Virus record (IMG/VR): IMGVR_UViG_3300034198_006912
Span: 1-56,096 of that record
Source: a virus
Strand: one strand, 5' to 3'
DNA length: 56,096 nucleotides
The translations under genes were made by a program, and so were the position numbers. Each line of letters opens with the position of its first letter. Position 1 is the first letter of the stretch. This document shows positions 1 to 56,096 of this stretch, one piece after another. The notes below the pieces were generated by a model. It ran no database searches. It was not told the DNA's origin and saw nothing but the letters and a program-made list of their open reading frames with translations.

Positions 1-134
1 GGGTACTGAAACGCTGACTAACAAAACTATCGACCTTACCAGCAACACCCTGACTGGTACAGTAGCACAATTCAACACTGCTCTTAGCGGTGATGACTTC
101 GCTACCCTTGCCGGTACTGAAACGTTGACCAATA
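1..134 (+). repeat. 111-bp tandem repeats of the tail-fibre gene (left-end portion)
   Basis: The segment beginning GGTACTGAAACG recurs at 1 and 112, in phase with copies starting at 55960 and 56071. The unit is 111 bp (37 codons). Copies are nearly identical, so the copy number and the window ends may reflect assembly through a repeat. Confidence 0.8.
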
Positions 135-628
135 AAACCCTGACAACCCCAACCTTGACTCTGAAACAGTCTACATCACCAACCCCCACGGCTGAGGGGG
201 ATATTCAATGGGATACAAACGATGACCAGATTGTAGTTGGCGATGGAACTGCTCAGAAGATATTTTCTCAATCCTCATCCGGTACTTACACGCCTACCCT
301 TTTTAACACCACAAACGTAGCTGCATCCACGGCTTATGTTACCACGTTTATGCGGGTAGGAAATGCCGTAACTGTTGCTGGGCAAATTGATATTGACCCA
401 ACAGCATCCGCAGCGAATACGGTGCTTGGTGTGTCCTTACCAATACCTTCCAATTTCACGGCCGGTAATCAAGCTGGAGGCACAATTACGACCTCTTCTG
501 GTGCTGGAATAACCCAAGTAGGCGGAGCGCAAGCTGATGCTACTAACGATAGAATCAATTTCACTTTCTTATCAGCAACGCTAGCAAACGTTGCCCATTC
601 GTTTACCTTTACATATCAGGTAGTATAA
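1..628 (+). CDS. Tail fibre, C-terminal part (continues from the right end of the window)
   Basis: The frame is open from base 2 with no start codon and ends with TAA at 626-628. It continues the reading frame that runs off the window at 56096: the first 26 bases equal the last 26 and the codon phase matches, so the joined gene would be about 398 aa. The left part carries 37-residue repeats containing GTETLTNKT and LTGTVAQFNTAL. After about residue 60 the repeats give way to a distinct Thr/Ala/Gly-rich beta-type domain ending TFTYQVV, probably the distal receptor-binding head. Position after the nozzle-like gene and before a holin-like gene is typical of podoviral fibres. Function is inferred from repeat architecture and context, not from a recognised family. 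Confidence 0.75.
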   Translation, partial: GTETLTNKTIDLTSNTLTGTVAQFNTALSGDDFATLAGTETLTNKTLTTPTLTLKQSTSPTPTAEGDIQWDTNDDQIVVGDGTAQKIFSQSSSGTYTPTLFNTTNVAASTAYVTTFMRVGNAVTVAGQIDIDPTASAANTVLGVSLPIPSNFTAGNQAGGTITTSSGAGITQVGGAQADATNDRINFTFLSATLANVAHSFTFTYQVV

Positions 629-780
629 TGAAAATTAAAGTAAATTTTGTTAGCGGAAAAGAGCGTGAATACTTTTGCGATTCAATAAAGCAGGACGAAA
701 CATACTATCATCTAGTTCACAACGACGATAGTGTGACAACGGTAACTAAATCTTTAATTGCTTCCATCACAAGCGATTAA
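628..780 (+). CDS. Small hypothetical protein (50 aa)
   Basis: The ATG overlaps the stop codon of the tail-fibre gene (TAATG), indicating translational coupling. The product begins MKIKVNFVSGKERE and ends SLIASITSD; it is soluble, acidic and has no signal peptide or membrane segment. Family not recognised. Position behind a fibre gene could suit a small virion or fibre-assembly protein, but nothing in the sequence shows this. Confidence 0.6.
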   Translation: MKIKVNFVSGKEREYFCDSIKQDETYYHLVHNDDSVTTVTKSLIASITSD

Positions 781-804
781 TAGGATTTTTAGGAGCATTC
801 AAAC

Positions 805-1344
805 ATGACCACTTTAGCATTCATTCTCACCATTGCTGCGCTCACACGCCTTGCAGGATGGGGCGTAGAAGCCGATGCGAGCGAACTCACGAAAAAGCTT
901 ACGGAGTTTTTCAGCAAGGCAAGCTGCGCCATGCTGGTGGCCTTTGCATCACTGGCTTACACTGGCGATTTGTTTCTTGCGGTTATCATCGGCGCGGGCT
1001 GGCTTGCATGGCGCTCGCCTGCGTATGGGGACTATTGGAATGAAACCCTGCCTAACCGCGAGAATAAAATCATTGACCTGCCCGTGTCATGGCTGAAGCT
1101 GTCGCCACTGTGGGCGGATGCAGTTTCTATGGCATTGCGTGGCAGCCTGTTTGCCTTGCCGCTTTTTGGCCTTCTGGCGCTGTATCAGGGCAATGCATGG
1201 CTTACCCTGCTGGCCGTACCGATGGTGCTACAGGCAGCCTTTTATCTGGGCAGCAAACGTATCGTCCCGCAATGGTTCACCGTGGCAGGCGAAGTGTTAA
1301 GCGGTGCGCTGCTCGGGCTTTTAATCGTGGGGGCGTTATGGTAG
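805..1344 (+). CDS. Multi-spanning membrane protein (179 aa)
   Basis: The start ATG follows AGGAGCATTCAAAC, a good ribosome-binding site. The protein has an N-terminal hydrophobic segment, a second around residues 43-68 (LVAFASLAYTGD then a hydrophobic run), and two or three more in residues 110-179, with a short loop of charged residues between. The coding DNA is visibly more GC-rich than its neighbours, which suggests separate acquisition. It overlaps the next holin-like gene by 7 bp. A role in lysis (holin or antiholin) or as a membrane anchor is possible from neighbourhood only; no family was recognised. Confidence 0.65.
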   Translation: MTTLAFILTIAALTRLAGWGVEADASELTKKLTEFFSKASCAMLVAFASLAYTGDLFLAVIIGAGWLAWRSPAYGDYWNETLPNRENKIIDLPVSWLKLSPLWADAVSMALRGSLFALPLFGLLALYQGNAWLTLLAVPMVLQAAFYLGSKRIVPQWFTVAGEVLSGALLGLLIVGALW

Positions 1345-1595
1345 ATGAAAACACAAATGCTATTAACATAGCAAAATTAGAAGAACGAATTGACGGACTT
1401 CGTGAGCAACAAAGAACTCACTCTGAGACTACGAAACAGCAATTTGTAGCGTTGAATAATAAAGTAGACGAACTGCTCATCATAATGAATAAAGGTAAAG
1501 GAGCATACGCTGCTGCCTTAGCCATCGCAGGAAGTATCGGTGCCGGGATAGTGACGTTCTTTTCCTATGTTTCAACTTTAACGGGACAAAAATAG
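1338..1595 (+). CDS. XhlA-like holin-associated protein: coiled coil plus C-terminal TM (85 aa)
   Basis: The start at 1338 was chosen over longer upstream options because those would run inside the preceding membrane-protein gene. Residues 10-52 form a heptad-like amphipathic helix (LEERIDGLREQQ, then VALNNKVDELLI), followed by one hydrophobic segment around residues 58-78 rich in Ala/Gly. A soluble coiled coil before a single tail-anchored TM is the layout of XhlA/haemolysin-type phage proteins that work with holins. The overlap with the upstream membrane protein suggests a two-gene membrane module far from the endolysin. The family assignment is inference. Confidence 0.55.
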   Translation: MVDENTNAINIAKLEERIDGLREQQRTHSETTKQQFVALNNKVDELLIIMNKGKGAYAAALAIAGSIGAGIVTFFSYVSTLTGQK

Positions 1596-2750
1596 ATGGT
1601 CGCTACCGTTCAATCCGCTGCTACTACCCAATCTATCACGCAATATATGGCTAACCAAATGGTTAGTCCCCAAGTTGCTGCTAACACAGAGCTTATGCCA
1701 GTGTTGCAAAATACCAATGAGCAATTTCTAGTAAGTAGCGGCCAAATTCAAAGTATCGCCCCTTCTCAGCTTTCTACTCCGACTATACCTCTGTCATATT
1801 CTACGGTCAGCCCTACTACTACGGCTACTTCGGCACCGCTATCTTATATCACTCCTAACGCAGGACAAGTATCTGCCGCTGCTGTAAACGCTTCTGCCGC
1901 CCAAGGTACAGCAGGAACAATGACAGTAGGCGCTTTATCTACTGTACAAGGACAGCTTGCTAATATCTACGCAAACATGGCTCCGGGGCAAATCCCCGAA
2001 TGGGCACAGGCGTCTATCGCTGCTGTAAACGAAGTTCTTGGTGCTCGTGGATTAAAGCCTAATTCAAGTATCGGATTTGCAGCCCTTCAAGGGGCTGTCC
2101 AGCAGCAAGCTATCAATATCGCCGCAGCCGACGCAGCAACCTATTTCAAAGCAGACCTAGCTACATTTGAAGCATCACAAGCAGTAAATCTTCAAAATAT
2201 CCAGTTCCGTCAGCAAACCCTTCTTACTAATACCGCTGCTGAAAATGCTTCGCGCCAAATCAATGCTCAGAATGAGATGCAAACTCAGCAATTCATGTCG
2301 AGCATGGTAGCTAACGTAAATGAAGCAAACGCTAACCGTATGCAAGCAGCGGCACTTTCAAACACAAATAACCAGCTTGCTGCATCTACGTTCTATAGTC
2401 AACAGGAATTTGCCCGTCAGAAGTTTAATGCCGAGGCACAATACGCCATTGACCAAAGCAACGTCTTGTGGCGCCGTAACTTAAACACGGCAAACACGGC
2501 TGCTGTAAATGCTGCCAACCAGACCAACGTACAGAATCGTTTTAACCTGTCTGCTACCGCGATGAATAATCTGTGGCAACAATTCCGTGACGAAGCAGCA
2601 TGGGCTTTTGAATCAAGTCAGAATGAACTTAATAGAAACTATAATCTGGCAATGTCAGCAAATAATACTTCGTATATAGAAAATATGACCGATACTAAAT
2701 GGTATGAAAAACTAGGCGGCTTTGCTGCATCACTAATTTTTAGTTCGTAA
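1596..2750 (+). CDS. Probable internal virion or tail structural protein (384 aa)
   Basis: Starts directly after the stop of the preceding gene. The first 110 residues are rich in Thr, Ser, Pro and Gln. Residues about 130-360 are a long Ala/Asn/Gln-rich helical region with repeated NTAAVNAAN-like stretches and few charges. No enzyme motif is visible. This composition and the position ahead of the 936-aa transglycosylase-bearing protein resemble the internal core or ejection proteins of podoviruses (T7 gp14-type). The role is inferred from context. Confidence 0.55.
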   Translation: MVATVQSAATTQSITQYMANQMVSPQVAANTELMPVLQNTNEQFLVSSGQIQSIAPSQLSTPTIPLSYSTVSPTTTATSAPLSYITPNAGQVSAAAVNASAAQGTAGTMTVGALSTVQGQLANIYANMAPGQIPEWAQASIAAVNEVLGARGLKPNSSIGFAALQGAVQQQAINIAAADAATYFKADLATFEASQAVNLQNIQFRQQTLLTNTAAENASRQINAQNEMQTQQFMSSMVANVNEANANRMQAAALSNTNNQLAASTFYSQQEFARQKFNAEAQYAIDQSNVLWRRNLNTANTAAVNAANQTNVQNRFNLSATAMNNLWQQFRDEAAWAFESSQNELNRNYNLAMSANNTSYIENMTDTKWYEKLGGFAASLIFSS

Positions 2751-2760
2751 GGAGTACCTA

Positions 2761-3102
2761 ATGGCATTGTTTGACGCTATCAGCGAGTTTATTAAACCTA
2801 TCTCAGACGTTCTTGGAGATGTAGGTGGTGCAGTTAAAGAAGTTGTAGATAGTCCATACGGAAGAGTAGGTAAAGCTGCTATACAAGGTATTGGCAGCGT
2901 CGATAAAAGGGCTAAAGCGCGTGCAGAACAAGCAAGAACGCTACAAAGAGATTACTCTGTAGGTATCGGTACTAACGTAGCTGCTGGAGAAGCCCAATGG
3001 GGGCTTAATAAATACTCCGCCGACCCTATGGCCTTAGAGAACTATTGGCAAAACGTATTAACTCAATTTATCACTCCTAGCGCCACTAAAGGACCTAAAT
3101 AA
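2761..3102 (+). CDS. Hypothetical structural-region protein (113 aa)
   Basis: ATG follows GGAGTACCTA. The N-terminus (MALFDAISEFIKPISDVLGD) is amphipathic and Gly/Val-rich; the middle is basic (RAKARAEQARTLQRD); the C-terminus is polar. Its stop overlaps the next start (TAATG). It sits inside the internal-virion gene cluster and could be a small core or ejection component. Family not recognised. Confidence 0.6.
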   Translation: MALFDAISEFIKPISDVLGDVGGAVKEVVDSPYGRVGKAAIQGIGSVDKRAKARAEQARTLQRDYSVGIGTNVAAGEAQWGLNKYSADPMALENYWQNVLTQFITPSATKGPK

Positions 3103-3554
3103 TGCAACAAGTATTTGATGGCCCTATTCCGGGGCAAAGTCTTACTAAAACTCCCGGAGCATATAAGTTTGAGAAGCCTCCGCAGTATGTAGAAGAGGAT
3201 AAAGCACTTGAATGGGTGTGGAGCAGACTCCTAACTAAAGAGGGCGTTGCTAATGTCAGGGTGTTGCTGCAAGGGGATGTAACTGTGCTTGAAATGGCAC
3301 AGACTTTGTTGTATGCTGGTATTATGGACGGTCGTTGGACACCAGACCTTGCCTTTATGATGCTTCAGGAAGTAACATGGATGGTAGAGGCCATTGCCAA
3401 AAGAATGGACGTTAAAGATTATAAATTCAAACGCCCCAAGCCGCAATATAAAAAGTTCATCGAAGAATACGCAAACTTTCTTGTTGCCCCAGAAAAAGAA
3501 GAAAAAAAGGCCGCTGAAATTATCCAAGGAACAGTATTTACGGGGATTGCTTAA
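3102..3554 (+). CDS. Hypothetical structural-region protein (150 aa)
   Basis: Coupled to both neighbours by TAATG overlaps. The product is soluble and mixed-charge, with a helical middle (EWVWSRLLTKEG, LEMAQTLLYAG) and a Lys/Glu-rich C-terminus (PEKEEKKAAEI). No catalytic motif, signal or TM segment is seen. Location between putative internal virion proteins argues for a virion or assembly role. Unrecognised. Confidence 0.6.
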   Translation: MQQVFDGPIPGQSLTKTPGAYKFEKPPQYVEEDKALEWVWSRLLTKEGVANVRVLLQGDVTVLEMAQTLLYAGIMDGRWTPDLAFMMLQEVTWMVEAIAKRMDVKDYKFKRPKPQYKKFIEEYANFLVAPEKEEKKAAEIIQGTVFTGIA

Positions 3555-4747
3555 TGGGATTCTTTGAGGGATTTTTAGGTGGTTTTACGGAAACTGGTTC
3601 TGAGATGCTTCAGAAGCAGGACGAAGAAAAACGGCTTAGGGATATGCTTGTTCTGAAATCTGACGAGCAAATTCGTGTAAATAGACAGCAGATTGAAGAC
3701 GAGGCCAAAGCCGAACAAGAACGCATAAAACAACAAAATGCTGCTTTTGATGCTATGGAAGAGCGTCAGCGTGCGGCATTAGCCCTTGAACCTGTGCTGC
3801 AAATGGATAGCTCTGACCGCGATATAATCACGGGGGAAACTGAAGCTCCTTCTGCTTTTTCGGGTATCTCAAGAACTGCCATATCCCCGGCTGAAGTTCC
3901 AGTCGAGTATTTCAGAACCTATACGGGCGACCCTGATTGGGAACAGAAGGGAATGAGAGACTACCGCGCTGACATGCGTACTCAAAATGCCATAGCGTCA
4001 ACAGAAGAACGATTTGTCAGAAGTCAAGAGGTGCAAAATAAACGTCTTGAAAGAGGTTATGAAGAAGCCAAGAAAAAAGAAATTCGTGATGAATGGACGA
4101 AATTTACATCAGATAAAGATTCTCCTTATGTTCAAGCACAAAACATTTCTGGAAACTCGGAAATTACATTAAAATCACTGGATTCTGCTGAAAAAGCCAA
4201 TAATAAATTAAACATACCAGAATTTTCTTATAGAAGGATTCCCGGCGGTATAATTTCTACAGAGGCTAAAGCCCTTCAACTACAGCAGGTAGAAGGGGCA
4301 TTATTGAAAGTGCAACAAACTGTTGGTGCTATTTCTAACGCAGAGATGCAACTTTTTGGAGATGCCTCCATAAGCCCCAACAATGATAAGTACACCAATA
4401 GCGACCTAATTGCCAGAGCGCGTGCTATTACCCTCCGGCAATCGCAGTATTTTGATTTCATGAACTCTGCTCGTAAATCAGGAATGTCTAAAACTGACGC
4501 AGTAACTTCATGGAAAAGCTATGTGGATAGTAATCCTATATTAAAAGTAACAGACTCAGGACGAATTGAATTAACAAAACCTATAGGAATGCTTAAAAAA
4601 GATAAAACTTGGGGAAAATATATAGGGCAGACACCTCCGGCAAATACTTCAACTGTCGATTTTACAGAGACAGCAGCCTCTTCCTCTAACCAGATACCTT
4701 CTCCTACTTTCAAATTTGAAGATTTTATAACATCTCTGGGTCAGTAG
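3554..4747 (+). CDS. Probable internal virion protein (397 aa)
   Basis: Starts in a TAATG overlap with the upstream gene. The Gly/Phe-rich N-terminus (MGFFEGFLGGF) is followed by a long charged coiled-coil-like region at about residues 18-80 (repeated EEAK and QQ patterns), then a mostly helical body. No enzymatic motif is visible. Gene order (small genes, this protein, then the transglycosylase protein) parallels podoviral ejection-protein modules such as T7 gp14-gp15-gp16. Assigned by context and composition. Confidence 0.55.
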   Translation: MGFFEGFLGGFTETGSEMLQKQDEEKRLRDMLVLKSDEQIRVNRQQIEDEAKAEQERIKQQNAAFDAMEERQRAALALEPVLQMDSSDRDIITGETEAPSAFSGISRTAISPAEVPVEYFRTYTGDPDWEQKGMRDYRADMRTQNAIASTEERFVRSQEVQNKRLERGYEEAKKKEIRDEWTKFTSDKDSPYVQAQNISGNSEITLKSLDSAEKANNKLNIPEFSYRRIPGGIISTEAKALQLQQVEGALLKVQQTVGAISNAEMQLFGDASISPNNDKYTNSDLIARARAITLRQSQYFDFMNSARKSGMSKTDAVTSWKSYVDSNPILKVTDSGRIELTKPIGMLKKDKTWGKYIGQTPPANTSTVDFTETAASSSNQIPSPTFKFEDFITSLGQ

Positions 4748-4750
4748 TTA

Positions 4751-7561
4751 ATGGAAAATCCTATAGATTTATGGCGCAAGGCTACTTCTAGCGAAAAATG
4801 GAAAACGCTAAAAGAAGAGGACAAGAAGGCACTACAAACCTCTTTTCGAGAAAAATATAAAGACCTTCCAGATAAGGATAGGGCAGGCATAGTTGCGGCC
4901 TCTTCGTTATCTTCAGAAGAAATTTTTAATCTTCCTGAGTTTGAAAATGCAGACAACGAAACTAAAAAGAAGTATCTTAAAGGATATATATATGCATCTA
5001 AAGGCGTAACAGGCAATGCTTTAGATTATTTTGCAGAAGGCGGGTTGCGTAAATATAAAGGGGCAGCGTCAGTAGCTGGCCTAAAACGTATGGCGTTAAG
5101 TGCAAATAGACTAAGGCAAGGAATTTCTGCTGGTCTTGGAATAAGCACTCCAGAAGATATTGCCCGTACAGACCTAGCTCTGGAACAAGCTAATAAGGAA
5201 GCAGCCAGAGCGCCAGAGGCTGCTTTAGCGGCAGAGGTATTAGGCAATGTAGCCATTGGCGGTGCCTCTGGGATTTATAAATTAGGCAGAGGGGCTTTTC
5301 AAGCAGTACCTTATGTACGAAATATAGCTCCTGTAATAGGCGGTGCTGTTGGAGCCGCAGGACAATCTCTTGTGACAGAACCTGTCGCTGTTAAAGGAGG
5401 CACGCCAGAAGAACGCAGCCAAGCATATCAAAGAGAAAAAATACAACAGGCGATAAATTCAGCAGTGTTTAGCGTAGGCGGCGATATATTAACTTCTCCC
5501 AAACTACGAGAGACGCTCGGAGATTTATATAGATGGCTACCTTCAAAAACTGCTAAAGGAAGAATTGCCGATATTGCTGATGACGTACTTCGTGCGGAAA
5601 AACAGCGTTTAGAGAATGTTGCTGCCGACATTACTCCTACGAGGAAGCAAGTATCAAGAGGCATACAAACTCAAAGAGCAGCGTTAGAAAACGCCCCAGA
5701 ATCTGTGCTGTACACAGGGGTGCCCGCACCTGCATTAAAAGAAGTGCAGACTTCGCAAGCAGGCGGGATTGCTAAAGGCGCTATTGAAACCCAACTGACC
5801 ACCCCAGCTATAAAAGAAGCCGAAACTATTGCTGCGCGTAAATATGCAGACATATCTACCCCTCTAAAAAATTATAAAGATGAGTTGTGGGGTTCGGCAA
5901 GAGAAAAGATATTAAACAGAAAAGTCCCTAATGTTTTAGAAGGACTAGGTTCTCAATTAGGAAAAATTCTTGATACTGATTCGGCGGTACAAAATAGTGT
6001 TGCTCAAATGCCGGAAGTAAGAGAAATACTTGAAAATACAATAGGAGAAAAGGCAGCCCGTAATGTTACTGTTGACCAACTTATTTCATGGCAACGTAAG
6101 ATACTTCAAGCTAAGACAAATAACCCCGGTGGTACAGAGGCTCTAAACGCCGTAGCTAATGTATTAGAAAGCCCCTTAAATCCTTTAGAAAAGGCAAAGG
6201 TCAAGCAGCTATATCAAGTAAGTGACGACTTAGATAAAGTCGCTGGAGGTGCTACTAAGGCCGTTAAATACGTTCTTTCTAAAGAAACGCCTAAAGCTGA
6301 TTTAGATAGAATTATAGCTAATCCTACCACTTTGAAACCAGTACAGACTGCTCTTGCTGCGGATATAACGACCACCCTTAATACTACCGCCGCAACTCAA
6401 CAAACTAAAGACTTGGCACTGTCTAAGTTGTTTTTGAAATATAGAGATTCAGCAGATATAGTACGCAAAGTGTTCAAAGACGACAAGGAAGTCCGTAAGA
6501 TGTTCGATACCTTAATGGAGCGCGGTAAAGCATCGGCCCAAATACAAAAGGCTTTTGCAATATCTGATACCGCTTCTGAGGCAAACAGAGCAGCAAGAAA
6601 TGTTATTGCCGGAGGAACTGCCGATATAGCTGGCAGGCGTACATTGACTTTAGCCGGGACATATGATGCTGCCCGTGATTTTTTCAACAGAAAAACAAAT
6701 GAACTAATCAGAGCTTCGTTCACCAATAAGAAACTTGGGGTAGATATTCTTCGAGAAGCTGAAAAAATACAAAAAAATCGCGTAAACTACGTTCAGTTGT
6801 GGGACGATATTTCTGGAGTCAGAGGGGCATCAAGAAGATTTGCCGCAAGTGGGTCTGTTGTTCCAGTAGAAGTAGTAGCAGGCGAGATGCCTATTGAGCC
6901 TGAACCCTCATTACAAGTGCCTGAACCAGCCCCAGCACCTCAAGAAAACTTGACAAACGCCATAAGTTCTGATAAAATAGAGGAAACATTAAATTCTATC
7001 AATATCAACCCTGAGTTTGCTAAAACGGTGTACGAAATTGCTGGAATTGAAAGCAATTTTAACCCGGACACAGACCTTAAAAACCCTATTTCTTCAGCGC
7101 AAGGCCCATTCCAAATTATTGAAGGTACTTGGGATTACGTTACTAAGTCTAAGGTGACTAATAGGGATGGCACAGAAGTATCAGGTCTTGGTTTAGAAGC
7201 AGCCCTCGGAAGACCTCTCGATAAGAACAATCCAGCAGACCATGCTCTTGTAGCTGCTGCATATATGCGTAAGAACTACGAAGAACTTACTAATGCTGGT
7301 ATTAAAGGAAGTGCTCCTAATCTTTATGTCGCCCATGCGTGGGGGCTTAACGGTGCGAAAAAACTGTTCAAATACAGAGGTAAAAACGTAGCTATTGAAG
7401 ATATAATGTCAATGGAAGCTATTGCTGGACATCCTAAATTTGCCAAACCGGGCATGACAGTTGACCAAGTTCTTAACAATACCATTAAATACTTCAAAGA
7501 CCGCCGAAACAATAAAGGTAAGTCTGCTTTAATTGAAGCGGTAAATGACAATGTCTCGTAA
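4751..7561 (+). CDS. Large internal virion protein with C-terminal lytic transglycosylase domain (936 aa)
   Basis: Very long helical protein of Ala/Lys/Glu composition. Residues about 175-215 are hydrophobic and Gly/Ala-rich (VAIGGASGIYKLG; IGGAVGAAGQSL), possibly membrane-inserting. Pro/Glu-rich linker near residues 700-735. Residues about 755-900 carry an SLT/goose-lysozyme-like fold: catalytic Glu in GIESNFNP, then SAQGPFQI and later YVAHAWG. Known relatives, such as T7 gp16, carry transglycosylase activity that opens peptidoglycan during DNA ejection; here the domain is C-terminal rather than N-terminal. Likely packed in the capsid and injected through the envelope. The next gene overlaps its end by 17 bp. 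Confidence 0.8.
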   Translation: MENPIDLWRKATSSEKWKTLKEEDKKALQTSFREKYKDLPDKDRAGIVAASSLSSEEIFNLPEFENADNETKKKYLKGYIYASKGVTGNALDYFAEGGLRKYKGAASVAGLKRMALSANRLRQGISAGLGISTPEDIARTDLALEQANKEAARAPEAALAAEVLGNVAIGGASGIYKLGRGAFQAVPYVRNIAPVIGGAVGAAGQSLVTEPVAVKGGTPEERSQAYQREKIQQAINSAVFSVGGDILTSPKLRETLGDLYRWLPSKTAKGRIADIADDVLRAEKQRLENVAADITPTRKQVSRGIQTQRAALENAPESVLYTGVPAPALKEVQTSQAGGIAKGAIETQLTTPAIKEAETIAARKYADISTPLKNYKDELWGSAREKILNRKVPNVLEGLGSQLGKILDTDSAVQNSVAQMPEVREILENTIGEKAARNVTVDQLISWQRKILQAKTNNPGGTEALNAVANVLESPLNPLEKAKVKQLYQVSDDLDKVAGGATKAVKYVLSKETPKADLDRIIANPTTLKPVQTALAADITTTLNTTAATQQTKDLALSKLFLKYRDSADIVRKVFKDDKEVRKMFDTLMERGKASAQIQKAFAISDTASEANRAARNVIAGGTADIAGRRTLTLAGTYDAARDFFNRKTNELIRASFTNKKLGVDILREAEKIQKNRVNYVQLWDDISGVRGASRRFAASGSVVPVEVVAGEMPIEPEPSLQVPEPAPAPQENLTNAISSDKIEETLNSININPEFAKTVYEIAGIESNFNPDTDLKNPISSAQGPFQIIEGTWDYVTKSKVTNRDGTEVSGLGLEAALGRPLDKNNPADHALVAAAYMRKNYEELTNAGIKGSAPNLYVAHAWGLNGAKKLFKYRGKNVAIEDIMSMEAIAGHPKFAKPGMTVDQVLNNTIKYFKDRRNNKGKSALIEAVNDNVS

Positions 7562-8414
7562 CGACGACGATGAGGATATTTTAGGTAAAAACATACCAGA
7601 AGACCTTTTTCTCGACGATGACGACGATGAGGATTCTGAAGATGATAGCTATGAGCCGGATGTAGGGAAAGCCCCGATAAGAGGGCCAAAAGGTAAAGAT
7701 GGCCTTTCTGCCTATCAGATAGCGGTAGAAAACGGATTTAAGGGCACTATTAAAGCATGGCTCAAGTCCCTTAGAGGCGGCAGCGGAAAAGATGGCTCCC
7801 CCGGCAAAGACGGGAAAGACGGGGTCTCTGGTAAAGATGGTAAAGACGGACTTCCGGGTAAGGACGGAAAAGACGGTTCTCCGGGAGCTAGTCTGGACTT
7901 TCAGTGGGACGGGACAAAACTAGGTGTCAAGAAAGACACCGATAAAGAGTTTAAGTTTCAAGACCTGAAAGGAACCTCGTACTCTCTGATAGGTACCAGC
8001 GGAGGTGCTACCAAGAATTTCCGACTGGATAGTACACCAGTAGGCAGTACCCTTATCAAGGTATCTAAGACCGGCGGGGCTACCCTTAAAACGCTCACTG
8101 CTGGTACAAATATATCTCTTACGGAAACTGACAATACGATAATTGTCAACTCTACCGGAGGAGGGGCGGCTCAGGAAACATTCGAGACCGTATCTAAGAA
8201 CATAAAATCATGGGGTGTGACACTAAATTATACCGGAGATAGTCTTACCTCTCTGGTGTATTCTAACGGTGTAAGTACCATTACAAAAACACTTAATTAC
8301 ACAGCGGATACTTTAACTTCTATTGTGCTAAGTGGTAACACGCCTTCTGGAATAGCTTTAACAAAGACGTTGGGCTACACAGGAGATAACTTAACGTCTA
8401 TTGCATACGCTTAA
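7545..8414 (+). CDS. Collagen-like virion protein with acidic N-terminus (289 aa)
   Basis: The first 35 residues are extremely acidic (runs of Asp and Glu). Residues about 45-120 hold Gly-X-Y triplets dominated by GKDG (for example GSPGKDGKDG), a collagen-like triple-helix region common in phage fibres. The C-terminal 110 residues contain three imperfect repeats built on LNYTGDSLTSLVYS, NYTADTLTSIVLS and GYTGDNLTSIAYA. Overlaps the 936-aa gene by 17 bp. Likely a trimeric fibre or head/tail decoration; the exact position in the virion is unknown. Confidence 0.7.
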   Translation: MTMSRNDDDEDILGKNIPEDLFLDDDDDEDSEDDSYEPDVGKAPIRGPKGKDGLSAYQIAVENGFKGTIKAWLKSLRGGSGKDGSPGKDGKDGVSGKDGKDGLPGKDGKDGSPGASLDFQWDGTKLGVKKDTDKEFKFQDLKGTSYSLIGTSGGATKNFRLDSTPVGSTLIKVSKTGGATLKTLTAGTNISLTETDNTIIVNSTGGGAAQETFETVSKNIKSWGVTLNYTGDSLTSLVYSNGVSTITKTLNYTADTLTSIVLSGNTPSGIALTKTLGYTGDNLTSIAYA

Positions 8415-8428
8415 TAAGGAGAATACTA

Positions 8429-8845
8429 ATGGCTTCACTAATTTATAATTCATTTTTAGAAGATTTGTTTCGCGGAGCAATAGACCCAGATACCGATACA
8501 TTCAAGGCTATGCTTACTACTTCTGCTTATACAGAAGACAAAGACACACACCTGAAGCGTTCTGATGTTACAAACGAAGTAACCGGCACTGGTTATACGG
8601 CTGGAGGCAACACTGTTACTTTAACGGTGGTGAAAGATACTACAAATGATAGACTAAATTTAACGCTTGGCGGCACAAACTGGCCTAGCAGCACAATTAC
8701 AGCACGCAAGATTGTTTATTATAAATCGCGTGGAGGTGCTGCATCAGCAGATGAACTTGTAGCGGTGTTAGATAATGGTTCCGACCTTTCTTCCTCGGCA
8801 GCTACTTTTACTGTGGACGCTAGCACGTTAAGGATTCAAAACTAA
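8429..8845 (+). CDS. Virion-associated protein of a common phage hypothetical family (138 aa)
   Basis: ATG follows AAGGAGAATACTA, a strong ribosome-binding site. The protein begins MASLIYNSFLEDLFRGAID and then DTDTFKAMLTTSAYT, a pattern I associate with small structural proteins encoded near tail or head-fibre genes of many phages. The rest is beta-rich and polar. Overlaps the next start by one base. Structural role likely, biochemical function unknown. Confidence 0.6.
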   Translation: MASLIYNSFLEDLFRGAIDPDTDTFKAMLTTSAYTEDKDTHLKRSDVTNEVTGTGYTAGGNTVTLTVVKDTTNDRLNLTLGGTNWPSSTITARKIVYYKSRGGAASADELVAVLDNGSDLSSSAATFTVDASTLRIQN

Positions 8846-9273
8846 TGGCAGACAATGTAACATTACCCGGCACTGGCGAGCCGATTGCCACCGATGATAT
8901 TGGTGGCGTTCAGTATCAGCGAATAAAGCTGGTTGACGCCACACCTGATAGTACCGCTCCCATTGGAACGGCAACCAATCCCTTGCCGATTGCTGCTTAT
9001 GGTGAGCTTATAGAAGCCATGGAAGCCATGCGCATGGCAATTCAAGCGCTTACTCGTACCGTTGGCCTTATGCAACCAGATACGGCAGCAAGAATGCGGG
9101 TGGCGATTGATGCAATTTCTGCGAGCCTTACATTAGCAACCGTCAGCACGGTCGGTACTGTTAACACGGTCACAAACCAAACTCAAATGGGCGGGTTTTC
9201 TGCCAACGAACAGATACCAGCTTTTATGCGCTTAGGCGCTGATAACCTTCGCCGCAACATCTCAGTGAGTTAA
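8845..9273 (+). CDS. Putative virion protein (142 aa)
   Basis: Begins MADNVTLPGTGEPIATDDIGG and contains YQRIKLVDA, a motif typical of phage proteins close to fibre modules; a helical Met-rich centre (EAMEAMRMAIQAL) is followed by a Val/Thr-rich segment. TAATG coupling with the previous gene. No enzyme signature. Role inferred from context. Confidence 0.6.
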   Translation: MADNVTLPGTGEPIATDDIGGVQYQRIKLVDATPDSTAPIGTATNPLPIAAYGELIEAMEAMRMAIQALTRTVGLMQPDTAARMRVAIDAISASLTLATVSTVGTVNTVTNQTQMGGFSANEQIPAFMRLGADNLRRNISVS

Positions 9274-9275
9274 TT

Positions 9276-10712
9276 ATGACAACGACAAATGGAAATAGAA
9301 AAATACTTGACCTTAAACGCTGGGAAATGGTTACGCCAGCACCAACATCTACGGTTGCGGGAGCGTTTATCGCATCTAGCCGTCATCAACGCCAGCAACA
9401 GCTTTATGTGACGAGCGCTACAACTGCATGGCTTTACTATCCAGCCGAGGATGGCTGGGTGCAAGTGCCTTCTCCGGGGCTTGCTGGCAGTTTTGGTGCT
9501 GGCGCTGCTGGTGTTGCGTCTGGGTTTAGCATTGGCACAGCAACAGCGGCTTCGCAGCTTACTGCGACCAGCGGCACGACTACTACCATCGTCACCAACC
9601 AAACCCTTGCTCGTGACCTGCGCGGCTATAGTATTCATATTACTGGTGGCCCGAATGCTGGTGTGACGCTTGTAATTCGTTCTAACACTATCGCAGCAAA
9701 CGCCACCATCACGGTTGATGCTCAGGCTTCCGCGTTTTCTGCTTCTACCACCTTCCGCCTGCTTACGCCGTGCTGGTATGTAGTCGGCACTGGTACGATT
9801 GGTTCGGGGTCATTCCGCAAGTATGACTTCGCCACAAACACATGGACAACCTTGGCTCAAACTGGTTTGCCCGCAACAATCGGAACGGATGGGAAATTGG
9901 TTTCCACACCCTCGTGGATGGATACTGGATTCCTTGCATTTGCCACAGGCACGGCAACGGCTGGCGCGGCTTCGACGCTCACGCAATCAACTAAAAACTG
10001 GACTACGAACCAATGGACAAACTATCAGATTCGTATCACGGGAGGCACTGGCGCTGGGCAAATTCGTACCATTGCAAGCAACACAGCGACCGTCATCACG
10101 GTAGGCGCTGCGTGGACAACGCAACCCGATGTCACCTCAACCTACTCCATCGAGGGGAATGACGATTTTATCTATTACCTCGGAAACAATGCCGTAACGC
10201 TTTATCGCTATAGCATTAGCGCGAATACATGGACAACGCTATCTCCGACCGCTGCTAGGGCTGCTGCTCCTACAACCGGAATGTCAGCGCACTGGGTTTG
10301 GGATGTAAAAGAAAGCGATTGGACAGCCGAAAATACCATTCGCAATGGGCAGCGGATTTATTCATTCCGTGGCGGTGCTGGCGCGGTACTCGACTATTAT
10401 GACATCACGGCTAATACATGGGTAAGTGGTGTGACCTATTCACCTGCCACCGAAACACTGACGACGGGCACGAAATACTCTTACTCTGAGAATTTTTTAT
10501 ACATCCAAAAAGATGCAACGGGCAGATGGTTCCGGTATAATTTTGCAACAAGTGAAATGGATGGATGGAATACGATGTTTTTTCCAAACGGTTCGGCACT
10601 TGTTGGGGACACATCGTTTGATGTGACTTATTTTGATGGCGCAACCGAAATTCACTATATCTATATGGTTCTCAACACTTCCACAGTAATGCTCAGACAA
10701 CAGGTAATCTAA
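9276..10712 (+). CDS. Kelch/beta-propeller-like host-interaction protein (478 aa)
   Basis: Dominated by repeated beta-strand units rich in Thr, Ala, Gly and Trp, with recurrent NTWTTL, GGTGAGQIRTI and ANTWVSG-type elements spaced like propeller blades. No signal peptide or TM segment. The DNA is GC-richer than the flanks. It follows two small virion-type genes, suggesting a tail- or head-fibre tip that binds carbohydrate or receptor. The propeller fold is inferred from the repeat pattern. Confidence 0.55.
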   Translation: MTTTNGNRKILDLKRWEMVTPAPTSTVAGAFIASSRHQRQQQLYVTSATTAWLYYPAEDGWVQVPSPGLAGSFGAGAAGVASGFSIGTATAASQLTATSGTTTTIVTNQTLARDLRGYSIHITGGPNAGVTLVIRSNTIAANATITVDAQASAFSASTTFRLLTPCWYVVGTGTIGSGSFRKYDFATNTWTTLAQTGLPATIGTDGKLVSTPSWMDTGFLAFATGTATAGAASTLTQSTKNWTTNQWTNYQIRITGGTGAGQIRTIASNTATVITVGAAWTTQPDVTSTYSIEGNDDFIYYLGNNAVTLYRYSISANTWTTLSPTAARAAAPTTGMSAHWVWDVKESDWTAENTIRNGQRIYSFRGGAGAVLDYYDITANTWVSGVTYSPATETLTTGTKYSYSENFLYIQKDATGRWFRYNFATSEMDGWNTMFFPNGSALVGDTSFDVTYFDGATEIHYIYMVLNTSTVMLRQQVI

Positions 10713-10874
10713 ATGAAAATTCAAGACATAATCAATATGTGCCAAGCAAGAATTGCTTATTTGTCGCAGCTTCGTGCTTCTGCTGTTCATTTAGGTGATA
10801 TTTCTCAAGTTGATAGAATTGATGCGGATATTGCGTCAACTCAAGACACCTTAAATCGTTTATTGATGCTGTAA
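10713..10874 (+). CDS. Small helical protein (53 aa)
   Basis: Starts right after the stop of the propeller gene. The product (MKIQDIINMCQARIAYL... ending NRLLML) is one or two amphipathic helices without TM character. Similar 50-60-residue helical proteins often follow phage fibre genes. Unrecognised. Confidence 0.55.
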   Translation: MKIQDIINMCQARIAYLSQLRASAVHLGDISQVDRIDADIASTQDTLNRLLML

Positions 10875-10877
10875 GCC

Positions 10878-11399
10878 ATGTCACTGCTGCTTCTATTCAA
10901 CCAAGCAGCGGCATCTGGTGGCGTTACATTTAACGGTCAGACGCTAACAACCACGACCTCACTTATTAAAGGTGCGTGGAGTGCTGGTGCTGGAGCTACC
11001 TTTGCTGGTCAGACTCTTACTGCTACAACAAGTTTGTTGCAGGGTAGCTGGGCAGCAGGAGCCACGTTTGCAGGCCAGACTCTAACAACCACGACCTCAC
11101 TTATTAAAGGTGCGTGGAGCGTTAATGCTGGAGCTACCTTTGCTGGTCAAACTCTAACTGTTACAACCAGCCTTATACGAGGTGCTTGGAGTACAAGAAC
11201 TTTAACAGATGCGGATATTATGGCAATTTGGAACTATGAAATAGAACCCGGCATTACGGCTGGAGAAATGCTTAATGAGGTTTACCAGCGGAATTGTTGG
11301 TCTGAACTTACGGCTTCAAATAATGTTACTGGGACTTTCGGTAAGCTGGTTCAAGATGCATATAAACAAACTAAATTATCTGTAGGACTAAGCGCATAA
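10878..11399 (+). CDS. Repeat-containing fibre-like protein (173 aa)
   Basis: Four tandem copies of about 25-28 residues, each with TF(A/N)GQTLT, TTSL and (K/R/Q)G(A/S)W, cover residues 16-105; copies 1 and 3 are nearly identical in DNA. The C-terminus (LTDADIMAIWNYEIE ... ETLNEV-like GEMLNEVYQRN) resembles the end of other phage tail-associated proteins. Probably a fibre or fibre-tip protein that evolves by repeat gain and loss. Lies directly ahead of the endolysin. Confidence 0.55.
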   Translation: MSLLLLFNQAAASGGVTFNGQTLTTTTSLIKGAWSAGAGATFAGQTLTATTSLLQGSWAAGATFAGQTLTTTTSLIKGAWSVNAGATFAGQTLTVTTSLIRGAWSTRTLTDADIMAIWNYEIEPGITAGEMLNEVYQRNCWSELTASNNVTGTFGKLVQDAYKQTKLSVGLSA

Positions 11400-11400
11400 T

Positions 11401-12243
11401 ATGTATGATTTAGCCACACTATTTACCTATCTTCGTAAAGCGCCTTTCGGTGGAAGAATCTCCCAGAGGCAGGTTGAAGGTATTAAAAACATTATTCAAG
11501 CATGGGAAGACCTTGCTGAAAAAGATAATAATAAACTTGCTTACGTCCTAGCTACGGCCTTTCACGAAACAGCGGCAACTATGCAGCCGGTACGAGAAGG
11601 ATTAGCTAAAAGCGATAGTTCTGCACGAAAAATACTTGCTAAGTACCGATACAGCCAACCAGACCAAGTTTCTAAAGGAAAAAACACTTTGCCAAAGACA
11701 GGCAAAGCATATTATGGTCGTGGGTATGTACAGATTACTTGGGCAGATAATTATTTACGCTTAGGTACAAGGCTTGGAGTTCCGTTACACGAAAACCCAG
11801 AGCTTGCCCTCGGCCCTCAGATTTCTGCAAAGATTCTTGTCATAGGGATGCTCGAAGGGCTGTTTACGACTAAGAAACTCTCCCAGTATTTTTCTGCAAA
11901 AACAGAAAACCCAGAAGGGGCAAGAGCCATTGTTAATGGTAAAGATAAGGCTGCTCTTATAGCTTCGTATTATGTGCAGTTCAAAGGGGCTTTAGACGCA
12001 GCAGATACCGACACAGAAATGCCTGAAGGTATTAAACCAGAGGCAGCTAAACCAGACGGGGCTTCGTTACCTACGGACACTACCCTTATCGGCGGCATTA
12101 CTGGCGTAATAGGGTCTGGGGCAGTAGGCGCATTGGGCGCTATAAGCAATCCTTGGGCATTGGCTGCCTTCGTGGTAGTAGCTCTGGGGGTATTTTTACT
12201 TGTAACTGGACGTATTGAGATTAAGAAAAAAGCTGGGGTATAA
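11401..12243 (+). CDS. GH19 chitinase-type endolysin with C-terminal membrane anchor (280 aa)
   Basis: Residues about 45-170 match the glycoside hydrolase 19 endolysin pattern: AFHETAATM with the catalytic-acid context, then YYGRGYVQITW and a downstream VNGKD. GH19 phage enzymes cut the glycan strand of peptidoglycan. The C-terminus (residues about 225-275) contains Gly/Ala-rich hydrophobic stretches and a clear TM helix (LAAFVVVALGVFLLV) followed by a basic tail, an unusual addition to a normally soluble enzyme. There is no N-terminal signal, so export would need a holin or the C-terminal anchor. Next gene overlaps the stop by one base. Confidence 0.85.
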   Translation: MYDLATLFTYLRKAPFGGRISQRQVEGIKNIIQAWEDLAEKDNNKLAYVLATAFHETAATMQPVREGLAKSDSSARKILAKYRYSQPDQVSKGKNTLPKTGKAYYGRGYVQITWADNYLRLGTRLGVPLHENPELALGPQISAKILVIGMLEGLFTTKKLSQYFSAKTENPEGARAIVNGKDKAALIASYYVQFKGALDAADTDTEMPEGIKPEAAKPDGASLPTDTTLIGGITGVIGSGAVGALGAISNPWALAAFVVVALGVFLLVTGRIEIKKKAGV

Positions 12244-12455
12244 TGTTCACGCTACCATATAAACTTGGCATCATTGCCGCTATTATCATAGCGGTATTCA
12301 TGCTAGGGTACTTTAAGGGTAAGACTTCGTGCGAAGTGGCAAACACAAAAGAAGTAGTGAAAATAGTAGAAAAGGTTAAATATGTTCGTCAAAAAACTGA
12401 TGCCCTGCCTAGCGGCGCTGTTTATGATGGGTTGCGCGAGTGGCAAAGAGACTAG
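12243..12455 (+). CDS. Rz-like inner-membrane spanin (70 aa)
   Basis: N-terminal TM segment (LGIIAAIIIAVFMLGYF) followed by a short charged helical domain (KEVVKIVEKVKYVRQ). Placed immediately after the endolysin with a lipoprotein gene starting inside it in another frame, which is the classic Rz/Rz1 nesting. It is short for an Rz (usually over 100 aa), so it may work with the unusually arranged lipoproteins downstream. Known spanins fuse inner and outer membranes at lysis. Confidence 0.65.
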   Translation: MFTLPYKLGIIAAIIIAVFMLGYFKGKTSCEVANTKEVVKIVEKVKYVRQKTDALPSGAVYDGLREWQRD

Positions 12456-12582
12456 CTGTACTGCGTTCTATCCAATATATGTAAGCAAAGACGATAAATT
12501 TACAGAGCCAACTGCGAGGAGTATTTTATCTCACAATCTTACTGGCAAAGAACTATGCGATTGGGAGTCTGTACAGCGGTAA
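12382..12582 (+). CDS. Lipoprotein, o-spanin candidate 1 (66 aa)
   Basis: Starts inside the Rz-like gene in another frame (74 bp overlap). Signal sequence MFVKKLMPCLAALFMMGC with a lipobox ending MGC, followed by ASGKET, so Cys18 should be lipidated. The mature part is about 48 residues with two further Cys and is not proline-rich, unlike a classical Rz1. Location makes it an outer-membrane spanin candidate; a second lipoprotein follows. Confidence 0.6.
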   Translation: MFVKKLMPCLAALFMMGCASGKETSCTAFYPIYVSKDDKFTEPTARSILSHNLTGKELCDWESVQR

Positions 12583-12689
12583 CACTATGTTTGACAGCTT
12601 GTCAGCAGCCTAAAGACCATTGGTTAGACGTTTACCCCAAGGAGTACGCCTCTCCCTCACAAGACATACATACCATGACTACTAAGTAA
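12555..12689 (+). CDS. Second small lipoprotein, o-spanin candidate 2 (44 aa)
   Basis: A short frame starting ATGCGATTG and overlapping the previous gene by 28 bp. It encodes MRLGVCTAVTLCLTAC, a signal sequence whose lipobox LTAC would lipidate Cys16, leaving a 29-residue mature peptide beginning QQPKDHW. Its size and Pro-containing mature part resemble Rz1. The stop codon runs into the bidirectional terminator. Whether it or the upstream lipoprotein partners the Rz-like protein cannot be told. Confidence 0.55.
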   Translation: MRLGVCTAVTLCLTACQQPKDHWLDVYPKEYASPSQDIHTMTTK

Positions 12690-12714
12690 AAAGCCACCGA
12701 AAGGTGGCTTTTTT
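12688..12714. terminator. Bidirectional rho-independent terminator between convergent blocks
   Basis: A-rich run, stem GCCACC/GGTGGC with GAAA loop, then T6. The flanking A and T runs make it work on both strands. It lies between the lipoprotein stop (plus) and the SpeD-family stop (minus), so it ends both transcription blocks. Confidence 0.9.
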
Positions 12715-12715
12715 G

Positions 12716-13132
12716 TTAGGCTATCTTCCCATCTTCACCCACATCTCCGTGAGCCAAGATTTTTAAGTCTGTATCTCTGTCGATAACTAAATATGTGCCT
12801 TTAATAATATCAAAAGCATTGCATAAATCAAGTACACGCTCAATATCGAAATCCTTACAAGAATACAAATCAAACTGCAATTTAGCAGGGTATTCGCTAT
12901 CCCAACAATGAAGCGCCGTATGACTGGTTTCAAGAATACCAACGCCAGTAGTGCCCTCATTGCCAGCAATATCGCAATAATACCCCATAGGATTCTTCAG
13001 TAGGGTAGGAGCTTGTGCTACTTCCATATCTACGCGCTTAATAAGCAACGTCAGGAAAGCCTCTACTTCCTGAGCAGACTTAGGAGGGTATTTTACTTCA
13101 AGAGCAAGAACGAGGTGCTTATGCTGTAACAT
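12716..13132 (-). CDS. speD: SpeD-family pyruvoyl-dependent decarboxylase (138 aa)
   Basis: Contains the autocleavage region ETSHTALHCWDSE followed by FDLYSCKDF, matching the bacterial/archaeal AdoMet decarboxylase proenzyme pattern (ESH...H.WPE then DVFTCG). The Ser before His is the expected pyruvoyl precursor; downstream His and Cys are present. Known enzymes make decarboxylated AdoMet for spermidine synthesis, and some homologues have been reported to decarboxylate ornithine or arginine instead. The Pro of WPE is replaced by Asp-Ser and the DVFTCG motif is altered, so substrate is uncertain. It overlaps thyX by 14 bp. No spermidine synthase gene was seen. Confidence 0.75.
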   Translation of the reverse strand: MLQHKHLVLALEVKYPPKSAQEVEAFLTLLIKRVDMEVAQAPTLLKNPMGYYCDIAGNEGTTGVGILETSHTALHCWDSEYPAKLQFDLYSCKDFDIERVLDLCNAFDIIKGTYLVIDRDTDLKILAHGDVGEDGKIA

Positions 13133-13802
13133 TATTTAGAGCCTTCCATGTGTTAGGGTAGAGGTTATTAAGTTCGTCAGAAACAACTTGTGCAAGTTCC
13201 CTGATTTCCTGCTGGGCATCGGGGGAGATTCTTAAATCGCAAAAATGTTTCCAGTTACGGATATTAGCAGAAGCATAAAATCTTGTCAAGTGCCCCATCG
13301 GAAGAACTGCTCTAGCCATTTCTCTGGCAACGCCCAACTCGATAAGAGCATCATACGCATCCATACTTTGTTCATAGAACGCATGTAGAATTTCTTGTGC
13401 TTTATATGAATTTTCTAGTTCGCCAGCAGAAGATTGTTTATTGCGTGTTTCTTGCTTGCGGAACACTTTAGGCATCCAGAACTGACCTATAAAATCTGAA
13501 GAGTATCTAGCAGAGATTTCGTTAAACGCCTGTGTCCTATGTCTGTGCCATTCCCGTGCAACAAAGAAAGGGCACTCAATAAGAAACGTCACGGATTGAT
13601 GTTCAAACGGAGAAAAATGCTTATGGGAAGCAAGATACTCCATAAGTTTCTTGTCTTTATCTTCGTCTTTCCCTGTCTTGTCATCTTGATTATGGGACAC
13701 CCGTGCGGCAAGCACAGGCAGGTAGTCCACATCAAACGCTAGGTCTGGGTGCAAGGCAGTGTAGGAAATTACTTTAACGCTAGGCTTCTTGTACTTCAAC
13801 AT
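13119..13802 (-). CDS. thyX: Flavin-dependent thymidylate synthase (227 aa)
   Basis: Carries the ThyX signature RHRX7S as RHRTQAFNEIS, followed by ARYS, and a second conserved region GVAREMARAVLP ending in the FYASANIRNWKHF block. ThyX makes dTMP from dUMP using FAD, NADPH and methylene-tetrahydrofolate. The start at 13802 is preferred because GAAGGG lies four bases upstream; the longer start at 13835 overlaps the upstream small gene in another frame. Sits with RNR genes and the SpeD gene in the nucleotide-metabolism end of the minus block. Confidence 0.93.
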   Translation of the reverse strand: MLKYKKPSVKVISYTALHPDLAFDVDYLPVLAARVSHNQDDKTGKDEDKDKKLMEYLASHKHFSPFEHQSVTFLIECPFFVAREWHRHRTQAFNEISARYSSDFIGQFWMPKVFRKQETRNKQSSAGELENSYKAQEILHAFYEQSMDAYDALIELGVAREMARAVLPMGHLTRFYASANIRNWKHFCDLRISPDAQQEIRELAQVVSDELNNLYPNTWKALNNVTA

Positions 13803-13935
13803 CGTACCCTTCAAACGTGTATTTGCCATTGTCATAATAGGTCAACATCACAGGAAACGTAGTACCAAGATAATTCTTAAAGATGGTTTTTACTACGTCA
13901 TCGTCTTTAAGTTCAATTTTTGCTCTAAACTTCAT
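13780..13935 (-). CDS. Small hypothetical protein (51 aa)
   Basis: Frame MKFRAKIELKDDDVVKTIF to EVQEA, overlapping the thyX start by 23 bp in another frame. It looks like a beta-alpha-beta small soluble protein. Its start abuts the stop of the next upstream gene (13935). Unrecognised; supported by tight coupling and plausible composition. Confidence 0.55.
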   Translation of the reverse strand: MKFRAKIELKDDDVVKTIFKNYLGTTFPVMLTYYDNGKYTFEGYDVEVQEA

Positions 13936-14240
13936 TAGGTTTTACTCCATAATTTATTGTCAAAAAAGTAATTTGAAAAATACTCTGTTTTATCTACCCC
14001 GCAAGGGGCTAAAGTATTTTCCCACCCGGCTTTAGAAGCCTCCTCATGCCATGTAGTATTTTCCAGCACTAGATTCAATACGGTGTTTGCCATATTGTTT
14101 GGAGGCGACATACGTTCTTTAGTCTGTTGCAGTAATTCTTTTTGTTCTTCTGATGTCAGGCTCTTAAACCAATCTTCTTGTTTGATTTCGTTTACGCATA
14201 AACCTAATTCTTTTTTCCAATTATGTCTAGGGCCGTGCAT
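13935..14240 (-). CDS. Hypothetical protein (101 aa)
   Basis: Soluble, charged; begins MHGPRHNWKKELGLCVNEI and contains an acidic/helical centre (SLTSEEQKELLQQTKERM). Ends one base into the next gene. No motif recognised. Part of the closely packed minus-strand operon around thyX. Confidence 0.55.
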   Translation of the reverse strand: MHGPRHNWKKELGLCVNEIKQEDWFKSLTSEEQKELLQQTKERMSPPNNMANTVLNLVLENTTWHEEASKAGWENTLAPCGVDKTEYFSNYFFDNKLWSKT

Positions 14241-14262
14241 ATGTCTCTATTCTTTAATATGT

Positions 14263-14583
14263 TCACTCAACGATTAAACGCCCTCTAGGAATTTCGTAGT
14301 AGGTGTCATGTTCATCGACAAGGCCATAGACTCCTTCATCGACAAGGCCATAGACTCCTTCTTCGTCGGTTGCAATGTCCTGCCCTTGCTGCTCACTCAA
14401 AATTTCAAACACATCTTGAGAGGCATTTTGAGGGCTAAACCTAAAACCTAGCGTGTAAAGCCCTGAAAAAAATGTCTCAGCAATAGAGTGCCATCTTGTT
14501 TCATCATCAAACTTAGCAGTAACAGTGATTACAGGCTGGTCAATCTCTGAGTTATCATTTTCTAAAGTCAGTTTAATAGCCAT
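14263..14583 (-). CDS. Hypothetical acidic protein with in-frame tandem duplication (106 aa)
   Basis: Begins MAIKLTLENDNSEIDQPVI. Near the C-terminus the eight-residue unit VDEGVYGL is duplicated because of an exact 24-bp tandem repeat at 14311-14358. Possibly a recent replication-slippage event. No enzyme motif; the function is unknown. RBS AAGGAGAATAG precedes the ATG. Confidence 0.6.
   Translation of the reverse strand: MAIKLTLENDNSEIDQPVITVTAKFDDETRWHSIAETFFSGLYTLGFRFSPQNASQDVFEILSEQQGQDIATDEEGVYGLVDEGVYGLVDEHDTYYEIPRGRLIVE
14311..14358. repeat. Exact 24-bp tandem duplication within a coding sequence
   Basis: Units 14311-14334 and 14335-14358 are identical and keep the reading frame, duplicating eight residues. 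Confidence 0.9.
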
Positions 14584-14585
14584 AT

Positions 14586-14837
14586 CTATTCTCCTTGTTT
14601 ATAATAAGAGGGGTTATAACATAATACCTCAGTAAGTTTATCGAGATACCACTTTGCTTTATCAATATCTTCTTTTCCGTTTTTGTACTTATACCGCCAT
14701 AAGTACTTAAATATATTACCACGAAGATACCCAATAAATTCTTCCACAGAAAGCATTGCCTCCATAGCAGCGATACATTCAATACCTTTATGATTAAGGC
14801 TATAATGCGCCGGTGAATTTACGTTATCGTTTACCAT
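14586..14837 (-). CDS. DUF3310 (gp1.7-type) protein (83 aa)
   Basis: The pattern NSPAHY, then GIECIAAMEAML, then FIGYLRGNIFKYLWRYK and DIDKAKWYLDKL is characteristic of the DUF3310 phage family. I recall that this family relates to T7 gp1.7, reported to act on nucleotides, which fits the RNR/ThyX neighbourhood. Small, soluble, close to its usual 60-90 residues. Overlaps the next upstream gene by 7 bp. Family call firm; activity inferred. Confidence 0.8.
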   Translation of the reverse strand: MVNDNVNSPAHYSLNHKGIECIAAMEAMLSVEEFIGYLRGNIFKYLWRYKYKNGKEDIDKAKWYLDKLTEVLCYNPSYYKQGE

Positions 14838-15094
14838 TTAACTTCTCCGTCCATATGCGCGCCCCACACATGTATAATTTCTTGAAAAGTGCTTCTGCGC
14901 TTGCCTTTCAGTGTATGCTCAAGTAACGCAAAGTGATTCACGAGCGACATCATGTAAAAGTATTCCTTGCTGTCTTTTCTTTTTTTAAGTGTGGCAAGCA
15001 CCTCTGGCAGCAGATTAAGGTCATATAGACAGCTTTCCAAAAGTGGAAGCCTGCCCATTATCTGCTTTACTGTTTCTGGTTTTTTCTTCGCCAT
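14831..15094 (-). CDS. Hypothetical helical protein (87 aa)
   Basis: Lys-rich N-terminus (MAKKKPETVKQIMGRLPLLES) followed by amphipathic helices ending VWGAHMDGEVKW. Short spacing to the upstream 50-aa gene (one base). No recognised family. Confidence 0.55.
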   Translation of the reverse strand: MAKKKPETVKQIMGRLPLLESCLYDLNLLPEVLATLKKRKDSKEYFYMMSLVNHFALLEHTLKGKRRSTFQEIIHVWGAHMDGEVKW

Positions 15095-15095
15095 A

Positions 15096-15248
15096 CTATG
15101 CCACCATACCCCAGTGAGATACTGAATTAGGTTCTTTAGCGTTCATCTCACGTTCAATAGCAAGAAGTGCCTTAATCTGGTCATCCCAACTAAGTTCTGG
15201 GTGAACAAAGAGCCATTCCATGATTTCTTCTGTAGTAAGATGTTTCAT
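15096..15248 (-). CDS. Small hypothetical protein (50 aa)
   Basis: Frame MKHLTTEEIMEWLFVHPELSW... ending SHWGMVA. Start overlaps the stop of the exonuclease-like gene by one base and the stop lies one base from the next start, so it fits the operon. Acidic, helical, unrecognised. Confidence 0.55.
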   Translation of the reverse strand: MKHLTTEEIMEWLFVHPELSWDDQIKALLAIEREMNAKEPNSVSHWGMVA

Positions 15249-15985
15249 TAGCGTACCTTTGTTGAATGTTCAAGTTTAGAACTTTCGCTCCACGCACCGC
15301 AGTCGTTACATTGATAACGCTGCTTACGCCCGGTCTTTGTAACATTATATCCACGCTTTGTCAAGTGGCTTCCTCCACACCGAGGGCATTTATCTTCTGT
15401 GCCCATTATGCTGTTGAAGTTAGGATGCGATTTTAGATAAGGTCTAATTTCTTCGTACACTTCTTCAAGCAGCAATACGTCTTGGATATTGTATTTACGC
15501 ATAGCTTCCAGTGCAGACTTTTTACCAAAAAACGCATCTTTCCACAGTCCGGGGGCATTAGCCAGCTTACGCCCTACGCCAAGATACTCCCCTAAATAAT
15601 CCAACCTATTGCTTGAGAACGCCCCGATAGCACGGGCTTCTTTGAGCGTATCTACTTGAGGTACATTCGGTAACGGGGGCAGCCGGTGATAGATAAGTCG
15701 CGTGTTCAGCTTCTTGATGTCGAATTTAGTGCCATTGTGGGAGACCAGATAATCGGCTTCGTGAATTACATCGGCCAGCTTCTTTACTACTTCATAATCA
15801 TTCTTATCTTTCTCTACGGCTGTATAAACCTTAGTGCCGCCTACCCATTTCCAGCTAGCGCAGTGGATACGCCAGTCTTCAACAATGTTACCGTAAGGAA
15901 TAGACTCAGGATATAGCCCAAAAGTCAGGGCAAGCATATAACTGGTTTCCTCATCATATATAAGTCCTTTAGGGGCTTTAGACAT
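15248..15985 (-). CDS. DnaQ/RNase H-like 3'-5' exonuclease with C-terminal zinc ribbon (245 aa)
   Basis: Exonuclease motif I appears as YDEET (residues 10-14), motif II as SHNGTKFD (about 84-91) and motif III as YNIQDVLLL (about 163-171), consistent with the YprB/RNase H-like exonuclease superfamily. Residues about 203-235 form a zinc ribbon with CPRCGG and CNDCG. Such proteins trim or degrade nucleic acid; the ribbon may position it on DNA or RNA. Overlaps the resolvase-like gene upstream by 8 bp. Separate from the exonuclease domain in the DNA polymerase, so probably a repair, recombination or host-DNA degradation factor. Confidence 0.75.
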   Translation of the reverse strand: MSKAPKGLIYDEETSYMLALTFGLYPESIPYGNIVEDWRIHCASWKWVGGTKVYTAVEKDKNDYEVVKKLADVIHEADYLVSHNGTKFDIKKLNTRLIYHRLPPLPNVPQVDTLKEARAIGAFSSNRLDYLGEYLGVGRKLANAPGLWKDAFFGKKSALEAMRKYNIQDVLLLEEVYEEIRPYLKSHPNFNSIMGTEDKCPRCGGSHLTKRGYNVTKTGRKQRYQCNDCGAWSESSKLEHSTKVR

Positions 15986-16373
15986 TCTTGGCTCCTTTTA
16001 ATGCCAGAATCTGTTTTGCAAGCTTATCACACTCAGCGTGCAACGAAAGCAGGTATTCAAGGTCAACCACAGCAATGGCTTCTTTACGAGCTTTACGAAC
16101 TACCAGCAAGGGATTAAGGTCTTTTGAATTATGTTTTGCTTGCCCCCACGCATCCCAGATATTAACCTTCTCGACGGCCTTACACTCAATAGCCATAGGG
16201 AATACATCCTGCGCTGCCTTGGATAGTTTTACATCTACCCCCGGCGCTCCCATACTGGTTGATTGTACGTCAGACGCATGAAGAAATGGAAAATACGCCA
16301 GAATTTTGGCAGCAACCTCTTTCTGAAGGTTTCTTCCTTTAGCTTTACGGCTTTGCGTGGTTTTAGCTGTCAT
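15978..16373 (-). CDS. PD-(D/E)XK nuclease, Holliday-junction-resolvase-like (131 aa)
   Basis: Contains an N-terminal basic helix with RNLQKEVAAKIL, then GAPGVDVKLS and MAIECKAVEK, giving the E...D...ExK arrangement of the PD-(D/E)XK superfamily. Phage proteins of this size and pattern include Hjc/T7 endonuclease I-like resolvases and RecU-type enzymes. A role in resolving replication or packaging intermediates is inferred. Tightly coupled to the DnaQ-like gene. Confidence 0.7.
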   Translation of the reverse strand: MTAKTTQSRKAKGRNLQKEVAAKILAYFPFLHASDVQSTSMGAPGVDVKLSKAAQDVFPMAIECKAVEKVNIWDAWGQAKHNSKDLNPLLVVRKARKEAIAVVDLEYLLSLHAECDKLAKQILALKGAKNV

Positions 16374-16374
16374 A

Positions 16375-16566
16375 TTATTTCCTCTTGAAACTTAGGCGGG
16401 GTTTAATGTCCATCAGTATGTCCTTTACTTCATGCCGACAAAATTTTTTATAGTGTGCCATAAAACAGCACCTAGCTCCGTCAATCCACGAGTCATTCAA
16501 AATCATGCCGCGTTGGACTCCTTCATCTTCCGCCAACCACTTCTGGAACTCTTCTTCTGGTGTCAT
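16375..16566 (-). CDS. Hypothetical protein (63 aa)
   Basis: MTPEEEFQKWLAEDEG start with EEFQKW and a hydrophobic-aromatic centre; this resembles a short N-terminal phage domain also seen at 30872-31441 (EFEKWM...AWDGW). Ends one base before the resolvase-like gene. Function unknown. Confidence 0.55.
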   Translation of the reverse strand: MTPEEEFQKWLAEDEGVQRGMILNDSWIDGARCCFMAHYKKFCRHEVKDILMDIKPRLSFKRK

Positions 16567-16579
16567 ATTAACCTCCAGT

Positions 16580-16653
16580 TGGTTGCCCCTCGTGGACTCG
16601 AACCACAGTTTTCTTCTCCAAAGGAAGACGTCCTACCACTAGACGAAGGGGCA
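16580..16653 (-). tRNA. tRNA-Gln (anticodon TTG)
   Basis: On the minus strand: 7-bp acceptor TGCCCCT/AGGGGCA, D arm closed by GTC/GAC with AGTGGTAG loop, anticodon arm TCTTC-CTTTGGA-GAAGA, T arm with TTCGAGT loop, and ACCA at the 3' end, so CCA is encoded. Loop position 34-36 reads TTG, decoding CAA. It sits alone in the operon between a 63-aa gene and a structured non-coding segment, and would need processing from the transcript. Confidence 0.93.
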
Positions 16654-16665
16654 ATAATAAACTAT

Positions 16666-16925
16666 ATACGGCCTGTAGGATTTTAACCTACCGGCGGGTT
16701 CCCAAGGTTGCGTAGAAGCCTTTGCACATGAAGCGCCGCTACCTACTCCCGACCTCGGTGTACCCTACAAAAGGTACACCCGGTAATCCTCGCGAATCTG
16801 TATCGACTCAGTCCGAGGCCGTATTTTTATCCTCCCTTCCCTAGCACGTCTGCTAGGTACTACCATGTTAATTCATGTGCGGTGCTATGTACACTCGAAG
16901 CGTTCAAGCAACATACCGGAAGGTA
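16666..16925 (-). ncRNA. Structured non-coding element A with tRNA-like closing fold
   Basis: No supported gene covers this GC-rich segment. On the minus strand it contains: a perfect 7-bp hairpin CCTAGCA-GACG-TGCTAGG (16840-16857); a 9-bp helix ATACGGCCT/AGGCCGTAT (16816-16824 with 16666-16674) enclosing the rest; an 8-bp hairpin GGTGTACC/GGTACACC (16757-16780); and a hairpin GTAGG-TTAAAAT-CCTAC (16675-16691) stacked on the closing helix like a tRNA T arm. It shares ordered motifs with elements B and C. It lies 12 bp upstream of tRNA-Gln in the same transcript. RNA nature is inferred. Confidence 0.6.
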
Positions 16926-16930
16926 TCTCT

Positions 16931-17128
16931 TTATTTCTGCTGTTTAGCTTTAGGTTTATCTACAGATTCGTAGTCTGACTTACTATTTACCTGTTTTTCT
17001 AAAGCATCCACTTCCTCTACTACTGCGTTAAGTTCGTGTACTGGCACGCGAAACCTGCGTCCGTATTTCTGTGTCCTGTACACACCATCAACAATATCTT
17101 TTACCCTAGTTGCCAGAGGACTTAGCAT
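16931..17128 (-). CDS. Small hypothetical protein (65 aa)
   Basis: MLSPLATRVKDIVDGVYR then a basic patch (YGRRFRVP) and a heptad-like C-terminus ending KPKAKQQK. Starts within the stop of the upstream gene. Possibly nucleic-acid binding from its basic character; unrecognised. Confidence 0.5.
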   Translation of the reverse strand: MLSPLATRVKDIVDGVYRTQKYGRRFRVPVHELNAVVEEVDALEKQVNSKSDYESVDKPKAKQQK

Positions 17129-17385
17129 TAAATATCTCCTTTAGCTTCGGGGGATTCTTCTACAGCATTTTTAGCTTCGTTCTTGTAGTCTTTATCAAAC
17201 TTCCACAAAGCAAAATATGCCCGTTGGCCGTCTTCAAGTTCTTCAAGACGTTTCATAAGCAACGGCGTTTTGATGATGCTAAGACGTGGGCCATAGTCTC
17301 CATATCCAACATACCCCACAGCCCGCCATACCCCTTGGTCGTTCGGGGCTTTGAAACTATATACGTCTTCTTTAGTAATAGGCAT
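17128..17385 (-). CDS. Hypothetical protein (85 aa)
   Basis: The start at 17385 (MPITKEDVYSF) is preferred because GGAG lies six bases upstream. The N-terminal half is beta-rich (WRAVGYVGYGDYGPRL), the C-terminus acidic-helical. No recognised motif. Overlaps the downstream gene by one base. Confidence 0.55.
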   Translation of the reverse strand: MPITKEDVYSFKAPNDQGVWRAVGYVGYGDYGPRLSIIKTPLLMKRLEELEDGQRAYFALWKFDKDYKNEAKNAVEESPEAKGDI

Positions 17386-17387
17386 AA

Positions 17388-17789
17388 CTAACTCCATAAA
17401 GTGTTAAAATAAAGTCCAAAATTCATTCTACCCTCTGCCACTTTCGGGTCTTCTTTCCACTGCTTAGTCTTCTTATTATAAACATTAAGGCTACCGTTTA
17501 CAGTCTTTTGCAAAAAATACTCGATAGAATCATATGCTTTATTCATATTTTTCAACGCACGTCTACGATTTTTTTTGTTTAGCTTACCATACTTCAAATC
17601 TACATAGTTTTCAAAGAACGCATCGGGGATACCCTGCTGAATCTCCCTAAGACTCTTAATTCTATCTAATGCAAATTTTGCAATAGCTACATCAAGAGAA
17701 TACAATTCCGCATCGTCAAATCCTCTGGTTCTACGCTGTCTCCACAATTCAACGGCACGTTTAATTTCACGCCAAGTTGGTAAATACAT
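17388..17789 (-). CDS. Hypothetical basic helical protein (133 aa)
   Basis: Overlaps the end of nrdB by 23 bp. Pattern WRQRRTRGFDDAELYSLDVAI then IPDAFF and a long Lys/Asn-rich helix. Resembles small phage proteins with RGFsd.elw motifs of unknown function. Coupling to nrdB suggests co-expression with nucleotide metabolism. Confidence 0.55.
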   Translation of the reverse strand: MYLPTWREIKRAVELWRQRRTRGFDDAELYSLDVAIAKFALDRIKSLREIQQGIPDAFFENYVDLKYGKLNKKNRRRALKNMNKAYDSIEYFLQKTVNGSLNVYNKKTKQWKEDPKVAEGRMNFGLYFNTLWS

Positions 17790-18741
17790 CGTTCCAATCT
17801 CCTTTAATTGCAGCTTTCTGATACTCTGTTACACGGGTCTCAAAGAAATTCGCGTGTTCTTGGGCATTGAGTAATTCTTCAAGCCAAGGCAACGGATTCT
17901 CTTTCACTTTGTAGTTAGTCTTCAGCCCCATCTGGAGCAGTCTTCTATCAGCAATGTATCTAATATACTCTTTTACTTCCTTGCTGTCAAGCCCCTCTAC
18001 TCCGCCATGTGCAAAAGCAAGGTCAACAAACTTATCTTCAAGGTCAACCATCCGGCGGCAAGCCTCGTAGATGCTGCCTCTTGTTTCATCGTTCCATGCT
18101 TTTGGATTCTCTTTTACCAGCGTGCGAAGAAGATGCAACATCCCTTCAACGTGCAAGGTCTCATCACGTTGCGAATATGCTACAATCTGCCCCATCCCTT
18201 TCATTTTTCCAAAACGGGGAAAGTTCATAAGAATAGCAAAACTGCTAAACAACTGTAACCCTTCACCAAACCCGCTGTAAATAGCGATAGTACGAATCAT
18301 GTCTTCTACGGTGTCCATCTTCATGTCAGACATATATTCGTGCTTATCTTTCATTTCCTTGTATTCCATGAAGGTCTTAAACTCGCCTTCAGAAATACCC
18401 AGTGTGCTTAACAGCAAAGAATATGAATGTACATGCACAGCTTCCAGCGAGGCAAACGTAGTAAGCATCTGGCCTACTTCTGGATGCCCTGACAGGCGGG
18501 GGAGATAGTATTTACAATATCCTTCAGCCACAGCAATATCCGCTTGAGTAAAGAACCTGAAGATTTGCATCAGCAGGTTTTTTTCTTTTGGTGTAAGATT
18601 ATGCTTCCAGTCAGTAACGTCGTTCTGCATCGGAACTTCGTCAGGAATCCAATGCACCTTCAGTTGTTTAAGGTACATATCAAAGGCCCACGGGTATGAG
18701 AACGGCTGGTAGTAGTCTCGTGATTGTAGTAAATTTGACAT
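17767..18741 (-). CDS. nrdB: Class I ribonucleotide reductase small (beta) subunit (324 aa)
   Basis: Metal ligands are visible in order: Asp in TQADIAVAE, Glu and His in SLEAVHVHSY, Glu in FGEGLQLF, and Glu/His in RDETLHVEG. The radical Tyr is present four residues after the first His (HVHSY). Length fits a compact phage R2. With NrdA it converts ribonucleotides to deoxyribonucleotides, holding the di-metal/tyrosyl cofactor. Two small genes separate it from nrdA in the same operon. No glutaredoxin/thioredoxin or NrdI was seen, so the host probably supplies reductant. Confidence 0.93.
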   Translation of the reverse strand: MSNLLQSRDYYQPFSYPWAFDMYLKQLKVHWIPDEVPMQNDVTDWKHNLTPKEKNLLMQIFRFFTQADIAVAEGYCKYYLPRLSGHPEVGQMLTTFASLEAVHVHSYSLLLSTLGISEGEFKTFMEYKEMKDKHEYMSDMKMDTVEDMIRTIAIYSGFGEGLQLFSSFAILMNFPRFGKMKGMGQIVAYSQRDETLHVEGMLHLLRTLVKENPKAWNDETRGSIYEACRRMVDLEDKFVDLAFAHGGVEGLDSKEVKEYIRYIADRRLLQMGLKTNYKVKENPLPWLEELLNAQEHANFFETRVTEYQKAAIKGDWNDVFTNLA

Positions 18742-18793
18742 CTATATTCCTTTTCTATCAAAATCATTTAACATAGACTGACCTGTGGGCATA

Positions 18794-19012
18794 TTATGCC
18801 ACCTTCACTAACAGGACGTGCGACTTAGTGTTATCAGGCTTAATAAACACTTTATATAAATCGTCCTGACTAAACCCGTGGCTAGCAATGCCGTGTCCTG
18901 TAAAATAAATATAATCAAGCACAGAGCCTGATATGGTCTCTTGTTTTGTGCCTTCAACCCATCTAATAATATCGCAGTTAATGTTCTTAACTACATTATG
19001 CGGCAGGGGCAT
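18794..19012 (-). CDS. Small hypothetical protein between RNR genes (72 aa)
   Basis: MPLPHNVVKNINCDIIRW with a His/Gly-rich middle (YFTGHGIASHGF) and a beta-type end. No Cys pair typical of glutaredoxin. Location between nrdA and nrdB suggests a linked role but no family is recognised. Confidence 0.5.
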   Translation of the reverse strand: MPLPHNVVKNINCDIIRWVEGTKQETISGSVLDYIYFTGHGIASHGFSQDDLYKVFIKPDNTKSHVLLVKVA

Positions 19013-19026
19013 ATTACGCTCCTAGT

Positions 19027-19215
19027 TTAGCGGCTTTCTCGAAGGATTCCTTCGTAGTTTTTTAATTCGCGTAAAATTTCATTCATTCGTGCGCTATGTA
19101 AAACTCTAACGGAAGAAATAGTGTTCGGATAAAATACTCGTCCCGAATCAGATTCTTCTTCAATAAGAAGATATGCAACCAGTTCTCTACACAGTTCATC
19201 TATACGAGTTCTCAT
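19027..19215 (-). CDS. Small hypothetical protein (62 aa)
   Basis: MRTRIDELCRELVAYLL then an acidic and a basic helix (ARMNEILRELKNYEG). Good RBS AAAGGAATAACAC upstream, 21 bp after nrdA. Helical, soluble, unrecognised. Confidence 0.55.
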   Translation of the reverse strand: MRTRIDELCRELVAYLLIEEESDSGRVFYPNTISSVRVLHSARMNEILRELKNYEGILRESR

Positions 19216-19236
19216 GTGTTATTCCTTTCGTTGTAT

Positions 19237-22068
19237 TTATGCCTCACAGCCTACGCATTCAATCTCAAATCCAGTAGGTGTTGTAGTTTTGAATTTTGTC
19301 TGCTTAACTTCATTTGTAGCAGAAGTCTTATCTTCTGTCAATAGGTGCTGCCGTTCAATTTTTTGCCCAATATCTTCAATGCTGGATTCAATCTTATTTC
19401 GGCAGTAATACAACCCTTTCAGACCTCTTTTCCATGCTTCGTAATGCGTGTTATGCAAGTACGAAACGTCCACAGGGTTGATAAAAAACAGGTTCACAGA
19501 CTGCCCTTGGTCAATATATTTCTGCCTGTCTGCTGCATGGCGAATAACCCACATCTGGTCAAGTTCAAAGGCAGTCTTGAACACAGACTTCTCTTCATCT
19601 GTGAGAATATCAAGATGCTGTACAGAACCCTTCTTTGCCCCCACAGAGCGCCAGACTGTTTTAATATCATCGTCAGATAATCCTTTTTCCTGCAATAATT
19701 GCAAAAACCGAGGATTCTTAAAAATGTGCGTGCCGTTCTCTGTTTTTTGAGAGAAAGACACGGCGCTGAAAGGCTCAATGCTGGGGCTTACATTGCCGCA
19801 CAGAATAGAACTGGAGGCATTAGGGGCAACAGCAATAAGGTGCATGTTCCTGCGCCACTGCATCCCTTTCCCTTCGATATAGTCCGGGCAACTTCCTTTA
19901 GATACAGCAATATCGTAAGTGGCGTCTTCCGCCTGTTCCCGGATATACGAGAACATTTCCACGTTAATGCGCGAGGCTTCTTCTGACTCGAAAGGAATCA
20001 GTTTATTCTGTAGATAACTATGGAACCCCATTGCTCCAAGCCCCAGACTACGCTCTCTGGAAGCGGAATAAAGAGCTTTGCGAATAGCATGTCTTGCAGA
20101 AGGTTTAAGGTGCGGTGCTTGAATAAAAGCGTCAATAACATTATCAAGCATCTTAATCAGGTCGTACACCATCGAGGTGTTGCGCCACTCATCGAATTTA
20201 GCTAAATTCACGGAACTAAGGCAGCATACAGCAGTTCGTTGTTCGTCTGTCGGTAGGTAAATCTCGTTACAGTTCCCCGTTAAGACACCGTTAAACATAA
20301 GGCGTCCTCTCTTAGGTTCAGTAGCGCAATATGTGTCAGAAATACGTCCAGTACGCTCTACTGATTGTACTTTAATAAACCGGCAAGCATCCCTGTTTGG
20401 CATACGGTTTTTATCTAAAATTAACCGTGAGCAATTAAGACCGAGTTCTAAAAGCCGCACAACGGCGGGGCCGTTAAAATTCAATAACCATACTTCACTA
20501 CAGTTATATTCCCCGTTCTCGCCACTGCCATCATTCTTCGGCAGTTCAAATACCCCAGCCTCACGTCTGTGAGACAAGGATGTATAAACACCTAATTCTT
20601 GCATCAACAGGTGGATTTCTTTAAGAAAAGAATAGTTTACCGAAGCAAGCTGGATATTAACCCCATTAGTGCTTTGGATAACACATCCATCCGCATCAAA
20701 TAGACCAGACAACCATTCCATAATTACACTGGCATAAAAGCCGGTAGGAACATAGAATTTATTGATGGGAGGAGAATAACTCCAACGGTAGCGATTATAG
20801 GTTGCATCATCAGATATTTTTCCTTTAAGTCTAGGGATGCACATAGCTTTAGGGGCATATATCCAAGAAAAATTATAGTCCTCGTTACCATCCCCGGCAT
20901 AAAATCCTTGTGAATACCAGTCTATTGCTGAGGTATGTTCACAATCTGGATATTCTTTGGGAAGACTGAATTTTTGCAGTTTGTCTTCTGGTTTAAGGTC
21001 TTTTGCGGCAACCTGCACAGGCGGCTGCCAATAATTTTTTTGAACATAGAACTTGTGTTCTGATGTACAATCAATAGTAATGCCATTATTGAATGTGACT
21101 CGGATAAGTTCTTTAGATTCTCCTGTTTTTCTCGGAGTTACAAGAGACCATTCCTCACCATTCCATACATGAACTTCTGTGTCAGCTACGCCAACAATAG
21201 GTACATATCCGTATTCTTTAGTCAGTATTTTAGTTTCTGGGGCTACACACAGATTGCTCGTATTAATACGAAGCCCAAGACGTTTTTGTTCTTCTGGCAG
21301 TGCTTTGTTAGCATTATCAATAAAAAAGAAATATGGTTCCCCAGTCTCAATACGAAGCATTAGCAGCTTGCTCCATAGTTCTCTGGCAGAAACTATGTCT
21401 GTTACTACCCCTGTGTGAGGGTCTTTAAGTTCCCATCTGTCGTCTTTAACAAACAGCTTTTCCATAAAAGAATCTGGAACAGAGACAGCATTATGGATGT
21501 TTAATGCCTTGCGTTCTACAGCTCCCCCGGTAGGTTTTCTCATATTGATAAATTCCATAATCTCAGGATGAGAAACACTAAGATATGCTGCGTAAGCGGC
21601 ACGGCGCGTACCTGCCTGTCTGTAAGCCAGCACCTTTCTATCGAACTGGGCAATGAACGGAATAGCGCCGGTTGATTCCCCGCCTCGTGATGTTTTGGTT
21701 TTATTAGTGCGTAGGAAAGACCATCCTGCCCCCAGACCTCCGCCCATAGCTGCAAGCCATGAGGACTCAGATTCATGGTCAATAATACCCTCAAGAGAGT
21801 CTCCTACCGCTGATAAAAAGCAGGAAATAGGAAGCCCGCGAGAAGTACCTCCATTTGCCAATACCGGGGTGGCAAACATAAACCATTGCTTGCTCACATA
21901 GCCATACAGTCTTTGAGCATGTGCTTGGTCATCTGCAAATGCCTTAGCAGCGCGGGCAAAAGCATCTTGCGGTGATTTTTCCTCTGGCATAAGGTATCTA
22001 TCTTTCAAAATACGCATAGCATATGGGTCAATAAGATTATCCCGTGAGTAATCAATCACAATGTCCAT
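19237..22068 (-). CDS. nrdA: Class I ribonucleotide reductase large (alpha) subunit with an intein (943 aa precursor)
   Basis: Extein features: GLPISCFLS (first active-site Cys, residue 83), SNL|CNEI (thiyl-radical Cys, residue 600), TAVCCLSSVNL (third active-site Cys), YY in GLKGLYYCRNK for radical transfer, and the C-terminal CVGC pair. An intein of about 326 residues (274-599) lies exactly before the radical Cys. Spliced NrdA would be about 617 aa and lacks an N-terminal ATP-cone, as in compact phage enzymes, so dATP shut-off is not expected. Works with NrdB encoded downstream. A terminator-like hairpin precedes the gene, so separate control is possible. Confidence 0.95.
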   Translation of the reverse strand: MDIVIDYSRDNLIDPYAMRILKDRYLMPEEKSPQDAFARAAKAFADDQAHAQRLYGYVSKQWFMFATPVLANGGTSRGLPISCFLSAVGDSLEGIIDHESESSWLAAMGGGLGAGWSFLRTNKTKTSRGGESTGAIPFIAQFDRKVLAYRQAGTRRAAYAAYLSVSHPEIMEFINMRKPTGGAVERKALNIHNAVSVPDSFMEKLFVKDDRWELKDPHTGVVTDIVSARELWSKLLMLRIETGEPYFFFIDNANKALPEEQKRLGLRINTSNLCVAPETKILTKEYGYVPIVGVADTEVHVWNGEEWSLVTPRKTGESKELIRVTFNNGITIDCTSEHKFYVQKNYWQPPVQVAAKDLKPEDKLQKFSLPKEYPDCEHTSAIDWYSQGFYAGDGNEDYNFSWIYAPKAMCIPRLKGKISDDATYNRYRWSYSPPINKFYVPTGFYASVIMEWLSGLFDADGCVIQSTNGVNIQLASVNYSFLKEIHLLMQELGVYTSLSHRREAGVFELPKNDGSGENGEYNCSEVWLLNFNGPAVVRLLELGLNCSRLILDKNRMPNRDACRFIKVQSVERTGRISDTYCATEPKRGRLMFNGVLTGNCNEIYLPTDEQRTAVCCLSSVNLAKFDEWRNTSMVYDLIKMLDNVIDAFIQAPHLKPSARHAIRKALYSASRERSLGLGAMGFHSYLQNKLIPFESEEASRINVEMFSYIREQAEDATYDIAVSKGSCPDYIEGKGMQWRRNMHLIAVAPNASSSILCGNVSPSIEPFSAVSFSQKTENGTHIFKNPRFLQLLQEKGLSDDDIKTVWRSVGAKKGSVQHLDILTDEEKSVFKTAFELDQMWVIRHAADRQKYIDQGQSVNLFFINPVDVSYLHNTHYEAWKRGLKGLYYCRNKIESSIEDIGQKIERQHLLTEDKTSATNEVKQTKFKTTTPTGFEIECVGCEA
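20272..21249 (-). mobile_element. Intein with LAGLIDADG-type homing endonuclease inside nrdA
   Basis: Encodes precursor residues 274-599. N-terminal splicing block CVAPETKIL, block B-like CTSEHKFYV, and C-terminal LTGN followed by Cys (+1). The penultimate His of most inteins is replaced by Gly. Two DOD endonuclease motifs are visible: GFYAGDGN (about residues 388-395) and LSGLFDADG (about 453-461). The insertion point is the catalytic SNLC motif, so splicing is required for RNR activity. Confidence 0.93.
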
Positions 22069-22080
22069 ATATCCTCTATA

Positions 22081-22109
22081 AGAAAGAAAAGGGCAGCGAA
22101 AACTGCCCT
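22081..22109 (-). terminator. Rho-independent terminator between DUF6321-type gene and nrdA
   Basis: On the minus strand AGGGCAG-TTTTCG-CTGCCCT is followed by a T-rich tract (TTTCTTTCTT). It lies 12 bp upstream of the nrdA start, so it may attenuate read-through into the RNR genes. Confidence 0.75.
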
Positions 22110-22133
22110 AAGTGAAGTAATGTTATCTAAAAT

Positions 22134-22412
22134 TTAGCAGTCCCATTTATCCAAAGCCAATTTTTTTCTTGTTGGGCGACCTTTCTCGTCTTTAAGCGGG
22201 CCTTTAGCACCTTCCATACGAGCGCAAAAGCTCTTGCGTCTTTTAGCAGACTTAGGAGACTTCTTGGCTTCTTCTCTGCTAACTGGCGGTTTGAGATTAC
22301 CGCCTGTGGCACGGTTGTATTTATCTCTACCTGCTTGAGTAAGACCCCCGGAGGGATTCTTATCTTTCTTGGTAAGACTTACTGAAGGTTTTTTACCGGC
22401 CTTTTTTACCAT
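22134..22412 (-). CDS. DUF6321-like basic phage protein (92 aa)
   Basis: Pattern NPSGGLTQAGRDKYNRATGGNL (split here: NPSGGL, GRDKYNRATG), SFCARMEGAKGP and DEKGRPTRKKLALDKW matches a widespread phage family I know as DUF6321. Very basic, suggesting nucleic-acid binding. Overlaps the neighbouring DUF6496-like gene by 20 bp. Function unknown. Confidence 0.75.
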   Translation of the reverse strand: MVKKAGKKPSVSLTKKDKNPSGGLTQAGRDKYNRATGGNLKPPVSREEAKKSPKSAKRRKSFCARMEGAKGPLKDEKGRPTRKKLALDKWDC

Positions 22413-22590
22413 AGCTTCCTCCTTTTTTCTTCGACATGCCTGCCGAGGAAAGAGCGATTGCCACGGCCTGTTTTTGATTCTTTACTACTTTGCCGCCTTT
22501 ACCACTATGGAGTTCGCCTTTGCCGTATTCTTTCATTACTTTGGATACTTTAGCTTGTTTGGCTGCTTTAGTCTTCGGAGTCTTTTTCAT
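22393..22590 (-). CDS. DUF6496-like basic phage protein (65 aa)
   Basis: Contains KVMKEYGKGELHSG and VVKNQKQAVAIALSSAGMSKKK, the usual signature of the small Lys-rich DUF6496 family found in phages. Commonly paired with the DUF6321-type gene. Possibly DNA- or virion-associated; not demonstrated. Confidence 0.75.
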   Translation of the reverse strand: MKKTPKTKAAKQAKVSKVMKEYGKGELHSGKGGKVVKNQKQAVAIALSSAGMSKKKGGSYGKKGR

Positions 22591-22606
22591 TGTATAGTCC
22601 TTTTTG

Positions 22607-22846
22607 TTATTTAGAGTATTCTAATAGTTTACGAATAAGAATGTTTATAAATGTTGAAAAGTCTTTAGTTGGGAAATATAGTTCTAAACCTCCATTATCG
22701 TAAGAATTTAATTCCAGATGATACCCTTCTTCATTAGAGATTTCTTCTCGTTTGAAGAAATAAATATCTTCTACTTTTAATACCACGTCACCATCTTCAG
22801 TGGTATTTTGCTCTACCGTGTCTTTATCAATCCATATTCTAATCAT
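22607..22846 (-). CDS. Hypothetical protein (79 aa)
   Basis: The start at 22846 (MIRIWIDKD) gives an ATGA overlap with the nuclease gene stop. Acidic beta/alpha protein (VVLKVEDIYFFKREE ... FPTKDFSTFI). No recognised family. Confidence 0.55.
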   Translation of the reverse strand: MIRIWIDKDTVEQNTTEDGDVVLKVEDIYFFKREEISNEEGYHLELNSYDNGGLELYFPTKDFSTFINILIRKLLEYSK

Positions 22847-23685
22847 TCTACATACCATACAAGAGGTTTAACCTTAGCTTGAGAACATTTACTTGGTAGA
22901 AGTTTAGCTGTGGGGTGGCATTTATCTTTATGGTCACAGTAAATGCACTTACCTCCAATAATAGTTCTACCAGTAGGCTTCTTGTAGAAAGTTTCCTGCT
23001 GAAGCCCTGTGCAGGAAGGCATCTTGCCTTCTTTCAATGCTTCTATCTTCTTCCTTACCCGCATCTCCCATCCAATATACACTTCTTCCAGATTCTTTGC
23101 AAATTCTATAACTTTATATTGGCCGGTTACTTTATGAAATACTACCCACCCTCCCGGCTGAGCGTTCTTGCCTTTAGCGTAGCCTATAAGCTGGTCGATA
23201 TACCCAAAAGTATCATCAGCAGATAAGGACTCAAAAGAACTAAATTTAGTGTTATAAGCATAATCACTTGCTGTCTTAACATCATACACCTTACCATCAA
23301 TTTCAAGATACCAGTCTAATTCGCCTTGAATGTCCGTTTCAGCTACTCTCACGGTAACTACATCGTCCGTTTGAATAGGAAGCCCTTTAGCCTTGCAGAT
23401 ATAGGTAAAGATACGCTCCATGACATGCCCCTGAAGCATTTTAAGGAGAAACTCAGGAGAGGCTTTAACACGTCCATATTTAGCCTCTAGCATAAGCTGG
23501 CGAAGGTCTTTGCCGATGTTAGACATACGCAGCCTGAAAGCATTGTCTGGTTTTGTGTGCAGCGTCTTAATTATTTGAGTCTTAATATCGGCCATGCACT
23601 CATCAAGCAAAGCCTCATTCAGAGGCATATCGCCTGTTGCTGCGGCATCAAGAAACTCAGTAATTGTCTTTTCAATGATGTGCAT
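22843..23685 (-). CDS. Cas4/RecB-like PD-(D/E)XK exonuclease with Cys cluster (280 aa)
   Basis: Catalytic core GELDWYLEIDG then VYDVKTASDYAY gives D-X(n)-D-x-K of RecB-family nucleases (about residues 118-140). Near the C-terminus Cys residues in SCTGL, CIYCDHKDKC form a cluster like the Fe-S cluster of Cas4/AddB. In phages such enzymes process DNA ends in recombination or replication. Placed downstream of structured element B and the SSB-like gene, within the replication cluster. Confidence 0.8.
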   Translation of the reverse strand: MHIIEKTITEFLDAAATGDMPLNEALLDECMADIKTQIIKTLHTKPDNAFRLRMSNIGKDLRQLMLEAKYGRVKASPEFLLKMLQGHVMERIFTYICKAKGLPIQTDDVVTVRVAETDIQGELDWYLEIDGKVYDVKTASDYAYNTKFSSFESLSADDTFGYIDQLIGYAKGKNAQPGGWVVFHKVTGQYKVIEFAKNLEEVYIGWEMRVRKKIEALKEGKMPSCTGLQQETFYKKPTGRTIIGGKCIYCDHKDKCHPTAKLLPSKCSQAKVKPLVWYVE

Positions 23686-23695
23686 ACAAGACCTT

Positions 23696-23821
23696 TAATA
23701 GTTAAGTTGTGGGCTTTCCACCCACCGGGGCGTTACCGGTCCACCTCTCCTAAACACACTCAACGCTACTGCCAGCGCGATTACCGGTCTAGGGCGGTAC
23801 TTCCTCCGTAGAGAAAGCTAC
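23696..23821 (-). ncRNA. Structured non-coding element B
   Basis: Gene-free, GC-rich segment between the stop at 23822 and the nuclease start. Plus-strand motifs TAATAGTTA.GTTG (23696), GCGTTA, TCCACCT and ACGCTACT (23730-23770) and GGCGGTAC (23793) occur in the same order as in element C. Predicted hairpins include GCGTT/AACGC, CGCT/AGCG and GTGGG/CCCAC. It would be transcribed with the operon. Nature and function unknown. Confidence 0.55.
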
Positions 23822-24013
23822 CTAGTTAGGGGCATAAGCAGAAAGTTCTTCGTCTTTCTCTTGCTCTTTGGCTGCTTTAATAGCAGCTTCTGCTTGAGCA
23901 TCCCCAATTTCTTTAAGCAACTTAATAGTATGATAACTGTGGTTGGCCGGAATAGTGGCCAAGAGATTAATTATATCATAAAATTGTTGCGTAGTCAATT
24001 CCAACTTAACCAT
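23822..24013 (-). CDS. Small helical protein (63 aa)
   Basis: The start at 24013 (MVKLELTTQQFYD) overlaps the end of the SSB-like gene by 8 bp; a longer upstream start would lie wholly inside that gene. The C-terminal half is a Lys/Glu/Ala helix (EAAIKAAKEQEKDEE). No family recognised. Confidence 0.55.
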   Translation of the reverse strand: MVKLELTTQQFYDIINLLATIPANHSYHTIKLLKEIGDAQAEAAIKAAKEQEKDEELSAYAPN

Positions 24014-24632
24014 TTGTAATACCTTCGTTGTGTTCGGCGATAAACTTGTTAATCTGCTCAATAAGAGCAGCATCTTCTTCAGTGGATGCTGTGCCTCCCT
24101 TACGAGTAAATGCAAGAGTTGCAAACTTATCCCCTTTTACCTTGATAGAAAACGGCACAGTGCCCCAATCTTTCTTAACTGGAAATTCTTTTGCAAATGG
24201 AATCCACGTCTTGAGTTGTCCGGGAGTAATGCGGAAATTCACAAGCTCAGGCTTCTTTTTAGGAAACGTCACTTCCCCAATAAGGTAAGTGTAAAATCCT
24301 GCAATACCACGCTGACGCTGACGTTCTTCTGCACTAAACTCCTTTACGCCTTCCCATACTGGGAACGTCCTACCGCAGGCATTGCCGCCTTGTTTATCAG
24401 GGATGTTCACTCCTTTACGAACACCATCAAAGAAAATAGATTCGTTAATAACCTTTGTGGCATCTACAGGGTCGCGTTTGATAAGTTTATTAGAAACTTC
24501 AAGAAGACGAAAATCAATAGAAGCTGATTTGTATTCTTTTTCTTCTCCCTGAATTACAAAGAAGAACTTTGTAACAGTGGCTTCTTCTTCTTCAAGAAAT
24601 ACTTTTTCTTGGATTGTGGCAAGTCTTTTCAT
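24006..24632 (-). CDS. Probable ssDNA-binding protein (208 aa)
   Basis: Beta-rich, charged protein with N-terminal repeats of beta-strand patterns (TKFFFVIQGEEKEY, ASIDFRLLEVSN) and an acidic C-terminal third. Size, composition and position one base from small replication genes and next to PolA and a RecB-like nuclease resemble phage SSBs such as T7 gp2.5, but no OB-fold signature can be proven by eye. It does not show a short highly acidic tail like gp2.5 (it ends HNEGITNG). An alternative is a single-purpose recombination mediator. Confidence 0.45.
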   Translation of the reverse strand: MKRLATIQEKVFLEEEEATVTKFFFVIQGEEKEYKSASIDFRLLEVSNKLIKRDPVDATKVINESIFFDGVRKGVNIPDKQGGNACGRTFPVWEGVKEFSAEERQRQRGIAGFYTYLIGEVTFPKKKPELVNFRITPGQLKTWIPFAKEFPVKKDWGTVPFSIKVKGDKFATLAFTRKGGTASTEEDAALIEQINKFIAEHNEGITNG

Positions 24633-24877
24633 TATGCACCTTCCTTTTCAATGATTAAACCAGCAGCCGACAGATAAATGTCTAATTCATCAGATTCACT
24701 GGTGTATTTTTCAATACCGGCCTTACGAATTTTTAATACCTGCTTTAGCAGCTTGGTGTTATATCCTTTACTCTTTGCTTCGAGCCAGAGGTCTTTTACA
24801 TCTTCTCTAAGGCCGCTAATCTCGTCCTGCAAGCGTTCCACTCTATCAATATAAGATTTTACTTCATTATTTTGCAT
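24632..24877 (-). CDS. Hypothetical coiled-coil protein (81 aa)
   Basis: N-terminal heptads (VKSYIDRVERLQDEISGL) followed by LRKAGIEKYTSESDELD-like helices; acidic. This resembles GapR/DUF2312-type small DNA-binding proteins (IERLE.EK..L..D..D.. pattern and a distal AKxxGFD.K-like block, here EAKSKGYNTKLLKQVLKIRK). GapR binds overtwisted AT-rich DNA in alphaproteobacteria; if confirmed it would hint at an alphaproteobacterial host. Starts within the upstream gene's end. Confidence 0.6.
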   Translation of the reverse strand: MQNNEVKSYIDRVERLQDEISGLREDVKDLWLEAKSKGYNTKLLKQVLKIRKAGIEKYTSESDELDIYLSAAGLIIEKEGA

Positions 24878-25124
24878 CTGTCAATCCCTTCAGTTGATTA
24901 TTAAAAACATGCTCTACAAACAGTACCGCCTTTGCAATTTTGGCACCGACGTGGTTTCTGTCCCTATATTTGGCAGCCTCGGCCTTAGTAGAAAATGTAA
25001 TAGGAGAAATTCTACGGCATTTTTTACCTTTATACATAACATGAACTATCTCTGCGTTTTTATCCAGAATCACATACACAATGTTCTTAGTGGTTGCGTA
25101 CCTTCTAATAGGCAGTTCTGACAT
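24867..25124 (-). CDS. Hypothetical protein (85 aa)
   Basis: MSELPIRRYATTKNIVYVIL then basic patch (YKGKKCRRIS) and a helix with AEAAKYRDRN. Overlaps the DNA polymerase stop by one base. Unrecognised. Confidence 0.55.
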   Translation of the reverse strand: MSELPIRRYATTKNIVYVILDKNAEIVHVMYKGKKCRRISPITFSTKAEAAKYRDRNHVGAKIAKAVLFVEHVFNNQLKGLTDAK

Positions 25125-27316
25125 TATATAAGTTTCCCATTAGTTTCATATATAGTTTTTTTATCTAAAAGGTTTCTACCTTGGCTAATCTCAAAGCCGA
25201 TAGGGACATTTGTAACATACTTAAAACGCTCTGTCAAGTAGGCGGTAACATTATAAAAATGTTTCTTTATCAGCCCCAGCATAACTTCCTTTTCTTCTGG
25301 GTGAACGTCTGGTACAACGTCATCATGCGTCTGCATAATCAGTTTGCTTTTCAGTCCAAGACTCTTCATCTCTCTCCACAGCGGAATAATCACAGACCAT
25401 ACTAAGTCTGCACTGAATGACTGCACAGGGTAATTAGTAATCTGGGTAATTCCTATAATCTTACCATTATCGTTGCGGCGTACTTCAGGGAAGGCAAAGA
25501 TTCTACCAGAAGGAGTCGTTATCTGCTTTTTAGTTAGGGCTTCCTTACCCAGCCCTTCATGCCACTTGGCAATACCTGTATGCTCTTTGAAGAAAGCATC
25601 AGCGTAGGCGCGAGATTGCTCTGTTTGCCCTACACCAGAGAAAAGAGGAGAGAACGTGTGTTTCTTGGCGTTCTGGCGTACTTCCTTCCATTTCTTCTGG
25701 TCTTCAAAGTCTGAAGGCTTTGCATTAAACATATAGAGCGCAGACATCTCGTGCCGGTCTTTTTTCTCAATAAGAGATTTCAACCCTGCGGGGCAGGCGG
25801 CTAATAGCACAGCTACGCGATACTCAAGCGCAGCAAAGTCCGTTGGGTAAAGTACCCCGCCTTCCCACCTAGACACGATAGCCTTACGGATAGGGAATGT
25901 CCCGCCCCGTGGTTGGTTCTGCCAATTCGGATTACTAGAAGAAAGTCTCCCAGTGGCTGTCACGCATTGATTATAATTTGGGTGATTAAGGGCGATACTA
26001 CCAGTTGCTTGTATGGTGCTTCTCTTAATACCTTCCACGAAAGATGTGAGGTAAGTGTCAAGAGCATTCACTCGCTGTAAGGCACGCAAAAACTCCTCAG
26101 CGTCGTAGCTCAGTCCCCCCAAGGCTATAAGCTCGTCGATAGTTGTTTTATCTGTGCTGAACCCATTTATAGTTGCATATTCGCTAGAAATAGGCCGAAC
26201 AGCAAACCCTGCCCGTTTCCCGTTAGGGATGTACAGAACCTTATCTCCTTTGCAGTCTGGGCAGCGATTAGGCTTCTTATGTGGTTCCCCCTTGATAACC
26301 TCTCCGGTGCGCTTCAGTACCTTATCTTTTTTGTACTTCTGAATATTACCTTTGCCATCGCATGTCTTGCAGTGCATTGCGTCTGTTTTGTACAAGACTT
26401 CCGTCTGGTCACGGATAATTTGCTTAAACTCAGAATCTTTATACCGGCGGTTATATTTAGCTTTTTTAACTGCGCCTCGTTGCTCAGTGCCGATATTGAA
26501 TGTTTCCGCCCAGAACTTCTTGTCCTTTACTTTACGCCCGTACACCACCATAGACATATCGGCAGGGGATGCTAGGTTTATTTTTGTGTCGCCCATCACG
26601 TCTCGAACAAGCTCTCTCATACGCTGTTCCAGAGCAGTCTTCTCGTTCTTAAATGTAATCTCTACGTCTTCCAGAGTGCGTAAATCAATGGGAATACCGG
26701 CGCGTTCAATATCAATCAACACTTCTAGCGTTTCCATGCTAAGTTTCATAGCAGGCCACATGGTGCGTATTTCTTCTTCTTCCGTATATCTTTTACGCTG
26801 GTGCTGATACAGTTCGTAAGTAGTCTCAATATCCCCCAGACCATATTCTTCAAGCTCCTTAATGGGAACTTCGTCAGTATTAAGACCTTTAGCAAAATGC
26901 TCTTTAAGAATGTCTTTCTTAGGGGTAAGTCCGTATCTTTCTGCACAATCAGCCAGACCCAGTAGCGGCTTTCTGCCCTTGGCAGCGACATACTCAAATA
27001 TCATAGTGTCATAAAGGGAGCCGTCATATTTGAACCCGCACTCATAGAGCCATGCCATATCAAACTTGAGGTTATGGCCTATAACCAGACTGGCGGAAGT
27101 AAGGCGTTTTTGTAACAGTGCTGCTGCGGCTGCTTGTTGCTCTTGATTATCGGGCAGTTCAGAATGATTGAAAAATAGGTACTCTGAGTACCCAGAATCA
27201 ACATTTTTCAAACCTACAGACACGAGCCTATTGGTGGTAAGATACGGGGACGGGCTAGTCTTACCTTCCTCGTTCTTAGTGTAGGTAGTTTCAATATCGA
27301 GTATCAGTTTAGTCAT
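25124..27316 (-). CDS. Family A DNA polymerase with 3'-5' exonuclease and zinc-finger insertion (730 aa)
   Basis: Exonuclease motifs DIET (7-10), HNLKFDM (81-87) and YGLGDIETT (158-166). Polymerase motif A TDFAALEYR (492-500), motif B around RQNAKKHTFSPLF (547-559), motif C THDD (663-666). Between exonuclease and thumb/palm regions, residues 316-355 carry two Cys pairs: CKTCDGKG and CPDCKGDK, like a DnaJ-type CXXCXGXG zinc centre. No 5' nuclease domain. Replicative phage polymerase, in the operon with helicase, primase and SSB-like genes. Confidence 0.95.
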   Translation of the reverse strand: MTKLILDIETTYTKNEEGKTSPSPYLTTNRLVSVGLKNVDSGYSEYLFFNHSELPDNQEQQAAAAALLQKRLTSASLVIGHNLKFDMAWLYECGFKYDGSLYDTMIFEYVAAKGRKPLLGLADCAERYGLTPKKDILKEHFAKGLNTDEVPIKELEEYGLGDIETTYELYQHQRKRYTEEEEIRTMWPAMKLSMETLEVLIDIERAGIPIDLRTLEDVEITFKNEKTALEQRMRELVRDVMGDTKINLASPADMSMVVYGRKVKDKKFWAETFNIGTEQRGAVKKAKYNRRYKDSEFKQIIRDQTEVLYKTDAMHCKTCDGKGNIQKYKKDKVLKRTGEVIKGEPHKKPNRCPDCKGDKVLYIPNGKRAGFAVRPISSEYATINGFSTDKTTIDELIALGGLSYDAEEFLRALQRVNALDTYLTSFVEGIKRSTIQATGSIALNHPNYNQCVTATGRLSSSNPNWQNQPRGGTFPIRKAIVSRWEGGVLYPTDFAALEYRVAVLLAACPAGLKSLIEKKDRHEMSALYMFNAKPSDFEDQKKWKEVRQNAKKHTFSPLFSGVGQTEQSRAYADAFFKEHTGIAKWHEGLGKEALTKKQITTPSGRIFAFPEVRRNDNGKIIGITQITNYPVQSFSADLVWSVIIPLWREMKSLGLKSKLIMQTHDDVVPDVHPEEKEVMLGLIKKHFYNVTAYLTERFKYVTNVPIGFEISQGRNLLDKKTIYETNGKLI

Positions 27317-27557
27317 GAAAAACTATCCCCCAATGTTTATATGTGTATTCGGGAACTATAAACGCCCACTTAGTCCCAAATAAATCCCATAATCTTCCTT
27401 CTATCAATACTCCTTTAGAAGAAGTGCACTGTTCAGGAATTTCTGTTATCTTTATAGCAGAGCGTGCGCCACACCAGAACTTGCTTTTAACATGCTCTTT
27501 AATTTTTTCCGTATCTGCTGTTATATATCTAATGCTAGAAACTGTAGGTTTAGTCAT
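27309..27557 (-). CDS. Hypothetical protein (82 aa)
   Basis: MTKPTVSSIRYITADTEKI then beta-rich segments (WAFIVPEYTYKHWGIVF). Overlaps polA start by 8 bp, so probably co-translated. Two Cys in FWCGAR and PEQCTS; no known family. Confidence 0.55.
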   Translation of the reverse strand: MTKPTVSSIRYITADTEKIKEHVKSKFWCGARSAIKITEIPEQCTSSKGVLIEGRLWDLFGTKWAFIVPEYTYKHWGIVFHD

Positions 27558-27951
27558 TTATAAAATACTTGTTGTCGGTTAAGACTTGTTCAGCCCATGT
27601 AATATCATCAGACCAGCCATAAGATTTTTTGCAATCATCGTTACACACAATAGTCCCATCTGACAATCTAAACACTAATATTCCGTCACCGTCCCATAGC
27701 CAAAACACATCTAGGTCTTTTTCGTGGTTTCTGAACCAGTACATCCTAGATATTTCGACTGGGTCTTTAGCATAACTTCCTGCCAATAACGTGCGTATAA
27801 GAAGAGGGATGTTTTTGGAGTCTTGCTCTTCAAACCCATCTTCAACATCAAAACATGAATAGCATCCTGTTTCATATTTGAACGTAAGAGTTCTATATAA
27901 CTCGCAGAACAGATTAAAATCCTTCTTGCGTATGTCTTTCAAGTCTATCAT
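27550..27951 (-). CDS. Hypothetical protein (133 aa)
   Basis: MIDLKDIRKKDFNLFCELYR; aromatic- and acid-rich, with Cys in YETGCYSCFD and SDGTIVCNDDC. Coupled by overlaps to both neighbours. No recognised motif. Confidence 0.55.
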   Translation of the reverse strand: MIDLKDIRKKDFNLFCELYRTLTFKYETGCYSCFDVEDGFEEQDSKNIPLLIRTLLAGSYAKDPVEISRMYWFRNHEKDLDVFWLWDGDGILVFRLSDGTIVCNDDCKKSYGWSDDITWAEQVLTDNKYFIND

Positions 27952-28349
27952 ATTTCTACCACTTTGCCTTCCTTAATTTGCAATTTGACCAGTTTAACAT
28001 CCCCAATAGCCCGGCAATAATCAAATCCACCGTCAATAGCCCCGCCGGGGACTTCTCTGTAATCGTGCCTGTCTCTGCTCCAGACATACCGGCCATCATT
28101 TAGCATTACGCCCCAAAAGACAAACCCATCAAGATAACTGGCATCATAGATACCCGCCTTATCATTAAACGGGTCGTAGTGCAGTCCAAAAAGATGCTTA
28201 TGTCCTTTTTCAATATCTGGGTCAGCTTCATAAAACACAGCCCCAGCGTGCCCCCAGCCTCCTCCACGCAGCTTCGTAGGAAAATCTCCTACATACTTAG
28301 CATTATACTTCTTTTCTACCATTTCTATGTTAAAAGGTGTGCTAGTCAT
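27948..28349 (-). CDS. Hypothetical protein (133 aa)
   Basis: Contains Gly/His-rich GGGWGHAGAVFY and HKHLFGLHYDPFND and a later YVWSRDRHDY. Soluble, mixed alpha/beta. Possibly an inhibitor or enzyme-fold protein but no catalytic signature can be claimed. ATGA-type overlaps with neighbours. Confidence 0.55.
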   Translation of the reverse strand: MTSTPFNIEMVEKKYNAKYVGDFPTKLRGGGWGHAGAVFYEADPDIEKGHKHLFGLHYDPFNDKAGIYDASYLDGFVFWGVMLNDGRYVWSRDRHDYREVPGGAIDGGFDYCRAIGDVKLVKLQIKEGKVVEI

Positions 28350-28611
28350 CGAAATTTAACTCCTCTACTTCAGAATAATCAACGCGGTCATAATACTGTT
28401 TTGCCTCATCGGAATCTAATATATCCATAAAAGCAGAACGCGGCTCCATGCAAGCCCACGCTTCTACGGCCTCATGGTAGTTGTCATATACTCTTAAAGA
28501 CTTACTGCCTACCCAGTACAGGTCGTCGCCTTCCAAAAGAGCTTCATGAATCCCGTAATGCATAAACCCAGTCTCCGTGTGTTCTACAAGTTGATAAACC
28601 TTAACTTTCAT
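28342..28611 (-). CDS. Hypothetical acidic protein (89 aa)
   Basis: MKVKVYQLVEHTETGFMHYG, then HEAVEAWACMEPRSA and an acidic C-terminus (VEELNFDD). One base from the helicase stop. Unrecognised. Confidence 0.55.
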   Translation of the reverse strand: MKVKVYQLVEHTETGFMHYGIHEALLEGDDLYWVGSKSLRVYDNYHEAVEAWACMEPRSAFMDILDSDEAKQYYDRVDYSEVEELNFDD

Positions 28612-28612
28612 A

Positions 28613-29827
28613 TTAGACTTCCAAGCGAGACATTTCTTTATTAATCATAAAACTACCAGAACTTTCATCTCCTGTCAACTTATTCTTAGGTAAATAAAAA
28701 TATCGAACATTATTATCCTCTTGCAGGTCTTCTTTTCCGATACAGATGCATAAATCTAGTTCGGCAGCTTTGCCAGTTTTACTGTGCTCTAACGCATCAA
28801 AGCCAAAGTATTTCTTACCTGATGCTGCCTCAGATGCTTGGCATACGCCAATAATAGCGCAATTATATGCCACGGAATACTCCCTAATAGTGGTATATAC
28901 TACCCGTGTTTTCTCGTGCATGGGGGCATCGCCCTTGACGTATAACTTATCTATCTGGTCAAGCACCAGCACGTCTGGGGAGTGTTCTTTAAGCAGCTTT
29001 TCAATATCGTAGTAAGGAACACCTACTCTGTGGATAAAAATAGCACTGTCCTTAAACTTAGTATCAAAGTCGCTTGCCTTTTCCTTGAATAGACTAGGAT
29101 TCTGCTTACTGAATTTATATTCCATACCTGACCACGAGCAAATAGCCCTATGTTTAGTTCTGTGTATGGCTTCTTCATTGCCTAGATATACAACCTTGGC
29201 TCCCTGTTCAATGAACCCTTCTGGGGCAAAGCTGCTACTGATACAGAACAAGGATTTACCGCTATTCGGCCTGCCTGCGGAAAGGACAAATACCCCCGGT
29301 CCTATTCCGCCTGTCTTTTCCTGTATAACAGGAAGATTAAACTTCCATCTGCCTTGTTTTATACTTGCCTCCAGCATCTCATCGGCTGTAATCTCCAGCG
29401 GGGGAAACTCGCTACCTGTCTTTGCCAGAGCATCAAACTTCTCTATCTCTTCCTTGATAGCCAAGAAGTCCTCTGGCGTGCCTCTGGTTTCCCCCAGACG
29501 TACCAGACGTTCTGCCCAAGACATATACTGCTCCTGTTGCTTCTTAATCAGCAGCAGTTCTTCTATGACTTCTAAGTTTACTTCTGTTTCTTTAAGGATA
29601 TTGTATGCGGCATCCACTAAGTCTTTCTGTACCTTTGTCATTACCGGATGTCTTGCTATATGCAAGGTGTACAGGTCGTCACAGGAAATATCTGTGTCAT
29701 GCGTAGAAAACCACGAGTCAAGTGTCTGAACCCAAGGCTTCAGTCCGTCAGACAATCTGGCATTTTCTCTGTATTTGGCATAGATTGCTTTATTTAGCAA
29801 TGCCTTTAGTATCTGGTGTTCAAGCAT
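28613..29827 (-). CDS. DnaB-like replicative helicase (404 aa)
   Basis: N-terminal helical domain (1-about 150) typical of DnaB-type hexameric helicases. The RecA-like domain has Walker A AGRPNSGKS (184-192) and Walker B with VLVLDQIDKLYV (about 284-295), then IGVCQASEAA (motif H3-like sensor) and a C-terminal LPKNKLTGDESSG motif with basic residues. It would unwind DNA at the phage fork. The primase is a separate gene at 35638-36423, unlike T7 gp4. Immediately preceded by a possible decayed short gene. Confidence 0.9.
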   Translation of the reverse strand: MLEHQILKALLNKAIYAKYRENARLSDGLKPWVQTLDSWFSTHDTDISCDDLYTLHIARHPVMTKVQKDLVDAAYNILKETEVNLEVIEELLLIKKQQEQYMSWAERLVRLGETRGTPEDFLAIKEEIEKFDALAKTGSEFPPLEITADEMLEASIKQGRWKFNLPVIQEKTGGIGPGVFVLSAGRPNSGKSLFCISSSFAPEGFIEQGAKVVYLGNEEAIHRTKHRAICSWSGMEYKFSKQNPSLFKEKASDFDTKFKDSAIFIHRVGVPYYDIEKLLKEHSPDVLVLDQIDKLYVKGDAPMHEKTRVVYTTIREYSVAYNCAIIGVCQASEAASGKKYFGFDALEHSKTGKAAELDLCICIGKEDLQEDNNVRYFYLPKNKLTGDESSGSFMINKEMSRLEV

Positions 29828-29927
29828 TTATTTACCTATTTGATTAAGTAGTCTATTGTAAAGTTTAGCCCGATAAATAAATTTAGTCCATTGTCTAAAC
29901 GGCACTAAATCTACCAATATATAACAT
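29828..29927 (-). pseudogene. Possibly frameshifted small gene upstream of the helicase
   Basis: A strong ribosome-binding site AAAGGAGG lies seven bases before ATG at 29927, but that frame stops after 10 codons (MLYIGRFSAV). A different frame continues to a TAA touching the helicase ATG and would encode VPFRQWTKFIYRAKL plus ten residues, typical of a small phage protein. A single-base change in the AT-rich start would restore about 33 codons. Either a sequencing/assembly error or recent decay. Confidence 0.4.
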
Positions 29928-30026
29928 AGTATAGCCTCCTTTAGATATACATAGGTATATATTGCTATACTACCTAGTTTCTATCTTTCTGCTGACGTGA
30001 TAAACTCTGCCGCGACCTGCGCCCCG

Positions 30027-30437
30027 CTATGGTTTTCTGCGCCCCGCTAACCCCGGCCATACGCCGTCCCCAGTTTCGCATTCTCTTGGCACATTGCCCT
30101 CGTGGTTTTCGCCGCATGTGGGGCAATCTTTCTTAGCAAAGGTGGGGTTAGTGGTATCGAGTCCACTCAGCGAGTTAGCTACCTCGCCTGCTACCGTGCT
30201 CCCCGTGCTTGGGTTTTCTGGAAGTGCCATCCAGTGGGTTGGATTCAACGTATGTTGACCCAATCTGTTCCGCCATATTTTTGCATGGTTAATATACCAA
30301 AAAGCACCTGCACAATAAAACCCAGTTCCAATCCTGCATTCATGCTTATCAAGACTTAGTCTATTCCACCTAAGTTGAACGCCAAGAATTATCTCGGTTC
30401 CGTCTCTAGGAGCGGTTTCTATAGATTGCCAGCGCAT
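30027..30437 (-). CDS. DUF551-like protein (136 aa)
   Basis: N-terminus WQSIETAPRDGTEIILG and central NPTHWMALPENP match the DUF551 pattern (TAPRDGT...ThWmpLPe). C-terminal half contains CPTCGENHEG and CETGDG, possibly a small metal site. DNA is GC-richer than the replication genes. Function of the family is unknown. The 190 bp between this gene and the helicase hold AT-rich DNA plus the possible frameshifted small gene. Confidence 0.7.
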   Translation of the reverse strand: MRWQSIETAPRDGTEIILGVQLRWNRLSLDKHECRIGTGFYCAGAFWYINHAKIWRNRLGQHTLNPTHWMALPENPSTGSTVAGEVANSLSGLDTTNPTFAKKDCPTCGENHEGNVPRECETGDGVWPGLAGRRKP

Positions 30438-30718
30438 AGTTTTTCTCTCCCGGACATTTCATTGTCAATGGCTTTTATATATGCCTCCTCAACATCTTTC
30501 ATTGCGTCGCGCTTCATGTAACAAAGCCTAGATATAATTTGGCTTAACCCATTAGAAACGACGAGATTTCCATCCCGATACAAAGCCTTTGGGTCGTCGT
30601 AGTTAGTGCCTCCAACTTGCATCTCAACAAACACCTCATCAAACACTAGTGACAAAGTTTTATTATCATAAACCTTCGCCGAACCAGAGCTACGGATTAT
30701 TGTGTATCTGTATTTCAT
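30419..30718 (-). CDS. Hypothetical protein (99 aa)
   Basis: MKYRYTIIRSSGSAKVYDNK, beta-rich N-terminus and helical C-terminus (MKDVEEAYIKAIDNEM). Overlaps the DUF551-like gene by 19 bp. Unrecognised. Confidence 0.55.
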   Translation of the reverse strand: MKYRYTIIRSSGSAKVYDNKTLSLVFDEVFVEMQVGGTNYDDPKALYRDGNLVVSNGLSQIISRLCYMKRDAMKDVEEAYIKAIDNEMSGREKLCAGNL

Positions 30719-30719
30719 T

Positions 30720-30872
30720 TTACCCTCTAATTTCTATAATTTCGGCAGCACCTTCATTATACGCTTGACGTAAAGCCATCTTCTCATTTTTTTCATAGAT
30801 GACGCTTTTAACTTCGACATTGTGGTAATCATTATAAATTATGGTAAACCTTTTTAAGTTTTCTTTACTCAT
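30720..30872 (-). CDS. Small hypothetical protein (50 aa)
   Basis: Frame MSKENLKRFTIIYNDYHNVE to EIIEIRG; beta-beta-alpha-like small soluble protein. Its start shares the last base with the stop of the next upstream gene, consistent with a real coupled gene. Unrecognised. Confidence 0.55.
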   Translation of the reverse strand: MSKENLKRFTIIYNDYHNVEVKSVIYEKNEKMALRQAYNEGAAEIIEIRG

Positions 30873-31441
30873 CACTTCCTCACCACTTTATAGCCGTTAT
30901 CGGATAGGGCGCAGAGGGCTTTTTCAATCAGCTCTTTACTGGAATATGTGTCAGAATATGTCGGCTCCATGCCCTCGGCCATAACTCTTGCCACCTCATA
31001 CTCTGGCACTTTATAGCCGTTATCGGATAGGGCGCGAAGTCTCATTTCTTCGAGTGCCATTCTTTGCAACATGCTGAATATGGTTGCCGCAGAGACATAT
31101 ACCGTGTTGTCTGCGGCACATAAATCATTGCCAGTAAATTTCCCAAGATGAAACTCAGGTAACACTGCAAAACGTAGCTTAGTGTCTATTTTTTCTAGGT
31201 CTGGCAGATATTTACGGAACATAGAAATGAAGCGGTGAATATCGGTAATCTCCTTATCCATTACCTCATCATCCGACACTTCCGCCGTGGGCAGGTTGGC
31301 GCGGGTGTTCCAGCCGTCCCAAGCAAAAGCTGCGCGTGTCCATGTATAATTGCCTTTTGCGTCCCTATTGGCAGCAGCGTAGGGTGGGTTATTATTAAAC
31401 ATCCACTTCTCAAACTCAGCGCGTTCATCAATGTTGGTCAT
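30872..31441 (-). CDS. Accessory hypothetical protein with duplicated ALSDNGYKV segment (189 aa)
   Basis: N-terminus EFEKWMFNNNPPYAA ... AFAWDGWNTRA is a short domain common in accessory phage genes. The peptide ALSDNGYKV occurs twice (about residues 136-144 and 177-185), encoded by an exact 29-bp direct repeat (30884-30912 and 31007-31035). The C-terminal copy may be a shared tail that recombines between accessory genes. No enzyme motif. Confidence 0.6.
   Translation of the reverse strand: MTNIDERAEFEKWMFNNNPPYAAANRDAKGNYTWTRAAFAWDGWNTRANLPTAEVSDDEVMDKEITDIHRFISMFRKYLPDLEKIDTKLRFAVLPEFHLGKFTGNDLCAADNTVYVSAATIFSMLQRMALEEMRLRALSDNGYKVPEYEVARVMAEGMEPTYSDTYSSKELIEKALCALSDNGYKVVRK
30884..31035. 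repeat. Exact 29-bp direct repeat pair inside a coding sequence
   Basis: Copies at 30884-30912 and 31007-31035, beginning CACTTTATAGCC and ending ATAGGGCGC, are 123 bp apart and in the same frame. The spacing could allow slippage or homologous deletion of 41 codons. Confidence 0.9.
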
Positions 31442-31673
31442 GGGGTGTGTCCTTTACTGGTAGTTTTTGACCTAAGAAATTCTTGTTAAAATCAAGCGCA
31501 GCCAGATATGGAGTTTCACCAAATCCCGCAACGCCACTTTGCAAATTTTCCCCCAGCAGCCAACACCACATATTCCCGTCTGGGTATGGCGTAAGGCCAA
31601 ACAAACGCACAAGGTTCATTTCAGCGGACTCGATAATAGTCGATTCCGCTATTCTGCTTACATAGGCATCCAT
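31428..31673 (-). CDS. Hypothetical protein (81 aa)
   Basis: The start at 31673 (MDAYVSRIAEST) is chosen because AAGGAGGG lies about ten bases upstream. Contains LFGLTPYPDGNMWCWLLGENLQ (shown in parts: YPDGNMWCWLL), a Trp/Cys-rich stretch. Overlaps the next gene by 14 bp. Unrecognised accessory protein. Confidence 0.55.
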   Translation of the reverse strand: MDAYVSRIAESTIIESAEMNLVRLFGLTPYPDGNMWCWLLGENLQSGVAGFGETPYLAALDFNKNFLGQKLPVKDTPHDQH

Positions 31674-31677
31674 ACCC

Positions 31678-32166
31678 CTAGCCCTCCTTCTTTGTGGCTG
31701 CGAGGGCTTTTTTCGCTGCTGCACTCGGCCACGGAGTGCAATCTCCACCAAGTTCAGCTTCAAAAGCATCTACAATACCATTCCAGTAATCTGGACAAAT
31801 GTGTTCTGGCGAGCCATCTCTAGCTCGGATAGCATTCATCTCGTACCATGAATACCATAACAACCCCCTCAACCGCTCTATCTCCACATCCTTCTCAGCG
31901 ATTTTGGCTTGCCTCCGGCGATGCACAAGGGCAAGTTCCCACCCTTCAGCCTCTCCGCCCTTAATACTGGCGGCCAAACTGCCTAGGGCTTCTTCCCACG
32001 TATCTTCAACCGCAACCTTCTCAGCCAGTTCCTTTGCCGATTCAGCGCGTGCGGCTTTCCTGATATAATCCTCAAACAGGCCGCGAGAGTTCAGATTCAA
32101 ATCGTCCACGCCAAGTGCATCGAGAATCTTTTGCAGGACTTCACTAGGTGTCAGTTTATCTGTCAT
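31678..32166 (-). CDS. Accessory protein, helical (162 aa)
   Basis: MTDKLTPSEVLQKILDALG, long Ala/Glu/Arg helices (RAESAKELAEKVA), ending in a Lys-rich AAKKALAATKKEG. Composition suggests a coiled-coil protein. GC-rich relative to the genome. Unrecognised. Confidence 0.55.
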   Translation of the reverse strand: MTDKLTPSEVLQKILDALGVDDLNLNSRGLFEDYIRKAARAESAKELAEKVAVEDTWEEALGSLAASIKGGEAEGWELALVHRRRQAKIAEKDVEIERLRGLLWYSWYEMNAIRARDGSPEHICPDYWNGIVDAFEAELGGDCTPWPSAAAKKALAATKKEG

Positions 32167-32386
32167 TGCTTTGTTCCTTCATTTCAAACGCCACTTTAAC
32201 TTTTTTGTACAATTCTGCAAAATCATTAAGGCTATCTATTGCCCATCCTTCCGTAGTAAATCTAACATATTTACCAGCACCTCCATCACACACCTCAAAT
32301 GTCAATATCTGTAAGGCAGAACTATTATTGCAATCATCCGCCTCTTGCGTGAATTGCATTGTACCTCCAAATAATTCCGTTGCCAT
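32156..32386 (-). CDS. Hypothetical protein (76 aa)
   Basis: MATELFGGTMQFTQEADDCN, then beta-rich LTFEVCDGGAGKYVRFTTEGW and a helix. Overlaps its downstream neighbour by 11 bp. Resembles small beta-sheet accessory proteins; unknown. Confidence 0.55.
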   Translation of the reverse strand: MATELFGGTMQFTQEADDCNNSSALQILTFEVCDGGAGKYVRFTTEGWAIDSLNDFAELYKKVKVAFEMKEQSNDR

Positions 32387-32387
32387 C

Positions 32388-32765
32388 TCACACCTCCTTC
32401 ACAAGCGGTGCGGATAGGGCGAGGGCGACTTGCACTGGGCAAGCACTACCATCTATATGACGCGCTATTGCTTCGCCAAAAGGTCGCCAATGCGCTGCAT
32501 GTTCCAAAGCCTCATGCTGCAACCGCACAATATCGGTTAGCTGGCGGATGATGTCGGTGGCAAGTTTTGCGTCCTTGCTAAACTCAATAAGCCGTTTCTT
32601 TTCAACATCTGCTCGATAAATAGGGTCACCATTATCAGACATTTGGTAGTATGTTTTTTGCCGTAAACCATCAAAAGTTGCATCAGAATCAACGCTTACT
32701 ATCTGGCAAAGAAAATACATCACCCGCTTAATATCAGCGGCTAGTTGTTCATTTGTCATGGTCAT
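32388..32765 (-). CDS. Accessory hypothetical protein (125 aa)
   Basis: MTMTNEQLAADIKRVMYFLC, helical, with ATDIIRQLTDIVRLQHEALEHAAH and C-terminal QVALALSAPLVKEV. The ALALS-type ending echoes the ALSDNGYKV tail of the 30872 gene, a feature of recombining accessory genes. No known function. Confidence 0.55.
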   Translation of the reverse strand: MTMTNEQLAADIKRVMYFLCQIVSVDSDATFDGLRQKTYYQMSDNGDPIYRADVEKKRLIEFSKDAKLATDIIRQLTDIVRLQHEALEHAAHWRPFGEAIARHIDGSACPVQVALALSAPLVKEV

Positions 32766-32913
32766 TGGTGTCCTCCTGCTGCTGATTCATAGCGTCGCGT
32801 AAAAGTTCAGTTAGTTTCTCGGCTTGCCGTTTAGAACAATTAACCCGAAGGATTCGAACAATCATCGTCCCTGTGTGGTCTAGAATGGCAGTTTTATCGT
32901 GCTTTTTGTACAT
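32749..32913 (-). CDS. Small hypothetical protein (54 aa)
   Basis: The start at 32913 (MYKKHDKTAILDH) has GGGGGAG just upstream. Contains VRILRVNCSKRQAEKLTELL, a possible small DNA- or protein-binding helix pair. Overlaps the pentapeptide gene stop by one base. Confidence 0.5.
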   Translation of the reverse strand: MYKKHDKTAILDHTGTMIVRILRVNCSKRQAEKLTELLRDAMNQQQEDTNDHDK

Positions 32914-33545
32914 CACTCCCCCTTCTTTTCTGCATGCGCTTTGCACATGGCAAGAAGCGCGTCTTTATGCACATGCCAAAAATCCAATGCGTCGTCATCC
33001 ATGTCGGCAATTACTTCGTCATCAAATGATTCCCAATCCGCGTGCGTATGGCGCTCGCAACCAATAGCCATAAAACCTTCGGTGATAATAATGCCCCACC
33101 TTAATCCTGTAAGTATTACCGGAGAGTTGCTTAGGATTTCACCTTCCAGATTGGCACCGTACAGATTGGCACCGCTCAGATTGGCACCGTACAGTTTGGC
33201 ACCGTACAGATTGGCACCTTCCAGATTGGCACCGTACAGTTTGGTACCGTTCAGACTGGCATCGCGCAGATTGGCACCGCTCAGATTGGCACCGCTCAGA
33301 TTGGCACCGCGCAGATTGGCACCGCTCAGATTGGCACCGTACAGTTTGGCATCGTACAGTTTGGCATCGTACAGATTGGCACCGCGCAGATTGGCACCGC
33401 TCAGATTGGCACCGTACAGATTGGCACCGCTCAGATTGGCACCGTACAGATTGGCTTTGTTCACCTCACATGCATAGCGCAAAGATTCATATTCACCATC
33501 TATAAATATATCTCCAGTAAATGTGTTTTTAATAACTACTCGCAT
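32913..33545 (-). CDS. Pentapeptide-repeat protein (210 aa)
   Basis: Residues about 30-125 are a run of A(N/K)LXG pentapeptides (for example ANLYGANLSGANL), expected to fold into a right-handed quadrilateral beta-helix. Flanking domains are unique: an N-terminal FTGDIFIDGEYE segment and a C-terminal helical part ending KAHAEKKGE. Some pentapeptide proteins (MfpA/Qnr type) mimic DNA and bind gyrase, but that role cannot be assumed here. The coding DNA is a tandem array of 15-bp units and so prone to expansion. Confidence 0.85.
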   Translation of the reverse strand: MRVVIKNTFTGDIFIDGEYESLRYACEVNKANLYGANLSGANLYGANLSGANLRGANLYDAKLYDAKLYGANLSGANLRGANLSGANLSGANLRDASLNGTKLYGANLEGANLYGAKLYGANLSGANLYGANLEGEILSNSPVILTGLRWGIIITEGFMAIGCERHTHADWESFDDEVIADMDDDALDFWHVHKDALLAMCKAHAEKKGE

Positions 33546-33877
33546 TTTTTCCTCCTGTCCGCATGGTTAATTAACACATCACGCACCCGCCGCTCTGCTT
33601 TCGGGCGCGGATGCGCTAATGGTGCAAACAACATCCTAATTTCTTCCGGCGTTATGCGGCTCGCTGCAATGTTTTGTGCCTCGATGTACCCGCCGCACAA
33701 TTCGCTCGTAGAATCCGATGTTCTCAGGTCGACTCGTTTTAATAGTGTCGGCTGGGAAAGGTCGGCACGGCGCGATAATTCTTCCGTTGGCATGGGGACT
33801 AAATATCGCTGGTACAATTTGTTTGCGTCACCAGTGTCATCATACCCGCCAATCGCGTTATCTACTGTCTGGTTCAT
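33536..33877 (-). CDS. Hypothetical protein (113 aa)
   Basis: MNQTVDNAIGGYDDTGDANK; soluble; Arg/Lys-rich C-terminus (RPKAERRVRDVLINHADRRKK). Starts in an ATGA overlap with the upstream 54-aa gene. Unrecognised accessory protein. Confidence 0.5.
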   Translation of the reverse strand: MNQTVDNAIGGYDDTGDANKLYQRYLVPMPTEELSRRADLSQPTLLKRVDLRTSDSTSELCGGYIEAQNIAASRITPEEIRMLFAPLAHPRPKAERRVRDVLINHADRRKKCE

Positions 33878-34038
33878 TGCGTCCTCCGAAAATTAATTGG
33901 CTCTGCATATGTTTTTATCTCGTTGACCGAAAAAATACGCCTGTCTGACTCAAACATATAATCCGCCTCATTGATTCTAAAGACACAGCAATCTTTGCGC
34001 GGCTCACCCAGCGTTATCTCAAATGTTGTTGTTGTCAT
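33874..34038 (-). CDS. Small hypothetical protein (54 aa)
   Basis: Frame MTTTTFEITLGEPRKDCC to EPINFRRTQ, joined to both neighbours by short overlaps (ATGA at its stop). Beta-rich. Too little to name. Confidence 0.55.
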   Translation of the reverse strand: MTTTTFEITLGEPRKDCCVFRINEADYMFESDRRIFSVNEIKTYAEPINFRRTQ

Positions 34039-34337
34039 TTCACCCCTCGTGTTGATAGTTCCGTAAATCTAGCCCCACCCAATCCGCAGGTGTTCATTAT
34101 AGCACGGGGCATGTTTGCATAGCGTGAGTATAAATCACCTTTACTAATTTGTCTAGTCCCCTTTATACCTTTTTTTGCACAATGAGACGCGCACATAGTA
34201 GGTCCACTATATTCATGGCAGCATAATATCTGTCCTTCCGACTCTAGCAAGACTATTGCTGCTGTTACTTCTTCCTTCGTTCCCAAGTGGTGTTTAGTAA
34301 ACGCACAATGCCTACAAGGTTTTAATGCTATTTTCAT
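34035..34337 (-). CDS. Cys/His-rich hypothetical protein (100 aa)
   Basis: Contains CRHCAFTKHHLG, ILCCHEY and CASHCAKKG, a set of Cys/His pairs that could bind zinc. The CAFTK motif also appears in the 34362 gene, suggesting a shared domain. Start follows GGACACACC; unknown function. Confidence 0.55.
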   Translation of the reverse strand: MKIALKPCRHCAFTKHHLGTKEEVTAAIVLLESEGQILCCHEYSGPTMCASHCAKKGIKGTRQISKGDLYSRYANMPRAIMNTCGLGGARFTELSTRGVK

Positions 34338-34361
34338 GGTGTGTCCTATTGGTAGGTTTCA

Positions 34362-34814
34362 TTATGCTGAGTCTTTTTTATAATGCACAGGTAAACTAAC
34401 TATCTCTGCTTTTGGTTTAGGCTTTGCCGGTGGCGCTTCTTGTTGCTGACGATATAAGATTGCATCAAGCAAATCCCTAATCCCCAACTTATCAAGGTTA
34501 ATCGCCTCTTTTTCGGCATGTTTAGCATACTCCGCATTAAGTTTTCTTCCATACTTAGTATTGTACACTGCATATATGTACGCCACGTTTTCCACTATAC
34601 GACCAGACGCACTAATGCCTGTTACATGCGAGGCTAAAAGACGCTGCTTTTTAGTAAAGGCACAAGTTTCTACTAAAAAAGACCACCCAGCCTTCTGCAT
34701 ATTCATACACGTTCCTCGAAGTCCGTGCAGTTCAACGATAAGTTGAGAGTCTGGCAAAATCGGTTCCCTCTTTCGCCAGTAACCTTCCGATACTTCAAAG
34801 CAGCGTCCTCGCAT
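34362..34814 (-). CDS. Hypothetical protein sharing a CAFTK motif with its neighbour (150 aa)
   Basis: The start at 34814 (MRGRCFEVSEG) has GGGAG upstream; longer starts overlap the previous gene. Contains CAFTKKQRLLA and a Lys/Ala/Glu helix (NAEYAKHAEKEAINLDKL). Possibly paralogous at the motif level to 34035-34337. Function unknown. Confidence 0.55.
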   Translation of the reverse strand: MRGRCFEVSEGYWRKREPILPDSQLIVELHGLRGTCMNMQKAGWSFLVETCAFTKKQRLLASHVTGISASGRIVENVAYIYAVYNTKYGRKLNAEYAKHAEKEAINLDKLGIRDLLDAILYRQQQEAPPAKPKPKAEIVSLPVHYKKDSA

Positions 34815-34815
34815 A

Positions 34816-35064
34816 TTATGCTCCCAATGAGTTTGCAAGATTAGCCAAATCAAGAGGCTTGGCTGTTTGCAATGCCTTAATTTTTGCGCTAGTATCCAGT
34901 GCTTTTTCTAGTGCGTTAGCAAGCACTTTTTTTGCAGCGGTCACTTCAGCAAACTCCTTCTTTAACTGTTCTTGCAGTTGCTTAATCTCTTGGTCAGCAA
35001 GCTGTTTTGCAACAGTATCAAGTGGACTTTTAGTGTTAATTTTTTCAACATTATCATCGCTCAT
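34816..35064 (-). CDS. Coiled-coil protein (82 aa)
   Basis: MSDDNVEKINTKSPLDTVAK, then continuous heptads through KQLQEQLKKEFAEVTAAKK-like residues and a Leu/Asn/Ala end. Highly charged, likely dimeric. AGGGATAAAG precedes the ATG. Lies directly downstream of structured element C. Confidence 0.6.
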   Translation of the reverse strand: MSDDNVEKINTKSPLDTVAKQLADQEIKQLQEQLKKEFAEVTAAKKVLANALEKALDTSAKIKALQTAKPLDLANLANSLGA

Positions 35065-35095
35065 ATTCTTTATCCCTTCATTTAAGTTAATAAAA

Positions 35096-35219
35096 TAATA
35101 GTTAGGTTGACCGATTTAGCGTTATTCATGAATCCACCTGTGCTACGCTACTTCACTTTCGCATCGGCCACGTTCAAGGCGTACCCTAACAACGTACCCC
35201 CATAGGAGAGGACACAGGC
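35096..35219 (-). ncRNA. Structured non-coding element C
   Basis: Starts (minus strand) right after the stop of the 52-aa gene. Plus-strand motifs TAATAGTTA.GTTG (35096), GCGTTA, TCCACCT, ACGCTACT (35119-35152) and GCGTACCCTA (35179) match element B or A in order. Folding by eye: CCTGTG (35137) with CACAGG (35213) closes an inner domain; TAGCGT with ACGCTA and ATTCA/TGAAT form nested hairpins. No gene was found in it. RNA function unknown. Confidence 0.6.
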
Positions 35220-35378
35220 TTATTTTGAACGTCTATCGCGTATCCTTTCTTGCTCAAGGCTTTCCCACGTCACTAATCCTCTTTCGAGCATAAGCTGTTG
35301 TAATTCTGCTATAAGTTCGCTTTGTTTATCAGCAGATTGTTGTAGTTCTATGACTATCTGGTCTAATGTAATCATCAT
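35220..35378 (-). CDS. Small coiled-coil protein (52 aa)
   Basis: Frame MMITLDQIVIELQQSADK to RIRDRRSK; helical heptads with basic C-terminus. Overlaps the upstream 88-aa gene by 4 bp. Its stop is the 5' border of element C. Confidence 0.55.
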   Translation of the reverse strand: MMITLDQIVIELQQSADKQSELIAELQQLMLERGLVTWESLEQERIRDRRSK

Positions 35379-35641
35379 AATCCCCTATATGTATTATGTT
35401 CAATATAATCCCCGTGGTAGCCATCATCGGACACGCTATAGGTAAAAGACATAACCTCATTGTCTGTATCTACGTCGTAAGCAACTATAGTCACAATGCC
35501 GTTGCGTTCTTTATTATCCCTAAACTCTTGGTGTTTCTCTCCCCACCAGTCATCGGCAAATGCTGTAGCACGTTCTATACTGGCAGCTTCGTCTAAAATT
35601 TCCTCATCGTTATAAAACACTCTGTATATAACTCTATTCAT
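35375..35641 (-). CDS. Hypothetical protein (88 aa)
   Basis: MNRVIYRVFYNDEEILDEAAS, acidic and aromatic; C-terminal YSVSDDGYHGDYIEHN. ATGA overlap with the primase stop. Unrecognised, plausible primase-linked early protein. Confidence 0.55.
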   Translation of the reverse strand: MNRVIYRVFYNDEEILDEAASIERATAFADDWWGEKHQEFRDNKERNGIVTIVAYDVDTDNEVMSFTYSVSDDGYHGDYIEHNTYRGL

Positions 35642-36423
35642 AAACCCTCCTGTTGGTTAAACTCATAATCGCTCATGTCTTTAATATCTTTATCCAACCT
35701 TACTATATGCACGTTTTTTATATAATTGTCAAGCTCACGCTTAATCTTAAAGCTCTTACTATACGCATCTGGGTCAAGTGCAATGCCTATATAGCTATAT
35801 TTAGACAGGTGCGGTATATATTCTTTTTTTAGATGCGTGCCCATAAGTGCAACACCGGTGTAGCCCCTTCTAGTAACCGATACAGCCGATGCACAATCCT
35901 CCACAAGTAACGCTTTATCGCTCCCCCCGCATATAAACGGTTTAGTGTACTTTCTGGAGTAGTTAAGCACCTTTGGCATAGCTCCTACCAGACTCCTCCC
36001 TGCTGCCCCTATAATAGCCCCAGAATCATCTTTTATAGGGAATATAAACCTTCTTTCAGCAGGGTCATACATCGGGCGGAATAAGCCCGCCTTATATGCC
36101 CCTAACATGTGTTTGTCCTCCATATACTTGCGGCAAGATTCATCTCCTATGCCGTCTATCCAATAGCTAGGGTGCGTCCAGTCCAGCGTATTCGTTTCTG
36201 TCTGTTTACGCTCTCTAAATGCTTTGTGTCTTTCCTCTAATGATAGTTCGAGAAACACCACCCCGCTGGATAACTGCTTATCGCATGACGCGCGATAACA
36301 ATTATATACTAACGCTCCACCATGCTTTGTGATTGTGAACGTATCACTACCATTGCACACAAGGCACCTAGCCCTTGCGGTGCCTGTCTCCTGATAATGC
36401 TCTATTACATAATCACGAATCAC
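35638..36423 (-). CDS. DNA primase (zinc finger plus TOPRIM, 261 aa)
   Basis: GTG start chosen because it overlaps the upstream stop (GTGA). Zinc motif Cys20, Cys23, Cys42, Cys47 (CLVC...CYRASC). A TOPRIM domain follows at about residues 160-215, with KALLVEDCASAV (catalytic Glu) and IALDPDA (DxD). No helicase domain is fused; the DnaB-like helicase is at 28613-29827. Makes RNA primers for the phage polymerase. Strand and position place it among the earliest replication genes. Confidence 0.88.
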   Translation of the reverse strand: MIRDYVIEHYQETGTARARCLVCNGSDTFTITKHGGALVYNCYRASCDKQLSSGVVFLELSLEERHKAFRERKQTETNTLDWTHPSYWIDGIGDESCRKYMEDKHMLGAYKAGLFRPMYDPAERRFIFPIKDDSGAIIGAAGRSLVGAMPKVLNYSRKYTKPFICGGSDKALLVEDCASAVSVTRRGYTGVALMGTHLKKEYIPHLSKYSYIGIALDPDAYSKSFKIKRELDNYIKNVHIVRLDKDIKDMSDYEFNQQEGL

Positions 36424-36578
36424 TTTACGCGCTCCCTGTAAGCATGTTCCATGACTTTTGCAGGGTTAGCCCCAGCTAAGTCACAAACAAGTATAAAATC
36501 CTCATTATCCATAGTAAAATAATTAGGCGTTTTATCCTGTATTGCTTGTAATAGCACCGCTTCCCATAACTTGTGCAT
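36420..36578 (-). CDS. Small hypothetical protein (52 aa)
   Basis: Frame MHKLWEAVLLQAIQDK to AYRERVK with GGAGGAATAG before the ATG. Its stop overlaps the primase GTG start, indicating coupling. Helical; unknown. Confidence 0.6.
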   Translation of the reverse strand: MHKLWEAVLLQAIQDKTPNYFTMDNEDFILVCDLAGANPAKVMEHAYRERVK

Positions 36579-36638
36579 CTATTCCTCCATAAGAATAAGA
36601 CAAAACACTAAGGCACTCACTAACACTGAAAGTAGCAT
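36579..36638 (-). CDS. Mini-protein, hydrophobic (19 aa)
   Basis: Possible reading frame MLLSVLVSALVFCLILMEE, a single hydrophobic segment, whose TAG abuts the next ATG. Ribosome-binding site is weak. Could be a membrane micropeptide or chance. Confidence 0.3.
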   Translation of the reverse strand: MLLSVLVSALVFCLILMEE

Positions 36639-36650
36639 ACTAGCCTTCTA

Positions 36651-36797
36651 TTAAAAGTTATTGAAGAAAATAAACCATGTGCTAAAACCAAAAGCATATA
36701 ACAAAAATACACAAGCAATCCACCTATGAATTTTCCGCCTCCGTACTATTCTTGGGCGCGTGGAATAGTATTGTTCTCTTTGTTCCGGCGTAAGCAT
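36651..36797 (-). CDS. Small single-TM protein (48 aa)
   Basis: MLTPEQREQYYSTRP, a basic stretch RIVRRRKIHR, then a TM helix (IACVFLLYAFGFSTWFIFF). AGGGGG lies upstream of the ATG. Basic-in, TM, short tail suggests an inner-membrane early protein. Unrecognised. Confidence 0.55.
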   Translation of the reverse strand: MLTPEQREQYYSTRPRIVRRRKIHRWIACVFLLYAFGFSTWFIFFNNF

Positions 36798-36820
36798 AAA
36801 ACCCCCTGTTAGTTGTTTAA

Positions 36821-37546
36821 TTAATCTTTACGCAAAGAATCGGCATAGTCAGTAAATTCTTTTGTAGCGTGATTCCATAGTGAATTAGACAAGTGCCCGT
36901 TGCTGTCATAATCTTGCATAAGCGTAAAGCCGCTTAATGCATTATTAATATCGTTTCTAAAGTCTAGGCTATTTTCTTCTAGTATGTGCATAAGATACGC
37001 CTCTAATATCATGCCAAGCCGCGCTTCTCCCCATTCGCCTAAGTCCTTCTCCCATTCATCATAATTAGCGGGATAGAATGAGATAAACCCGTCATAGCTT
37101 GTGCACTGCTCCCGCACAAATTCCCGCCATTTTTCGGGGGGAATAGCCGCAAGCATTGTTTCCATTTGTGCAAGTGGAATTTTAGCGTAAATGCAATCGG
37201 TTTCATAGTTGTAAAATCTAGGGCTTTTCAGTTCCTCAAATTCTAGCTGTAAGTCAAACGAGGGTGAAAGTTTCCTTTCTCCTTTATCATTAGTTACATA
37301 TTGACGGCTTACATCCGTAATCAATGCAACTAATTGCGCGCAATACTCCTTTGCATAATCCACATGCACGGCCTGCCAGTCAATGCAATCATAGAATTTA
37401 TTGGCTAGTTCCTGCACTTGTTCGAGCGTTGCGCCGTGGTCACTCATAAGCCATTCCTGTTCGTATTCAAGCCACGAATCAAAAATAGCATTGTGAGACG
37501 TTTCGTAGAAGCCTGAAAAAGGCACCTTAACTGATACAGTTGTCAT
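36821..37546 (-). CDS. Conserved phage/plasmid hypothetical protein (241 aa)
   Basis: N-terminus VKVPFSGFYETSHNAI and later SPRFYNYETDCIYAKIPL and YDGFISFYPANYDEW follow a pattern I have seen in plasmid- and phage-borne proteins of unknown function (FSGFY...SP..YNF.TD.I...IP). Acidic, soluble. A RBS AAGGAGGATTTACC precedes the ATG. Anti-restriction roles have been suggested for acidic early proteins of this sort; not shown here. Confidence 0.6.
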   Translation of the reverse strand: MTTVSVKVPFSGFYETSHNAIFDSWLEYEQEWLMSDHGATLEQVQELANKFYDCIDWQAVHVDYAKEYCAQLVALITDVSRQYVTNDKGERKLSPSFDLQLEFEELKSPRFYNYETDCIYAKIPLAQMETMLAAIPPEKWREFVREQCTSYDGFISFYPANYDEWEKDLGEWGEARLGMILEAYLMHILEENSLDFRNDINNALSGFTLMQDYDSNGHLSNSLWNHATKEFTDYADSLRKD

Positions 37547-37561
37547 GGTAAATCCTCCTTG

Positions 37562-37864
37562 TTAGCGGTTAAAAACAATAATAAAATCCGGCAATGTAGC
37601 GAACGTAGTTCCATCCAATTCTTGCCAACTTCCTACACTCACGCACACTTCGCCAAAATTAAACAAATAATCCCCGTTTGCAACGTCCTGTGCGCCGTGT
37701 AACGGCTCCCCGTTTTCGGCTTCATAGTCTGCCGCATTCTCATACCAATTTGCGGCTATGTCGTGCAGGGCTTGCACAACGTCACCCGCGCATTTCAGGC
37801 GGATTGTGTGATAATACTCATAGCCCCCATTATTTTCATTCAGTTGCGCTAGATAATATCTCAT
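37562..37864 (-). CDS. Hypothetical protein (100 aa)
   Basis: The start at 37864 (MRYYLAQLNENNGG) is preferred over the longer frame because AAAGGGTTAATT precedes it. Acidic beta/alpha protein (YENAADYEAENGEPLHG). Pattern is typical of small early phage/plasmid proteins. Confidence 0.6.
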   Translation of the reverse strand: MRYYLAQLNENNGGYEYYHTIRLKCAGDVVQALHDIAANWYENAADYEAENGEPLHGAQDVANGDYLFNFGEVCVSVGSWQELDGTTFATLPDFIIVFNR

Positions 37865-37880
37865 AATTAACCCTTTATTT

Positions 37881-38027
37881 TTAGTTGTTAGCAATGGCAT
37901 CTATCCACTTTCTAGCGGTGGATATACTGGCCGCCACCTCCCCTATATAATCCCCGCTAGATGACTTAATACGGAAATTGTCCCCGCTTTCTATAATCTC
38001 ATAGCCTTTGTAGGTTGCAAAAAACAT
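37881..38027 (-). CDS. Small hypothetical protein (48 aa)
   Basis: Frame MFFATYKGYEIIESGDNFRI to DAIANN, a beta-hairpin/helix-like protein; GGGGATTAAGT before the ATG. A short protein of the kind often found near partition or restriction-evasion genes. Unknown. Confidence 0.6.
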   Translation of the reverse strand: MFFATYKGYEIIESGDNFRIKSSSGDYIGEVAASISTARKWIDAIANN

Positions 38028-38043
38028 ACTTAATCCCCTATTG

Positions 38044-38745
38044 TTAGTAGTTTAGCGCTTCATTGTATCCACGCAATTCTGCCATTAGTGCCTTGTGCTC
38101 TCCTCTAAGGCGCAACACTTCCCGCCTGAGAGCACCGCACGCGGCCTCACCTGCTACACCGGCAAGGGCAAGTGCTTCCCTAGCCAAGCGTTTGAGGGTT
38201 TTTCGCGTATCTTTCGCTTCGCTTGCTAACTCGCGGCGGCGTTCTTCACAATACTCCCGCCACATATAGGCAAGATTCTCCTTACTATTCCACCGCTCTA
38301 TATAGCTATTGAACGCTTCTAGCGTTTGTAGCAATTCCACAAGCGCCTCGTTACTATAATCCGCGAAGCAATCCGCGCCTTTGATGCTGAAACTACTCCC
38401 GCCGCGCTGGTATACTAATCCATCAGGCGCAAGCGTCCGGCCTCCCCTGCCCCAAGTGTACAGCGCCCCATAGTCATTCATACGCGAGACAAGGAATGCC
38501 TCCCTAGTCCCTTTGCAAGGAAATCCTAGTTTTCTTGCCTTGGCATACTCGCGGGCAGTCATGCCTAGCCCTTCGCGTATATAATCCACCTCAGAGCTTG
38601 CCCAGTCATTAAACCTTGCCCAGTAGTTATCCGCTAGCGCATCAGGTGCAAGCGGATGGTCAGGCGTTGCATTGTGATAAGTGTTACGCAAAGCCAGCTC
38701 TAAGCGTTCAAGTAGTGCTTTTTTAGTTTTTCCGATATTTTCCAT
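38044..38745 (-). CDS. Hypothetical early protein (233 aa)
   Basis: MENIGKTKKALLERLELAL then basic/acidic helices, Tyr/Trp-rich middle (DYNGALYTWGRGGRTL-like YGALYTWGRGG) and a very Arg/Glu/Ala-rich C-terminal coiled coil (RRELASEAKDTRKTLK). RBS AAAGGGAGTAAATAGC shares the leader motif of the early gene set. Family unknown. Confidence 0.6.
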   Translation of the reverse strand: MENIGKTKKALLERLELALRNTYHNATPDHPLAPDALADNYWARFNDWASSEVDYIREGLGMTAREYAKARKLGFPCKGTREAFLVSRMNDYGALYTWGRGGRTLAPDGLVYQRGGSSFSIKGADCFADYSNEALVELLQTLEAFNSYIERWNSKENLAYMWREYCEERRRELASEAKDTRKTLKRLAREALALAGVAGEAACGALRREVLRLRGEHKALMAELRGYNEALNY

Positions 38746-38770
38746 GCTATTTACTCCCTTTTGTTAATGA

Positions 38771-39175
38771 TTAAACGGCCTGTAGCACCGTATAGCCAGC
38801 GTCACGCAAGGAATCTGTCCAGTCTTTCCCGCCTATATCGGAAAGCGCGGTGGTAAAGTGCTGCAAGCGTTCTTTTTCTGCTATATGCGCTTTTTCTGCC
38901 CAGTCCTGCCCGGTGGTATATTCCCCTAGCGGTTCTTGTTTTATCTTTCCGGTGGCATGAGTAACGGCCGCGCTTCGCTTGTCATAGCCATAGCCTCCCG
39001 CATAGTCTCGCACCATGGGTACGCCTAAAAAATGCACGTACGCCCATAATCTGCCCGCGCCATCTTTCGGGAATTTTAGCGCAACAGTTGCCACGCGCTC
39101 GCCTTCACGCATTATCACATAAGCTGTTACATTGCCAAAAGCGGCCTCGTGCTGTCTGTAAATATCTTTTTTCAT
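38771..39175 (-). CDS. Hypothetical early protein (134 aa)
   Basis: The start at 39175 (MKKDIYRQHEAAF) is preceded by the conserved leader TAGGGAGTGATTAAC. Beta-rich N-terminus (NVTAYVIMREGERVATVA) and Gly/Tyr stretch (YAGGYGYDKRSAAVTHA) resemble plasmid/phage accessory proteins. Function unknown. Confidence 0.6.
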   Translation of the reverse strand: MKKDIYRQHEAAFGNVTAYVIMREGERVATVALKFPKDGAGRLWAYVHFLGVPMVRDYAGGYGYDKRSAAVTHATGKIKQEPLGEYTTGQDWAEKAHIAEKERLQHFTTALSDIGGKDWTDSLRDAGYTVLQAV

Positions 39176-39187
39176 GTTAATCACTCC

Positions 39188-39409
39188 CTAGTTGTTATAT
39201 GGCGATTGTATATTATATTTTTCGGCAAGCGCGTCAAAAACTATTTTATGCATATGATGTGCATATACAGTACAGCGTTTCACTTGTAAATTTTTTATAA
39301 CTTCGCGCGCCTTATTTTTCGCTCTCTCTAGCGTTTTATAAGATGCGCCATAAGATGCGAGGCGGTGGCCTTCGCTTTTTTGCCAGCTTACGCTATATTC
39401 CTTTTGCAT
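39188..39409 (-). CDS. Hypothetical early protein (73 aa)
   Basis: MQKEYSVSWQKSEGHRLASYG, basic helices (RAKNKAREVIKNLQVKRC), likely nucleic-acid or protein binding. Leader TAGGGAGTGAATAACC before the ATG. Unrecognised. Confidence 0.6.
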   Translation of the reverse strand: MQKEYSVSWQKSEGHRLASYGASYKTLERAKNKAREVIKNLQVKRCTVYAHHMHKIVFDALAEKYNIQSPYNN

Positions 39410-39440
39410 GGTTATTCACTCCCTAGTTGTTAATTGATTG

Positions 39441-39644
39441 TTACAATGGCTCATTAATTATTTCCCGCGTTAATTCAAGTATATATTCTCTCACAATCTT
39501 TTCGGATTGTTTGTTATGAGGGAGTAACCCCAATTCATAGCGCAAGCGTGATTTGATGCACCTTGCAAGCTCCGCGTCAGTGTTTGAGAATTCCTTTTCC
39601 ATGTTATTCACTCCTTGTAGCAGTTTTGTGGATGGATGCGTCAT
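39441..39644 (-). CDS. First early gene: hypothetical protein with two possible starts (67 or 53 aa)
   Basis: ATG at 39644 follows AGGGAGTAAATAAC, and an in-frame ATG at 39602 (MEKEFSNTDAEL) follows AAGGAGTGAATAAC, an almost identical leader. Both could be used. The C-terminal part is a basic/acidic helical protein (CIKSRLRYELGLLP). It is the first gene of the minus-strand block, next to the control region. Confidence 0.5.
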   Translation of the reverse strand: MTHPSTKLLQGVNNMEKEFSNTDAELARCIKSRLRYELGLLPHNKQSEKIVREYILELTREIINEPL

Positions 39645-39753
39645 GTTATTTACTCCCTGTTATCGCTTGGCTTGATTGCCTTGCATGAATTGACAGTAAC
39701 ACAAAAAAACACTAACACAATAAAAAAATTACACAAAGATGAAAAAAGATTGC

Positions 39754-39781
39754 TTGACAGTTAGAAAAAAAGTGTTAGAAT
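39754..39781 (+). promoter_or_regulatory. Possible sigma70 promoter firing into the control region
   Basis: TTGACA, 16-bp spacer, TAGAAT. A related TTGACA box with an A-rich spacer lies 64 bp upstream. It would transcribe non-coding DNA toward the late genes; the start is not supported by any gene. Confidence 0.4.
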
Positions 39782-39960
39782 CCCTGCCCCTGATTCTGAA
39801 ATATCAAAAGTATAAGATTCTTGTGATATATCTAACGGGCTAGTCTTGGCATGGGAATTGCTAGGGATTGCCTAGGGTGAAAAGGTTAATAAAGGGTTAA
39901 AAAGTGTGAATTGTGTACTTTACTTTGTCCCCCGATTCTCCCTTTGCCCATACCCTAAAA

Positions 39961-39976
39961 TTGAACGCTTGTTCAA
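39961..39976. repeat. Inverted repeat TTGAAC/GTTCAA
   Basis: Perfect 6-bp arms TTGAAC and GTTCAA separated by GCTT, immediately left of the first Fur-like box. Could be an operator or a hairpin. Confidence 0.7.
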
Positions 39977-39977
39977 C

Positions 39978-40042
39978 TGAGAATGATTCGCAATCGCATG
40001 AAGCATAAAAACCTAACCAGTATCAGTTGAGAATGATTCTTA
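39978..40042. promoter_or_regulatory. Two Fur-box-like 15-mers, 50 bp apart
   Basis: TGAGAATGATTCGCA (39978-39992) and TGAGAATGATTCTTA (40028-40042) fit the 7-1-7 Fur pattern TGATAATnATTATCA at 10-12 of 14 positions. The exact 50-bp spacing puts them on the same DNA face, roughly. Binding by host Fur is inference. Confidence 0.45.
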
Positions 40043-40090
40043 ATTGCAATACTACTTAAAGTTGCATTCATAGAATCCCATCTGTGATTA

Positions 40091-40143
40091 TTTGCAAAGC
40101 AAATAACACTGGCAAGCATCTTTGCGAAGCAAAGAGTGCTAGA
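40091..40143. repeat. Twin short hairpins TTTGC/GCAAA
   Basis: TTTGC-AAA-GCAAA (40091-40103) and TTTGC-GAA-GCAAA (40131-40143), 40 bp apart, each followed by a related (T/G)A(A/G)(C/T)ACT-type tail. Possibly replication-initiation or regulator sites. Confidence 0.6.
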
Positions 40144-40349
40144 AGCAGAACGCAATACTATCTATGGTTGCATAAAACTACTGTGACATAAATACCACAG
40201 GGGGGATATATCAAGGTTGCATAAGAAACCTCCTATTCAACCATGGATTGAGCGCATAAAAAACCTAATGATTAACAAAAGTTAACAAAGGTTAATAAAA
40301 AAGCGCCTAGATTTCTTGTGATTTTCTTAAGATATTCTAAAGGAAGTTA

Positions 40350-40371
40350 GGGTAGGGGGAGGAGGGACGGG
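40350..40371 (+). other. Potential G-quadruplex 1
   Basis: Four G runs (GGG, GGGGG, GGG, GGG) with loops TA, AGGA and AC fit the standard G3+ quadruplex pattern on the plus strand. Confidence 0.65.
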
Positions 40372-40689
40372 TACTATGGTGATTATGGGGTGGATACCCA
40401 GTCGGAGAAAGTTTTGGATTTTGAAAATTCTTAGGAGAAAGTTTTGGATTTTAGAAATTCATTCAAACGAAAGGTTATCTACTCAGGAAATTTTTTAGAT
40501 TTTAGGATTTACATCATACGTATTTAAGTTTTAAGGGGTGTTTTAGACGTATCTTACCTATCTCGGCTACCCTACTAGCCAAACACCATAGATACACGAA
40601 AACAAGGCACACACGACACGAATATACATGAATACTTAAAAATCAACAAGTTAATAAAAATGTGTGTACTTTAGATTGATGCTGCTTGT

Positions 40690-40722
40690 GGGGAGGGGGG
40701 CGAAGGGACTGAGGGGGAGGGG
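40690..40722 (+). other. Potential G-quadruplex 2
   Basis: G runs of 4, 6, 3, 5 and 4 separated by short loops, on the plus strand, within an otherwise AT-rich region. A strong quadruplex candidate. Confidence 0.7.
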
Positions 40723-40775
40723 AAGGCATGAACCAGTCACAGGCAGGAACTACCCCCACAACCCGGAGCAGTCTA

Positions 40776-40792
40776 GCCCCCTCCAAGGGGGC
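40776..40792. repeat. GC-rich hairpin GCCCCC/GGGGGC
   Basis: Perfect 6-bp arms around TCCAA, without a T run, so not a standard terminator. Lies between the second G-rich tract and the promoter at 40835. Confidence 0.7.
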
Positions 40793-40834
40793 ATGTAAAT
40801 ATACCACAGCAGGAAATTATTTTAGCAGGGGTAC

Positions 40835-40863
40835 TTGACAAACAGTGTTACATGGACTATATT
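40835..40863 (+). promoter_or_regulatory. Sigma70 promoter upstream of the palindrome arrays
   Basis: Perfect TTGACA (40835), 17-bp spacer, TATATT (40858). The transcript would start near 40870 and run through all CTTAAG and most CTATAG copies before the glycosyltransferase gene. Confidence 0.75.
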
Positions 40864-40871
40864 ATATATAT

Positions 40872-41005
40872 CTTAAGATATACTATAGATATACCTTAAG
40901 GAATATCTTATACCTTAAGAAATAAAATATATCTTAAGATATAAAGTATTCCTTAAGATATACCTTAAGTAATAGTAATCTTAAGTACTTAATATATACC
41001 TTAAG
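40872..41005. repeat. Array of eight CTTAAG palindromes
   Basis: CTTAAG begins at 40872, 40895, 40914, 40933, 40952, 40964, 40980 and 41000; most intervals are 19-23 bp. Flanks are A/T only and often TAT or TAC. No coding function. Possible iterons or operators. Confidence 0.85.
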
Positions 41006-41030
41006 ATATTCTATATGTAATATATTATAC

Positions 41031-41122
41031 CTATAGATATTTATAATATAACTATAGGAATATAAGATATATCTATAGGTATTTATATCTTACCTATAGG
41101 GATACATAAGATATTCCTATAG
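41031..41122. repeat. Array of CTATAG palindromes at 21-bp spacing
   Basis: CTATAG begins at 41031, 41052, 41073, 41094 and 41117 (intervals 21, 21, 21, 23), with one more at 40883. The last copy ends 12 bp before the late -35 box. The two-helical-turn spacing suggests cooperative protein binding on one face. Confidence 0.85.
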
Positions 41123-41134
41123 GGGCAAGACTAT

Positions 41135-41164
41135 TTGACAAATAGAATTGTTCTGTGCTATACT
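41135..41164 (+). promoter_or_regulatory. Late promoter, near-leaderless
   Basis: TTGACA (41135), 18-bp spacer, TATACT (41159). Transcription should start about 41170-41172, only a few bases before ATG 41174, with no Shine-Dalgarno. Confidence 0.8.
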
Positions 41165-41173
41165 GTTCGTGTT

Positions 41174-41893
41174 ATGAAAATTAAACTGCAAATTTCTGTG
41201 ATGTCTGCCCGTGGCTGGTCGCCCATGTTCGGGCATTGCTACACCTCGATGATTCATCACGTTATGCGTAATGGAATCAAGAACTTTGAGCTTGACGAAA
41301 TTATTATAGACACTACATCAGGCCAGTCCTTAATCCATGATGGAAGACATCAAGCATGTGTGCAAGCTATGCAGAAAGGATGCACCCACATCCTGATGCT
41401 GGACGATGACATGCAGTTCACTCCAGACCTGTTGGATATTTTCTTTAATCGTCGTGTAGCTATCATTGCTGCAAACTGTCTGCGTAAACGTGACCAGCAA
41501 GCAGAGCCTACTGCTATAAAACTGGACAACACCATCCACTTCCCTGAAAACAGGACAGACATGGAAGAGGTGCTTCAGGTAGGTACAGGAATAATTCTTA
41601 TTAGCCTGAATGCTATCAGGCACCTGCCATACCCGTACTTCTCCTCGCCGTGGATTGATAGCATCAACTCCCATATGGGGGAAGATTACTATTTCTGTAA
41701 AAAAGCACGCGAACATGGCCTTTCTGTGCATGTAGATAATCTGGTAAGTAACGCCTCTGCTCATATGGGCGAGTTTGCTTTCCATTACGGCAATAACTTC
41801 CCGCTTTCAGGTCGTAGCTTTTCAGACCTTTCCCATATTAGAGCTATTCAGAAAAACCCTGCTGTGGAAGAAGTCCTCAAACTTATCAATTAA
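41174..41893 (+). CDS. GT-A type glycosyltransferase-like protein (239 aa)
   Basis: The start at 41174 (MKIKLQISVMSARG) is chosen because the promoter -10 box ends at 41164, so an upstream TTG start would not be transcribed. Contains a nucleotide-sugar-type LMLDDDMQFTPDLL (DxD-like metal site, about residues 79-92), then VGTGIILIS and HMGEDYYFCKKAREHG as in family 2-like glycosyltransferases. With the methyltransferase and GT32-like genes it forms a sugar-modification cassette ahead of the terminase. Substrate (host surface, DNA or virion glycan) unknown. Confidence 0.75.
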   Translation: MKIKLQISVMSARGWSPMFGHCYTSMIHHVMRNGIKNFELDEIIIDTTSGQSLIHDGRHQACVQAMQKGCTHILMLDDDMQFTPDLLDIFFNRRVAIIAANCLRKRDQQAEPTAIKLDNTIHFPENRTDMEEVLQVGTGIILISLNAIRHLPYPYFSSPWIDSINSHMGEDYYFCKKAREHGLSVHVDNLVSNASAHMGEFAFHYGNNFPLSGRSFSDLSHIRAIQKNPAVEEVLKLIN

Positions 41894-41905
41894 ACAGGAG
41901 CCTGT

Positions 41906-42157
41906 ATGAGCGAAGATAAAGTTATTGAGTTTAATCGTAAACGTAGCATTATGGAACTGTTCCAGAACGAGTACGAAGATGACAATATCGAGTCTGTGAG
42001 TATTGCTCTAACCAACGCTGAAGGTCAATGTATCGTACTTACTACCGAGAATAAACCAAACCTTGATGCAGCCTCTTTCTTTGCAGAATACTTTGAACGT
42101 GAACGTAAAAAGATTGTAGAAGAAATGTTTGAAGACACTACTGAGCAGTACGCATAA
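41906..42157 (+). CDS. Acidic hypothetical protein (83 aa)
   Basis: MSEDKVIEFNRKRSIMEL, charged helices ending EEMFEDTTEQYA. RBS AACAGGAGCC before ATG. TAATG coupling to the methyltransferase. Could be an accessory subunit of the cassette; unrecognised. Confidence 0.55.
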   Translation: MSEDKVIEFNRKRSIMELFQNEYEDDNIESVSIALTNAEGQCIVLTTENKPNLDAASFFAEYFERERKKIVEEMFEDTTEQYA

Positions 42158-42735
42158 TGCGATTTGACCAGAACATGATTGTTACGGACTACAACCATAT
42201 CCCACGGTTGGAGTTTTTCAAAGAACTTTGTAAGGGCAAAAAAGTTTTACATATTGGCTGTATTGACTGGCCTTTCGTGCCTGAGCACAACCTGCATATT
42301 GCCTTACAGTCAGTAGCAGCCAGATGCGATGGGTTTGACCTTAACTCGGAACGCTACGACCTTCTAAAGCCGTTTCTGGCTCCTGAAGCAAAACTCTTTT
42401 CCTTGTTTTCAGAAATAGATGAAAAATACGACCTTGTTCTTGTTCCTGAAGTTATTGAACATGTCAAGGAAGTAGGTCAGTTTTTAACAGAGCTTGATTC
42501 CCTTAAAGCAAGTAATTATGTATTCACTGCTCCCTGTGCAGTACAATGCGGGGTTCGTGGACATTTTGCCTATGACCATGCCGGAGGTATTTACACAGAA
42601 ATAGTACATCCTGAGCATCTGGTATGGTATAGTCCCTATACCCTCAAGAACACGCTTAAAACGTACACTACTTGGAAAGTAGGCAGTCCGTTCTGGTTAA
42701 ATGGTATCTCTGTAGGTGTTGCATGTCAGAAATAA
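42157..42735 (+). CDS. Class I SAM-dependent methyltransferase-like protein (192 aa)
   Basis: Motif I region KVLHIGCIDWP, acidic end of strand beta2 GFDLNSERYD, and motif IV-like DLVLVPEVIEHV, all characteristic of Rossmann methyltransferases (about residues 29-105). Later Cys/His-rich residues (AVQCGVRGHF). Together with flanking glycosyltransferases it resembles phage operons that build a methylated glycan, but the target is not evident. Confidence 0.75.
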   Translation: MRFDQNMIVTDYNHIPRLEFFKELCKGKKVLHIGCIDWPFVPEHNLHIALQSVAARCDGFDLNSERYDLLKPFLAPEAKLFSLFSEIDEKYDLVLVPEVIEHVKEVGQFLTELDSLKASNYVFTAPCAVQCGVRGHFAYDHAGGIYTEIVHPEHLVWYSPYTLKNTLKTYTTWKVGSPFWLNGISVGVACQK

Positions 42736-43304
42736 ACGCTATCTGGATTGGTGATGAATCTCGTGTTCCCTCGGAAGTATATACATGGGGTAACGTGACA
42801 GTTCACGGCAATCAGGTATTAGGCAATATAACGTGGGAACTAAAAGATAAGATGCGGCATTATGCCTCTATGGGGGAACTTAATGGCGTAGCCGACTGTA
42901 TGCGCTGGGAACTGCTGTACCATTACGGTGGTATCTTTGTGGATGCAGACTCAGAGAAAGTAAGAAATCTCCCGGATTTTATTAACGAATTGTCTGCCGT
43001 TGCTGCTTGGGAGAATGAAATTGACCGCCCCGGACTGATTGCCTGTGGGTTTTTGAAATTTGAGAAACACGACAAATTCGTCGGTGACATCATCGACTGG
43101 ATTAAAGCGGAACCTATCAAGGGCCGCGAGGCGTGGGAGGTTGTAGGCCCCGGTGCTATCACCACAGTGTTCAAACACACAAAGCCAAGACACCTGACAA
43201 TCCTCCCTAGCCATTTCTTCTTTCCCAGACACTATTCCGGGGGAGAATATACAGGTACATATATCCTCGCTAAACAAAACTGGTCTAGTACATTCAAAAA
43301 ATAA
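42723..43304 (+). CDS. GT32-like glycosyltransferase (193 aa)
   Basis: The start at 42723 (MSEINAIWIGDE) overlaps the methyltransferase stop; a longer frame would lie inside that gene. The N-terminus IWIGDESRVP, the central ADCMRWELLYHYGG and IFVDADSEK (DxD) follow the OCH1/capsule glycosyltransferase (GT32) pattern. Transfers sugars from nucleotide donors; acceptor unknown. Ends 12 bp before the next promoter region. Confidence 0.8.
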   Translation: MSEINAIWIGDESRVPSEVYTWGNVTVHGNQVLGNITWELKDKMRHYASMGELNGVADCMRWELLYHYGGIFVDADSEKVRNLPDFINELSAVAAWENEIDRPGLIACGFLKFEKHDKFVGDIIDWIKAEPIKGREAWEVVGPGAITTVFKHTKPRHLTILPSHFFFPRHYSGGEYTGTYILAKQNWSSTFKK

Positions 43305-43305
43305 T

Positions 43306-43335
43306 TTGACAAATCCCATTGTTGTCTGATATAAT
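43306..43335 (+). promoter_or_regulatory. Terminase promoter, near-leaderless
   Basis: TTGACA (43306), 18-bp spacer, TATAAT (43330), both consensus. Start site about 43342, only 2-4 bases before ATG 43345, with no room for a Shine-Dalgarno. Confidence 0.85.
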
Positions 43336-43344
43336 ATATATACA

Positions 43345-43773
43345 ATGGAAAAAGAGTACGCCACAAAAAAAGAAAAATTTATTGCTGTTTTCTGGGAAGC
43401 TGTTGAAAATAACATCCCTGAAAGAGAAGCATTAAAGATTGCCAAGCTGGAAGCTGGCTATGTGGACTCTATGTCTTTAAGCAACATCCTTTCTCAAATT
43501 GAAGAAGATTTGCTCAGACATGCAAACCTTGAAATAAAACTGGCGCTGCCTAAAGCTATTAGCAAGCTCAAAGGGGTGCTGGATGACCCTGAACAAAAAG
43601 GCGCTACGAACGTAATTGCGGCTTCGGCCAGTGTTCTTGACCGCGCCGGTGTAGTTAAAAAAGAATCTAAAGAAGTAAACATCACTATGCCATCAGGGGT
43701 TGCCTTTATGCCTCCCAAACTTCCGGTGGACGTAGATAATGCCGTTGTTAATCCCTCCGACGTTTCTTCCTAG
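43345..43773 (+). CDS. Terminase small subunit-like protein (142 aa)
   Basis: N-terminal helical region MEKEYATKKEKFIAVFWEAV with a helix-turn-helix-like REALKIAKLEAGYVDSMS, then a helical middle (LEIKLALPKAISKLKGVLDD) typical of terminase small subunits that bind pac/cos DNA. Followed by another short gene and TerL. Translation probably starts leaderless from the consensus promoter just upstream. Confidence 0.7.
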   Translation: MEKEYATKKEKFIAVFWEAVENNIPEREALKIAKLEAGYVDSMSLSNILSQIEEDLLRHANLEIKLALPKAISKLKGVLDDPEQKGATNVIAASASVLDRAGVVKKESKEVNITMPSGVAFMPPKLPVDVDNAVVNPSDVSS

Positions 43774-44278
43774 AAACTACGAAGAATTTGTTGACACGTT
43801 TCCGCTGTTTAATTGCGGCACTAAGGTCAGCAAGCATATTAAAAAAATCGCAGACTCTCTGTGTTATGGTCTAGCCCTGCCTGTCCTAAAGGATAATAGA
43901 AAACTAATCTGGGGCTACAAAGACCATCCTAAAGCCTACATGCCTATAGAGACTGATTTGAAGTTTCTCTTTAAGGCAAAAGTGCTGTTCGATTCTAAAG
44001 ATTATTTATTCAGCGATATTCTTGCGTGGTTAAATAGTTGCCCGCTGGAGTCAAAAAAAATAAATAAAGAAAGCCTGTTTAAGGTACTTAAAACACGTCC
44101 TTTCTATAAAGAATCAGCACTTCCTTTTGAAGAACGTATAGCGTTGATTCATGACTTTTTCAGATTCGCCCCCACCGTTGCCATCGAAGAGGAGAGGAAG
44201 AACGCGCAAATATCCAATGCGTGGGAAACCCTCGAAGAAATCAAAAAAATCGACAAAAGGTCTCGAAAACATAGATAA
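43739..44278 (+). CDS. Hypothetical packaging-region protein (179 aa)
   Basis: MPLLIPPTFLPRNYEEF; aromatic- and Lys-rich, with long helices and ending KIDKRSRKHR. Overlaps the terminase small gene by 35 bp and TerL by about 128 bp in another frame. Position suggests a packaging accessory; no motif seen. Confidence 0.55.
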   Translation: MPLLIPPTFLPRNYEEFVDTFPLFNCGTKVSKHIKKIADSLCYGLALPVLKDNRKLIWGYKDHPKAYMPIETDLKFLFKAKVLFDSKDYLFSDILAWLNSCPLESKKINKESLFKVLKTRPFYKESALPFEERIALIHDFFRFAPTVAIEEERKNAQISNAWETLEEIKKIDKRSRKHR

Positions 44279-45821
44279 GTTTATCGAGAAGGCAGAAAAA
44301 GAAGTCCAGACAGAAAAAGAGCGTAAGAAACTACGCGAAATAGAAGCTAAGGCAAAAGCCGCAGCGTATCTGGCAAATAAAAAACACTCTGGAGTCCTGC
44401 CACAGGAAACTCTGGAAGTAGTACCCGAAGCTGTAAAAGACACAATCAAAAAGGATGTTGTCTTTGAACCATTCCCTAAGCAGATAGATTATCTGCAAGC
44501 AGGGGAAGACCATGTGCTTATGGGCGGCGGTAGAGGCTCCGGCAAGTCGGCCTGCTTCATATTCGAGCCGCTTCAATGGGTCGGTAATAAAAACTTTCAC
44601 GGATTATTTATCCGTAGAAACCTTGTTGACCTTCGTGACTTGATTCGCAGATGTCAGGATATGTATCAGAGATTAATTCCCTCTGTACAATGGAAGGTTA
44701 AAGAAAACGTATTCGTGTTCCCGTCCGGGGCTACTATTGAGTTCGGACATCTGGATTCTGAACAGGACGTAGAAAAATACCGAGGCCAAGAATTTACTTT
44801 TATTGGTCTTGATGAAATATCACAGATTCCAGATTACACTTGGGTATCCAGACTTCTTGGTTCTCTTCGTTCTTCTGACCCAGACTTAAAAGTGTATTTC
44901 CGCGCTACGACAAACTGGACTGGTATCGGAATAGATTGGGTAAAAGAATACTGGCATATTGATACGGTAGAGCAAGGAAAGACGATTGTAGAAAAGTCTG
45001 ACCTTCTGCTCCCGGACGGAAGTAAAAAAGACGTAGTGCTTACGAAGAAGTGGTTTAACTCCACTATCTTTGATAACCCTAAGATGGCTAATGATGCTCA
45101 GTATCTGGCCTTTCTTAACAGTCAGCCGGAATACTTAAAACGGGCATGGCTTTACGGGGAAACTACTTCTGTTGAAGGCGTGGCGTTTCCTGATTTTATA
45201 AAACAGAAACACGTCATAGAACCATTTGATATTCCTACCGGGTGGAAACGATATACCGGCTGTGATTATGGCCGTGGTGACGGCGCTGCAAATGTCTGGA
45301 TTGCAATAGACCCTGCAACACAGAACGTGTATTGCTACAGAGAATTTGTAGCCAACATGAAGCAGCATAAAGAAAAACTTTCGGCCAGCCAGTTTGCCTT
45401 AAGCTGCCTAGAAGCCGAAGGAAATAACGAATATGTGCAGTGGCGTATTATCGACGGTTCACTGTATGACAAGCGAGGAAGCGCAGAGCCTTCGCTTTAC
45501 GATGAGATGAGAAAGACTGGGTTTATTGCTCGCCCGGCAGACCAATCTAAAGGTTCGAGAGTTGCTGGTAAAAACAAAATTCACGAACTGTTAAGAATAG
45601 ATAACGATACCCCAAAGTTTTTTGTATTTAATAATTGTCCGACATTAGTAAAAATGTTTATGACAATTCCTGTAGATACAAATAACGCCGAAGATGTGGA
45701 CACGGATTTTTACCTTGACCATATCTACGACGCACTTAGGTACGTTCTCATGAGCCGACCTTCGCATAGGCCGAAGTTAATCGGAAGTAACACGCCTATA
45801 GTTTATAACTGGAGAAAGTAA
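44151..45821 (+). CDS. terL: Terminase large subunit (ATPase-nuclease, 556 aa)
   Basis: ATPase: Walker A GGGRGSGKS (about 124-132) and Walker B FIGLDEIS (about 220-227). Nuclease region: TGCDYGRGDG (about 372-381), IIDGSLYDKR and the C-terminal DHIYDALRYV. The first 85 residues are basic and may be an extended N-terminus; the true start is uncertain (44151 or an in-frame ATG at 44217), because the frame overlaps the upstream gene by 128 bp. TerL pumps genome DNA through the portal. Confidence 0.95.
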   Translation: MTFSDSPPPLPSKRRGRTRKYPMRGKPSKKSKKSTKGLENIDKFIEKAEKEVQTEKERKKLREIEAKAKAAAYLANKKHSGVLPQETLEVVPEAVKDTIKKDVVFEPFPKQIDYLQAGEDHVLMGGGRGSGKSACFIFEPLQWVGNKNFHGLFIRRNLVDLRDLIRRCQDMYQRLIPSVQWKVKENVFVFPSGATIEFGHLDSEQDVEKYRGQEFTFIGLDEISQIPDYTWVSRLLGSLRSSDPDLKVYFRATTNWTGIGIDWVKEYWHIDTVEQGKTIVEKSDLLLPDGSKKDVVLTKKWFNSTIFDNPKMANDAQYLAFLNSQPEYLKRAWLYGETTSVEGVAFPDFIKQKHVIEPFDIPTGWKRYTGCDYGRGDGAANVWIAIDPATQNVYCYREFVANMKQHKEKLSASQFALSCLEAEGNNEYVQWRIIDGSLYDKRGSAEPSLYDEMRKTGFIARPADQSKGSRVAGKNKIHELLRIDNDTPKFFVFNNCPTLVKMFMTIPVDTNNAEDVDTDFYLDHIYDALRYVLMSRPSHRPKLIGSNTPIVYNWRK

Positions 45822-45822
45822 A

Positions 45823-46017
45823 ATGATGAAAGGTTACAAAAACGAAACTTGCACTGTAGCCGGAAAGAAATTTCCTTCTAAGTCCAAGTCTGGCGCTGCT
45901 ATGCCGAAAGAAACTAAAGCTGGCAAGCCGGAAAAATTCACTAAGTCTGGTGGCAAGAAAGCAACTCTTCCTAAAGCCAGCGCCGCTACTGCTTCTGGGT
46001 CTCGCGGTAAGAAATAA
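45823..46017 (+). CDS. Small Lys/Ser-rich basic protein (64 aa)
   Basis: MMKGYKNETCTVAGKKF, then a run of Lys, Ser, Gly and Ala (SKSGAAMPKETK; KKATLPKASAA). Strongly basic, no fold apparent, between TerL and portal. Could be DNA-packaging- or capsid-associated; unrecognised. Confidence 0.6.
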   Translation: MMKGYKNETCTVAGKKFPSKSKSGAAMPKETKAGKPEKFTKSGGKKATLPKASAATASGSRGKK

Positions 46018-46019
46018 CG

Positions 46020-48128
46020 ATGCTTATTGACGGTCTTACAAACGACGTTGCTGTGACGCCAGAGGATGCACAACTGCCATCCTCCAGCACTATGGAACAG
46101 ATTAACAGGGACAGTGCAAAAAGCCAGATTGCTGGTATTGTGCGCTCCTGTTATGAAACGGCGAAGTATGCCCGTAATTTCACCGAGCGAAAGTGGCTGG
46201 ACAATATCCAGCAATGGCGAGGGAACCATAGTGCTGAAGAGCTTTCTTCTATTATAAGAGCAAAGCAGCGTAACCCCTACGCTTCGGACGTTTTCGTTAA
46301 GATTACTAAGACAAAGACTACTGCCGCGCTTGGGCAGATTATAGATATTGTCTTTGAGAATGACACTATCCCGATTAGTGTAAAACCAACTTCGGTTCCA
46401 GAAGGCGGAGTTGAAGATGTAGTGCATCTGTCGCCTGAAGAACAGGCGCAGATTTCCCCGTATGGATACCCCGGTGACGGGCAGGAAATCCCCAAAGGGG
46501 CAGATACCAAGTCTATGCTTGGTGGACTTGCTCAAAAAATTGAAAAATTCCTTCAAAGCAAAAAAGTCACTCGTGGGCCTTCCCCAGACCCAAATACAGC
46601 CCCTGTATTGACCCCGGCAGAAGATGCCGCGCACAGACTTCAAAAACATATTATCGACCAGCTTGAAGAAGGAAAATTTCAGCGCGAGGCAAGAAGGGCT
46701 ATCTGGCAATGTGCTGTTCTTGGCACAGGTGTAATGAAAGGTCCCATGACCTACTCACAGGTCAATCACCGCTGGGAAAAAAATAAATTCTCCGGTGTTA
46801 ATGAGTACACACCTGAAGTTATTAAAAAGCCACGACTGTCGTATGTATCGGCGTGGAACTTTTATCCAGACCCGATTGCTACGCGCATTGAAGAATGCCG
46901 CTGGGTTGTAGAACGGCATTTGTTAAATAATGTTGGTTTGTCTGAACTTCGGCGCTATGAAGCCTTTGATGCAGAAACCATTGACTATCTGCTGTCTGCT
47001 GGCCCTAACCCTGTTGAAAAACAATACTGGGAAGACCAGATTCGTGACGTGCAGGACATGGGCGAAGAACCCCGATATGAAGTTCTTGAGTATTGGGGTA
47101 CGTTAGATAGAGAAATGCTTATCCACCTTAAAGAAATGGTAGGGGAGGATATTAAAGAAGGCGTTGACCAGTTTCAGGTTAATATCTGGGAATGCAAAGG
47201 CGAGATTATCCGTCTTATCATCAATCCATATGTTCCTGAGCGCATCCCGTACTATGCATTTCCATACGAAGAGCACCCTGAACAGATTTGGGGTATTGCC
47301 ATTCCAGAAAATATGGCGGATGCCCAGCAACTGATGAACACGCACTACCGCATGATGGTAGATAACCTTGCGTTTGCTGGTAATTGCGTATTTGAAATTA
47401 ACGAACAGTATCTAGGCGAAAATCAAGACGCAGAAATCTACGCCGGTAAAGTCTTTAAGACTAACGGCCCTCCGGGTCAAAGCATCCATAGCATTAGCTT
47501 CAATAACACCTCTCAATCACACATGATGGCTTTTGACAAGGCCAGACAGGTAGCGGATGAAGTTACAGGCCAGCCTTCTTACGCACATGGTGGGGCAACT
47601 ACTACCGGAGCTACTCGTACCGCAAGCGGTATGTCGATGCTTATGTCTGCTGCTGCCGGTAATATCCGTCAGGTAGTAAAAAACATTGACGAATATATGC
47701 TGAAGCCTATTGGCGAGGCGCTATTCCAATGGAACATGCTGCATAACGAAGACGCAGAGATTAAAGGCGATGTGCGTATTGTAGCTGGCGGCACTACGGC
47801 GCTTATGAAACGCGAAGTAATGTCACAGCGTATCTTGCAGTATATGCAGGTTGCAGGCGGAGTACAGCCTCTCGCGCTTCAGACAAACTGGAATTATATA
47901 AACAGAGAGTTTGCTCGTTCTCTCGGCCTTGACACAGATAAGGTACAAGCAGATTCGGCAACTGTTCAGCTTAATGCTGAATTGATGGCTAAACTCAATC
48001 CGCCTGAGCAACAAGCTGGGGCAGCCCCGGTTGACCAGACAGGCGCTGGCATGGCTCCGGGTACACCGCAGGCTCCGGGCGAACAGCAATTCACAGGAAA
48101 CGCAGCTACCAATGTTCCCCCTCAGTAA
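46020..48128 (+). CDS. Portal protein (702 aa)
   Basis: Long protein directly after TerL with a charged N-terminus, an internal WVVERHLLNN region and conserved WNFYPDPIATRIEECRW (shown here in parts: WNFYPDP, EECRWVV), plus the C-terminal helical barrel-like Met/Gln/Ala tail ending NAATNVPPQ. Pattern and size (about 700 aa) fit podoviral-type portal proteins in phages with a 'portal p19'-like segment. It forms the dodecameric connector for packaging and tail attachment. Overlaps the next small gene by 17 bp. Confidence 0.85.
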   Translation: MLIDGLTNDVAVTPEDAQLPSSSTMEQINRDSAKSQIAGIVRSCYETAKYARNFTERKWLDNIQQWRGNHSAEELSSIIRAKQRNPYASDVFVKITKTKTTAALGQIIDIVFENDTIPISVKPTSVPEGGVEDVVHLSPEEQAQISPYGYPGDGQEIPKGADTKSMLGGLAQKIEKFLQSKKVTRGPSPDPNTAPVLTPAEDAAHRLQKHIIDQLEEGKFQREARRAIWQCAVLGTGVMKGPMTYSQVNHRWEKNKFSGVNEYTPEVIKKPRLSYVSAWNFYPDPIATRIEECRWVVERHLLNNVGLSELRRYEAFDAETIDYLLSAGPNPVEKQYWEDQIRDVQDMGEEPRYEVLEYWGTLDREMLIHLKEMVGEDIKEGVDQFQVNIWECKGEIIRLIINPYVPERIPYYAFPYEEHPEQIWGIAIPENMADAQQLMNTHYRMMVDNLAFAGNCVFEINEQYLGENQDAEIYAGKVFKTNGPPGQSIHSISFNNTSQSHMMAFDKARQVADEVTGQPSYAHGGATTTGATRTASGMSMLMSAAAGNIRQVVKNIDEYMLKPIGEALFQWNMLHNEDAEIKGDVRIVAGGTTALMKREVMSQRILQYMQVAGGVQPLALQTNWNYINREFARSLGLDTDKVQADSATVQLNAELMAKLNPPEQQAGAAPVDQTGAGMAPGTPQAPGEQQFTGNAATNVPPQ

Positions 48129-48333
48129 AGAACTGGCTCGTAAATCCTCTGCCATTATATCCAGTGAACCTAAAGAGGCACTTGAGCGCATTTTAACAAG
48201 TCTTGAAGAACATTTCGTGAAACAAATTAACGCGGAACTTTCTTCAGACGCATTAAAAATTCTTGCTGCAAAAATAGACCTTCTTAGAAATCTTAAAAAC
48301 TTTGAACGAGTCATAAGACAAAATGCAAACTAG
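48112..48333 (+). CDS. Small hypothetical head-region protein (73 aa)
   Basis: The start at 48112 (MFPLSKELARKSS) overlaps the portal end. Helical, coiled-coil-like (EALERILTSLEEHF ... DLLRNLKNFERV). Possibly a portal or scaffold accessory. Unrecognised. Confidence 0.55.
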   Translation: MFPLSKELARKSSAIISSEPKEALERILTSLEEHFVKQINAELSSDALKILAAKIDLLRNLKNFERVIRQNAN

Positions 48334-49534
48334 CCAAGGCGGGTTTACGGTTCTTAACGCTCCTTCTGGCAGTACGGGAGGGATGTATCCCGGACTTACG
48401 TCTTCACAAAATACTTTCTTTAATAATTGGGGACAAAAGACCATCTACGATGAAATGGCTCTTGGTCTTCAGCCACAGAATGCACCGAAACAATCTGGAG
48501 TAGAGCAGGGATTAGACCTTGCTAAGAATATAAAAGATGTTTCTGATGTTGCCCAATCAACCGAAGGTAGCAGCCTTCTTGGGGACATATTTAAGTCTGG
48601 AAAAAATACTGGTGATACTGCAAAAAGTTTTGGCCTGACAAACGCTGTGGACAAACTTGGCGTGGATATAGGGTTTGGAGCAGCTAAAGGCGCTCCTGTA
48701 ATGGGCGGAGTAGGCCCTACAAACGTACCTCAAGCAGGTTCTCTTGGTCTTCAGGGAACTTTATCACAAACGCTTGGTGGCGCAGGACTTGGGTATCTCG
48801 CAGGCGGCTATCTCGGTAAACTTGTCGGGGGAAACCAGACAGGCGCATCAATAGGCGGTGCTGCTGGAGGTGCTCTTGGGGCGGCTGCATTAGGAAGCTC
48901 TATAACCACAGGTCTTGGCACTGCGCTAGGCGCTATTGGAAGTGTTCTCCCCGGCGTAGGCACAGTCGCAGGCATTGTTGCTGGAAGCCTTCTCGGTAGC
49001 ATGTTTGGTAAAAAAACAAAGCATCCGGGCGGGGAAATTTCTGGAAATACTATTTCTGAAACTGGAAAAATAAATATAAGCCCTACGTTTAGCGGCAAGC
49101 ATGTTAGTATAGGCGACCTTTCCCCCCAAGTCGATGATTTTAGCGGGTTTTTACAAGGTCAGGTTAAAAAATACGGAATTAAACCGTCGTCCGATATTAG
49201 AATAAATACGGCGTTTACACAAGATGCTAATTGGCAAGCGGGTGCAAGATATGAACCGGGCTTCCAAGGCGGTCAATATAGATTAACAGTATACGACACA
49301 AAAGACAACCCTTATAAAGCATGGCTGTATAACGACACTAACAGAAAAGATGCATACGCCGAAGCAACAAAATACATCGCGCAACTTTCCGGACAAGACT
49401 TTAACCAATTACAAGAAGCAAAAAAAACAGCGACTACTCTGCCGTCCATAAACGTGCAACCTAACACCGCAGAATCACCTTTTAATAAATTTTTAAGAGA
49501 ATATAGAGAGAAACAAAATGCTAACCTCGCCTAG
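48323..49534 (+). CDS. Gly-rich membrane-active or internal head protein (403 aa)
   Basis: Residues about 150-230 form a long Gly/Ala/Leu-rich zipper (GAGLGYLAGGYLGKL; GTALGAIGSVLPGVG), typical of glycine-zipper proteins that insert in membranes or pack tightly. N-terminal 100 residues polar, C-terminus charged. Placed between portal and scaffold, so probably a head-internal or ejection protein rather than a holin. Function inferred. Confidence 0.5.
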   Translation: MQTSQGGFTVLNAPSGSTGGMYPGLTSSQNTFFNNWGQKTIYDEMALGLQPQNAPKQSGVEQGLDLAKNIKDVSDVAQSTEGSSLLGDIFKSGKNTGDTAKSFGLTNAVDKLGVDIGFGAAKGAPVMGGVGPTNVPQAGSLGLQGTLSQTLGGAGLGYLAGGYLGKLVGGNQTGASIGGAAGGALGAAALGSSITTGLGTALGAIGSVLPGVGTVAGIVAGSLLGSMFGKKTKHPGGEISGNTISETGKINISPTFSGKHVSIGDLSPQVDDFSGFLQGQVKKYGIKPSSDIRINTAFTQDANWQAGARYEPGFQGGQYRLTVYDTKDNPYKAWLYNDTNRKDAYAEATKYIAQLSGQDFNQLQEAKKTATTLPSINVQPNTAESPFNKFLREYREKQNANLA

Positions 49535-49958
49535 CCCACAAGAACAAGCCCCAAAACAACCTCTCATGGCGCAAGAACAGGGCATGGCTCCTCCTGCTCC
49601 TTCTTCTCCCCCTGCGCCAGAAGGCGGGCAGATGCAAGAAGACGATACGGTAGAAAACCTTAAACGTCTGGATGCACATATTGAATCTCTGCCTCCCGAA
49701 TTACAAACACAATTTCAGGACGGGTTTAGAAAATACGACGACCTTCCCGAACTGTTGGGCATGTTGATGCCAGACGCTTATGAATACTTCAAAATTCTGC
49801 AACAAGCGGTACGTCAACCACAACCGCAGCAGACACCAAATTCCCCGGAGGCTAGCGCACCCGCTACACCCCCCGGGGAACCAGCACAAGCCCCGCTGTT
49901 GGGTAGTGCTAACACCCCCGCAAAGGACACTTCTGCTCTTTCTGGCCTAGCCGGTTAA
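49518..49958 (+). CDS. Pro/Gln-rich head-region protein (146 aa)
   Basis: Overlaps the previous gene by 17 bp. Contains Pro-rich runs (APPAPSSPPAPEGG; PQPQQTPNSPEA) around a helical middle (LDAHIESLPPELQ). Low complexity, likely flexible; could be a scaffold partner. Unrecognised. Confidence 0.5.
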   Translation: MLTSPSPQEQAPKQPLMAQEQGMAPPAPSSPPAPEGGQMQEDDTVENLKRLDAHIESLPPELQTQFQDGFRKYDDLPELLGMLMPDAYEYFKILQQAVRQPQPQQTPNSPEASAPATPPGEPAQAPLLGSANTPAKDTSALSGLAG

Positions 49959-50073
49959 GCAGAACCCCTGTTTTGATACTACTTTCTTAAAGAAAATAGT
50001 CCCTCAAGGCTACTTTGCGACTGTCTGGCGGTAATTCCGCCGCCGGTCATGCAAACCCCCCAAAGGATTAACC
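49959..50073. other. Intergenic leader of the scaffold-capsid genes
   Basis: 115 bp with AT-rich inverted ACTTTCTT/AAGAAAATAGT and a GGCGG/CCGCC hairpin. TTGATA with AATAGT 16 bp downstream could be a weak promoter. RBS for the scaffold gene is AAAGGATTAACC. No gene seen. Confidence 0.4.
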
Positions 50074-50985
50074 ATGTTACAAGAACTTGTACAAAGTATT
50101 ACTGCGTCTCGTAAATCCATTACGCCCGCAGATGCCTCTAAAATCGTTGAGGCAGCAGCCACTCTTGGTAAAAAAGAAGAGCAAGCTCCTACCGACCCTG
50201 TTACTCCAGAGCCAGAGGCTACTGAAGAACCTAAAACAGAAGTCGAGGATACCTCAGATTCTTCTGAACCTATCACAGACCCTGTAAAGACTGAAGACGT
50301 TGACCACGATTGGAAGAAACGGTACGCGGATTTGAAACGTCACGTTGACACCGACATCAAAAAGCAGCTTGAAGAAGAGCGTAAAAAGCGCCTAGAAGCT
50401 GAAAAAGCCCTTAAAGAAGGCTCCACGAAGTATGTAAAGGCAGAAGACCTTACTAAGTTCGAGGAAGAGTATGGGGACTTAGCCCCGGTCGTGAAAGAAC
50501 TTGCTTTCAAAGAGGCTAATAAACTTGTTCAAGATTATATTGAGCAGGAAGAAGCCAAGAAGCAAGCACAAGCACTCGCAGAAACAGAGAAAAAGAACTA
50601 CCTCACCGAAGCGCAAAGTCTTGTTTCGGCAAAACACCCTGACTGGAAAGATATTGGCGAAAGCAAAATGTTCCAGACGTGGTTGGGAACGCAACTTGAC
50701 GTTACAAAGCGTCTAGCGGGGGATTCAGACCCTCAATCTGTGATTCTAGTGTTGGATTTGTACAAAAAAGACACTGGTTATGCGGCTAAAAAAGCAGCGG
50801 AAGCTAAAAAAGCTAAGACTGAAGCAGTAAAAGTCATCGAAGAGCCTGTAAAACCTGCATCTCCTGAAGTTTTTGACGTAGTTGCTCTTAAAAAAGAGAT
50901 TAGCAAAGCTCAAAAGACAGGAAATATGGAAAAGCTCGGAGAACTTTTACAAAAATTTGACAAACTCACAAAAAAAGGAAAATAG
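50074..50985 (+). CDS. Scaffolding protein-like (303 aa)
   Basis: Strongly acidic N-terminus (residues 30-80 rich in Glu, Pro and Asp), then a long Lys/Glu/Ala coiled coil (KKQLEEERKKRLEAEKALKEG, shown in part) and a basic helical C-terminus ending LTKKGK. Placed one gene before the major capsid protein. Length and composition fit phage scaffolding proteins that shape the procapsid and leave before packaging. Confidence 0.8.
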   Translation: MLQELVQSITASRKSITPADASKIVEAAATLGKKEEQAPTDPVTPEPEATEEPKTEVEDTSDSSEPITDPVKTEDVDHDWKKRYADLKRHVDTDIKKQLEEERKKRLEAEKALKEGSTKYVKAEDLTKFEEEYGDLAPVVKELAFKEANKLVQDYIEQEEAKKQAQALAETEKKNYLTEAQSLVSAKHPDWKDIGESKMFQTWLGTQLDVTKRLAGDSDPQSVILVLDLYKKDTGYAAKKAAEAKKAKTEAVKVIEEPVKPASPEVFDVVALKKEISKAQKTGNMEKLGELLQKFDKLTKKGK

Positions 50986-50988
50986 ATT

Positions 50989-51879
50989 ATGCCTAATACT
51001 ATCCCGGCTGCTGCCGGATATGGCAGTTTTCTCAATGGCGACCTCTTCCCTACGATTTTCGCAGGGCATGTAATCCATCAGTTGCAGAAAGCGTCGGTAG
51101 CAGACCAAATCACCAACACGCTGTTTGAAGGCGACATTAACGGCGGCGGTTCGTCTGTTAAAATCATCAAAGCTCCCGTCATTACCGTTGAAACCGGCTA
51201 TGGCAAAGGCGCTGCGCTGAATCTTCAGCATGTTGATGCTCAATCGCTTGACCTGCTCATTGACCAGAACGCTCGTTTCTCCTTCGTAGTTGACGATATT
51301 TCTAAATATCTGTCCAACCTCGACCTTGGGGACATGACGCTGAAAGATGCAGTGTATCGTATGCGCGATACGTTTGATACCAACATTCTTACCTACATGG
51401 GGAATCAGGCTACCAGCTTTACCTCAGGTACGATTGGTTTTGGCGCATCTGACATCGACCCGATTAACGTGTTTGCACAAGCTCGTGAAGTTCTGGAACT
51501 TGCTAACGCTCCGTATGAAGAGTGCTTTGCAGTAATTTCTCCGACTTACATGAAGTTCCTGCAAGCTGTTGAAAGCAAACTGCTCAATGCTGAACAGATG
51601 AACAACGGTGCTAAATCACCGCTGATTACTCCTGCTAGGCCGAAATTTAACCTTAACGGCATGGATGTTTACGTTTCTAATAACGTAACTTCGACTGTGC
51701 CGCTGTTTGGTCATAAATCGGCTGTCAGCACGGCAAAAGCCTTCTCGAACTACGAGTCACAGCGACTTGTTAGTGAAGGTTTTGGCGACCTGTTTAAGGC
51801 CGAAATGGTTTGGGGTCGTCTTGCTGTGCGTCCTGAAGTTCTCTTCAAGACCACGGTAACTTTTGGAACCCTTGGTTAA
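50989..51879 (+). CDS. Major capsid protein (296 aa)
   Basis: Directly after the scaffold gene. N-terminus MPNTIPAAAGYGSFLNGDLF, then ITNTLFEGDINGGGSSVKI, a helical DTFDTNILTYMGN and C-terminal FKAEMVWGRLAVRPEVL, which follows the HK97-like fold order of N arm, E-loop, A and P domains common in podoviruses. Beta-rich periphery, Gly-rich turns. Expected to be the most abundant virion protein. A decoration-type gene and a terminator follow. Confidence 0.88.
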   Translation: MPNTIPAAAGYGSFLNGDLFPTIFAGHVIHQLQKASVADQITNTLFEGDINGGGSSVKIIKAPVITVETGYGKGAALNLQHVDAQSLDLLIDQNARFSFVVDDISKYLSNLDLGDMTLKDAVYRMRDTFDTNILTYMGNQATSFTSGTIGFGASDIDPINVFAQAREVLELANAPYEECFAVISPTYMKFLQAVESKLLNAEQMNNGAKSPLITPARPKFNLNGMDVYVSNNVTSTVPLFGHKSAVSTAKAFSNYESQRLVSEGFGDLFKAEMVWGRLAVRPEVLFKTTVTFGTLG

Positions 51880-51895
51880 TAAAGGAGAATGATAT

Positions 51896-52345
51896 ATGCC
51901 TATTGCAACTAATCTTCAGTTCGGTACTGGTAACGGCACCAGCCTTAACGCTCCGCGTGGTCGTGTTCTCGATATTTCGTTGAACTCGCTCGGTGCTGGT
52001 ATCGTCAGTGGCGACCAGATTCACATTGACCGCGCTCCGGCAAAGTCGAAAGTAATCTTTCACCGCGTAGCAAACAATACCGCGCTTACCACCGGTACTT
52101 CGGCTGCTATTTATATCGGCGATACTTCTGTTACCTCTCGTTTCGTCAGCAACAGTGCGCTAAACACTGCTGGTGCAGTACACGCTCTGGTAACTGGTGC
52201 AAACACCACCGGACAAGTTTACGAAACCGCAACTGACATCACGCTCACGCTGATTCGCAGTTCGGGTGTAGCTGTTTCGGGAAAGATTGACCTCGTTTAC
52301 GAGATTATTCCTCTCAACCCTGTAGAAGGTCCTCGGAGCTTCTAA
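51896..52345 (+). CDS. Putative head decoration or capsid-associated protein (149 aa)
   Basis: RBS AAAGGAGAATGATAT before ATG. Beta-rich, with LNSLGAGIVSGDQIHI and IYIGDTSVTSRF; resembles small beta proteins that decorate capsids or join rings. Immediately precedes a strong terminator, so is the last gene of the head operon. Confidence 0.6.
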   Translation: MPIATNLQFGTGNGTSLNAPRGRVLDISLNSLGAGIVSGDQIHIDRAPAKSKVIFHRVANNTALTTGTSAAIYIGDTSVTSRFVSNSALNTAGAVHALVTGANTTGQVYETATDITLTLIRSSGVAVSGKIDLVYEIIPLNPVEGPRSF

Positions 52346-52352
52346 CTGGACT

Positions 52353-52383
52353 GGGGGCTGGCTTTCGGGCTAGCCCCCTTTTT
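52353..52383 (+). terminator. Rho-independent terminator after head genes
   Basis: Stem GGGGGCTGGC/GGCTAGCCCCC, loop TTTC/G, followed by T5. Separates head from tail genes. Confidence 0.92.
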
Positions 52384-52446
52384 GTCTATTACTATAGCCA
52401 GTATAGCGTCTATTGTCTATAGTAATGTGCATTAAGGGATATAATA
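52384..52446 (+). promoter_or_regulatory. Possible tail-gene regulatory segment with two CTATAG copies
   Basis: CTATAG at 52392 and 52417 (25 bp apart), each preceded by TCTATT-like sequence, just after the terminator. A TATAAT at 52440 is 17 bp after the second CTATAG but overlaps the start region of the next gene, so it is unlikely to drive it. RBS AAGGGA is present. Confidence 0.45.
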
Positions 52447-53352
52447 ATGGCTATAGATAATTTCTTAGGATTAGTGAATCGGGCATTAAAACCTCTTAAC
52501 GAGGTAGTGCTTAATTCATCTAATTTTGACACGGCTCAAGGCGTTTATGCCGACGCCAGAGATGCCGTAAACCAAGCCTTGTATGATATATACACTTATA
52601 AGAACGTATTGTGGCCTTTTTTGTTCTCAGAGTTGACTTTTCAGACAGAAAGAGGTATAATAGAGTATATTAAACCTTCTGGTGTTTCTAAGGTCGATTG
52701 GGCATCGTTTACGGTAGAACGTACAAAACGTACTGTAACGTCGCTAACTCGTATTGGAACTACGGCAACAGCTGTAACTAGCGCCCCTCATACTTTCCTT
52801 ACAGGAGATTATGTAGAGATTATTGGCGCTGCCCAAAACGGGTATAATACGACAAATGTGCCGATTACGGTAATTGACTCAATAACTTTTACTTACGCCG
52901 TAACGGATAATACTCTTACTACCCCTGCAACAGGGACTATTATTGCTAAGTCTAACACACTGACTAAAAAACCGTTAGTGTATGTAGATAAAGATGAATA
53001 CATAAAAGCATATTCCGAAGATGTGGAAAACGCTACGGCAGCGACCTTTACCACTCCTCGGTACGTAAGTAGAAAACCTAATAATAATTTTATAATTTTT
53101 GACGCTCCTGACAGAGCCTACGACATTAAATACAGCGCGTATTCTGTGCCGTCAAAACTTACGTTATTTAGCGACACGCACCTAGTCCCAGAGCAATACG
53201 AAGGCGCAATCATAGATAAAGCACTTCATTATATGTACATGTTTAGAGATAATCTGGAACAGGCTTCTGTAGCTAACTCTCGTGGGGATGATAAATTATC
53301 TGGCATGATTAGGGTACTTTCCCCGTTTGCCAATAACATGGTAACACCGTAA
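52447..53352 (+). CDS. Tail tube/adaptor-like protein (301 aa)
   Basis: N-terminus MAIDNFLGLVNRALKPLNE, then LYDIYTYKNVLWPFLFSEL and a beta domain (ITVIDSITFTYAVT). C-terminal helices (HLVPEQYEGAIIDKALHYM). Resembles podoviral gp11-type tail tube or P22 gp4/gp10-like adaptors. It is the first tail gene and originally coupled (TAATG) to the nozzle gene before a homing-endonuclease insertion. Confidence 0.7.
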   Translation: MAIDNFLGLVNRALKPLNEVVLNSSNFDTAQGVYADARDAVNQALYDIYTYKNVLWPFLFSELTFQTERGIIEYIKPSGVSKVDWASFTVERTKRTVTSLTRIGTTATAVTSAPHTFLTGDYVEIIGAAQNGYNTTNVPITVIDSITFTYAVTDNTLTTPATGTIIAKSNTLTKKPLVYVDKDEYIKAYSEDVENATAATFTTPRYVSRKPNNNFIIFDAPDRAYDIKYSAYSVPSKLTLFSDTHLVPEQYEGAIIDKALHYMYMFRDNLEQASVANSRGDDKLSGMIRVLSPFANNMVTP

Positions 53353-53393
53353 TGGATAGATGGAAGTCAATATGGCAGAGACCTCTAAAATAG
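53352..53393 (+). pseudogene. Fossil start of the nozzle gene
   Basis: ATG overlapping the adaptor stop encodes MDRWKSIWQRPLK then stop. It matches the present start of the nozzle gene (MPDRWRSMP): DRW(K/R)S(I/M). The 14-bp core GATAGATGG...TCAAT is repeated at 53944 or so. Confidence 0.6.
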
Positions 53394-53944
53394 CTTTCAT
53401 ATATTGTCTGACTAATAGAATAACAGGAAAAAAATATATTGGATTTACTACCAACATAAAAAAGCGAATGGTAGGACATAAATGCGATGCTAAAAGAAGA
53501 AAATACTCAAATAAATTAGGCAACGCTATTAAAAAATATGGGCTTGATGCGTTTGATTTGGAGATATTATACTGTTCTAAAGATATACAAGATACCCTAT
53601 ATAGGATAGAGCCTTTATTAATAGCAGAATACAATACTAGATACGACGGGTATAATACTTCTCTAGGTGGAGATAAAGCTAATTTTGGACATACTTTTTC
53701 TTTATCCGAATCAGCTAAAGAAAAAATACGCAAAGCCCAGTTAGGGCATATCATGAAGCCAGAAGCAAAATTAGCAATATGTAAAACTTGGAGAATTATC
53801 TGGCCCGATGGCAAAGAAGAAGTTTTGAAAAATTTATATCAATTTTGTCGAGATAATAATCTCTCCCCAGTCAGCATGTCAAAAATAGCTAAGGGCAAAC
53901 TAGTAAGTAAAACACATAAAGGCTTTGGGTGTTGTTATGCCTGA
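53372..53944 (+). CDS. GIY-YIG homing endonuclease (190 aa)
   Basis: Start at 53372 (MAETSKIAFIYC) has GGAAG eight bases upstream. GIY-YIG core: IYCLTNRITGKKYIGFT (about 9-25), the Arg in NIKKRMVGHK, and Glu in RIEPLLIAEYN (about 75-87). C-terminal NUMOD-like DNA-binding segments: SESAKEKIRKAQLGH and SPVSMSKIAKGK. AT-rich. Free-standing homing endonuclease sitting exactly at the nozzle gene's start, now forming part of its overlap. Confidence 0.92.
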   Translation: MAETSKIAFIYCLTNRITGKKYIGFTTNIKKRMVGHKCDAKRRKYSNKLGNAIKKYGLDAFDLEILYCSKDIQDTLYRIEPLLIAEYNTRYDGYNTSLGGDKANFGHTFSLSESAKEKIRKAQLGHIMKPEAKLAICKTWRIIWPDGKEEVLKNLYQFCRDNNLSPVSMSKIAKGKLVSKTHKGFGCCYA

Positions 53945-55490
53945 TAGATGGCGTTCAATGCCTGTCCAATGCGCGGGCGGCTTAGTGCTTAACATGGACA
54001 GTATCGGGCAAGGAACAAACTTTCCCGGTTCTGCGTTGATACTTGAAAACTACGAACCTGCCCTTGAGGGCGGTTACAGACGGATTCTTGGAACACAAAA
54101 ATTTAGTGCTTCTGAGGTCCCAGGGACTGCTGGAAATCCGGTATTAGGCGTAGCAGTAGGTCTTGGTGGGGTTATTGCCTGCCGCAGAACAAACTCCCCT
54201 AATGACTACGCTCTATATTACAGTAGCGGGTCTGGGTGGACTAAAATTAACCCATCCGCTAGAACAAATACCGTTACTAAAATGCGCGGTATTTATTCTG
54301 CCATTATTAGCCCTGCAATGCTTATTCTTGACGGGGCAAACTACGCCGCTAAATGGGACGGAACCACGTTTACAACCATCAGTGCTCACGCTCCTTTAGG
54401 ACCTAAATATGCCGCAGTTATCGGAAGTCGAATCGCACTTGCAGGACATCCCTCAGACCCTTCAGAACTTATATTATCAGAGCCTAACACTGACGTTGGG
54501 TTTCACGGAACAAACGGTGCCGCTTCTATTCCTTGCAGTGACGTTATCGTTGGCTTAAAGACGTTTCGTGAATCTCTATATATTTATTGTAAAAACTCAA
54601 TTAAAAAACTTGTAGGGGATACTTCTTCTAACTTTGCTCTTGTAGATGTTACCAATTCTATCGGGTGTCTTTCTGGAGATACGATTCAAGAACTAGGCGG
54701 AGATTTGTTATTCCTTGCGCCGGATGGTATCAGGTCAACTGCTGGTACTGAACGCACAAACGACATCGAACTAGGGCTTGTATCACGAGCTATTCAGCCT
54801 CTTGTTCGTCAGGTTCTTTCTATCGGGGCTACAGAAAATACTTATTCTGCGTGCGTTATTAGAAATAAAAGTCAATATAGGCTATTTCTTAATCAACCTT
54901 CGGTTGCTTCTACTGGGCAGATAGGGTTTTTAGGCAAGCTGGAACAAGGACGTGTTACTAACGGTAACATTGAGATGGTATGGTCTTCCCTAAGAGGTAT
55001 TCAGCCTTATTGTGCAGATTCCAGCTATGAAGCTGAAGTTGAATTATCTGTACTAGGGTCTAATAACTCCGGGTTTGTATATCGCCTTGAAAGCGGAAAT
55101 ACGTTCGACGGCACTCCTATTAAATATGTATATAGAACGCCGGATATTACCTTTACGGACACTACTATTCGTAAAGTGATGCAAAAACTTGAAGTGCAGA
55201 CGCAGGTTGAAGGTGATTTTACAGTAGATGTAAGGATGCTAATTGATAAGGGAGTTCCAGAGATACCTTCTCCTACCGCCCAGAATATCACTCAAATCGG
55301 GGCACTTCCTACATACGGCACAGCAATATATGGAACTTCTCTATATGGACAGATTCAATTTCCTGTGTTCAAACTGAACTTAAACGGGTCAAGTTTTACT
55401 ACTGCTTTTGAGTTTTCGGGCAATAACACAAATCCCCCGCACCGAATAGACTCTTTCACCATTGTATTTGCCCCCAAATCGTATAGATAA
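53937..55490 (+). CDS. Tail nozzle/beta-propeller-type tail protein (517 aa)
   Basis: Start at 53937 (MPDRWRSMPVQC) overlaps the end of the GIY-YIG gene and has no clear Shine-Dalgarno, a consequence of the insertion. Contains repeated beta-blade patterns such as TGNPVLGVAVGLG, NDYALYYSSG and AVIGSRIALAG, as in propeller-like phage tail nozzles (T7 gp12, P22 gp10). Mid-region KNSIKKLVGDTS is typical of phage 'tail tubular B' class proteins. Forms the distal tail or contacts fibres. Confidence 0.75.
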   Translation: MPDRWRSMPVQCAGGLVLNMDSIGQGTNFPGSALILENYEPALEGGYRRILGTQKFSASEVPGTAGNPVLGVAVGLGGVIACRRTNSPNDYALYYSSGSGWTKINPSARTNTVTKMRGIYSAIISPAMLILDGANYAAKWDGTTFTTISAHAPLGPKYAAVIGSRIALAGHPSDPSELILSEPNTDVGFHGTNGAASIPCSDVIVGLKTFRESLYIYCKNSIKKLVGDTSSNFALVDVTNSIGCLSGDTIQELGGDLLFLAPDGIRSTAGTERTNDIELGLVSRAIQPLVRQVLSIGATENTYSACVIRNKSQYRLFLNQPSVASTGQIGFLGKLEQGRVTNGNIEMVWSSLRGIQPYCADSSYEAEVELSVLGSNNSGFVYRLESGNTFDGTPIKYVYRTPDITFTDTTIRKVMQKLEVQTQVEGDFTVDVRMLIDKGVPEIPSPTAQNITQIGALPTYGTAIYGTSLYGQIQFPVFKLNLNGSSFTTAFEFSGNNTNPPHRIDSFTIVFAPKSYR

Positions 55491-55501
55491 CGGAGGAATT
55501 T

Positions 55502-56096
55502 TTGACTTCAGGATATACACGACAGTCAGCAGCCGAAATTCAAACAGGAAGCGTTATTCTTGCTGCCTCTCTTAATGATGAATATGATGCTCTTGTTGCA
55601 TTTGCTGATGCCAATACTGGACATAACCATGACAGTACTACTGGCGGTGGGGCTAAAATTCCTTCAGCAGGTCTGTCGGGCGTTACTTCTACCTCAAGCG
55701 GTCTTATTGCTGCTACTGGAGTAAACACGTTTGCTGCCAGAACTCTTACTGGTACAGCTAACGAAATCACTGTTACTAATGGTACAGGGGCTTCAGGGAA
55801 TCCGACATTATCTCTTCCAGCAGCACTGACTTTTACTGGCAAGACTGTTACCGGCGGTACGTTTACTAGCACTACTATAGACTTAGCTACAAATACGCTT
55901 ACTGGTACAGTAGCACAATTCAACACTGCTCTCAGCGATGGTAACTTCACTACCATTGCGGGTACTGAAACGCTGACTAGCAAAACTATCGACCTTGCCA
56001 GCAACACCTTGACTGGTACAGTAGCACAATTCAACACTGCTCTTAGTGATGGTAACTTCGCTACCATTGCGGGTACTGAAACGCTGACTAACAAAA
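55502..56096 (+). CDS. Tail fibre, N-terminal part (runs off the right end)
   Basis: TTG start chosen because CGGAGG lies six bases upstream and no ATG fits. N-terminus MTSGYTRQSAAEIQTGSVI resembles short attachment domains of podoviral fibres (DH or YNHDS-like HNHDSTTGGG at residues 42-51). From residue 110 onward 37-aa repeats begin (TLTGTVAQFNTALSDGNF). The frame continues into base 1 of the window. Host-recognition protein. Confidence 0.8.
   Translation, partial: MTSGYTRQSAAEIQTGSVILAASLNDEYDALVAFADANTGHNHDSTTGGGAKIPSAGLSGVTSTSSGLIAATGVNTFAARTLTGTANEITVTNGTGASGNPTLSLPAALTFTGKTVTGGTFTSTTIDLATNTLTGTVAQFNTALSDGNFTTIAGTETLTSKTIDLASNTLTGTVAQFNTALSDGNFATIAGTETLTNK
55849..56096 (+). repeat. 111-bp tandem repeats of the tail-fibre gene (right-end portion)
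   Basis: A diverged unit from 55849, a full unit from 55960 and the start of the next from 56071. The final 26 bases equal bases 1-26. Confidence 0.85.

Follow-up and report, generated by a model that had tools for sequence, protein, structure and literature searches.

In the window, a single linear virus record of 56,096 nt (IMGVR_UViG_3300034198_006912), the gap between two tandem promoter-like sequences, P1 and P2, is filled by 14 palindromic sites, eight centred on CTTAAG and six on CTATAG (40860-41130). The array stands at the divergence of the leftward replication genes and the rightward late genes. Together with the versions that relatives carry at the same place, it suggests a switch, not described before, for control (or for replication start). 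Our tentative reading is that the array is a multi-copy operator for a predicted dimeric, sequence-specific DNA-binding protein controlling P1 and P2. The region is organized as follows.

40321..40336, lone upstream CTTAAG site ATTTTCTTAAGATATT (CTTAAG at 40326), in the same spacer as the array; top weight-matrix match outside the array
40835..40863, plus strand, P1, sigma70-type, TTGACA-17-TATATT, 11/12 consensus; reads into the array; has an equivalent in the loci of relatives
40848..41097, AT-richest 250-bp window of the entire record (81%)
40867..41005, left block, CTTAAG at 40872, 40895, 40914, 40933, 40952, 40964, 40980 and 41000, CTATAG at 40883; extended site TATAYCTTAAGRTATA
41026..41122, right block, CTATAG at 41031, 41052, 41073, 41094 and 41117; steps 21, 21, 21 and 23
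41135..41164, plus strand, P2, consensus match TTGACA-18-TATACT; same layout in relatives L196 and L048
41174..41893, plus strand, leading gene of the rightward block; 239-aa product weakly similar to glycosyltransferases

Each hexamer is embedded in a degenerate 16-bp palindrome, TATAYCTTAAGRTATA, with half-site conservation of T 21/28, A 24/28, T 24/28, A 18/28 and Y 24/28. A weight matrix made from these sites finds nothing comparable elsewhere in the window. The preliminary description of this DNA had placed eight CTTAAG and five CTATAG hexamers exactly where they are found here, and had missed the sixth CTATAG, at 40883; the 12-bp gap that it gave between the array and the -35 box of P2 is also correct. 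It had proposed a compositional permutation as a check, and the array lies far beyond what AT-rich DNA would produce. Shuffling this AT-rich stretch 2000 times with its dinucleotides preserved gave on average 0.11 CTTAAG (maximum 2, observed 8) and 0.78 CTATAG (observed 6), ruling out plain AT-rich DNA as the cause. Elsewhere in the genome CTTAAG is under-represented (2 versus 15.2 expected under an order-4 Markov model) and CTATAG is at expectation (14 versus 13.2, same model). The retention of the array is striking because the genome otherwise avoids 6-bp palindromes, CTTAAG included.

The scarcity of short palindromes is general outside the array, where 6-bp palindromes number 326 against 769 expected, less than half; TTTAAA (27.7 expected) and GATATC (16.7 expected) do not occur. 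GATC is fully missing from the window (0 versus 154 expected). This scarcity is a very strong restriction-avoidance signature.

Counting the site at 40883, the consecutive steps through the array are 11, 12, 19, 19, 19, 12, 16, 20, 31, 21, 21, 21 and 23 bp. The CTATAG block is highly regular (CV 0.04, p 0.0002; 10.5-bp phase coherence 0.89), and the CTTAAG block is looser (CV 0.18, p 0.03; coherence 0.28), so that the spacing of two helical turns proposed earlier describes the right block well and the left block only loosely. Over all sites, a Rayleigh test of 10.5-bp phasing is weak (p 0.02, or 0.07 with a free period). Uniform helical phasing is not supported, given the 19-bp steps of the left block and the discrete steps of 12-13, 32-34 and 44-47 bp that separate the sites in relatives. 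The right block keeps to 21 bp and the left runs at about 19 bp, interrupted by insertions of 11-12 bp, so packing, not strict helical phasing, suits the array as a whole.

P1 and P2 were called as consensus matches, and the calls rest mainly on the 11/12 match and on conservation of the layout; promoter-like sites in the region overall show no excess in the scanner (6 versus 7.4 in shuffles). The centre of the first palindromic site falls at about +5 from the P1 start. The earlier placement of the array within the transcribed leader of the promoter at 40835 is supported. The -10 box of P2 ends 9 nt before the ATG at 41174, which would leave the first gene with almost no leader.

The rightward genes (41-55 kb and 1-12 kb) include those for packaging and structure, and among the leftward genes (12.7-39.6 kb) are polymerase A, a DnaB-like helicase, primase, ribonucleotide reductase and ThyX. 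Homologues of the terminase, portal, coat, DNA polymerase, helicase and primase of HMO-2011-type phages occur in the conserved order. Identity to HMO-2011 and the Roseobacter CRP phages is 40% for the portal, 38% for the terminase and 38% over full length for the polymerase, which makes this phage a distant HMO-2011-type podophage; the coat (29%) and the helicase and primase (27-32%) are weaker. The group, described as dominant and broadly distributed in the ocean, has a polymerase with a partial DnaJ domain carrying two CXXCXGXG repeats (PMC9038755). The polymerase in the window has one such repeat (CKTCDGKG, residue 316) and a further CPDC at residue 352. Blastn with 4 kb against phages gave no nucleotide-level relative, and single-protein scans of IMG/VR with the window proteins gave no close one. 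Genome contigs yielded only distant portal relatives, mostly in MAGs, and no taxonomic host for the window.

The order of P1, AT-rich leader and P2 is found in 17 HMO-2011-type relatives identified by a tandem-promoter scan, a list selected for both promoters. Leaders in relatives are 140-390 bp long and AT-rich, contain degenerate palindromes and are bounded by the two promoters. An independent sample was gathered with the conserved protein encoded behind P2 as the query; of its 80 loci, 79 have P1 upstream (6% by chance in shuffles and 10.6% in random windows). The 59 non-redundant leaders of these loci contain on average 2.75 CACTTAAGTG-like sites, compared with 0.17 in shuffles. With the motif taken from HMO-2011 alone, a hold-out test gave 29 matches in 16 other leaders against 2.3 expected (maximum 7). 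Site density is 27 times higher in the leader than in the rest of the locus (12 loci). At this stringency no site is present in 7 of the 59 leaders, and among the 17 several contain at most one. A scan for all palindromic 10-mers was too coarse to deal with the degenerate sites that most relatives carry. The first site lies at a median of +28 from the P1 start (interquartile range 19-31), and the distance from the last site to P2 is variable (32-120 bp, 10-90%).

The motif itself differs between lineages: it is CACTTAAGTG in HMO-2011, TACTTAAGTA, repeated, in L048, CACCTTAAGTG with CTATAG in L196, ACTAWTAGT (spotted by eye) in CRP-9 and L347, and TATAYCTTAAGRTATA with CTATAG in the window. The relative that best links these motifs to the window is L196, with both CTTAAG and CTATAG between its P1 and P2. 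Among the contigs obtained in a blind fetch with the CTTAAG-array pattern were HMO-2011-like phages: L048, and a single phage type represented by L052/L091. Near-exact sites in HMO-2011 hardly occur outside the leader (three of five in the genome lie in it). HMO-2011, CRP-1, CRP-345 and CRP-603 share with the window the gene order around the site and the succession of P1, AT-rich palindromic leader and P2; they differ in that their sites are CACTTAAGTG-like, fewer and often in spaced pairs, and in that their first gene encodes a 71-aa protein missing from the window. Relatives thus carry such arrays at the same place, as the preliminary description had asked of its own proposal. The CTTAAG cluster of L052/L091 lies upstream, not downstream, of the rightward promoter, and inspection by eye found no such array in the pelagiphages HTVC115P and HTVC103P or in RHph_N3_19. 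Given the L052/L091 arrangement and the arrayless HTVC115P and HTVC103P, not all of the wider group shares this layout. Within the open-licence literature, PMC9038755 and PMC6918029, on HMO-2011-type genomes, do not describe the control region or a palindrome array.

An alignment of leaders from 23 relatives, chosen for TTCTTTG, contains an invariant TTCTTTG[CT]TAA in the middle of the leader, between site pairs.

The conserved protein of about 71 aa (KKSVKLYTDNVL..LHIPHSDVFYVR..) is encoded directly behind P2 in relatives (L123:2108-2320; L368-L447), in the slot that gene 41174..41893 occupies in the window. Its start overlaps a P2-like TTGACA-16-TAAAAC, so that promoter and coding constraints seem to coincide. 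Its Pfam and PHROGs matches are all sub-threshold, it has no sequence match in the PDB, and its predicted model, of moderate confidence, has no significant match to solved folds. Hmmsearch of all six frames found no copy in the window. The protein was dropped as a common binder, being absent from the window and having no significant fold match. Pfam and PHROGs scans of early proteins of the window and HMO-2011, a set that took in part of the small early ORFs, found no regulator or repressor-like domain; nor did the scanned proteins, again with part of the small ORFs, include an initiator-like gene of a known family.

In lambda-type oR/oL, a dimeric protein binds several dyad-symmetric sites packed at about 20-24 bp, with promoters at the edges. 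The array likewise consists of dyad-symmetric sites packed at a control region between promoters, and its sites begin at or near a promoter start as in a lambda-type operator. It differs in having 14 sites instead of 3, two types of centre (CTTAAG and CTATAG), sites mainly downstream of P1, and no recognised repressor gene; none of the genes neighbouring the array encodes a repressor-like domain. Operator and iteron arrays are already known in kind, and the one in the window adds a new version.

As an operator, the 14 dyad-symmetric sites would occupy the transcribed leader between tandem promoters that drive the rightward (late) block. Dimers of a protein, presumably the phage's own, would bind the sites in a row, probably cooperatively, from the P1 start to just upstream of P2. 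The bound dimers would shut P1 or stop elongation from it and would determine how active P2 is, this sign of regulation being a proposal, and the outcome would be a switch in rightward transcription during infection. Tandem dyads that are perfect and loopless, together with the lack of an RNA fold shared among relatives, speak for a DNA-binding protein that acts as a dimer. Of the earlier interpretation, the strict tandem dyad symmetry is supported; no specific regulator was recognised among the proteins scanned. In relatives the first site is near the P1 start and the distance of the last site to P2 varies, an arrangement that suits regulation of P1 more than a classical activation of P2. The near confinement of near-exact sites to the leader in HMO-2011 suggests that the protein would serve one locus, either a late-block switch or an origin. 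Counting against the operator are the lack of a recognised regulator among the scanned proteins, the absence of the 71-aa protein from the window, the arrayless members of the group and the upstream cluster of L052/L091.

The AT-richest point of the window, near a minimum of GC skew, also counts against the operator, as it suits a replication origin equally. The palindromes would then be iterons for a phage initiator and the AT-rich leader an unwinding element, with P1 transcription opening or priming the DNA, as in lambda-like iterons or a T7/T4-like promoter with an AT-rich stretch. The AT-richest window overlaps the P1-P2 stretch in HMO-2011 also, and partly in CRP-345, and the cumulative GC-skew minimum is nearby in all three genomes (about 0.3-1.4 kb). 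However, the skew is confounded, as it turns wherever gene direction turns. In the origins of lambda (bound by O) and of iteron plasmids, iterons of about 20 bp with dyad symmetry lie in AT-rich DNA. The array resembles these in its dyad-symmetric units of about 20 bp and in its place at the AT-richest site of the genome, and the near-exact sites of HMO-2011 are distributed as for a single dedicated locus. It differs in having more sites and flanking sigma70-type promoters, and in lacking a recognised initiator gene (Pfam or PHROGs, proteins scanned) and DnaA boxes. No TTWTNCACA occurs within 39.0-41.2 kb, which counts against a DnaA-dependent origin. Nor would an origin need the first site to keep close to the P1 start, or P2 to be conserved at the other end. 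We consider an origin rather unlikely. The operator is preferred, with the origin close behind, and the two can coexist. Indeed, the promoter-array-promoter cassette could conceivably be a new control element, widespread in HMO-2011-type phages, that combines a late switch with a replication start and is read by a novel protein family whose target sequence has shifted between lineages, but this is still more doubtful.

It is improbable that the sites are targets of the small terminase subunit (TerS) at the initiation of packaging, or of a recombination protein such as an integrase. In other phages TerS binds repeated sites, and the TerS homologue of the window (43345-43773, 36% identity to CRP-212) is conserved in the family. 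The location upstream of the late block, between promoters, would be unusual for pac, however. Relatives of the HMO-2011 type may encode an integrase, and CRP-3 does integrate (PMC6918029), but no integrase was recognised in the window, though the array is strongest there.

Recognition by a host or generic protein, either CtrA (TTAA-N7-TTAA) or a GapR encoded by the phage, is just as improbable. The closest cultured relatives infect alphaproteobacteria, and the window encodes the following protein.

24632-24877, minus strand, phage-encoded GapR (PF10073, E 1.3e-19; solved GapR chains matched at up to 4e-14)

GapR was reported "for the first time" in a phage genome, that of an Erythrobacter phage, in 2025 (PMC12185513). 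It prefers AT-rich overtwisted DNA and makes no sequence-specific base contacts (PMC8510090), and it was found in the window only and not in the records of 20 relatives searched, some of them fragments. It would therefore leave the precise palindromes unexplained, and was dropped as the specific binder. CtrA was rejected for the window, as TTAA-N7-TTAA is absent from the array; the steps in relatives are mostly 12-13 bp, not 11 (L048 has 11).

Least probable of all is that the leader acts as RNA, its palindromes forming hairpins that control elongation or translation: it folds better than shuffles (z -5.4, and z -3.0 in one relative), but the palindromes are loopless, such folding is a trivial result of repeated self-complementary units, RNAalifold found no common pair in 23 aligned leaders, and there is no Rfam match.

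The preferred operator reading would imply a DNA-binding protein family so far unrecognised in HMO-2011-type genomes. The locus, about 300 bp long and conserved in place while varying in sequence, is a concrete and direct test bed for regulation or replication start.

The tail genes had been described as preceded by two CTATAG. There are three (52392, 52417 and 52451) within 65 bp (52392-52456), between a terminator-like hairpin and a tail gene start at 52447. Their flanks are unlike those of the array sites, lacking TATAY, and they are not among the best 40 weight-matrix matches of the array. The 1.5-kb noncoding spacer contains two Fur-box-like repeats, at 39973-39998 and 40023-40048 (TGAGAATGATTC followed by CAAT or TAAT). 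Among the coding regions, the gene for the large subunit of ribonucleotide reductase is interrupted by a LAGLIDADG-type intein (19237-22068, minus strand), and the gene for a pentapeptide-repeat protein contains 20.6 copies of a 15-bp coding tandem repeat (33147-33455).
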